In this document: one piece after another, positions 1 through 31,016 of the stretch
Layout: each line of letters begins with the position of its first letter
Position numbering within the stretch: position 1 is the first letter of the stretch
IMG/VR virus record: IMGVR_UViG_3300033153_004513
Coordinates: 1-31,016 of that record
DNA length: 31,016 nt
Origin: a virus
Strand: one strand, 5' to 3'
The notes under the pieces: model-generated
What the model saw: the letters and a program-made list of their open reading frames with translations, nothing else
The model's database searches: none
Told to the model about the DNA's origin: nothing
Program-made: the position numbers and the translations under genes

Positions 1-537
1 AAGATCGCCAAAATATAAAATTATTATTTCTTTGTCGTGATGTTTGTCAGCTATATTTTCCAATCGCTTTGCGATATCCCATTTATACACAATGCTTGGC
101 TGACCACCCATTGGAACCAATGTGATTCCCTCGGTGTAATGCTTGAACTGGTCAGCCATTCCTCTGGCTTCAAACCAAAGCTCAATGTAATAATCTTGGT
201 AGTCGGTTCTGTCCATCCAGCAACCAAAGTCGCCAGACTTGATTTCTTCAAGAGTCATTTCCAGCCATTCTTCTGGAGTTCCCATAAATCCTTCTCCTCG
301 AACAATGGCTTCTCTGGTATCGTCGGCTAGAGTATTCGGTCTCCAATAGTCATATTCTTCGTGACGAGCTCGGCTGGACAGTTTTATCCATTTGAGATAA
401 TCTTCTTTTTCGCTGTAATAACTTTCCCCCAATAATTTATAGAACACCCACCGAAGCGATACCTGATAGGGAACCTCTTGAATCAATTCCATCGCTCTTG
501 CAAGAATTTCCCGGCTGGCTGTATTTGGTTTATACAT
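1..537 (-). CDS. Partial Spo11/TopoVIA-like Toprim protein
   Basis: The frame is open for 179 codons from an ATG at 537 to the window edge, so the C-terminus is missing. A Shine-Dalgarno-like AAAGGT lies just upstream. The N-terminal part (about residues 1-110) is helical and rich in Trp, Tyr and Arg. It is followed by YYIELWFEARGMADQF, where many phage relatives have a vEvWvEK motif, and the visible end reads IIILYFGDL, the start of a Toprim strand that normally continues as DPSG. Phage proteins of this build are distant relatives of topoisomerase VI subunit A/Spo11 and of JetD-type nucleases. The role is inferred to be DNA cleavage or a topoisomerase-like function. It is the last visible gene after the Dam-type methylase (12-base gap). 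The call rests on pattern recall, and the diagnostic Toprim acidic residues lie partly outside the window. Confidence 0.6.
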   Translation of the reverse strand, partial: MYKPNTASREILARAMELIQEVPYQVSLRWVFYKLLGESYYSEKEDYLKWIKLSSRARHEEYDYWRPNTLADDTREAIVRGEGFMGTPEEWLEMTLEEIKSGDFGCWMDRTDYQDYYIELWFEARGMADQFKHYTEGITLVPMGGQPSIVYKWDIAKRLENIADKHHDKEIIILYFGDL

Positions 538-549
538 TGTTTACCTTTA

Positions 550-1077
550 TTATTTATCTTCAAACATTGCTATTTGAATCGGCACTTTTCCTTTTAGCCC
601 AACGCCGTAAGTGGTTATCGGCTCATAATTCTTAGATAACTCAAAACCCTTCGGCTCTAATACAAACATGGCAACCCATCTTCCAGTTCCAGGTCCCTCG
701 GAGCCATCTTCTGTGGCAAGCCATTTAATGTCTTTTAAGTTTCTAATTTCCGCTCCAGCCTCAATCATCATGTGCACCCATTTATCTATCGGATAAACAA
801 GAACCACCCGCTTCCCTTTTTTGTATTCTTTTATTGCCTTTCTTATCCATGCGGTTGGTCCTTTTCGTTTTCCATCAATGTCCTTGTAGCTCCCAAACGG
901 GGGGTTTACATAATTAGATTGTCCCCACTCGGCTTTCAATCCATCTAAATCCTCTGGCTTAGGATAAGGACAAGGATCATAATCAAATTCAAATTCTTCC
1001 TGCATCTCTTTCATTAGATCCGGAGGAGTGAGCCAATAATGTTTGCCGTCTGCTTTACTCCCTTTTTCAAATGACAT
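550..1077 (-). CDS. Phage DNA N-6-adenine methyltransferase (Dam family)
   Basis: A 175-residue protein matching the compact phage Dam family. It has W15-L-T-P-P near the N-terminus, DYDPCPYP at 32-39 and the catalytic NPPF at 58-61 (the DPPY-type motif IV of amino-methyltransferases). The hydrophobic VVLVYPIDKW follows. Such enzymes transfer methyl from S-adenosylmethionine to adenine N6 in DNA, usually to evade host restriction. A full glycine-rich SAM motif is not obvious, as is usual in this minimal family. Its start overlaps the end of the upstream glycosyltransferase gene by 11 bases, so translation is probably coupled. The target sequence cannot be read from the protein. Confidence 0.8.
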   Translation of the reverse strand: MSFEKGSKADGKHYWLTPPDLMKEMQEEFEFDYDPCPYPKPEDLDGLKAEWGQSNYVNPPFGSYKDIDGKRKGPTAWIRKAIKEYKKGKRVVLVYPIDKWVHMMIEAGAEIRNLKDIKWLATEDGSEGPGTGRWVAMFVLEPKGFELSKNYEPITTYGVGLKGKVPIQIAMFEDK

Positions 1078-1897
1078 CTACAAGCACCATTCCGTAATTG
1101 TTTATTCCTTCGGGTATGTTCAAATCTGATTTCTTTATTAGCTTGTTCCTCTTGAACGGCTCATAATTGACCTCGTGTTGCCATCTTCCCCATTTTCTTG
1201 TGATTCTAACGATATCAGGATGTTGATCAACTAACGATTGAGCCATGTCCAGTCTGCCGTCGCCTTGATAGAGGTCTTCGGTATTTCCGCCTTTCATTAT
1301 CATAGTTCCAGTTTTGTTGCAAAGAAACGCATAAAATAAAATGGTGCACCAGCCAGCCTTTAGAGCTCTGATTGAAAGATCGGTGTCCTCGTTATATCTG
1401 CCACGCCAGCGAAAATCAATGTGATTGTTTATCAAAATACAAGAATATATTCTGGTGTTGAGCTTGTAAGGCCGCATCGTTGGACTTCTTGGCGAGGTAA
1501 AAAATCGATATTGAAATCCAGCCAAAGCCACGTTCTCATATCGATCAACAAAATCCTCGGCCGCCCTGAAGATTGAGCCCGACTCCACTGGATATCGATA
1601 ATTTTTATACAGTCTCGCAAAGCCGTCCATGTTATCATCCATAATCCAGTGCCGATCATGTTTTTCTTCAAGAGCATGTTCCCAAACCCAGTTTCTAGCG
1701 GGAATTGAACCTTGACCAAGATCTCTGAATGGTAGCTGTAAAATTTTATCTGAGTCAATAAAGCTCGAATATTCAAAATGTTCTTGCGGCTCGATCACGA
1801 TTCTATAGGGCACCCGCATTTTTTCAAGAGCCTTGCTTGTAAGACGTGTATCCCATCTTCCTTTGGAAATAATATAAATCGGATATCTGGGATTCAT
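1067..1897 (-). CDS. TET-associated-type glycosyltransferase (TAGT-like)
   Basis: A 276-residue GT-A-like glycosyltransferase. Visible motifs are YIISKGRWDT (8-17), LGQGSIPARNW (60-70), the acidic WIMDDN (84-89) that probably binds metal and nucleotide sugar, RWRGRYNEDTDLS (163-175), MKGGNT (201-206) and KWGRWQHEV (235-243). This set is what I recall of the TET-associated glycosyltransferase family, found in phages and inferred to add sugar to oxidised 5-methylcytosine in DNA. It shares an ATGA overlap with the upstream FkbM methyltransferase and overlaps the Dam-type gene downstream, which suggests one modification pathway. No TET/JBP oxidase, hydroxymethylase or nucleotide-sugar gene is visible here, so the acceptor is uncertain. 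The family call is fairly secure from several motifs; the substrate is inference. Confidence 0.75.
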   Translation of the reverse strand: MNPRYPIYIISKGRWDTRLTSKALEKMRVPYRIVIEPQEHFEYSSFIDSDKILQLPFRDLGQGSIPARNWVWEHALEEKHDRHWIMDDNMDGFARLYKNYRYPVESGSIFRAAEDFVDRYENVALAGFQYRFFTSPRSPTMRPYKLNTRIYSCILINNHIDFRWRGRYNEDTDLSIRALKAGWCTILFYAFLCNKTGTMIMKGGNTEDLYQGDGRLDMAQSLVDQHPDIVRITRKWGRWQHEVNYEPFKRNKLIKKSDLNIPEGINNYGMVLVDVI

Positions 1898-2538
1898 CTT
1901 TTCCAGCTTCCAGTTAGATTCCAGCCGCTTTGAAAAGAAGGAAGCATAACAGGCTCAAAACCGGCTCTTTCCAGCCCGATCATAATTTTTTCAGCCCATT
2001 CCTTCCAGGGCTTTTTTGATATTGGGTGAAACTCCAAAATAATCGCTCTCAATTGAGGCTGAATAATGTTATAAGAATATTCCGCTCCTTCCACGTCGAT
2101 CTTGACAACCGTGGCGTTTTTGATGGCGTCTTCGTATCGAATTGTTTTGACTTCTATTATGCCGGCTTTTCGATACGATTTTACAATGCTATTAGTTGCG
2201 CCAATTCCTTTTGAAACGTGTAAATTAGCGTGACTTTCGTTATTTCCAACCACGGCCAGATTGAATATTTCCATGTTGGGGCGTTTATTCATAGACAAGA
2301 TTTCAAAAGTGTGCGGTGTCGGTTCGTAGGATAATATTTTTTTAGCTCCAGCGTTGGCCGCCCAAAGCGAATACTCTCCAACGTATGCGCCAATGTCCGC
2401 AACCACGTCTTGATCGTTCAGTTCAATACTTTTACATTCCCCCATTTTGTTTTCAAAGGGTTTGCGAGAATCTTTGTTCTGTAAGGCATAATGGCCGCCG
2501 GTTGTTTTGCTGTCGATGAATACTGTTTTATGATTCAT
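1894..2538 (-). CDS. FkbM-family SAM-dependent methyltransferase
   Basis: A 214-residue class I methyltransferase. The SAM-binding loop is VVADIGAYVGEYSLWAA (45-61), followed by the acidic strand end YEP (71-73) and the FkbM signature VVKIDVEGAEY near residue 143. FkbM enzymes usually O-methylate sugars or small molecules. The N-terminus (1-40) is short, with no targeting signal. It overlaps the upstream small gene by 11 bases and the glycosyltransferase by 4 bases. That coupling suggests it acts on the same product, for example methylating a sugar placed on DNA; this is inference from context. An AAAGGG ribosome site precedes the ATG. A role on a virion or host glycan is the main alternative. 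Confidence 0.75.
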   Translation of the reverse strand: MNHKTVFIDSKTTGGHYALQNKDSRKPFENKMGECKSIELNDQDVVADIGAYVGEYSLWAANAGAKKILSYEPTPHTFEILSMNKRPNMEIFNLAVVGNNESHANLHVSKGIGATNSIVKSYRKAGIIEVKTIRYEDAIKNATVVKIDVEGAEYSYNIIQPQLRAIILEFHPISKKPWKEWAEKIMIGLERAGFEPVMLPSFQSGWNLTGSWKR

Positions 2539-2788
2539 TGTTCTGCCCTTTATTGTCTACAAATACCATCCTGTCAGCTTCTTTTTTTGGAAAAAATATA
2601 CCCATAGTTTTCATCGACACCGACAAGCCGGTGAGCTCACAGAATTTTTTCATATCTTTTTTTGATTCGAAATATACGGTGATTTCTTTTATTGGACGCT
2701 TATCAGTCTGGGAGAATTCAGGCATTCCTTCCCACTCGTTTTCCCATTCAGCCTTGTGCTCAAATAGCTTTGGTTGCTGACCAGACAT
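2528..2788 (-). CDS. Small phage protein, WEGMPEF type
   Basis: An 86-residue soluble protein with WENEWEGMPEF (about 16-26), an acidic/aromatic motif, then a predicted alpha/beta fold (KEITVYFESKKDMKKFCELTG) and a basic FFPKKE segment near the end. I recall similar small proteins in many uncultured-phage genomes, sometimes beside DNA-modification or ParB-like genes, without a proven function. The ATG has a good AAAGGAG site and directly follows the stop of the nuclease gene upstream. Its end overlaps the methyltransferase start by 11 bases. It may therefore be an accessory factor of the modification cassette, but only position supports that. Confidence 0.65.
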   Translation of the reverse strand: MSGQQPKLFEHKAEWENEWEGMPEFSQTDKRPIKEITVYFESKKDMKKFCELTGLSVSMKTMGIFFPKKEADRMVFVDNKGQNNES

Positions 2789-3256
2789 TTAGGCTCCTTT
2801 TTTCGATAAGGTTGTAACATCCATTATATCGTATGCGGCGGCGATTGTCTGAGTCATTCCCTTTCTTGGCTTGAAGTCTTCATTCGGAAAAATCCAATCC
2901 ATAACGTGAACTCCATGAGAAGACACCCAGATCAAAAGACTCACGCCATTATATTGTTTATTCAAGTCCAGCCGCTCGGGTTGATGATCTCTGATATCAG
3001 ACCAGCGTAAATTTCGATTGTAAATAGTTTTTGTTTCTGCGATAACCCGAGTGCCATCGTCCAAAAGTCCGCTCATATCCCCGGAAACTTTGTCGCCAAA
3101 ATAAACATAAAAAGCCGGGCGGCCGCTTGTTCTTTCAGTTGGAACTAATCGAACAGGTGTGCCAATCTTTTCAACCATTCGGACTCCACGCTGTCGGAGA
3201 ACTTGCCGAGCTATCCTTTCGCCTGCTTTCCCGATCTCCTGTTCACGTCTAGCCAT
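2789..3256 (-). CDS. RecU-like / PD-(D/E)XK phage nuclease
   Basis: A 155-residue protein. A basic helical N-terminus containing GKAGERIARQVL resembles the start of many small nucleases. The core has D60, then E74-x-K76 in AETK, after the strand VIAETK, and a downstream HQ pair (91-92) followed by NGVSLLIWV. D...ExK with a following HQ is the pattern of RecU-type Holliday-junction resolvases and related phage nucleases. The inferred role is resolving branched DNA during phage recombination or packaging, in line with RecT and SbcD-like genes nearby. It starts at a TAATG junction with the upstream small gene and has a GGAGAA ribosome site. A general VRR-NUC-like nuclease is an alternative. Confidence 0.55.
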   Translation of the reverse strand: MARREQEIGKAGERIARQVLRQRGVRMVEKIGTPVRLVPTERTSGRPAFYVYFGDKVSGDMSGLLDDGTRVIAETKTIYNRNLRWSDIRDHQPERLDLNKQYNGVSLLIWVSSHGVHVMDWIFPNEDFKPRKGMTQTIAAAYDIMDVTTLSKKGA

Positions 3257-3459
3257 TATTTCTCCTTTCGTGATTTGAACGGCTCTTCAGTCTTCCATAA
3301 TTCATCTTGAGCTTTTCGATAATCTTGCCAGGCTGGGAGCTTGCTATAATTGATTAGAATTCCCTGCTCTGATTTTTCTTTCATCTGAGCCTGAATGATT
3401 TTCGCCTGAGCTTCAACCTTTCTTCGAGCCCTTTTTAGTTTCCAATATTTGAATAACAT
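3256..3459 (-). CDS. Small basic coiled-coil protein, unknown
   Basis: A 67-residue protein, MLFKYWKLKRARRKVE onward: highly basic at the N-terminus, then one long amphipathic helix with a WQDYRKAQDELW patch and a charged tail. I chose the ATG at 3459 because AAAAGGAG stands ahead of it and it forms a TGATG junction with the stop of the ASCH-like gene. A longer frame starting at 3510 would overlap that gene by about 50 bases with no better ribosome site. I do not recognise a family. The base-rich helix would suit nucleic-acid or protein binding, but nothing more can be said. Confidence 0.6.
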   Translation of the reverse strand: MLFKYWKLKRARRKVEAQAKIIQAQMKEKSEQGILINYSKLPAWQDYRKAQDELWKTEEPFKSRKEK

Positions 3460-3875
3460 CAAATCTCCTTTTCTGGAAATCCGAAATCGTGTCCTTTCAA
3501 TAATCTCCATTTGATGATCTCGCCTTCGAACGGAAGTCCATAATGAGATTCGAAAAACTCCACGAGCTTTTCCCAGGATTTGAATCCGTCGGCTTTCGCA
3601 AGCATCAATCCGGCATCACCCATATCAGTTCGAAATTTCAGACTACTTGAACCTGTTCCTATTCTGAAATAATAATGATCGTAAATTGTAATTGGCTCCA
3701 CGGAAAGAATTATCCCAACTCCCAATCGCCGAGCGTATTTTGTTCGAAGTCCAAACCAGAGAAAAATCGGGGTGTTCGATTTAGTCGGATATTTTCGAAC
3801 CTTTCGAATTGTCTGAGTCTTTTTCCCAGACTCAACCATTCTGGCAAATTGAGATTTGAAATTATAAGCTGGCAT
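3459..3875 (-). CDS. ASCH/PUA-like domain protein
   Basis: A 138-residue protein starting MPAYNFKSQFARMVESGKK, followed by TQTIRK. This beginning is characteristic of phage ASCH-fold proteins, in which a basic TIR(K/R) stretch lines the nucleic-acid cleft. Later blocks include LSVEPITIYDHY and the hydrophobic ADGFKSWEKLVEFFESHYG, with a final KWRLL strand. ASCH proteins are RNA-binding or modified-nucleotide-binding modules; some relatives act on N4-acetylcytidine or recognise modified bases. In this phage it may bind RNA or modified DNA, but no catalytic set is proven. It lies in the same run as the modification cassette. A GAAGGTG ribosome site supports the ATG. Confidence 0.6.
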   Translation of the reverse strand: MPAYNFKSQFARMVESGKKTQTIRKVRKYPTKSNTPIFLWFGLRTKYARRLGVGIILSVEPITIYDHYYFRIGTGSSSLKFRTDMGDAGLMLAKADGFKSWEKLVEFFESHYGLPFEGEIIKWRLLKGHDFGFPEKEI

Positions 3876-3888
3876 TATTCACCTTCTT

Positions 3889-4104
3889 TTATAAACCGTA
3901 TTTGAATTTCAACCCAGGACTGAATAATAAATCTTCTCGATTTTTGAGCTTTATTATATGCCCGCACTTTCGACAAGTAAGAAACGGACTGCCAGCACAC
4001 CGGCCAGGGTTGAGATGATTATTTGTTCCGCAATCCACGCACTTGAAACAATCCAATTGAGTGTGCTTTTTTTTGCTGATATGACTGGTGCAAATCACAC
4101 ACAT
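3889..4104 (-). CDS. Small zinc-ribbon protein
   Basis: A 71-residue protein with eight cysteines: CVIC near the N-terminus, CFKCVDC (19-25), then C36 and CRKC (44-47). The paired CxxC knuckles indicate one or two zinc ribbons. A basic, aromatic tail follows (FSPGLKFKYGL). Such phage mini-proteins commonly bind nucleic acid or act as adaptors; no specific function is shown. It begins just after the upstream stop (GAATAAATG) with a GAGGTGA ribosome site. Thirteen bases separate it from the ASCH-like gene. Confidence 0.6.
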   Translation of the reverse strand: MCVICTSHISKKKHTQLDCFKCVDCGTNNHLNPGRCAGSPFLTCRKCGHIIKLKNREDLLFSPGLKFKYGL

Positions 4105-4458
4105 TTATTCACCTCGCTTTCTAGCGTTTACTGTTCTCTCTAATTCCTCTCCTTCAAGAAGGTAGGGATTGATTTCGCTCTTTTCCTCCTTGTCTAGTGA
4201 CTTTAGGAAAGCGGGAAAACCACCTCTCGGTATCAGCTTGCCCTCACGCTGTAATGTAGCTTCGTATCTTCGCCACAATCGCCTAGCCCCTTTGATGTCA
4301 CTCTCTTTCTCGGAGGGGAGGGAGTTGAGATAATCTCTCATTGCTTGCCATTCCTCAACAGTCAAAGAAATAATAACAAATTCATCTGAATTGCTGTGGT
4401 AGTTTTCCTTCTTAATAATTGGTGAAAATATCTTCTCAATCGTTAGCTTTGGTTTCAT
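4105..4458 (-). CDS. Hypothetical protein with EWQAMRDYL segment
   Basis: A 117-residue soluble protein. The N-terminal third is beta-rich and followed by LTVEEWQAMRDYLNSLPSEKE, which resembles the INSLPSEEEIAKG block of the gene two places upstream. A basic helix KGARRLWRRYEATLQREGK follows, and the acidic C-terminus ends with basic residues. It overlaps the upstream gene by 23 bases, so translation is probably coupled. I recognise no family. The shared NSLPSE segment suggests these small genes have exchanged modules. Confidence 0.55.
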   Translation of the reverse strand: MKPKLTIEKIFSPIIKKENYHSNSDEFVIISLTVEEWQAMRDYLNSLPSEKESDIKGARRLWRRYEATLQREGKLIPRGGFPAFLKSLDKEEKSEINPYLLEGEELERTVNARKRGE

Positions 4459-4876
4459 TCTCGTCCTCCTCCTTGTCTAGCCAGTGTATCAAGTCTTTCA
4501 CGAACATCGCCTGTCCGTTTTTATGTTCACCCATAAATTCACTTATCACTCCCTTCGTTATCTCTTTTTTCTGCTTTCTTATTTCTTCTCGGTTTATTGC
4601 AAGTTCTAAAACGTCCTCCTTGCTGTCAAGTGTGTCTAGCCGTTTTAGGGCATTGTGCATTTCTACCGCATTATCATATTTGCCTAAATGGTCAGTGACT
4701 TCTTTTGAAACCTTTCTTGATATTTTATAATGCTCACAGAGTTGGTCGTGATATTCTTCTCTCCTATCGTCAAGCCCGTACATGCCTGGATTTCTTTCCA
4801 TTGTTTCAATTAGCCCCCAATATCTCCAAGTTATGTCGGGGACACTTCCAGCGTTTCTCTGTATTCCTGTCATCAT
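4436..4876 (-). CDS. Hypothetical helical protein, WL-module C-terminus
   Basis: A 146-residue, mostly helical and highly charged protein. The N-terminus has DITWRYWGLIETME; the middle carries a run of charged helices. The end (about residues 105-140) reads KKEITKGVISEF then FVKDLIHWLDKEEDEN. This end matches the two genes upstream, which also finish with an E-I-x-K helix followed by a (F/I)xxx(I/F)xxWL(D/E) helix. The ATG has an AAGGAGTG site and directly follows the stop of the preceding gene. Function unknown. The repeated terminal module suggests a common binding partner. Confidence 0.55.
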   Translation of the reverse strand: MMTGIQRNAGSVPDITWRYWGLIETMERNPGMYGLDDRREEYHDQLCEHYKISRKVSKEVTDHLGKYDNAVEMHNALKRLDTLDSKEDVLELAINREEIRKQKKEITKGVISEFMGEHKNGQAMFVKDLIHWLDKEEDENETKAND

Positions 4877-5140
4877 TCACTCCTTGCGTTCAATGTATTC
4901 AAGCCACTGTGTAAAATCTTCCAACACAGCATTACACCTGTCTATTAATTCCTTATTCCCTTGATACATAGAATGGTGCGCTTTTCGGTATTCCTCAATC
5001 ATCCCCTTCGCTATCTCTTCCTCGGAGGGAAGGGAGTTAATAATTTGTTCAATGCGGTCTATCCTGATGAATGGCAATTCTCCGTACTGTTTCGCCAACT
5101 CTTTTATATCAGCAAGCATCTTCTCTTTATAACCCACCAT
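4877..5140 (-). CDS. Hypothetical small helical protein, WL-module
   Basis: An 87-residue protein. The first half is an amphipathic helix and a short hydrophobic segment (ELPFIRIDRIEQIINSLPS). The second half is the shared module EEEIAKGMIEEYRKAHH, then RCNAVLEDFTQWLEYIERKE. The same C-terminal layout appears in the genes on both sides. Its start overlaps the AGGAGTGA ribosome-site/stop region of the upstream gene, so it is coupled. No recognised family and no metal or catalytic motif. Confidence 0.55.
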   Translation of the reverse strand: MVGYKEKMLADIKELAKQYGELPFIRIDRIEQIINSLPSEEEIAKGMIEEYRKAHHSMYQGNKELIDRCNAVLEDFTQWLEYIERKE

Positions 5141-5566
5141 TCACTCCTGTTGGTCCAGCCAGTTGATACAACCCTCAATTATCGCTCTAAATTCACGAGC
5201 TACTGGACAATTATCCTTTGTATCTTTCAGGGTTTCGTTTACATATTCTTCAATCTCCCGCTTGGCTATTTCTTTGTCAGTCATTCTTAGTCGAGCGTGA
5301 TGTGCGGCCGGAGCGTTTCCCTTTGCCACCCAGCAATCACAACACGACCATTCTTCGCCTTCATCCGGTGACCATTCAATATGATAACCCTTTCGACCAC
5401 ACTTGCAAACCCGCTCCATTTCTGGCTCCCAATATCGAGCGATTTTCAACAGCTTCGAGCTTGTGTGTTGATCTTCATAAATTAGAGCTTTCAGATTGTC
5501 CAGATTCAACCATTCAGAGCCAAGCTTTTCATCATTCCATCGTAAGGCCACGATAATTGTCTTCAT
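5141..5566 (-). CDS. Zinc-ribbon protein with C-terminal WL-module
   Basis: A 141-residue protein built in two parts. The N-terminal part has KIARYWEPEMERVCKCG then, about 15 residues on, WSCCDCW, which together form a four-cysteine zinc ribbon (CKC...CCDC). The C-terminal part is the module also found in the next two genes: DKEIAKREIEEYVNE, then FRAIIEGCINWLDQQE. The ATG at 5566 is preferred to a GTG nine bases earlier because it makes a TAATG junction with the upstream stop; GGAG lies upstream. The domain mix is the clearest sign of module shuffling in this run. Function unknown. Confidence 0.6.
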   Translation of the reverse strand: MKTIIVALRWNDEKLGSEWLNLDNLKALIYEDQHTSSKLLKIARYWEPEMERVCKCGRKGYHIEWSPDEGEEWSCCDCWVAKGNAPAAHHARLRMTDKEIAKREIEEYVNETLKDTKDNCPVAREFRAIIEGCINWLDQQE

Positions 5567-5895
5567 TAGAAACACTCCAATTCTCTTTCAGTGTAATACT
5601 CGAATTTTCTTTTTCGAGCCTCTTCCGGCGGTGGCATGCCGTCACGAACCCAATTTTGAAAAGCTCTCATGGTATCCAAGCCATAAAGAAGTGAGCCAAC
5701 CCAAAACGCATGTTCTGAGCCAAGCCATCGTTTCGATTCTGCTCTGTTTTCAGCTTCATAATATTCCGAGGCTTCACAAATCACGTCGGCGATTGCAACG
5801 TCAAAAGCATCCATAAATATTTCTACTTCTGGGGGATAAGTTCCTTTTCCTCTGACCTGCCCGCCCAGAATAGGAATTCTTAGCATTATAGGCAT
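5566..5895 (-). CDS. Hypothetical protein, 109 residues
   Basis: A 109-residue soluble protein starting MPIMLRIPILGGQVRGKG, with an amphipathic helix DAFDVAIADVICEASEYYEAE and aromatic helices around SEHAFWVGSLLYGLDTM. A PPPEEARKRK segment precedes the end. A GAAGGAG site precedes the ATG. It is separated from the Gp157-like gene by 46 bases that contain nothing else I can identify. No family recognised; the composition suits a small globular helical protein. Confidence 0.55.
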   Translation of the reverse strand: MPIMLRIPILGGQVRGKGTYPPEVEIFMDAFDVAIADVICEASEYYEAENRAESKRWLGSEHAFWVGSLLYGLDTMRAFQNWVRDGMPPPEEARKRKFEYYTERELECF

Positions 5896-5941
5896 GACGA
5901 CTCCTTCAAAACAAAGATGTTATTTGTTCGCTGTAAATACT

Positions 5942-6679
5942 TTATTCTTTCTCTGTTTGATAGGGTTTGATTGAGATCGTCGCCTTCGGGATTTTAGAAT
6001 CATCCACGCTCCCAGGCATATCCGGGAAGGTTCCGAGTGCCAGCTGTTCAGCATATTTGCCCCGGTCCACATCCAGAAAGACTTTCAGATCCTTGTCAAT
6101 ACACCACTGAATGGCCTTTTTGATATCCACGGAGAATTCCCGATTTTTGAACATCTTGATTTCGCAACCCAGGGCTGGTTTTTTATTGTCGGTAGCTTTG
6201 TAAATAGCCAGAGTTCGTTTCCCGAGATCAGTCTTCAAGAGATCGTAATCTTTTTTGAGAGCTTTTTTCTGTTCATCCAATATGGCTTTTTGTTTGTCCA
6301 GTCCTTCGGCAACTATAAACCCATCAACTTCGTTTTGAATAATTTCCAAGCGGTCAGCATTATCTTGAATCTCTGAATCAATTCTGGCCAGCCGTACCAT
6401 ATCGGCTCCGAGCTTGTCTTCTTTGGTTCCTTCAATCAAAACCTCGGAAGCGTTCTCGATCACCTTGGACATATTTTCTTCATGCTGTTTTTGATGGGCT
6501 TCTTTCAGTCTTTCACCCACGTTATCAATAATTTGATAAGTCTCACCCTCTTCATCAATTGCCATTGTAGAATTCACTTCGGCTGAATCAAGAATTTCGG
6601 TGGCTTTTTCAATCTCTTCTCCGGAAATTTTAGCAATTACTTTTTCCTCTTCGGGGGTCAATGTTTTTTCATCATTCAT
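5942..6679 (-). CDS. Gp157-like coiled-coil phage protein
   Basis: A 245-residue protein. The first half is acidic. A long coiled coil follows (about 90-160, with DSEIQDNADRLEIIQNEV and DKQKAILDEQKKALKKDY), then a small C-terminal alpha/beta domain containing KMFKNREFSVDIKKAIQWC and a KIPKATISIKP ending. A central coiled coil with a short beta end that lists (K)IP resembles the siphovirus Gp157 family, which is associated with recombination modules. The sequence match is loose. Its leader and first five residues (MNDEK) are nearly the same as those of the RecT-like gene, suggesting shared control. A strong AAAAAGGAG site precedes the ATG. Confidence 0.45.
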   Translation of the reverse strand: MNDEKTLTPEEEKVIAKISGEEIEKATEILDSAEVNSTMAIDEEGETYQIIDNVGERLKEAHQKQHEENMSKVIENASEVLIEGTKEDKLGADMVRLARIDSEIQDNADRLEIIQNEVDGFIVAEGLDKQKAILDEQKKALKKDYDLLKTDLGKRTLAIYKATDNKKPALGCEIKMFKNREFSVDIKKAIQWCIDKDLKVFLDVDRGKYAEQLALGTFPDMPGSVDDSKIPKATISIKPYQTEKE

Positions 6680-6726
6680 TTTGGGCTCCTTTTTCTAAAT
6701 TAGATTGTATTCACAATTGTATCACA
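6677..6726 (-). repeat. Leader repeat, copy 1 (promoter plus ribosome site)
   Basis: About 50 bases upstream of the Gp157-like gene are almost the same as 10335-10384 upstream of the RecT-like gene, apart from a base of length variation in the A-runs. The block holds the extended -10 promoter, the palindrome ACAATTGT, an A/T-rich leader, AAAAGGAGCCC and the ATG. The similarity runs into the first codons (MNDEK). Confidence 0.85.
6716..6726 (-). promoter_or_regulatory. Extended -10 promoter, GTGATACAAT type
   Basis: On the minus strand TGTGATACAAT gives TG-n-TACAAT. No good -35 is seen at the usual distance. A second TACAAT lies 11 bases downstream, and an ACAATTGT palindrome overlaps the two, so this could also be an operator. 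It would drive the Gp157-like gene and those after it. Confidence 0.5.
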
Positions 6727-6727
6727 T

Positions 6728-6976
6728 TTATTGTTTCGGAAGCGGCCGAACTCCAACCACAATTCCGATTGATAGACCATGTTTTTTTATTGCATCATTC
6801 ACTTGCTTTGACTTCGGCCAGAAATTTTTCTTTTTTATCATTCGCCAGGACGTGCCATCAGAAATTCCCCATATCTCTCCTACCGCTTTGAATCCCCCTA
6901 AATGCTCTACTAGTCGATAGTCCTCTTTCATCTTTCTCCTGATTGCGTTCCGGCCGTGAACAGCGATTTTAGGCAT
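6728..6976 (-). CDS. Small protein with possible HTH
   Basis: An 82-residue basic protein. The centre, EHLGGFKAVGEIWGISDGTSWRMIKKK, looks like a helix-turn-helix in which WGISDGTSWRMI would be the turn and recognition helix. A second helix (SKQVNDAIKKHG) follows, and the tail is hydrophobic (GIVVGVRPLP). It could be a small regulator acting on the early promoters, including the one directly downstream, but this is inference. The start at 6976 is supported by AAGGAGG with six bases to the ATG. It overlaps the nuclease gene by 8 bases. Confidence 0.55.
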   Translation of the reverse strand: MPKIAVHGRNAIRRKMKEDYRLVEHLGGFKAVGEIWGISDGTSWRMIKKKNFWPKSKQVNDAIKKHGLSIGIVVGVRPLPKQ

Positions 6977-8132
6977 CGCTCACCTCCTTGTTGAACATGA
7001 TTTCTTGAGCTTTTTTATTTAGCTCTGAAATTTCTTCCTTGGGCGTTTTGCTGACCTTCCAATATAAATCCAGCAGTTCTGTTTCTGAAAGCTTGCCGAT
7101 AACAAAATTCTTCGGAAGCCGAAAACTGGTTTCTGTTTGAGACAACTTCACAAGCCTGAACTCAAATCCATCCTTGGTCAATTCTCGAATAGCTGGTTCG
7201 TCAATGAGAGAATCCCAAGCCCAAGGATATTCAAGAACCAAACGTATCATGGCGCCTTTCAATAAGTCAGGCTCTGGTAGTATTTCTTTTATTTGATCGA
7301 TAATATTATCTTTAGAGGTCAGTTCAAGAGACAAGTCCACATAGGAGCGAATGTTTTTCAATTCACGCCAATCCAGCTTCGTTTCTCCCTGTTCAATTTC
7401 AGCGATCACAAAATACTTTTTTTCATTCGCCTCTCCGAAATCCACTCTCTCAATTGAGCCAGAATACACTATCGGGGGATGATTGTCTTCATTCAAGTTT
7501 TGCTTTTGATGAATATGTCCTAATGCCACATAATCGAATCCGCTGTTCAGTAATATTGTTTTTGATAACAGCATATCGGCGCCGAGCTCGACCGGCTGAC
7601 CGCTTGAGAATTTCGCTCCGCTTATCATGCAGTGGCCAAGAAATATTTTGGGAATTGCTGGGTTTAGTTTTTTGATTAGATCTTCGATCTGATTTGAGAC
7701 TTGATCGAATTGTGATTTGTGTACCCAGGGCAAGCAAACCAGCTCATATTCAGAAGTTGTAATCAAGCTGATTTCATCAATAACGTGAATATATTTTGTG
7801 TCAAACGTCGAAAATTCTGTTAGTGAGTGAGCTTTTGATGTGCCGCCAATGTCGTGATTTCCTACCAATAAATAAGTTGTAATTTTTTGTTTGTTCAATC
7901 GTAAAATTCTTTCTTCCCATTCTCTTTGAAAAGTAGGAGAGGGATTATTGTTTTTATAAGCATCTCCAGCGAAGAGCACACAATCCACCCTCTCTTCAAT
8001 TGCACAGTTTACAATTTCATCCAGAGAATTCAGAAAATCGATAATGCGAAGAGGGAATCCTGTTTCTGAATCTCTTCGACCATAGTTCGCTGTATTTATA
8101 TGAGCGTCCGCAAAATGAAGAATTTTCACCAT
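6969..8132 (-). CDS. SbcD/Mre11-like DNA repair exonuclease
   Basis: A 387-residue calcineurin-like phosphoesterase. All the metal-binding motifs are visible: FADAHIN (D9, H11), FAGDAYKNN (D57), GNHD (91-94), GHCMISG (H167) and GHIH (H206, H208). This is the Mre11/SbcD arrangement, a Mn-dependent nuclease that normally pairs with an SbcC/Rad50 ATPase. No SbcC gene is in the window, so it may use a partner outside it or a host protein. The capping region after residue 240 has few landmarks. The ATG at 8132 has AAGGA upstream; an in-frame TTG at 8156 is less likely. With RecT and the RecU-like nuclease it forms a probable recombination/replication module. Confidence 0.85.
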   Translation of the reverse strand: MVKILHFADAHINTANYGRRDSETGFPLRIIDFLNSLDEIVNCAIEERVDCVLFAGDAYKNNNPSPTFQREWEERILRLNKQKITTYLLVGNHDIGGTSKAHSLTEFSTFDTKYIHVIDEISLITTSEYELVCLPWVHKSQFDQVSNQIEDLIKKLNPAIPKIFLGHCMISGAKFSSGQPVELGADMLLSKTILLNSGFDYVALGHIHQKQNLNEDNHPPIVYSGSIERVDFGEANEKKYFVIAEIEQGETKLDWRELKNIRSYVDLSLELTSKDNIIDQIKEILPEPDLLKGAMIRLVLEYPWAWDSLIDEPAIRELTKDGFEFRLVKLSQTETSFRLPKNFVIGKLSETELLDLYWKVSKTPKEEISELNKKAQEIMFNKEVSDA

Positions 8133-8158
8133 TTGTTGAATTCCTTTTTTATTCAATT

Positions 8159-8344
8159 TTACCAGTCGAGATCAAGTTGTTCTGGGTCTGGCTCTTTGAG
8201 TTCTTTTTCTTTCGAGATAATTTCATTCGATAAGTCAGGATTGCAATCACATCGAACCAGACGTCCAAATCCCGCATCAAAAACACCAAGCTCTTTTCGA
8301 AGCCAGCCTATTCCCTTGCATTTTTCGCAATTATCATCGACCAT
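8159..8344 (-). CDS. Small zinc-knuckle protein
   Basis: A 61-residue protein, MVDDNCEKCKGIGWLRKEL onward, with CEKC near the start and CDC about 28 residues later: one zinc knuckle reminiscent of DnaJ-type CxxCxGxG motifs. The end is acidic (EPDPEQLDLDW). I use the ATG at 8344. The frame stays open to a GTG at 8536, but that 64-codon extension is Arg/Ser/Pro-rich and coincides with strong inverted repeats, so I read it as non-coding RNA. The ribosome site is weak (AAGAAGAGACAGCTA before ATG). It ends 26 bases before the nuclease ATG. Function unknown; adaptor or nucleic-acid binding is plausible. Confidence 0.55.
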   Translation of the reverse strand: MVDDNCEKCKGIGWLRKELGVFDAGFGRLVRCDCNPDLSNEIISKEKELKEPDPEQLDLDW

Positions 8345-8732
8345 TAGCTGTCTCTTCTTATTAGCCGGTGGATGAAGCCAGGAAGCATTTCCCCTACCCC
8401 TTGGAGTCCTTAGAGTAGAGGGAATCTTTAGCCGTATGGAGCCAGCCGAGGTTTTCATCCTGTCACATTGTCTGCCCGTGGACGGGTGTAACACTTTCGC
8501 CCTTCCCGATTGATCTGAACCATTTCGATTCACCACGTTGAAAAAGCATCATTTTTATATCTCGTAATTCGAGGCAAGCGTATCCTTGCCACCAAAGGCG
8601 ATAAACACCTTTCCCGATCTTTTTGACGACCTCACGGGGGGTTAGTCTTTGTTGTCAAGTTCGAGGACTCTTCATCCTCACCATCAATATTGTGGGTGAC
8701 TATCCCTGTTGATCGAGAGCTTGAAACAAAAA
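8345..8732 (-). ncRNA. Candidate structured RNA, about 390 nt
   Basis: No convincing gene lies here, but the minus strand can form a dense series of stems. The pairing arms, in plus coordinates, are: 8389-8401 with 8412-8424 (12 pairs, one bulge); 8370-8376 with 8454-8460 (GGATGAA/TTCATCC) enclosing it; 8462-8467 with 8487-8492 and, inside, 8475-8479 with 8482-8486; 8516-8521 with 8527-8532; 8561-8564 with 8570-8573; 8573-8578 with 8585-8590; 8594-8598 with 8608-8612; 8663-8667 with 8675-8679; and a long-range pair 8639-8647 with 8698-8706 (8 of 9). Some of these compete. It lies directly upstream of the zinc-knuckle/nuclease genes, so it could be a long leader or a separate RNA. I recognise no known class. 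Confidence 0.45.
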
Positions 8733-8753
8733 AGCTCCCGTGAGTAGGGAGCT
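8733..8753 (-). terminator. Rho-independent terminator
   Basis: AGCTCCC/GGGAGCT arms with a 7-base loop, followed on the minus strand by TTTTTTG. It ends the short RNA interval below the RecT-like gene. Confidence 0.75.
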
Positions 8754-8832
8754 GAACTTTGATTGACTTTTGTTCTAATTTCTGTTAGAATTCTGTCAGT
8801 GGTAGTTCGCCCCTACCGCTATTTCGAAAAAT

Positions 8833-8857
8833 CCTCACCTCACACTAAACGGTGAGG
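8833..8857 (-). terminator. Terminator below the RecT-like gene
   Basis: CCTCACC/GGTGAGG arms with an 11-base loop. It is flanked by A-runs and T-runs on both sides, so it could act in either direction. On the minus strand it lies 38 bases after the RecT-like stop and is followed by ATTTTTC. It also lies only about 15-20 bases after a possible promoter at 8878-8886. Confidence 0.75.
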
Positions 8858-8877
8858 TTTTTCGTTTTAGTAGGAAT

Positions 8878-8886
8878 AGTATAACA
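8878..8886 (-). promoter_or_regulatory. Possible extended -10 promoter
   Basis: Minus-strand TGTTATACT (TG-n-TATACT), preceded by G, matches the GTGnTA pattern of the other early promoters. No clear -35. It would start the short RNA at about 8871, just after the RecT-like stop. Confidence 0.35.
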
Positions 8887-8894
8887 CACAATTT

Positions 8895-10337
8895 TTACAT
8901 GTAACCCAAAATCCGTGCCATTCCCATTTGAACGTCACCGCCCATTGTCTTGACGATCTTTCGAAACTCATCTCGGCTCGTGGGAACTTTTTCCAGATCA
9001 ATATATTTATAGGCTGTTTCCCAATCCAGAGCGTGTTTCGGAGTGTATTGAGGAAACTCTTCGACCATCGCTCTTAGGGCGTCTTTTTGATTATCGGTCA
9101 AACCTTTATCATCTAGTGCTTTTTCTTCGGTCGTGATCTTATCCGACTTCGGCGGTGATTTCTTTTTTTGCTCCGAAGCGTCTTGCTTCTTTTCTTCTGT
9201 TTTTCCTTCCGATCCTTCCTGAACTGGTTTGACTTTTGCTTCATTCTTCGGCTCCTTCTTTTTTGTTTTTTCACGCTCGATCTTTTCCTTATCCGTTTCA
9301 AAGAGCCGACCATAAGCTTTCGGAGCGATTTCTTTTAGTTCAGTCAGAACGCCGTCAGCTAAAATTTCTTTAGCGTGATTGAAGTATCTCAAAGCCCATT
9401 CTTCGTTCAGCTCTCGAGGTGTGAATTGAGAATAAGCCAAGAGTTCGGCGGCCACGAACGCATCCTGGGCCAACTCCTGTTCAACCATCTTTTCACAAAT
9501 TCCTTTCCAGAATTTCGGATTCATGCGTTCGTGTGATTCTCCGAATATCGACGGATCCTGACCAAAGGATTGAGCGTCGGTCACATCTGAAAAATCAACG
9601 TCAATCGCACCTTTGGAATCATGAATATATTCTTCGAATGTTTCCCCTCCGGCTCCGGCTGAGCCGCCAAAGTGCAAAGAGAATTTGCCTTTCAGGGCTT
9701 CCATCAAGGCTCTTTTTTTGACTCTATTCACATGTGGCATTTTGTTATTTCGTGGCATCTTGGAGATCTCTTGCTGAGTCAAGACACCATATCCAATTGA
9801 ACAAGGGGGATTTCCCACAATCAAGAGAGCTTCATCGGCTGTTTTCTCAGAGTCAATGAGAGTGTTGAATGTCTTTCTCCATTCATCCATTGTGGCTTTA
9901 TCGAAAACTCTACTCTCAAAAGCCAAAGCGTCTTTTGGAATCATCAAGTTGGTTTTCTCGTGTTCTGTGAGCTCTCGTTCGTCGCTCCACCATTCAGAAC
10001 CACGAGCAAGAGCCTGTTCGTTGGCGTGTCGAATAAGACCACGACGACCAGGCATCCATGAAAAATGACGCTCGTTATTTTTAATCTGAATCCAAGCCCA
10101 GATTTCTCCGGAGAACGGGTTCAAGTCGTGAGATATCGCCAACTGGGCTAAGTGCATGGCTTCTCCAGGACTCAGTTTTATCTCTGATTTATCCAGAGCT
10201 CGAATTCTTCGACTCATTCCTCGGACAGCTTCAACGTTGCCGTATGGGGCAAGCGGATTTGTTCCAAGAAATTCGTTCGCTCTGGCCAGTTGAGTCTCAT
10301 TTAGTTCGATACCATCTGATTCTTTTTCGTCATTCAT
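8895..10337 (-). CDS. RecT-like single-strand annealing protein
   Basis: A 480-residue protein. The N-terminal core holds SPGEAMHLAQLAISHDLNP, then SGEIWAWIQ and FSWMPGRRGLIRHANEQA. These match the RecT/Bet layout (helix, LNP, then a strand and an aromatic-rich P-G-R-G block). Such proteins anneal single strands in phage recombination. The middle (about 345-415) is a lysine/glutamate-rich flexible linker. The end (about 416-480) is a small helical domain with a hydrophobic tail ending MARILGYM. At 480 residues it is longer than usual for RecT because of this C-terminal half. It shares its leader with the Gp157-like gene. The family call is moderate; a RecT-type subfamily with a fused domain is the best reading. 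Confidence 0.65.
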   Translation of the reverse strand: MNDEKESDGIELNETQLARANEFLGTNPLAPYGNVEAVRGMSRRIRALDKSEIKLSPGEAMHLAQLAISHDLNPFSGEIWAWIQIKNNERHFSWMPGRRGLIRHANEQALARGSEWWSDERELTEHEKTNLMIPKDALAFESRVFDKATMDEWRKTFNTLIDSEKTADEALLIVGNPPCSIGYGVLTQQEISKMPRNNKMPHVNRVKKRALMEALKGKFSLHFGGSAGAGGETFEEYIHDSKGAIDVDFSDVTDAQSFGQDPSIFGESHERMNPKFWKGICEKMVEQELAQDAFVAAELLAYSQFTPRELNEEWALRYFNHAKEILADGVLTELKEIAPKAYGRLFETDKEKIEREKTKKKEPKNEAKVKPVQEGSEGKTEEKKQDASEQKKKSPPKSDKITTEEKALDDKGLTDNQKDALRAMVEEFPQYTPKHALDWETAYKYIDLEKVPTSRDEFRKIVKTMGGDVQMGMARILGYM

Positions 10338-10384
10338 TTTTGGGCTCCTTTTCTAAATTAGATTGTATTCACAATTGTATCACA
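10335..10384 (-). repeat. Leader repeat, copy 2
   Basis: Near-identical to 6677-6726, including the ACAATTGT palindrome, the two TACAAT boxes, the AAAAGGAGCCC ribosome site and the first codons (MNDEK). This suggests copying of a regulatory leader between two early genes. Confidence 0.85.
10374..10384 (-). promoter_or_regulatory. Extended -10 promoter, GTGATACAAT type
   Basis: Minus-strand TGTGATACAAT, followed 11 bases later by a second TACAAT. It lies immediately below the stop of the winged-helix-like gene and would drive the RecT-like gene. No strong -35 is seen. Confidence 0.5.
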
Positions 10385-10849
10385 CTAATCAATAAAAATG
10401 TTGCTGAATTTTTCTATCATTTGATTGTTCCAGAGATAAGACTGACCGCCGAATTTTCGAATTGCTGAATCTCTCATTCTCTTTGCGGTGACAAGCATAT
10501 CCATTGCTCTGGCTACAAATTCCGTGGCGATAAATAACAGAACTTCGGGCAGGGTTTCGGGAATCCAGTAGCCGCCTTTGGTTCCTCCCGTTGAACAGAT
10601 CAAGGCTCCCTCCCTTCGAAGTTCCCGGATAGTGTTTCGAATCTTCCGGTCGCCTGGGGGTTTATCAGTTTTTGATATGTGCCAATACCATATCAATTGA
10701 ACTCTTCTGACCAATGCCGAACGAGTTACACGATAGTCGTGTCCTTTGGCATTTTTCAAAGCCGACAAAACGCAATATTGAACAGCCACATCTTTTTGGT
10801 AGAGAGTTTCGAAATCCACACCCTCGTTGAATCGATTTATCAACTCCAT
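10385..10849 (-). CDS. Possible winged-helix DNA-binding protein
   Basis: A 154-residue protein with charged helices and a wing-like stretch: GDRKIRNTIRELRREGALICSTGGTKGGYWIPE. The pattern of a basic recognition-like helix ending in REGALICS, then a glycine turn and GYW, is typical of winged-helix domains. The second half has a long hydrophobic helix (EVLLFIATEFVARAMDML) followed by KRMRDSAIRKFGG. A role in phage replication initiation or regulation is inferred only. A strong AAAAAAGGAGCCC leader like that of several neighbours supports the ATG. It ends at the RecT promoter. Confidence 0.5.
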   Translation of the reverse strand: MELINRFNEGVDFETLYQKDVAVQYCVLSALKNAKGHDYRVTRSALVRRVQLIWYWHISKTDKPPGDRKIRNTIRELRREGALICSTGGTKGGYWIPETLPEVLLFIATEFVARAMDMLVTAKRMRDSAIRKFGGQSYLWNNQMIEKFSNIFID

Positions 10850-10911
10850 TTTTGGGCTCCTTTTTTGATCGAATCATTTCGTGAATTGTTTTCAAGACCG
10901 GTTTTTTCTCC

Positions 10912-11064
10912 TTATTTCTTCTTAGCAATTTTTTGATACTTGTCACGGATACAAGCTCGAATTGCTTCACTGATATTTTCGAGCCCGTCGTGTTTTTGAA
11001 TTTCTTTGAGTCGTCGCAATTCTTCCTTTGAAACTCGAACCCTGATAACTAGATCTCTCGGCAT
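10912..11064 (-). CDS. Small ribbon-helix-helix-like protein
   Basis: A 50-residue protein with the ribbon-helix-helix layout: a strand (DLVIRVRVSKEE), a first helix (LRRLKEIQKH), a turn with GLENISEAIRACI, and a basic tail (KYQKIAKKK). Such dimers bind DNA operators. I start at the ATG at 11064 because AAGGAG stands 6 bases upstream. A longer frame to 11199 would overlap the next gene and lacks a site. It could regulate the early promoters in this block; target unknown. A gap of 62 bases separates it from the winged-helix-like gene, and nothing else was identified there. Confidence 0.65.
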   Translation of the reverse strand: MPRDLVIRVRVSKEELRRLKEIQKHDGLENISEAIRACIRDKYQKIAKKK

Positions 11065-11077
11065 GTGATCTCCTTGT

Positions 11078-11329
11078 CTATTTTTCATGAACGTAATAAA
11101 TCGTTTCGTGTTTTTTTGCCTTGTCGATAATTTCTTGAAATTCGGGTTGAAAATGTTCTGTGGCTTTATCAGCAACCCGAGCGATAATTTTACAGCCACA
11201 TTCGATACATCCTTCTATATCTGCCTGAATAGCACTTTGCGGTCGTCTGTTTTTTCCAACCGTTTGAACCAGAGTGACACCAATCGCCAATACAACCATT
11301 GATTTTTTACAGCGAACGCATACGCTCAT
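11078..11329 (-). CDS. Small cysteine-rich protein
   Basis: An 83-residue protein with CVRC (4-7) and, later, CIECGC (about 41-46): two cysteine knuckles that could bind one zinc. A hydrophobic strand between them (MVVLAIGVTLVQTVG) and a charged C-terminal helix complete it. The ATG at 11329 has AAGGAAAG upstream and follows the previous stop by 14 bases. No family recognised. Confidence 0.5.
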   Translation of the reverse strand: MSVCVRCKKSMVVLAIGVTLVQTVGKNRRPQSAIQADIEGCIECGCKIIARVADKATEHFQPEFQEIIDKAKKHETIYYVHEK

Positions 11330-11343
11330 TTTTCTTTCCTTAT

Positions 11344-11682
11344 CTAATTCCAACCAATCTTTTTGCTGATTCTTATTGCCTCTTCGATTCCTATATCAAA
11401 TTTTTTCCGTTGCATCATAAGAATATAATGCTTGCCAACCTCACCTTGAAAGAGCGGGTCACCAACCAGAGCGAATCTATTTTTTCGCAAAAGCTCTTCA
11501 TAGGTGGCTTCGTCAATCCAGATTTTCATTTGATCTTCGACTGAAATTTTTTCAGAACAAAACAAACGTGGAGCCTGACCCGCTTTTGGTATCGGCTTGT
11601 GAATATAAATTCGAGTTGTTTTGTTTTGATTGATTGCGATCTCACTGTAAGGCTTTTCACAGATCGGACATATTTTTGTCAT
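11344..11682 (-). CDS. Small zinc-knuckle protein
   Basis: A 112-residue protein starting MTKICPICEKPYSE, one CxxC knuckle, with C42 further on. The second half has IDEATYEELLRKNRFALVGDPLF and a basic, helical tail (EEAIRISKKIGWN). It overlaps the upstream HTH-like gene by 4 bases (ATGA), so it belongs to the same unit. Function unknown. Confidence 0.55.
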   Translation of the reverse strand: MTKICPICEKPYSEIAINQNKTTRIYIHKPIPKAGQAPRLFCSEKISVEDQMKIWIDEATYEELLRKNRFALVGDPLFQGEVGKHYILMMQRKKFDIGIEEAIRISKKIGWN

Positions 11683-11888
11683 TCATCCTCCGGGTCTTCA
11701 ACTAAAACGAATTGACGCTCTCGAAATCCGGAAAAGACTCCAGGCATGTACTGATTCACACACCAAATCAAACCCCGTTTTTCAAGAGATTTTATTGTAT
11801 TCGTGTGAGCTCCCAGTTTTCGAGCGGTGTATTGTTTTTTGAGTATCATCTGATCTAGAACTTTTTTCTGGGCTTTTGTTAGATTCAT
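11679..11888 (-). CDS. Small winged HTH-like protein
   Basis: A 69-residue protein. LTKAQKKVLDQMILKKQYTA, then GAHTNTIKSLEKRGLIWCV, reads as a helix, turn and recognition helix, followed by a possible wing (PGVFSGFRERQFVLVED). It fits the compact MarR/winged-helix pattern used by phage regulators. It overlaps its neighbours by 4 bases on each side. The operator is unknown; the palindromic promoter block nearby is one candidate. Confidence 0.6.
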   Translation of the reverse strand: MNLTKAQKKVLDQMILKKQYTARKLGAHTNTIKSLEKRGLIWCVNQYMPGVFSGFRERQFVLVEDPEDE

Positions 11889-12385
11889 TCGATTGTCCAG
11901 TTACATCCGAAGAGCTCTTCCTTTTTTTCTTCCCAAAATTCATCGAGGATTTCCAGCTCTTCCTCACTCATTTCGTCAAGCGGTTTTTGTTCGGGCTCTT
12001 CAAGGTCCACGTTTTCCAATTCGGAGCGTAGCGATTCAACCTCACACGCTCTGTTTTCCAGAAGTTCTCCGGTCGGACTGTCTTGAAGTGAGTCCGGCAT
12101 ATTTGAGCGTTTATCGTAACAATCAGAAGATAAATTCTCCAAATCCCCGATTGCTCCTTCTCTCCAATCTCGAAGATCGTCACCCGTGACCGGAGTGTCT
12201 TCAAGAGATTCTTTCAGCAAAAAGAGCTCCGAATAAAACTCGCTCTGGGTTAGCTGGGAAGATCTAGGCCTGGTCAGGCTGTATCGCTTCGAACCAAAAG
12301 CGAACTTCCACCAATAATAAGATTCTCCAGCTTTGCAAACCGGATTGTCTTTTCGAGCTTTTTTTACATGATGTACTCTTGGCAT
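11885..12385 (-). CDS. Conserved phage protein, MPRVHHVKKARKDNP type
   Basis: A 166-residue protein. Its first 45 residues (MPRVHHVKKARKDNP, then GESYYWWKFAFGSKRYS and RPSQLTQSEF variants) match a start I have seen in many phage proteins of unknown role. The rest is an acidic coiled coil with alternating Glu/Leu (about 75-150). A zinc-like function is not apparent. It has an AGGAG site. Upstream, transcription must pass the hairpin at 12417-12454, which could act as an attenuator. Confidence 0.6.
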   Translation of the reverse strand: MPRVHHVKKARKDNPVCKAGESYYWWKFAFGSKRYSLTRPRSSQLTQSEFYSELFLLKESLEDTPVTGDDLRDWREGAIGDLENLSSDCYDKRSNMPDSLQDSPTGELLENRACEVESLRSELENVDLEEPEQKPLDEMSEEELEILDEFWEEKKEELFGCNWTIE

Positions 12386-12416
12386 TTTTTTCTCCTAAAA
12401 TAATTTGATAAGAAAA

Positions 12417-12454
12417 AACCCCGACTGCACCCATCCAAGGAATCAGTCGGGGTT
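12417..12454 (-). terminator. Strong hairpin/terminator at a promoter start
   Basis: An 11-base perfect stem (AACCCCGACTG/CAGTCGGGGTT) with a 16-base loop, followed on the minus strand by TTTTTTC. It would end transcripts from the gene at 12500-12802. It also begins at about the first base expected from the promoter at 12460-12488, so it could attenuate the next gene or release a short RNA. Confidence 0.85.
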
Positions 12455-12459
12455 ACACA

Positions 12460-12488
12460 ATCGTATCACAATCGTATCACGGTGTCAA
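12460..12488 (-). promoter_or_regulatory. Promoter TTGACA-17-TACGAT
   Basis: A perfect -35 (TTGACA), a 17-base spacer and an extended -10 TGA-TACGAT. The 11-base unit GTGATACGATT occurs twice here in tandem, which may be operator sites. The expected start is about 12453, at the foot of the hairpin above. Confidence 0.7.
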
Positions 12489-12499
12489 ATCAGCTTCTT

Positions 12500-12802
12500 T
12501 TATTTTGAAAATGTGAATTTCACGAACCAGTGAGACTGTTTCGCAATTGAAGCACCACCTCTAAAAGGCTTCCAGACTTCTCCAGAGTCCAGAATGATCG
12601 CATCTGGAAACGCTTTCAAAACCCGATCAACGAATTTGTCGGCCGTGTATCCATGCGTATAAAAGAAACTCTTTCGAGCTGTAAAAACGTCGCTTCGTTT
12701 ACTGCATGAATCTATGCCGATTATATTTCGAACATCTGCGGAGGTAATATTCTTTCTCTTCTCTTCGGCTGATGGCGTCATTGCCGCTGTGAGTCTTGTC
12801 AT
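12500..12802 (-). CDS. Hypothetical protein, 100 residues
   Basis: A 100-residue protein. The N-terminus has SAEEKRKNITSADVRNIIG, then a basic/aromatic SDVFTARKSFFYTHGYTADKFVDRVLKAFPDAIILDSGEVW, and the end is GGASIAKQSHWFVKFTF. The alternating pattern looks like a small alpha/beta domain. I start at the ATG at 12802, which has AAAAGGAG upstream. The frame's longer version would start inside the promoter at 12843-12871. No family recognised. It is a single-gene unit ending at the terminator 12417-12454. Confidence 0.6.
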   Translation of the reverse strand: MTRLTAAMTPSAEEKRKNITSADVRNIIGIDSCSKRSDVFTARKSFFYTHGYTADKFVDRVLKAFPDAIILDSGEVWKPFRGGASIAKQSHWFVKFTFSK

Positions 12803-12842
12803 TTTTCGAGCTCCTTTTGAAGTGTGTTTTACCTTCATCTGT

Positions 12843-12871
12843 ATTGTATCACGGCTGTACCACAATGTCAA
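12843..12871 (-). promoter_or_regulatory. Promoter TTGACA-17-TACAAT
   Basis: A perfect -35 and a near-consensus extended -10 (TGA-TACAAT) with a 17-base spacer. The spacer begins TTGTGGTACA, the same motif as in the promoter at 13586-13614, so a shared operator is likely. Confidence 0.85.
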
Positions 12872-12887
12872 TACTCTCAGATAAGCA

Positions 12888-12915
12888 AAAACCCCGGTTT
12901 CCAGGCCGGGGTTTT
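12888..12915 (-). terminator. Rho-independent terminator
   Basis: AAAACCCCGG/CCGGGGTTTT arms with an 8-base loop, with TTTTTG continuing on the minus strand. It ends the unit of the two genes upstream, just before the next promoter. Confidence 0.85.
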
Positions 12916-12926
12916 AGATCATGTTT

Positions 12927-13136
12927 CTAGCCAAGTATATCAGGGCCTTTATTGCTGTAATGCGACCTGATAATTTCGTCCTGGTCCAGCCAGAATCGTT
13001 TCAATCCCCCACCTGTTTTTTCGTCGGTTGCTGTCACGAATATTTTCTCGGGTCTGTCCGGATCCGGTGAGTTTACAAATCCAACCCAGCCGTCGCCGTC
13101 GCTGTCTTTGAACCAGACTTGTGTTCCTGTTTTCAT
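12927..13136 (-). CDS. Small beta-rich (SH3-like?) protein
   Basis: A 69-residue protein, MKTGTQVWFKDSDGDGWVGFV onward, with short strands separated by Gly/Asp turns and a hydrophobic end. The V-W-F...GWVGFV layout looks like an SH3-type barrel or similar small fold. The ATG at 13136 has AAGGAGG and an ATGA overlap with the upstream gene. Function unknown. Confidence 0.55.
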   Translation of the reverse strand: MKTGTQVWFKDSDGDGWVGFVNSPDPDRPEKIFVTATDEKTGGGLKRFWLDQDEIIRSHYSNKGPDILG

Positions 13137-13528
13137 TTGACCTCCTTGAACGGGCAATCGGATTTGTGAAGCTCTTCGTCCCAGCCCTGACCTTTGCAGG
13201 TCGAACAGATATAAAATCTACCAGCTGGGTCACGATATGATTGGACTTCATAACTTTCGCCCGTTCCGTCTGGAGTTTTTCCTGTATGAACATTCCGGGC
13301 GGCGTATCGAATCGAACCTTCAATCGCTCGGAACATCGAGAATGGGGTGTTCACTGAATGACCTTCGTGGAGAGTTTCCAGAATCAGCTCGGTATCTTTG
13401 TAAGCTCCAGCCAGAACTTCGACCATTTCGTCTTTGGTCACTTCGAACCATCCAGTCGGTTCTCCCTCGGCCTCAAGTTTAGCCGGGGCGTCCTTCCATT
13501 TTTTCTGATACTTGAAATTCTGCATCAT
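13133..13528 (-). CDS. Hypothetical protein with zinc-like C-terminus
   Basis: A 131-residue protein. Most of it is unplaced (TGWFEVTKDEMVEVLAG, then a SIRYAARNVHTG helix). The C-terminus has ICSTCKGQGWDEELHKSDCPF: CxxCxGxG and a later C, similar to a DnaJ-type zinc motif. The ATG at 13528 is used because AAAAAGGAGCCC precedes it; the longer frame starts upstream of the transcription start. It is the first gene of the unit driven by the promoter at 13586-13614. Confidence 0.6.
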   Translation of the reverse strand: MMQNFKYQKKWKDAPAKLEAEGEPTGWFEVTKDEMVEVLAGAYKDTELILETLHEGHSVNTPFSMFRAIEGSIRYAARNVHTGKTPDGTGESYEVQSYRDPAGRFYICSTCKGQGWDEELHKSDCPFKEVK

Positions 13529-13585
13529 TTTTGGGCTCCTTTTTCTAAAAAAATAGGTTGGTAAGGTACAATCGTTCCTACTTCT

Positions 13586-13614
13586 ATTGTAGCACACTTG
13601 TACCACAAAGTCAA
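13586..13614 (-). promoter_or_regulatory. Promoter TTGACT-17-TACAAT
   Basis: -35 TTGACT, a 17-base spacer starting TTGTGGTACA, and an extended -10 TGC-TACAAT. It drives the two genes at 13528-12927. It is probably the first early promoter after the late block, and it shares its spacer motif with the one at 12843-12871. Confidence 0.85.
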
Positions 13615-13670
13615 TACCCCAATGTTAGAAGTTTATAAGAATCGCATCTGAATTCGAAATGGCTTCGCTA

Positions 13671-13685
13671 TTCACGCTCTGAACG
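13671..13685. repeat. 15-base repeat TTCACGCTCTGAACG, copy 1
   Basis: The same 15 bases occur at 24620-24634. The core TTCA/TGAA arms make a weak inverted repeat. Function unknown. Confidence 0.5.
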
Positions 13686-13700
13686 TAACCCAGATAAATC

Positions 13701-13739
13701 AAAGACCTCATGTGAACACGAGCGTCACATGAGGTCTTT
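13701..13739. terminator. Strong bidirectional-looking terminator
   Basis: A 15-base perfect stem (13701-13715 with 13725-13739) and a 9-base loop. The plus strand follows with eight T, the minus strand with TTTGATTT. It ends the long late operon after the lysis genes, and may also stop transcription entering from the left. Confidence 0.85.
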
Positions 13740-13775
13740 TTTTTCGTTAGGTTTGCTCTTTAGCTGTTTAGGCGG

Positions 13776-14204
13776 TCAGACTGGAAACAGTCTTTTGAAC
13801 GCCAGCTGACTCAGGCCATAGATCGAAGTTCCTATGGTCAAGAAGTTAGCCAAAGAGAATTCGAGTCCAGATATTTCCAGCGTGCCAGTTATCAACATTG
13901 CAATCGCTGAAAATATATAACAGACTACAAAAATTAGATCGTGAGCTTGCTTATCAACTAACGAGAATCTCCTCTTTAGCCAGTTGAAAAAAGTCAAACC
14001 GAATTGCGGAACCAGGGTAAACAACAAAACGATTATTCCGACGATTAGCTTCTCTGCCGTGAAGCCTCCGAAAAAGCCGACGATCAAGGCGAAGCTGAAC
14101 AGTCCGAACACATCTCCCACGATTGCTCCATAGATCACGGCCACTAAGACCACAATCAGCAAGAGCGACATGATTACAAATAGTGAAGCCTTTGCTACTC
14201 TCAT
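13776..14204 (-). CDS. Four-helix membrane protein, candidate holin
   Basis: A 142-residue membrane protein with about four hydrophobic segments: near 7-30, 33-70 (possibly two), 90-112 and 115-135. Basic loops (KRRF, KRLFPV) lie at the ends. It is the last gene of the late operon after the endolysin, a common holin or membrane accessory position. GGAAAGGAG supports the ATG. It lacks a recognised holin signature, so the function is inferred from place and topology. Confidence 0.6.
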   Translation of the reverse strand: MRVAKASLFVIMSLLLIVVLVAVIYGAIVGDVFGLFSFALIVGFFGGFTAEKLIVGIIVLLFTLVPQFGLTFFNWLKRRFSLVDKQAHDLIFVVCYIFSAIAMLITGTLEISGLEFSLANFLTIGTSIYGLSQLAFKRLFPV

Positions 14205-14231
14205 TTGAAACTCCTTTCCCTTTCGGGATGT

Positions 14232-14555
14232 TTAGGGTAAAAACCCTTCGACAATTTTTTGAAAACCTACTGTATATTCTATCAGGTGGAACATTATATA
14301 GTAAGTCGTGGCCAGAGTGAAGAGAACGGCGATAGTTGCCACGGGTTTGTTTTTCAAGAGCCAGATAATCGACGGGCTCTTTTTTGATTCCCTGATATAC
14401 TCCATGATTTCCACTTGATTATCGGTGTTCTGTTCGTGAGAGATATAGTTTTTTCGAAGCACTTTATAAATCAAGCCCCCACTATTTTTTATCCTATCGT
14501 CCAACTCTTGGACTATCAAATCTTTTTCGGTTATCTCTTCAACGGTTCGACACAT
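14232..14555 (-). CDS. Tail-anchored membrane protein, candidate holin/antiholin
   Basis: A 107-residue protein. Residues 1-65 are charged and helical; the C-terminal part has one membrane span (PVATIAVLFTLATTYYIMFHL) after a WLLKNK boundary. Its position directly after the endolysin stop (two-base gap) argues for a lysis role, such as a bitopic holin or regulator. No family recognised. Confidence 0.55.
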   Translation of the reverse strand: MCRTVEEITEKDLIVQELDDRIKNSGGLIYKVLRKNYISHEQNTDNQVEIMEYIRESKKSPSIIWLLKNKPVATIAVLFTLATTYYIMFHLIEYTVGFQKIVEGFLP

Positions 14556-14557
14556 GG

Positions 14558-15283
14558 CTATCTCTTTTGATCTTTCGTGAATTGTATCACTTTATCCAGA
14601 GCTTGATTCACTTCAACGTCACAATCCGGCGGGGGCGGCGATGGGACTGTCCCGATTCCAAAATAAATATTCAGCTCTTCAACCGTTCCATTGAATACGT
14701 CTAAATCCACGTATTGCTCCGCACATCCATAATCTGCCCCTTTCCCTTTCTTTGTATATTGCCCGAACTTCCAGGGTCTATTCAACTCAATAAGTTTTTT
14801 AGGTTGCCAGGTCTGCGGTTTCGGGAATAGTGGATAAAATGAAGCCCACCAATCGATGTGTGAAATATCCACATAAGGAATAATCAAATCTCTCATAGCA
14901 TAAGAGTTCGAATAAACCAGAATCTTTATCCCTGGTCGCCTTTCAATTAGATAGTTGAGAAACTTCGCAAGCTCAAGAGCTGTTCGTTCGTTGAGATTAT
15001 TATATCCAGCTTCATAATCCACAATCAGAACTTTGAAGTCCTTTCCGGCAGTTACGTTCAATAATAAATCTGCTTGTGCTCTCCAGGGCACCCCAGACGA
15101 ATAATAATGATAGGCTCCTCGGCGTTCAAATTGCTGTACTCCTTGCCAGATAATTTTGAACCTTTCATCTTTGGTCAGAGCCCAGCTTGCTCTTTGAATA
15201 ACAAAATCGATTTGTTTGATCGCATGATCTGGGTTGAAAATTCCTTGATGTTTACTTACATCAATCCCAACTGCTCTAACCAT
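14558..15283 (-). CDS. GH25 endolysin (lysozyme)
   Basis: A 241-residue glycoside hydrolase family 25 protein. Landmarks are GIDVSKHQG (6-14), the RASWAL and YHYYSSG strands, the catalytic D89-x-E91 in VDYEAGYN, and the WWASFYP and FGQYTKKGKG blocks. It cleaves the MurNAc-GlcNAc bond in peptidoglycan for host lysis. No signal peptide is seen, so export probably depends on a holin. The C-terminal PSPPPPDCD linker leads to a short tail with no wall-binding domain. I start at 15283: GGAGGATA lies in front and the stop of the 40-residue peptide gene sits at TAATATG. The upstream frame to 15328 is less likely. Confidence 0.9.
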   Translation of the reverse strand: MVRAVGIDVSKHQGIFNPDHAIKQIDFVIQRASWALTKDERFKIIWQGVQQFERRGAYHYYSSGVPWRAQADLLLNVTAGKDFKVLIVDYEAGYNNLNERTALELAKFLNYLIERRPGIKILVYSNSYAMRDLIIPYVDISHIDWWASFYPLFPKPQTWQPKKLIELNRPWKFGQYTKKGKGADYGCAEQYVDLDVFNGTVEELNIYFGIGTVPSPPPPDCDVEVNQALDKVIQFTKDQKR

Positions 15284-15284
15284 A

Positions 15285-15407
15285 TTATCCTCCGAACATA
15301 GATTGATAGAAAAAAAGTAACGCTCCAATAATCAAAAGTAAAGCCACGAAGAATCCAACAAAAGTCGGATTTGGTGGAATTGAATTTAGTGGCGGTTCGT
15401 CTTCCAT
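15285..15407 (-). CDS. 40-residue single-span membrane peptide
   Basis: MEDEPPLNSI, then PPNPTFVGFF and a hydrophobic span VALLLIIGALLFFYQ, ending SMFGG. AAAAGGAG precedes the ATG by 7 bases. It fits exactly between the tail gene at 15420 and the endolysin, with the TAATATG junction. It is likely a lysis accessory (mini-holin or spanin-like) or a virion-associated membrane peptide. Nothing beyond context supports the exact role. Confidence 0.7.
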   Translation of the reverse strand: MEDEPPLNSIPPNPTFVGFFVALLLIIGALLFFYQSMFGG

Positions 15408-15419
15408 TATAAACTCCTT

Positions 15420-16718
15420 TTAGAAGTTTTCCCCAATAGCCAGTGGGTTTCCTCCGGCAAGCTGTGTGGGTCTCAAAGCAAAACTAGCCATCCCGATATC
15501 GCCGCCAGCACTCAAGATCCATTGAATAGATTTTGCTCCAGCTTCCAGCTTTTCAAAAAACGCAATCGCAAGACATCCATTGCCTGCTGATAGTTCATAT
15601 CCTTGAATTGAAAGTTCGTCGCTAATAAATTCTATATACCTAGTTGCATCAACTCCTCCAACCATTGAGATTATAAACGACCGTCTTTCAATTGTTGTAA
15701 TTGAATCTGAAATAGTGGTCGAAGTATCAACCGCTTTTTCAGTAACGGCCGGAACCTCTTGCATCACGTTTTCTAGAACAACTGCCATTCCAATCAAGTC
15801 TGAATTCTCAACCGCTGAACCGTTCACGACCTCAACGGCACAAACTCCGTCGGCTGGAAGATCGACCTCAAGAACATATCCAATGCCAAAATTCAACTGC
15901 CCCTGGCTGGTATCTTCACATCCGGCAATCATGGTGCAATTTACACCCCCATAAGTGAAGGTTCCTATCCAATCTCCGGGGTCGTCCTCTTCGACAACTC
16001 CGAAAACCAGAGCCATTCGATTATTGCCAGCTTCCAGCGTGTGATTGAAAGTTACCGTGTCCTGTCCCTCATCGGTATCAGAAGTCATTTCTCCGATTTG
16101 TCGAATATAACTATCTTGAGGTCGGATTGAAATCACTGATTGAATCCAAACATTAGTATCAGCACTTTGAGCGTCCCAACCCATTTCTACCGAAGCGGCG
16201 CCATCTTTATAAGCACAACCCACACAGTCGTCGTTTTCCACGAGCGTCATTCCAGCCGCATCCACAATCGGAGGCCCGGTTCTGAATTGAGCTACTAGAG
16301 AAATAACCAAATCCCCGGTCTGAGAAAATGCGATAGTGCTGGAATACAATCCTGCGGCTCCGGAGCTTTCGCCGTCGAACTCTTCAATTCCCCGAAAAGG
16401 ATTATCCGAGTCGGCTCCTGATAAAGCGATTGCATAAAGAGCGTCATAGCTGGCGGCCAAGTTTTCTGTGTTTATTGTCAGATCAGCTCCCGTTGTCGGG
16501 TTTGGCAACCAGAACCATTGAATCGTGTGATCTTGTACTCCGGAAAAATCCCAATCCCTTTGACGAATCATTTCCACGCCATCAAAAGTTGGCATCGTAT
16601 GACCAGCTGTGTTTCTGGCTCTTGCGTATCCCAATAAAAGAACATTGGTTCCAGCCGGGCAAGTAAAATCAAAATCATCGACCGTGCTTTGTTCAACCGC
16701 TTCAACCACAATTGTCAT
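15420..16718 (-). CDS. Tandem beta-sandwich virion protein
   Basis: A 432-residue protein with no helix-rich part. It looks like three related domains of about 140 residues each. The parallel blocks are LLLGYARAR, MALVFGVVEED and SFIISMVGG early in each, TFDGVEM and TFTYGGVNC after, and SVISIRP, MAVVLENV and MASFALRP at the ends. It follows the tail genes and precedes lysis, so it is probably a tail-tip or capsid-surface adhesin. Cysteines are few. It starts at a TAATG junction with the previous gene. No family name is known to me. Confidence 0.65.
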   Translation of the reverse strand: MTIVVEAVEQSTVDDFDFTCPAGTNVLLLGYARARNTAGHTMPTFDGVEMIRQRDWDFSGVQDHTIQWFWLPNPTTGADLTINTENLAASYDALYAIALSGADSDNPFRGIEEFDGESSGAAGLYSSTIAFSQTGDLVISLVAQFRTGPPIVDAAGMTLVENDDCVGCAYKDGAASVEMGWDAQSADTNVWIQSVISIRPQDSYIRQIGEMTSDTDEGQDTVTFNHTLEAGNNRMALVFGVVEEDDPGDWIGTFTYGGVNCTMIAGCEDTSQGQLNFGIGYVLEVDLPADGVCAVEVVNGSAVENSDLIGMAVVLENVMQEVPAVTEKAVDTSTTISDSITTIERRSFIISMVGGVDATRYIEFISDELSIQGYELSAGNGCLAIAFFEKLEAGAKSIQWILSAGGDIGMASFALRPTQLAGGNPLAIGENF

Positions 16719-17203
16719 TAGTTATTATCCTCCCCGCCACCAGCAATATAATCAGCTCCATCATACAAAAAAGAAGCGATATTTTTATTCCCGTTATCGC
16801 CATTCCAAGTCGGCTCTCCAATAAGACCAAGCCAAATCACCGTCGCTGGCCACGTAAGAGTTCGAGGAGTTCCGTCACCAATCAGAATCAATCTCTGGCC
16901 GCCGGGTTTTGAGGGAGCTGTAAAAGTGAAAGTGCAATCATCTGTCAGAACGACTTTTTGAAGGTTCCCATTCGTCGCCCAATTGATCGTTTTTGCGGCT
17001 CCTGAATTCCCGGCGTCGTACACTTCTCCGAAACCAACATTCTTCAAATTCAAAAGGGTGGGAATCATGTTCCCAACATTGGTGACTGCGATTTTTTTAT
17101 TCTTATCGACATCAAGAGCCTCACTGATATCAATGATCATAAAGAAATCGCCAACCGCCGGATCCGTCAATTCTACAAGAGCAGTTACTTTTTTAGTTGC
17201 CAT
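16718..17203 (-). CDS. Small tail-fibre-like structural protein
   Basis: A 161-residue protein starting MATKKVTALVELTDPAVGDFF, typical of small phage fibre or appendage subunits that begin with a tail-attachment segment. The second half is Gly/Asn/Asp-rich and beta-like (TFTFTAPSKPGGQRLILIG, PRTLTWPATV, NKNIASFLYDG). It is likely a receptor-facing or decoration protein. AGGAG precedes the ATG, and it sits between the hub-like gene and the tandem beta-sandwich gene. Confidence 0.6.
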   Translation of the reverse strand: MATKKVTALVELTDPAVGDFFMIIDISEALDVDKNKKIAVTNVGNMIPTLLNLKNVGFGEVYDAGNSGAAKTINWATNGNLQKVVLTDDCTFTFTAPSKPGGQRLILIGDGTPRTLTWPATVIWLGLIGEPTWNGDNGNKNIASFLYDGADYIAGGGEDNN

Positions 17204-17211
17204 AATTTCTC

Positions 17212-19143
17212 CTATACTTCACGAGCGACCAACCGGGTTTTTGCCAGATATCCTCGGGTCAGGTCTAGAATCATTTTCTCTACAATACCGTTTAGCTCGT
17301 TGCTTTTCAAAGTAGTGGTTTGAATAATATCATTCGGCTTGATAGTTGTCGGGAATAGAGTCATTTCCTGCTCATATCTGATTTGAAAATAATCTCTCAA
17401 TAGATCTAAAATTTCTTCCACGTTGTCAGGCGAAACCAGCGTGGCCGAAGGAACATTTTTTGCGTTCAAATCGGTCGAGGAACTAATCCCGGACTCGATA
17501 AAAGTCCAACCTCTTTGACTGTCAATATACGGGTAGCCAGTTATGGTCACGACTCCCCCGGGAGCTGATACTTGAAGATTTACAGAGTTTGACCCAAAGA
17601 CATAAGCTCCCCCAATTTCAATTTCAAAAGCATCGTCTTCGGTAACAATTTGAAAAGCATCGTCTTCGGTTGTCAGACTAGCCTCTAAGTAACCCGGGCC
17701 TGCCACGACGATTCCATAAAGCGGTTGATCGAAAACAATTTTATGAAGCCCTTCAGCTAAATCTTCCTCGTAAATATCTAGTAGCTCCGTACTCTGAGTA
17801 TAAAGGTGAGATACCAACTCAATCGAGGTCACCAGCGGTTTCAATTTCACCGGATTCGCCGAAGTTTTTTCCGTATCCTCAACGTCAAAATCCTGGACCG
17901 GGAGAACGTACTGCCCCGGCGTCCGACCGAACGTGATTGACCCAGCGAATGTTCCATCCTCCCCTTGAGCGAAATCTGTTTCATCCATTTCTCGGTAAGT
18001 AAAATTCCGCTCCAACCCGGTATCATCCAGCGGAGTCCGGCGATATCTATTAGCAGTTAGTTCGGCCGAAGTCCGGAGGTCGGACCATATCCGGCAATAA
18101 GCCACGTCCAATTTTGCTGATTTCGTTTCATTGTCTGGGTCTTTTGCGATTATTGAATTCCCAGCCAAAGTGATATCATCAACCAGTGAGCTAATATCCT
18201 GTGTTCCCAAAGACACTCCATCAAATTCCACCTCAAACTCTTCGGCATCATTTCGGTCCACTAAGATTACTAGATGATGAAAATCATAATCAGATAAGTC
18301 ACCAAGAAGCTGTTTAGTTTCCCGATTCCCCGAATCATCTTCAATCTCAAAATGAAACGAATCCCAATCTATATCAGATATCAGACCATACCCAGCGTTT
18401 CCATCATTCCAATCTTCGCATAACAAAAGGCTGGCCCAAGCATCGGACCCAGTTTTCAACCTGAGTAAAATTTCAATTGTAAAATCACTTCCAACCGGAG
18501 AATAGCTGGGGAAGGTCATTGAATCAGCGGCGGCATCTGCAAAAATAGCGTAATAATCTGATATCTCTTCCCGGACGATCTGCAAGTCTTCATTTCGAGC
18601 GGCCACGGCCACAGCTCCACAAGCGAAACAAATTTGTTGAAGAGCTGACCGATAAGTTCCCGGGGGAATCCAACCTTTCAGGGTCTTGGCTCCAATATAA
18701 GAATCTAAATCGTAGGTGAGATCAAGCCCACCCAGAACCAAATCCAAGATATCTTCAACGGAGGTGAGAGTTTCAAAAAACGCTCCCTCGAAAGGCGTCT
18801 TATCCAGAACTCCCATGATATCCATAGCCTCAAAGCTGTATTCGTATTCAGAAATATTTTCCCAATCATCTAGGAAATATTTTCCCAGCAATACGTCTTC
18901 GCCGCCCACCACTTCGTAAGCTGTTATTGGCGGCCGATCTGCCAGAAGATCTAAATAAGACCCAGAGAACATTGAAAAATCGTCGTCGTAACTGACCACC
19001 TGAAATTCAAGTTTCCCGATTGGAATCTGAACGCTTATCGGATGAATCTCTTCAATAACTTTAGCTGAAACAACCTCCGCTTTTTCGAAGGTGAGCGTGG
19101 TCGCTCCTAAAGTCATTACGAGTTTTGGGTAGGTGGTTGTCAT
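17212..19143 (-). CDS. Tail hub-like protein with inserted LamG-type domain
   Basis: A 643-residue protein. Residues 1-195 and about 408-643 look like a baseplate hub/tail-associated protein: a beta start, LLGKYFLDDWENIS, PGTYRSALQQICFACG (about 161-176) and VEKMILDLTRGYL near the end. Between them, about 198-392, lies a concanavalin/LamG-type beta-sandwich (FADAAADSMTFPSYSP, then FTIEILLRLKTG, FHHLVILVDR, LDVAYCRIWSDLRT), a carbohydrate-binding fold. A micro-duplication TEDDAFQIVTEDDAFE occurs downstream. The hub probably bears the adhesion domain at the tail tip. The start at 19143 makes an ATGA overlap with the upstream gene. Confidence 0.65.
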   Translation of the reverse strand: MTTTYPKLVMTLGATTLTFEKAEVVSAKVIEEIHPISVQIPIGKLEFQVVSYDDDFSMFSGSYLDLLADRPPITAYEVVGGEDVLLGKYFLDDWENISEYEYSFEAMDIMGVLDKTPFEGAFFETLTSVEDILDLVLGGLDLTYDLDSYIGAKTLKGWIPPGTYRSALQQICFACGAVAVAARNEDLQIVREEISDYYAIFADAAADSMTFPSYSPVGSDFTIEILLRLKTGSDAWASLLLCEDWNDGNAGYGLISDIDWDSFHFEIEDDSGNRETKQLLGDLSDYDFHHLVILVDRNDAEEFEVEFDGVSLGTQDISSLVDDITLAGNSIIAKDPDNETKSAKLDVAYCRIWSDLRTSAELTANRYRRTPLDDTGLERNFTYREMDETDFAQGEDGTFAGSITFGRTPGQYVLPVQDFDVEDTEKTSANPVKLKPLVTSIELVSHLYTQSTELLDIYEEDLAEGLHKIVFDQPLYGIVVAGPGYLEASLTTEDDAFQIVTEDDAFEIEIGGAYVFGSNSVNLQVSAPGGVVTITGYPYIDSQRGWTFIESGISSSTDLNAKNVPSATLVSPDNVEEILDLLRDYFQIRYEQEMTLFPTTIKPNDIIQTTTLKSNELNGIVEKMILDLTRGYLAKTRLVAREV

Positions 19144-19619
19144 GTTCTTGCTGGCTCCCGGCCAATACAATTTACAGTCAATCCAGTGAAATAGTTTTTA
19201 TTTCCGATTTGTTTTCGCACCTTGTCGCCCACATTTGAAAAATATGCCTCGAAAGTATAAGGTGTTCCGGTTCCGTCCGGAACGGAAACTTCGTGAAAAT
19301 TCACTGATTCGGTCAGTTTCCTCCAAAGTCTCGCATATTCGTCGGTGTCAGTGATCGAGCCGAATAGTATTCGATAATTGAAATAAACTCCTATGAGTTT
19401 TCGGTGTAATTTTCCATCATTGGTTCGTTCGGCGAACTTGTCCAAAAAATCGGCTCGACGAAAAAGACCAATGATCGGAATATTGTATTCGTTACCATCA
19501 ATCAAAATCAGGGGAACGGGAGATAATACTGCAATATCCGGAACCCAGGCCCAGACATCACCCTCACCAGGAACTTCTACCTGATTATCACTAACTACAA
19601 CCCAAGCTTTACGCACCAT
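19140..19619 (-). CDS. Tail protein, paralogue of 22153-22521
   Basis: A 159-residue protein. From residue about 37 it aligns with the 122-residue product at 22153-22521: RRADFLDKFAERTNDGKLHR, then LIGV(Y/F)FNYR, ITDTDEYxRLW, YFSNVGDK and NYFTGLTVN. It adds 37 N-terminal residues. Both resemble the small conserved tail proteins (DUF6711-like in Firmicutes phages) that sit near the tape measure and hub. A distal-tail or tail-completion role is inferred. ATGA overlap with the hub gene. Confidence 0.7.
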   Translation of the reverse strand: MVRKAWVVVSDNQVEVPGEGDVWAWVPDIAVLSPVPLILIDGNEYNIPIIGLFRRADFLDKFAERTNDGKLHRKLIGVYFNYRILFGSITDTDEYARLWRKLTESVNFHEVSVPDGTGTPYTFEAYFSNVGDKVRKQIGNKNYFTGLTVNCIGREPART

Positions 19620-19628
19620 TTTCTCTCT

Positions 19629-20069
19629 CTATTCTTTGTCTGGTTCCTCGTCTTCAAAATGCTTTCCCGAAGCCTCTTGAAAATCCATGATGAAAGCGAT
19701 AAATTGAGAACTAATCCGGGTTATCCTGAACTTCTCATTTTTCAATCTGCCCCAGATCAACCCCGCTTGATAATCTGACAGTGTGATTGTCCCTTCTTTG
19801 GTGTCGTCGAGATCGTTCACTTTTGCTGTCAGCTTGAACCACTTTGCCACATCGGTCATGGGTAAACCACCTTCGGGTACCCAATTCACTAGTAATTCTA
19901 GCCACGCCTTGTCGTGAACAAACTCTCTGACATTTCTTTTTGCCGCTTCTGTAAAAAATTCCATCAAGGCAACCGAATTCCCGCTTTCAATCAATTCTTG
20001 TAATTGCAATAGAGGGAATGTAACAACAGGATTTGTATCTCGTTTTTTCAACTTTAGTTTTACAGCCAT
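19629..20069 (-). CDS. Hypothetical protein inside tail block
   Basis: A 146-residue, mostly helical soluble protein: KLKLKKRDTNP, TFPLLQLQELIESGNSVALM, DKAWLELLVNWVPEGG and RISSQFIAFIMDFQEASGK. It has AAAGGAG in front and sits between the fibre and the second paralogue. It could be an assembly chaperone for the fibre or hub, but there is no clear family match. Removing it would restore an ordinary tail order, so it may be an insertion. Confidence 0.55.
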   Translation of the reverse strand: MAVKLKLKKRDTNPVVTFPLLQLQELIESGNSVALMEFFTEAAKRNVREFVHDKAWLELLVNWVPEGGLPMTDVAKWFKLTAKVNDLDDTKEGTITLSDYQAGLIWGRLKNEKFRITRISSQFIAFIMDFQEASGKHFEDEEPDKE

Positions 20070-20080
20070 CTTTTTCTCCT

Positions 20081-22156
20081 TTAGCTTATTTTTTCATCAA
20101 GCTCTTGAACCGCAACCGCCAGCATAGAAACCATAGCTCCTAAATCTCTGCCCTCGATTTCTTCGCCGTCAATTTTTTGCATTTTTCTTACAAAATCCGG
20201 TAGGGATTTATGGTCAATTTCCCCGTCTTTCCCTTTTATCTTTTTGATTTCTTCAAGAGCGTCACCTGTAAAAAATGGGGTTCGATCAACAAAATGTAAT
20301 GACGAAACCGTATCAACACAATAAAATAACGACCCGGACATTGTGATAAGATTTGTTCCTTCAGCCCATAATTCCAACATATCAGCATCAGCTCCAATTC
20401 TCACTTTCCCCGCCGCTGTGGTATCACCATCCATCATATAGATAAATGCGTTCGGGTCCGTGCTTTCAAATAGGGCAATAGCGTTGGCCCCGCCAGAGTT
20501 TACATCTAAAGCGTAACCGGGAACTCCCCCAATACCAAGCCTAGAATAAATTTCCACTTGGGAATTAGTGGTATCAGCAATAAGTACATCGCCGCCATCG
20601 GCATTTTGCCTAACCAGCAAGGCTTCGGTTGCGGTATTATCAATGATCAAATTGCCGTCAATTTGGTCGCCAGCGTTTTTCACATAATCATCCTCGACGT
20701 TGAATGTTCTGTTGGCCGCAATCGTTCCACCGCCAGAGAGTCCCGTTCCTGCGGTCAGAGTGACTGAGGTGTGGTCAATGTGTTCATTTCCTACAAAGCC
20801 TTGAAGGTTATCGTGTTGCATATCCCCTTCCAAGATCGCTCCGGTTTCAGCAAGAGTCTTTTTGACAAACGTATCATTTCCCGAAGCTACAAGAAAATCG
20901 TTGGCCGCATCTGCTAGTGTCTTCATAACAGCCCCAGCCGCCGCAACATTCGTGGTGTCAGTTATATCAGCCGTGGCTTCTATCCCGCCCAATTTTGCTA
21001 CCGCCGCATCGTCATAAGCGTTTGTGTCAGCTTCACCTTCGTAAGAGGCTTTGATCTCTGCCCCGGTTTGATCTGCGGTTGAACCATCTTCTACATTTAT
21101 ATCGCTCCGAACTTCCGCATAACTTCGGCCTTCTATTCCTACCGCTGTAAACTTTGCGTAGTCATTATTGGCGGCGTCGGCATCGTCCACTTGTAAAATT
21201 TTATCGTCGGCTATTCCAACATCAACCACAATCGCAATACTTATGCCGTTATTGAAAAAAGATAGTCCGACTGACGCCGTTCCCCACTTAGTAATATCGT
21301 TGGTATCATCCCACATCAACATTCTATCTGAGCCTGGGTCTGCCAAATTTTCAATCCCCAGGTGTGACAAGGCAAAACTTCGATTACCTGAAATATCGCC
21401 ACCACCAGATAATCCAGTCCCAGCGGATAAGGTAACTGAGGTGTGGTCGATATGTTTGTTGCCAACAAAGCCTTGAAGGTTATCGTGCTGTAAATCGCCT
21501 TCAAGAATCGCTCCTGTTTCTGCTAAAGTTTTCTTTATATAGGTGTTCGCTCCCGAAGCGATTATAAAATCATTTGCCGCCCCAGCCAGTGAATGTAAAA
21601 TATAATTTTCGTCCAATGCTCCATCGGGAATACCAGTAAAGTTTGAGCCATCAAAAGTGGGACTGGCTCCACTTACAACCGTCTGGTCAATGTACGAATG
21701 GTCGGCCCCGGTGCCAAGACCCTGAATATTCCCATGATCTATATCAGCTTCAAGAATTGCCCCCACTTCGGCAAGTGTTTTCTTGACAAAAACATCGTCG
21801 CCAGAGGCCACCAAAAAATCATGTTCCGCATCTGCAAGCGAATGGAGAATATAAGCCGCTCCGGAATGAGAGTGAAGGGCAGTTTCACTTCCGTCGGACA
21901 GCTCTTCAAGCTCTGACCCTGTGATATCTGTATTTCCATCATTTGCCGATATCACCGCATAATCCGCTCCGACCTGAACCACTTCCCAGCCGTCGTCGTT
22001 GTCGTTTCTTATCTTGCTAACCCACGACCCACCGCCGCCGCTTGTATCAATCCAGATCATTCCTCTGCCAACAGCACCAGGGTCTCCGGCTTGAACAAAT
22101 CCCGGGAGATGTAGCTGTTCATCTGTCAATGTAGCGTGTTCAATTTCAGGTGTCAT
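20081..22156 (-). CDS. Repeat-containing tail fibre
   Basis: A 691-residue fibre. The N-terminus (MTPEIEHATLTDEQLHLPG) looks like an attachment segment, followed by GMIWIDTSGGGG. Three repeats follow: LHSLADAEHDFLVASG..., LHSLAGAANDFIIASG..., MKTLADAANDFLVASG..., each running into KKTLAE(V/T)GAILE. Two of them continue through HDNLQGFVGN(K/E)H and AGTGLSGGG. A beta-rich, Gly/Asp section lies downstream (DNTATEALLVRQ, YALDVNSGGANAI). The last 70 residues include DALEEIKKIKGKDGE and a helix that may aid trimerisation. It shares an ATGA overlap with the upstream gene. Host-range role inferred. Confidence 0.8.
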   Translation of the reverse strand: MTPEIEHATLTDEQLHLPGFVQAGDPGAVGRGMIWIDTSGGGGSWVSKIRNDNDDGWEVVQVGADYAVISANDGNTDITGSELEELSDGSETALHSHSGAAYILHSLADAEHDFLVASGDDVFVKKTLAEVGAILEADIDHGNIQGLGTGADHSYIDQTVVSGASPTFDGSNFTGIPDGALDENYILHSLAGAANDFIIASGANTYIKKTLAETGAILEGDLQHDNLQGFVGNKHIDHTSVTLSAGTGLSGGGDISGNRSFALSHLGIENLADPGSDRMLMWDDTNDITKWGTASVGLSFFNNGISIAIVVDVGIADDKILQVDDADAANNDYAKFTAVGIEGRSYAEVRSDINVEDGSTADQTGAEIKASYEGEADTNAYDDAAVAKLGGIEATADITDTTNVAAAGAVMKTLADAANDFLVASGNDTFVKKTLAETGAILEGDMQHDNLQGFVGNEHIDHTSVTLTAGTGLSGGGTIAANRTFNVEDDYVKNAGDQIDGNLIIDNTATEALLVRQNADGGDVLIADTTNSQVEIYSRLGIGGVPGYALDVNSGGANAIALFESTDPNAFIYMMDGDTTAAGKVRIGADADMLELWAEGTNLITMSGSLFYCVDTVSSLHFVDRTPFFTGDALEEIKKIKGKDGEIDHKSLPDFVRKMQKIDGEEIEGRDLGAMVSMLAVAVQELDEKIS
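20764..21846. repeat. Internal fibre repeats
   Basis: Plus-strand copies at about 20764-20927, 21437-21599 and (shorter) 21719-21846 share long runs such as GTCAATGTG/GTCGATATG, TTGAAGGTTATCGTG and AAGAATCGC or AAGATCGC. They encode the KKTLAE(V/T)GAILE block. They could recombine to change fibre length. Confidence 0.75.
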
Positions 22157-22521
22157 GTATTTTCAGGTTCCCGAGCAATAAAGTTTACAGTCAATCCGGT
22201 GAAATAATTTTTGACGCCTTTCTTTTTTCGCATCTTGTCACCGACGTTCGAAAAGTAGGCCACGAATTCATAATCCCCGGCTTCATCCGGAACTATGACG
22301 GTATGAAATTCATTCGCTTCGGTCAATTTCAGCCAGAGTCGTTCGTATTCGTCGGTGTCGGTAATGGTTCCAAGTTTCAGTCGATAATTGAAAAACACAC
22401 CGATCAATTCCCTGTGAAGTTTTCCATCATTGGTTCGTTCGGCGAACTTATCCAAAAAATCAGCTCTTCGATCTATGCCAATCACTGGGATATCATAAGA
22501 GTTTCCGTCGATTCTTATCAT
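22153..22521 (-). CDS. Small distal-tail-like protein
   Basis: A 122-residue protein of the same family as the product at 19140-19619 (see there), without the N-terminal extension. It starts MIRIDGNSYDIPVIGIDRR. Its ATG is part of an ATGA overlap with the tape measure stop. In related phages a protein of this type directly follows the tape measure. Inferred role: distal tail or tail-tip component. Confidence 0.7.
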   Translation of the reverse strand: MIRIDGNSYDIPVIGIDRRADFLDKFAERTNDGKLHRELIGVFFNYRLKLGTITDTDEYERLWLKLTEANEFHTVIVPDEAGDYEFVAYFSNVGDKMRKKKGVKNYFTGLTVNFIAREPENT

Positions 22522-24029
22522 AACGTGCCTCTTTGAATCATGCTCTCACCTATTCGGACGTTTTCCTTCTCAATGTAGGGATTCAGAGTCCGAACCAGTT
22601 CACCCATAGAGCCTCCAAAATTGAAGGTGAAATCACCTTGGATTTGACCAAGTTCATCCTGAATGATTTCCCGGAGCAAACTTTCCGGAGCTTCAATATT
22701 TGTACCAGATCGTTGATCTCCCAAAATAGCGGCGAATGGAGCGTTCGGTGGAATCACAGCTCCAGCGGCCAGAAGCGGAATCGTCGGAGCGGTAAGTTCT
22801 GTGATATTTATCCCGAATGACTTTCCGCCCAAGCCTCCCGGAAACCAGTCCGGGAAACTCACGCTCAATTTATTCAAAGCTCGAATTGCTACATTGATTC
22901 CAGCTACAAGTCCAGCGATCATGCCATTCAAAAAACCAATAATCGAATTTATAATTCCCTTGACAAATTCCTTGATTCCCTCAAAAGCTATTTCCCACTT
23001 TTCTTTTATCGTTTCAGCTATTTCGGCGAACTTATCTCTTATCGGCCAGATAACATTGAGCAATAACCAATAATAAGCAATCGCCGCCAGTTGTTTTATT
23101 GAAGTCCAAATTCTAGCCCATTCGGCTTTCAACCCCTCTCCCAACCGCTTGAAAAACGGTCCAGCCTTCGCCCAAGTTTCTTTTATCCAAGCCCAAAGTC
23201 TCACGAATAGACTGGCTAACCAGAAAAAGGGAATGGCTAAATCCCACAGCCAATCCCAGATTGTTACTGTCCAAAAATCTTTCCACGATTGAGCGAAAGC
23301 TGGCTTTACCACGTTATCCCAGAACTCTACAATTTTCAACCATACGTTTTCCGCAAAACCTTCGGGAACTTCAACTCTGTCTAAAACAACTTTGCCACCA
23401 AGTAGGCCACCACCCCCAGGTCCCGGTTCTTGAGCTTGAGGTAAAACATTCAATTGGTCAAAAGCGGCCAGAGCACCTTCGGCCGCTCCCTTGATTCTCT
23501 CCGCATTATCAGCCATCGTTCCGGTTCCTTTTGCACCTTCATCGGCCGCTCCGGAAACGTATTGCATAACATGTGTTGCACCGGTCAGGGAAGCGATAAA
23601 CATCGAAACGAAATTTATCATTTGGATTAGGTATCCAATAATTTTTAGAATAACCGGGGCCAGAGCACTAAGCAAAGTCGCACCCATCGCTTGAATAGAG
23701 CCCTTGACCGCTTCGAAGCCAGATTTCAAAGCGACTACCTCTTGTCTCATAGCCGAAGTTGGAGCTAATGAGCTATACAATGAACTAGTCAGTCGTTCAG
23801 CCCATTTTACAAACATACCTAAAAGTCCGACAATGCCGATAATGGACGCCCCGATCATGGCGAAAATAAAGACTATGGCCAACACCGACTTACCAACAAT
23901 TTTCAATCCTGTTGAAATTCCCTTCATAACTTTTTTCAAGGAAGTTCCAATTTTGGCCGCATCTTTATTAAATCCAGCGGTGTCAATTTTGGTATCGATA
24001 TTTATTGAGCCATCGTATTGAGTAACCAT
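22518..24029 (-). CDS. Tape measure protein (short)
   Basis: A 503-residue protein: an N-terminal coiled start (KIDTAGFNKDAAKIGTSLKK), two hydrophobic helices (about 40-75), a second hydrophobic cluster near 130-150, a helical Trp-rich middle (EFWDNVVKPAFAQSW, WDWLWDLAIPFFW), another hydrophobic region (IINSIIGFLNGMIAGLVAG) and a Gly/Pro-rich end. The position after the chaperones fits. Since length sets tail length, 503 residues suggests a short tail of roughly 70-80 nm if the usual 0.15 nm per residue holds. Confidence 0.85.
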   Translation of the reverse strand: MVTQYDGSINIDTKIDTAGFNKDAAKIGTSLKKVMKGISTGLKIVGKSVLAIVFIFAMIGASIIGIVGLLGMFVKWAERLTSSLYSSLAPTSAMRQEVVALKSGFEAVKGSIQAMGATLLSALAPVILKIIGYLIQMINFVSMFIASLTGATHVMQYVSGAADEGAKGTGTMADNAERIKGAAEGALAAFDQLNVLPQAQEPGPGGGGLLGGKVVLDRVEVPEGFAENVWLKIVEFWDNVVKPAFAQSWKDFWTVTIWDWLWDLAIPFFWLASLFVRLWAWIKETWAKAGPFFKRLGEGLKAEWARIWTSIKQLAAIAYYWLLLNVIWPIRDKFAEIAETIKEKWEIAFEGIKEFVKGIINSIIGFLNGMIAGLVAGINVAIRALNKLSVSFPDWFPGGLGGKSFGINITELTAPTIPLLAAGAVIPPNAPFAAILGDQRSGTNIEAPESLLREIIQDELGQIQGDFTFNFGGSMGELVRTLNPYIEKENVRIGESMIQRGTL

Positions 24030-24032
24030 TAT

Positions 24033-24602
24033 TTATCCTTTCCCAAGAGCATCATAAAACATTTTATCAGCTTCCAATTCCTCAATTGTTTTTATCCAAA
24101 GATCAGGAAGTTCGAACACTTCACCAAGATCTAAGGCTATTCGGCGCTCTTCTATTGTGGCAGTTCCGTCCTTTACTCGTTTTCTAAGACCGACCAAATT
24201 TGAAAAGGTTGTGTCCGGACTCAAGTCTATGAATAAAGCCAGAAACGTCCACCAATGAAGATTTTCGGTTCGAATGTCCATGTGATAAGTCTGCCGAAAT
24301 CCTGCAAAGATCAAACGAGCATCTTTTTGAAATGAAAAAACTCTTACGTTCGAACTGGTCAAATCTCTTTCAATTCCACCGTCCAGAAAAGCGATTCCTT
24401 TTTCAATTGCAATTTTGGTATTGTCCGGAATCGATTGATAAAGATTGTGAATCAGAACTATTGATTTTTCAGTCAGTGTTAGTTCTAAATCTTCAAAGGC
24501 CAGAATAATACGGAGACACGTTTCGAATTCCCAATTTATCTCGTATTCCTGACCTTCAATTTCAATCGTTGTGGGTGGAGCATCCACAAGTATATTGTCC
24601 AT
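24033..24602 (-). CDS. Gp15-family tail assembly protein
   Basis: A 189-residue protein. EIEGQEYEINWEFETCLRIILAFED, then GIAFLDGG, FSFQKDARLIFAGFRQTYHMDI, LHWWTFLALFIDLSPDT and LRKRVKDGTATIEERR match the bacteriophage Gp15 family that sits before the tape measure in Firmicutes phages. It probably acts as a tail assembly chaperone. AAAAGGAG lies ahead of the ATG. Confidence 0.85.
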   Translation of the reverse strand: MDNILVDAPPTTIEIEGQEYEINWEFETCLRIILAFEDLELTLTEKSIVLIHNLYQSIPDNTKIAIEKGIAFLDGGIERDLTSSNVRVFSFQKDARLIFAGFRQTYHMDIRTENLHWWTFLALFIDLSPDTTFSNLVGLRKRVKDGTATIEERRIALDLGEVFELPDLWIKTIEELEADKMFYDALGKG

Positions 24603-24619
24603 CGGTCTCCTTTTCTTGG

Positions 24620-24634
24620 TTCACGCTCTGAACG
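24620..24634. repeat. 15-base repeat TTCACGCTCTGAACG, copy 2
   Basis: Identical to 13671-13685. It lies in the 106-base gap between the two chaperone genes, where GTTCA/TGAAC arms could make a 5-base stem. Confidence 0.5.
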
Positions 24635-24708
24635 CAATCAGAATGAACGAAAAGCCGATTTCTGAGTAAACACACGCCTATCGAATAAACGCACCTCCTG
24701 GGCGATAT

Positions 24709-25149
24709 TTACTGCTTTGCCTTTGACTTCGCTGGCGTGGTGTATTTTTTCACCTTTTCAGCCCGAGCCTTAAGAATAAAAGGCTTCATCCCGTCGAAAA
24801 ATTGCGGAACCATTTCCAAGTTTCGATTGTCTTCAAAAACTATTTTTGAGGTGCCGGCTCCAAAGAGCTCATCAATTTTTTCGAAAAGATAATCACACAT
24901 TTCATCCATCAAGTCAAAGCTATCCGGGAGATTATCTGGCAGTCCGAATTTATCCTCTTTCTCGGCCTCTTTCAGTTCGATAAGTCGCTTTTGAAATTCA
25001 ATATTCTTTTGATCAAACTCTCTCAGAAGAGCATAGAATTTTTTAGCAAAGAGAAGATCGGACGGATTGAATTCAACAACCCGGTTTGGGTCGTCGTTTA
25101 TCAATATCCTCTTTTGTCCGGCATCAACCCGGATAGAATCAGCTTTCAT
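24709..25149 (-). CDS. Tail assembly chaperone-like protein
   Basis: A 146-residue protein with acidic and charged helices (PSDLLFAKKFYALLREFDQ, FQKRLIELKEAEKED) and a basic disordered tail (KKYTTPAKSKAKQ). The place between the tail tube and Gp15 fits the first tail chaperone (a DUF6673-like protein). No typical slippery heptamer is seen, and the next gene does not overlap, so a classic G/GT frameshift is not evident. Confidence 0.65.
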   Translation of the reverse strand: MKADSIRVDAGQKRILINDDPNRVVEFNPSDLLFAKKFYALLREFDQKNIEFQKRLIELKEAEKEDKFGLPDNLPDSFDLMDEMCDYLFEKIDELFGAGTSKIVFEDNRNLEMVPQFFDGMKPFILKARAEKVKKYTTPAKSKAKQ

Positions 25150-25163
25150 CTAAAACTGCTCCT

Positions 25164-25643
25164 TTACGTAAAGGCTTTGGTTGAGGCGTTGAAGGTTCCA
25201 GTCACCGGGTCGTCAATGAAGTTGATAGTGAAATTGATCTTCGTCGCTTCACCACCAGGGCCGCCGAAGCTGTCAATTTGAATCGATGCCTGCCGTTGTT
25301 CAGCGGGATAAGCGGTCGGCCCGCCTGACTCATACATCCAGACATTCACGATGGTTGTTTCAGCATCACCCAAAACAGCTTGAGCTTTCCGAAGCCCGTC
25401 GATAAATTCGAACACGGAATCTCCTGCCTTACACGTCATTTCAACGGGCATGGTCGGAGCATAGCTTTCCACGCTGGTATGTCCAGAATCTTCGGAGATG
25501 TAAATTTCTTCCAGAGTCTTCGGGTTATAGTCTATCTGACCAGAAACGACTCCATCACCAAGTAATTCGTAATCTTCGTTATCTGGGTCGATATCGATAA
25601 AAGTCCGAACCAGACTTCTTTTGATTTTTCCTGATACTGCCAT
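25164..25643 (-). CDS. Major tail tube protein
   Basis: A 159-residue beta-rich protein: SGKIKRSLVRTFID, YELLGDGVVSGQIDYNPKT, SYAPTMPVEMTCKAGDSVFEFIDG, RQASIQIDSFGG, INFTINFIDDPVTGTFN. The size, the PVTGTF ending and the position between the minor capsid proteins and the chaperones fit the tail tube. AAAGGAG precedes the ATG. Confidence 0.8.
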   Translation of the reverse strand: MAVSGKIKRSLVRTFIDIDPDNEDYELLGDGVVSGQIDYNPKTLEEIYISEDSGHTSVESYAPTMPVEMTCKAGDSVFEFIDGLRKAQAVLGDAETTIVNVWMYESGGPTAYPAEQRQASIQIDSFGGPGGEATKINFTINFIDDPVTGTFNASTKAFT

Positions 25644-25655
25644 TATTTACTCCTT

Positions 25656-26078
25656 TCAGCTAGTTTGGTCGTATTCAAGCCTGCATTGAATTTGATAAAC
25701 CCCAGTCTGGGAATCGCCCTGTGTAAACAGGAACCCATTTCCAAGAGCCTCGATCTTGAACGGCGTCTGACCAGGATCCATTTCTGGTAAAATGTCAGCT
25801 TCGTTTTGAGTTCGAAGCCATTCAGCGAAAGACTCATAAAATTCTTGAGTCGCCGCCCGCCCCAATTGATCCACGGTGCACTCCATACTCTGAAAAGCAA
25901 ACGGAAATTCCCGGGACGTGTGATCGTTGAGATATGTTTCCACAATTCGAGCTCCAACCAATGGCACTATTGAATACTCAACTGGAGTTTCACCCAGATA
26001 ATTCACCCACACGGGAGCGTTCTTTTTGAGCTTGGAGTAGGTTTTGATATAGACTTGAATTGCTGATAAAACTGACAT
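25656..26078 (-). CDS. Minor capsid / tail terminator-like protein
   Basis: A 140-residue protein: MSVLSAIQVYIKTYSKL, then NYLGETPVEYSIVPL and REFPFAFQSMECTVDQLGR. This fits the minor capsid protein family placed just before the tail tube in Firmicutes phages, which probably acts as a tail terminator. AAGGAAAA precedes the ATG. Confidence 0.75.
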   Translation of the reverse strand: MSVLSAIQVYIKTYSKLKKNAPVWVNYLGETPVEYSIVPLVGARIVETYLNDHTSREFPFAFQSMECTVDQLGRAATQEFYESFAEWLRTQNEADILPEMDPGQTPFKIEALGNGFLFTQGDSQTGVYQIQCRLEYDQTS

Positions 26079-26531
26079 CTATTGTTTTCCTTGTCGAACG
26101 ATTTTTTTCGCTCCCTTGAGGATTCCTCCTTTGAAAATCTGCTTCATTCGTTCAAACCAGAATGAGCCACGGAGCGGTCCGGTCTTACTGATTGTGATTC
26201 TATTGGTCATGTAGTATTGAGCGGCGGCATAAGGAGCAATCCAACTCACGATGCCGGAGCCAACTTCGGTTCCTAGAATTCCGGACTTGATAAGCATCCC
26301 GGTCAGCATTGGAATAAACGGGTCGCACAATCTCAAGACCTCGTTATCCACGAACCATTGAGCGGCGTGAAAAGCTCCTTGCCAACTTTGAGCTCCACCA
26401 AACCCAGCTCCCGGGCCGCCTCTTTTTACACCTGTAAAGCTGTCAGTGTAAAAAATCAGTTCAGCTTTGATTGTCTCGTTATCGACAAGAATCAGACCTC
26501 TAGGAGTCTGAATAACTGGATACTCAGGCAT
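26079..26531 (-). CDS. Minor capsid protein 2-like (head-tail)
   Basis: A 150-residue protein with WFVDNEVLRLCDPFIPMLTGMLIKSG, IAPYAAAQYYM and FWFERMKQIFKGGILKGA. It matches the second of the serial minor capsid families; its YA..YYm...rgSFWFERmk block is typical. The TAATG start overlaps the preceding stop. Confidence 0.8.
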   Translation of the reverse strand: MPEYPVIQTPRGLILVDNETIKAELIFYTDSFTGVKRGGPGAGFGGAQSWQGAFHAAQWFVDNEVLRLCDPFIPMLTGMLIKSGILGTEVGSGIVSWIAPYAAAQYYMTNRITISKTGPLRGSFWFERMKQIFKGGILKGAKKIVRQGKQ

Positions 26532-26887
26532 TAGCTTCCCTCAACCTGCCAGTGGTGCATGATTGACGAACCCCAATCTCTTGGATCAACAGATTTGACT
26601 ACCATCGATTCTGGATAGTGTTTCACCAGGTCTCCGGCTGTCAAATCTCCTTCTATGCTCACCTGCACCGTTCCCTTGACTAGAATATCCCCAATTGCTG
26701 GAGCCTCGTCTGCTTGCGAGAAGGGAATGTAAACCACGGTGTTGTTAGCTCGAAGTAGCCCAGCTTGAGTCACGGCCACTTTCGTTTTTTTCATCCAGAA
26801 AGCCTTGTCGATCAAAATTCGAGTCCAGATTTCTTCGTGATTCGAAACTGTTTTTTTGAACCTAGTCAAAGCTGTATTTGTTTTCAT
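26531..26887 (-). CDS. Minor capsid protein 1-like (head closure)
   Basis: A 118-residue protein: TRILIDKAFWMKKTKVAVTQ, ANNTVVYIPFSQAD, DILVKGTV and VKSVDPRDWGSSIMHHWQVEG. The DPRDWGS...HHW(Q/E)V ending is a clear mark of the first minor capsid family. The ATG at 26887 has GGAATGA just upstream. Confidence 0.8.
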   Translation of the reverse strand: MKTNTALTRFKKTVSNHEEIWTRILIDKAFWMKKTKVAVTQAGLLRANNTVVYIPFSQADEAPAIGDILVKGTVQVSIEGDLTAGDLVKHYPESMVVKSVDPRDWGSSIMHHWQVEGS

Positions 26888-26890
26888 CAA

Positions 26891-27310
26891 TCATTCCAGA
26901 TCGTCAATACTTCCACCCATTTCTCCGGTGTAGTGACCAGGATACATGAGATAAGTCGATTCCAACCAGAGCCGAGCGGCTTCCCGAAGCTTTGCCAAGA
27001 GCGTTCGTTTTGAATCTGGGTTCTCGGCATAAGACACGGAATGACCGCCGACGCTTTCTGATGTGATGGCTTTTCCAGATTCGCCAGTTGATTGATTATA
27101 GAGTTCATCCACAACCGCACAAGTGGCGTTTTTGATTGCAATCACCTCGTCTTCGTCTTCGTCGGCTTCTAAGATGTCTTCCACTCGATTGAAAGTCAAT
27201 CGATCAATCCATTTAGCGGCTCTAAGTTCAAGAGCGTCGAAATCAGTGGAGGCCACCAAACTGCCTTTATAGGTGTCTTCATAAAAACTGAAATTCACAT
27301 AAACTGTCAT
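26891..27310 (-). CDS. Head-tail connector (gp6-like)
   Basis: A 139-residue helical protein: EDTYKGSLVASTDFDALELRAAKWID, KNATCAVVDELYNQ, ITSESVGGHSVSYA and LREAARLWLESTYLMYPG. The SE(s)VGghSVSYa motif is typical of phage head-tail connectors. GGAGG precedes the ATG. Confidence 0.8.
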   Translation of the reverse strand: MTVYVNFSFYEDTYKGSLVASTDFDALELRAAKWIDRLTFNRVEDILEADEDEDEVIAIKNATCAVVDELYNQSTGESGKAITSESVGGHSVSYAENPDSKRTLLAKLREAARLWLESTYLMYPGHYTGEMGGSIDDLE

Positions 27311-27336
27311 TCAGTAGCCTCCATAGAATTTTGCGA

Positions 27337-28263
27337 TTATGCGGCGGTCGGGAACGGATCTGCATTGACTGTTCCTGCGGCTGTTTTGTTTCCAGCCATG
27401 AATTGATCACCGCCAGCGTGTTCAATTGGAGTGGCCGAAGCCGGAACAGAAACAAAGTTTTCCCGGACTAGAACTGAACCAGTGTTATTCACATCGATTC
27501 CCTTACAACTAGAACCATTGTAAAGAATGACATCGTTCCGACGAATTACGGAACCATAAGCCACAAGACTACCAGCGGCCGCAACCCTGATTCCATTTAC
27601 ATTCGAAACGCCAGAAGATACAAGATTGTCCTCAATGCCACCCCAGATGAAATACTTTTCGTCGCCACCAGATACAAATATTCCATCCTCAGTGAATCGG
27701 GTCAAGACACACTTTCGAATCCATGAACCTTTCATTGAGGCCATTTGGATTGCGATTGTCATATTGGTATCATCACCTTCGATAACAATATTTTCGAGAA
27801 GGTTGTTATCCCCACCCGCACAATACAGAGCCGGGTAAGCTCCGACTTGATGAATGTGGATATTTTTGATCGTGATTGCTGAACCGGAAAAAGCCATTAC
27901 TGAGGGAGCGGCTACAATTGCCCCATCATAGTTCACGCTGACACCATAATCTTTTCCAGGAACATGAACTCCGCCACCGATCAATTCAATTCCATAGCCA
28001 GAGAACAAAACCTGCTCATTGTACTGACCTTGACGAATTGCAACCTTCGCTAGATGATTTTTTGCATCGGCAATCGTTACACCATCATCTTCGAACCTTA
28101 TCTTATTCAATGCCGCTTGAATAGTTGCGAACGGTCTATCCCAGCTTTCCCCAGCTCCTGAGAAATTATCGTCGCCATCAACACTACAAGCTCGAACGAT
28201 TTCTCCCGGGGGATACATTTGATCAATTTTTTCGATATCTAAAGCCCAATCAAGTCCACCCAT
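27337..28263 (-). CDS. Right-handed beta-helix protein in head module
   Basis: A 308-residue protein starting with a short helix and DGDDNFSGAGESWDRPFATIQAALN, the opening of many beta-helix (pectate-lyase-like) repeats. Successive turns follow: SAITIKNIHIHQ, GGDNNLLENIVIEG, SWIRKCVLTRF, DGIFVSGG, SVIRRNDVILYNGSS, GSVLVRENFVSV. It has no obvious active-site set. Such folds usually occur in tailspikes, but this gene lies between the major capsid block and the connector. It may be a head decoration or neck fibre. TAATG overlap with the next-upstream gene. Confidence 0.75.
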   Translation of the reverse strand: MGGLDWALDIEKIDQMYPPGEIVRACSVDGDDNFSGAGESWDRPFATIQAALNKIRFEDDGVTIADAKNHLAKVAIRQGQYNEQVLFSGYGIELIGGGVHVPGKDYGVSVNYDGAIVAAPSVMAFSGSAITIKNIHIHQVGAYPALYCAGGDNNLLENIVIEGDDTNMTIAIQMASMKGSWIRKCVLTRFTEDGIFVSGGDEKYFIWGGIEDNLVSSGVSNVNGIRVAAAGSLVAYGSVIRRNDVILYNGSSCKGIDVNNTGSVLVRENFVSVPASATPIEHAGGDQFMAGNKTAAGTVNADPFPTAA

Positions 28264-28589
28264 TATTCACCTTCCTTTTCTGAGGCAAGAGGGAAGGACT
28301 CTCGAATACTGTTGAGGGTACCCTTTCCAATTCCCTTGACTGCCAAAATATCGGCATCGGGAATTTCAGAAAGTTCTTCCGGGATTTCCAGCCCAAGAGA
28401 TTCAACCGCCAGCCCTATTCCAGCTGGAAGCTTTACTGCCGAAGGTTGATCAACCGGAGATGAAATTTCCTCCTTGTCTTTCGCCTTCGGCTTTACGCCT
28501 TTGACCTTGACGTATCCGAGTTTCATCATTCTGTCGATCTCAGTCGGAGATTCGACACTGATTCGAATCCCAGAATTTTCAAGTAACAT
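28263..28589 (-). CDS. Small head protein with C-terminal HhH
   Basis: A 108-residue protein: a short beta N-terminus (LENSGIRISVESPTEIDRMM), a Lys/Pro-rich linker (about 33-55), and a helix-hairpin-helix-like end with IPDADILAVKGIGKGTLNSI. The GIGKGT turn is typical of DNA-binding HhH units. In other phages a small protein of this kind follows the coat gene. It may contact packaged DNA at the capsid or connector. AAGGAG precedes the ATG. Confidence 0.65.
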   Translation of the reverse strand: MLLENSGIRISVESPTEIDRMMKLGYVKVKGVKPKAKDKEEISSPVDQPSAVKLPAGIGLAVESLGLEIPEELSEIPDADILAVKGIGKGTLNSIRESFPLASEKEGE

Positions 28590-28607
28590 GATTATTCTCC
28601 TTATTCA

Positions 28608-28629
28608 AATCGTTCCCCCTAGAACGATT
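28608..28629 (-). terminator. Hairpin below the major capsid gene
   Basis: An 8-base perfect stem (AATCGTTC/GAACGATT) with a 6-base loop lies 20 bases after the coat protein stop. The minus strand continues TTGAATAA without a long U-run, so it is more likely a partial terminator or an mRNA 3'-protecting hairpin that keeps coat mRNA abundant. Confidence 0.5.
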
Positions 28630-28648
28630 GATTTTTAGCCCCTAAGAA

Positions 28649-29542
28649 TTAGCTGGCTTTGATGTGAGAATAAACCCCATCGACCTTGTTTTCATACACC
28701 CAGGCATCGTGGTAAAGTCTGTACTGCACTTTCCAGCCGTCCTTATCTTGATTGGTGTCGGGGTCGAACATTTTGAGTTTATCGTGTTTCTTGGTTTGAA
28801 GAACCGCGGTTGGGTGAATCATCATAAAGTTGATATCTCGACCAGTGGAAACGGTCTTGACAAAACCTCCAGCCGAAGCTGTTGCCCCAGCGTCCAGGGT
28901 GATTCCCTTATAAAAACGGGTCTGAGGAATCATGATTACATCCATGCGATTGTAGTTCTCAACCGCTGTTGAAATGGTGCTTTCACTCCCATACATTCGA
29001 GTTACTGCCGCATCCAAAAAGCCCTGAACAGTATCGGACACGTAAAGAATCCGACCTTCGCCCGGGACTTCTTTAGAATCCATCCAAGCCTTTGCTACAT
29101 CGATTGCGGCTAGAATAGTTCCAGAGGTTAAGGTTGCAGGAGCGCCAACCTCTTTGATTCCGGCAAAGCTTGAGTATTTCGAGAAACGATAAGCGTCCAC
29201 TTCTGGAAGCACTATCGTTCGCATATACTCGCCAGCAAGAGTCCCAAAGGCCATTCCCAGCGTTTCTTCGTCGTCTTCCCGGTCAATGAAGAGCTCACGA
29301 CCACGCTCACAGGCGAGAGTCAGAGTTTCCCACGTTCCGGTCACGTCACCAACCGGATAACCGGTTGCTCGTGAGTAAGTTCCCAGACCAACGAGATCAA
29401 CTTTGTAAACACTAACTTCGTTGGCTCCGAGATGGCTCACTGGTTTTGTTTTTGCATCCATTCTCCCAGTGAGCGAGTCTTTCTTATAAATTTCATCCAG
29501 AATCGGTTGAAATTTAGATGCAAGTGTGATTGCGTTTGCCAT
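28649..29542 (-). CDS. Major capsid protein
   Basis: A 297-residue protein directly after the scaffold. Blocks include LASKFQPILDEIYKKDSLTG, ANEVSVYKVDLVGLGTYSRATGYP, ERGRELFIDREDDEE, GRILYVSDTVQGFLDAAVTRMY, NRMDVIMIPQTRFY and KMFDPDTNQDKDGWKVQYRLYHDAWV. This is the HK97-fold coat family common in Firmicutes phages that also use a GP20 scaffold. It is expected to be the most expressed gene here. GGAATAAG lies ahead of the ATG. Confidence 0.9.
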   Translation of the reverse strand: MANAITLASKFQPILDEIYKKDSLTGRMDAKTKPVSHLGANEVSVYKVDLVGLGTYSRATGYPVGDVTGTWETLTLACERGRELFIDREDDEETLGMAFGTLAGEYMRTIVLPEVDAYRFSKYSSFAGIKEVGAPATLTSGTILAAIDVAKAWMDSKEVPGEGRILYVSDTVQGFLDAAVTRMYGSESTISTAVENYNRMDVIMIPQTRFYKGITLDAGATASAGGFVKTVSTGRDINFMMIHPTAVLQTKKHDKLKMFDPDTNQDKDGWKVQYRLYHDAWVYENKVDGVYSHIKAS

Positions 29543-29549
29543 GATTTAC

Positions 29550-30137
29550 TTATTCCTTCGACTCGTCCAATCCAGCGGCTGTTCGAGCCGCTTTCACGGC
29601 CGGATCACCTAGTATAGATTTGTGTTTAGCCCCGAGAACAATCTTTGGATCCTCAGGGTCTTCGGAGTCGAATAAGAATTCATTATCGGCTTTGATCTTC
29701 TCAAGCTGGGTATCCAATCCGGAGATTGTTTTGCCGTCTTCATCCATTTTAAGATCTTCGATATTCAGAAGAGCTCTTACAGATTTGACATTCTTCGCAT
29801 TGGCTTTACCAAGAGCTCCATCCAGAGAGTGATCGAATTTCAGCTTCGCCACGTCTTTATCCCGAGTGGCTTTTGCTTCGTCGGCGTCGGTCTTAGCCTG
29901 TTCGGCTTTTGCCTGCCAATCCTCGGCTGATTTTTTCACACCCTCGACATCTAGTTCTTTGAAGCCTTTTATTGTTTCTCCGGCCTCTTTGAGCTGAGTT
30001 GTCAGAACTCCTTTTTCATCGGTGAGATCTTTGACCTGAGTTTTGAAATTCTCAATTCCCAGACCGTGGAGCTTGAGGACTTTCTTTCGAACGTCTTCAT
30101 CCTCGATGCCGAGATCAATTAATTCTTGTGTCTTCAT
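29550..30137 (-). CDS. GP20-type capsid scaffold protein
   Basis: A 195-residue acidic coiled-coil protein: GLGIENFKTQVKDLTDEKG, TQLKEAGETIKGFKEL, KKSAEDWQAKAEQAKTDADEAKA and KFDHSLDGALGKANAKN. The pattern matches phage minor structural protein GP20, a scaffold that guides coat assembly. CTAAGGAG precedes the ATG. A 108-base gap upstream holds short inverted repeats and a TATAAT box without a good -35. Confidence 0.85.
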   Translation of the reverse strand: MKTQELIDLGIEDEDVRKKVLKLHGLGIENFKTQVKDLTDEKGVLTTQLKEAGETIKGFKELDVEGVKKSAEDWQAKAEQAKTDADEAKATRDKDVAKLKFDHSLDGALGKANAKNVKSVRALLNIEDLKMDEDGKTISGLDTQLEKIKADNEFLFDSEDPEDPKIVLGAKHKSILGDPAVKAARTAAGLDESKE

Positions 30138-30245
30138 TTTCGACTCCTTAGTAAACTACACTTATGGTTTTTAGAAGGTTCCATCTTCTCGTGTCCGGAC
30201 TTTTAGGTTTCCGGATAACCAGATTGATTCTATTATACATCAAAT

Positions 30246-31016
30246 TTAGTATCTGACCTGCTCACGCCCATATTGTCGATCAAGTCCGGTTTCTCGAATG
30301 AACTCTCTCATTTTCGCTTGAAGCCATCGGACTTTTCGATTCCCATCTGTCGGGTCTTGACCAGCGGCGGTCAGAGCCAGACCGACTCTTTTTGCTTTTC
30401 TGATTTCACGCTCGATAGATCTTTGAATCTGAGTCGCCTTGTAGAAATCAAGTTGCTTGCCTTTGTATTTGACTGTCTTCCCTTTATAATCTTCTGGATC
30501 CACCGGGCCTTTTACACTGATTCCTTCAAAGAACGGATAAAACGAATGACGACAATTCCAGCCGTGCAATCCTTCTCCAGTTCCGTATCCGGTAATTTCG
30601 ATAAACGACTTGTATTTTCTGTGCTCTCCAGAAATTGAATAGATTTTTCCCTGCCAACTTTCGTGATTTTCTGGGCCTTCACCTTCGTTTCGAGCTCCGA
30701 TATGAGCTGACACCTGAACCAAGTCAGTTCCCATTTCTCGAATTCTGAGTAATTGAACCTCGGCTGCAGTCTGACCAACTCCGGTAAGAACTGCTCGACG
30801 AACCGCCACGTCAAGTTGGTGTTTTCTTCCAGAGGGATAAGCAACGGTTCGAACTCCGTGCTCTGCCACGTCGATCACAGCTTGCTTGATTGCTGTACCA
30901 TAGTCAAAAGCCCCCGTGGCGATTTGTTGATAAGCCAAATCGGAAGCCTCAATAAATAATCGTTCAGATTCCAAAGCGGTTGTGGAAGTGAGATTGATCA
31001 TCAAGCCTAAGGTTTT
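30246..31016 (-). CDS. Phage minor capsid protein 2-type (MuF-like), 5' truncated
   Basis: The C-terminal 257 codons of a minor capsid protein; the frame is open to the right edge, so the real start lies beyond the window. Motifs include LFIEASDLAYQQIATGAFDYG, VAYPSGRKHQLDVAVRRAVLTG, LVQVSAHIGAR, ESWQGKIYSISG and LHGWNCRHSFYPFFEG. The GxNCRHxxxPfxeG end is the family mark. It probably lines the portal or is injected with DNA. Portal and terminase genes are expected just outside the window. Confidence 0.85.
   Translation of the reverse strand, partial: KTLGLMINLTSTTALESERLFIEASDLAYQQIATGAFDYGTAIKQAVIDVAEHGVRTVAYPSGRKHQLDVAVRRAVLTGVGQTAAEVQLLRIREMGTDLVQVSAHIGARNEGEGPENHESWQGKIYSISGEHRKYKSFIEITGYGTGEGLHGWNCRHSFYPFFEGISVKGPVDPEDYKGKTVKYKGKQLDFYKATQIQRSIEREIRKAKRVGLALTAAGQDPTDGNRKVRWLQAKMREFIRETGLDRQYGREQVRY

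Follow-up and report, generated by a model that had tools for sequence, protein, structure and literature searches.

The gene-free gap ahead of the SbcD gene

The window considered here, that is the whole stretch of DNA that was analysed, is a virus record of 31,016 bases whose credible genes are all on the minus strand. Genes for the head and tail lie at 15-31 kb, an endolysin gene comes next, and genes of early type are found at 0.5-12 kb, including those for a Bet-like recombination protein, an SbcD nuclease subunit, a resolvase, methyltransferases and a glucosyltransferase. The Bet-like gene (8895-10337, minus strand), whose product weakly resembles the phage recombination protein Bet (TIGR01913, E = 3e-4, under the curated cut-off), ends with its stop codon at 8895 and is separated by a 550-nt gap from the ATG at 8344 of a small gene (8159-8344, minus strand) encoding a 61-amino-acid cysteine-rich protein (CEKC...CDC), for which family searches gave no match. 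This is followed by the gene for the SbcD/Mre11-like nuclease subunit (6969-8132, minus strand; phrog_100, 5e-37; TIGR00619, above cut-off). The interval 8345-8732 makes up most of the gap, which is the longest interior gene-free gap in the window. An earlier sequence-only reading had placed this interval between a terminator and a nuclease operon, correctly given the terminator at 8753-8733 and the TIGR00619 assignment, and had seen in it a candidate for a large, densely paired RNA, possibly of a new class.

Does the interval encode a protein? The earlier reading saw no credible gene in it and that view holds, as each frame of 8345-8732 contains 5-6 stops, the codon-model scores are non-coding and the translated pieces match no family. 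The wider stretch 8345-8894 is also without a credible gene, and under a phase-specific Markov model all six frames of the gap score like wrong frames. A decayed or recoded gene could be read in the minus frame 8654-8466, where LTPREVVKKIGKGVYRLWWQGYACLELRDIKMML... runs between two TGA codons as a plausible-looking open stretch of 63 codons. The codon-model score of this stretch is, however, -0.06, whereas in-frame genes average 0.12 (5th percentile 0.03); there is no ATG, GTG or TTG near its beginning, and Pfam, PHROG and tblastn searches gave no match, such that this explanation is scarcely credible. Coding in any frame, a decayed gene and TGA read-through all go unsupported by the coding and family searches. 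A tRNA/tmRNA search returned nothing.

The individual stems that had been named are present. GGATGAA at 8370-8376 pairs with TTCATCC at 8454-8460, with a 12-pair hairpin at about 8388-8424 inside, and the long-range pairing of GGGTTAGTC (8639-8647) with GACTATCCC (8698-8706), which has one mismatch, is included in the MFE structure. The structure as a whole is nevertheless near chance. The minus strand of the 388-nt interval folds at -115.6 kcal/mol versus -106.3 +/- 6.0 for dinucleotide shuffles (n = 100), giving z = -1.55 with 6 of the 100 shuffles at least that stable, and the plus strand gives z = 0.08 against dinucleotide shuffles. Among 80 minus-strand windows of the same 388-nt length the mean z is -0.61 (sd 1.45) and the 25th percentile is -1.55, and because the interval thus sits at about the 25th percentile of its own strand its fold is unremarkable for this genome. 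The energy is therefore not clearly below either the shuffles or the genome background, and the large, dense RNA that had been suggested is not supported.

The most structured sub-domain of the gap is the 95-nt stretch 8368-8462 (minus strand), in which GGATGAA/TTCATCC surrounds the 12-pair hairpin (z = -2.58, 2 of 200 shuffles). This sub-domain, the length of the gap without genes and the occurrence of a gap, unrelated in sequence, before the SbcD unit of the relative G042 are the points that speak for a new class of large structured RNA. Set against them, the whole interval reaches only z = -1.55, and the sub-domain no longer stands out once it is folded as part of 8345-8470, for which z is just -0.63. 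In addition, the gap matches no family in Rfam 15 at gathering or permissive thresholds; over the leader described below, the lowest E-value was that of RNAI, with 14.8 bits versus a cut-off of 47 and E = 1.2.

Searches by DNA, by IMG/VR patterns and by flanking proteins in a phage collection and the relatives found no convincing homologue of the gap, nor was a homologous leader found among the related loci and the phage collection. Two 17-mer matches to the gap DNA occur, in L028 and L029, and the surroundings of the former are unrelated. No close relative emerged via SbcD, the Bet-like protein or a 245-aa early protein. The major head protein led to 80 related loci, in none of which is there a Bet-like gene and in only one of which, L110 of G042, is there an SbcD, with 47% identity. 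In this relative a 262-nt gap precedes a small gene and SbcD, and its sequence, which folds at z = -1.2, is unrelated and has no meaningful alignment to 8345-8732. With a fold near chance, no Rfam family even permissively and no homologue found, a new RNA class is very improbable here. The 388 nt are instead predicted from sequence to form the remainder of an untranslated leader with ordinary folding, of which only the first bases are given a predicted role, in a lock hairpin. A fold in a gene-free gap can look striking and yet be ordinary, with the true signal sitting just outside.

Predicted signals on both strands directly upstream of the interval

In a folding scan of the genome the lowest z of all, -7.3, belongs to the plus strand at 8625-9012, and the outlier region is 8727-8905, directly upstream of the gap interval. 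Here the plus strand carries a predicted promoter at 8763-8791 (TTGACT-17-TG.TAGAAT; score 14.5; start at about 8798). It is the best sigma70-like site among the roughly 31,000 plus-strand positions of the window, with a score comparable to the three strongest minus-strand promoters. A plus-strand terminator lies about 45 nt downstream of this promoter, and the predicted product is an RNA of about 70 nt (8797-8866, plus strand) consisting of two hairpins and a terminator, which folds at -27.9 kcal/mol (z = -6.4, 0 of 200 shuffles). Hairpin B (8798-8820) has the loop UUCGCCC, and hairpin A (8825-8864), which is also the terminator, has the loop UCACACUAAAC and is followed by UUUUUCGUUUU. YUNR motifs (UUCG, CUAA) are contained in these loops, such short motifs being common by chance; for the pIP501 target RNA, a U-turn loop is reportedly important, according to the title of a paper cited in PMC4981023. 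The same promoter-terminator scan also recovered a known phage small RNA, skipping-rope, in a relative, and 1.15 Mb of sequence from this phage and its relatives contained only about three separate places with crossed terminators and a strong antisense promoter. Judged on these sequence signals, the plus-strand RNA is probably real, whatever its action.

On the minus strand the predicted sense promoter lies at 8905-8878 (GTTACA-16-TG.TATACT; score 10.2; start at about 8871) and overlaps the 3' end of the Bet-like gene. It ranks 12th among minus-strand sites and is of moderate strength, while being by far the best in 8345-8910, and no good minus-strand promoter is found in 8345-8870. The leader from this start to its terminator (8871-8727) folds at z = -4.5 (0 of 200 shuffles), and the intrinsic terminator at 8753-8733 has the form AGCTCCC-TACTCAC-GGGAGCT then TTTTTG. 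The predicted transcripts of the two strands overlap over the whole plus-strand RNA, and each has its own terminator.

A second predicted pairing competes for the same bases. The antiterminator helix joins 8804-8817 to 8743-8758 through 14 pairs and uses up the 5' arm of the terminator; its upstream strand falls within the antisense overlap, and the terminator lies just beyond it. An equally strong antiterminator arises in 0-24 of 500 shuffles of the upstream sequence, depending on the stretch that is shuffled, and in strength it takes fourth place in a ranking of 105 terminator-like sites from this phage and its relatives.

The main rival to any regulatory interpretation of these signals is an ordinary operon boundary, in which hairpin A is a bidirectional terminator of the Bet-like operon, 8753-8733 is a second, tandem terminator, 8345-8732 is plain untranslated or decayed sequence, and the antisense promoter and antiterminator are coincidental. 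Hairpin A is indeed usable as a terminator on both strands, another plus-facing terminator without a promoter occurs in an all-minus gap at 13703-13737, the folding of the gap is typical of this genome and no homologue shows conservation. Such a boundary would, however, leave the SbcD operon promoterless, given the lack of a good minus-strand site in 8345-8870, and it requires the best plus-strand promoter and a top-4% antiterminator to coincide by chance within the same 150 bp. The longer T tract of hairpin A, moreover, faces the plus direction. It is a possible explanation, and a clearly less likely one than the attenuator considered next.

A predicted antisense-controlled attenuator

How might these elements work together? 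The reading preferred here, which is given about an even chance of being correct, is that the region between the Bet-like and SbcD genes may be an antisense-RNA-controlled transcription attenuator of the operon made up of the small gene and SbcD, similar to those of pT181 and pIP501. Minus-strand transcription, either from 8905-8878 or by read-through, would make the leader. In the leader alone the antiterminator (8804-8817/8743-8758) would compete with the terminator (8753-8733), and once it had formed RNA polymerase could pass through the gap into the cysteine-rich gene and SbcD. The 3' arm of the terminator would next be locked by the opening bases of the gap interval. The stronger, opposite promoter at 8763-8791 would give rise to the two-hairpin RNA of about 70 nt, complementary to the leader at 8798-8866, which would pair with the nascent leader, probably first at the loop UUCGCCC/GGGCGAA. 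As a consequence, the antiterminator strand would be unavailable, the terminator would form and the nuclease operon would be off. The signals, the folds and their mutual exclusivity come from computation; that both RNAs are made, that pairing is fast enough and that control runs in this direction are what we infer from them.

In predicted folding of the free leader, the antiterminator has a probability of 0.98-0.99 while the 3' end moves from 8742 to 8736. As the terminator completes, the antiterminator/terminator probabilities are 0.65/0.35, falling to 0.39/0.60. The antiterminator wins again after 8712 because the terminator's 3' arm, 8732-8740, changes partner and pairs with 8714-8722, at the start of the gap interval, in the lock hairpin (8740-8714); this hairpin is in the MFE structure once transcription passes 8712, and the terminator probability in the free leader is then 0.0. 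When 8798-8866 is blocked, as by full antisense pairing, the terminator once complete has a probability of 1.0 at 20, 30 and 37 C, and blocking the loop region of hairpin B alone has the same effect at all three temperatures. The antiterminator is thus predicted not to be formable with the antisense RNA bound. At equilibrium the predicted switching is only partial, since 35-60% of complete free leaders still form the terminator.

The earlier suggestion of a regulatory leader able to switch stands in part. A switch is indeed predicted, but it sits upstream of the interval that had been named, at 8727-8905, and needs a plus-strand antisense RNA that the earlier reading missed.

Two further findings favour the attenuator. 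The plus-strand promoter tops a window whose credible genes are all on the minus strand, and the promoter of the SbcD operon is the clearest early one to lack the GTGRTAC operator found at the other early promoters, which is consistent with a different control. Against the attenuator, any one of the signals would turn up by chance in a few per cent of cases and they were picked out post hoc, the minus-strand promoter is only moderate, and the relative with an SbcD gene, G042, has a gap in which no antisense/terminator device before SbcD was found.

The plus-strand RNA could also be real and act otherwise: it might target host or phage mRNAs in trans, block translation, lead RNase III to cleave the leader or interfere with transcription. 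A promoter, two hairpins and a terminator suffice for a small RNA gene, the similar antisense RNA of pSK41 blocks translation and not transcription (PMC5703833), and an antisense-oriented phage small RNA of another family, skipping-rope, is present in a relative. What such actions leave aside is the placement of the antiterminator strand inside the antisense overlap with the terminator just beyond it and, for translation in particular, that the start of the first gene lies some 450 nt further downstream, well away from the stretch of complementarity. This alternative is accordingly rated as unlikely.

Comparison with known systems and further features of the window

In pT181 (RNAI/repC) and pIP501 (RNAIII/repR) convergent antisense RNAs complementary to the leader bring about premature termination (PMC4981023, PMC5703833, PMC3753616). 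The phage locus resembles these systems in the sequence signals for an antisense RNA (about 70-140 nt across these systems) with its own promoter and terminator and complementarity to an untranslated 5' leader, and in having an intrinsic terminator in the leader, here 8753-8733 plus T tract, between the antisense target and the regulated gene. Recognition through hairpin loops and premature termination upstream of the gene are predicted here likewise, as is, from folding, an antiterminator that falls within the target hairpin, excludes the terminator and has its 5' strand inside the antisense target. Unlike the plasmid systems, the locus is in a tailed-phage genome, with an SbcD nuclease operon downstream and not a plasmid rep gene; its terminator is about 390 nt from the first start codon, there is no sequence relationship and the phage device is a predicted one. 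Because the downstream genes encode a 61-aa protein and SbcD, not a replication initiator, the device is best described as working like the pT181/pIP501 type and not as a member of it. In size and form the phage RNA, at about 70 nt with two stem-loops, resembles the antisense RNAs of pT181 (87 nt) and pSK41 (about 83 nt, two stem-loops) (PMC5703833).

Phages themselves provide further comparisons. In P4 immunity the CI RNA pairs with the leader (seqA/seqC) and causes premature transcription termination (PMC4825925), and an RNA pairing with a leader to end transcription early is also what is predicted here. CI RNA, however, is processed out of the very transcript that it controls, while the predicted RNA of the window has a promoter of its own and is read from the other strand. 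Three stretches of the gap do repeat, on the same strand, parts of the antisense RNA hairpins as direct repeats and would be further sites for antisense pairing; as antisense duplexes their energies are marginal, with about 4-11% of shuffles as good, and they are kept only as a lead. Lambda OOP and P22 sar are small antisense RNAs encoded by phages (PMC5415839), and they differ from the phage RNA here, as OOP works via decay of cII mRNA and sar on anti-repression, without a choice between antiterminator and terminator.

A broader proposal is that a tailed phage sets the expression of its recombination nuclease operon through an antisense attenuator of plasmid style that has a strong promoter on the opposite strand. 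Since the antisense RNA could act in trans, it could report phage copy number or give partial superinfection control, and the further targets in the gap would make the arrangement somewhat like P4 immunity. In this full form the proposal is doubtful. If the attenuator itself is real, it would mean that copy-number-style RNA attenuation has been carried from plasmids into a tailed-phage early region, offering a compact means of timing or dosing a DNA-repair nuclease and new natural attenuators for RNA engineering.

Skipping-rope RNA (RF02924) resembles the phage RNA as an antisense-oriented phage small RNA with promoter and terminator that occurs in relatives, and differs from it in place, sequence and fold; neither the plus-strand RNA nor any other part of the window matches the RF02924 model. 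In the relatives it lies at L023:18228-18324 (plus strand), also present as L024:228-324, and at L018:14851-14912 (plus strand). One match is above threshold and one scores 20.8 bits, both lie in antisense orientation immediately past the minor head protein gene, and each copy is provided with a separate promoter and terminator. Crossed terminators together with a strong promoter occur again in two related phage contigs (L089:1075-1203 and L090:5942-6070).

Several other features of the window concern early transcription. Direct repeats of the form GTGRTAC-N4-GTGNTAC lie between the -35 and -10 elements of the minus-strand early promoters at 12460-12488, 12843-12871 and 13586-13614, three exact occurrences versus 0 expected in shuffles. 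They are probably the operator of a phage repressor, for which the ribbon-helix-helix-like gene at 10912-11199 is a candidate. To the same set belong minus-strand sites at 6716-6725 and 10374-10383, near-identical copies of about 35 bp that lie upstream of two different genes. A possible second attenuator precedes the gene at 12385, where at 12415-12490 (minus strand) a strong terminator hairpin (CCCCGACTG...CAGTCGGGG TTTTTT) comes almost immediately after a promoter. The plus-strand terminator at 13703-13737 is very strong (-20.5 kcal/mol, T8) and lies in a gap between minus-strand genes with no strong plus-strand promoter nearby.

Two observations relate to coding sequences. In G042 a pentapeptide-repeat-like protein (L110:5949-6451) is encoded by tandem near-identical 15-bp units (SDANLLRANL...). 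In the window the proteins of minus-strand genes 19140-19619 and 22153-22521 both match one single gene in several relatives, at 42-61% identity, and the pair look, from sequence, like a duplication within the phage tail region.
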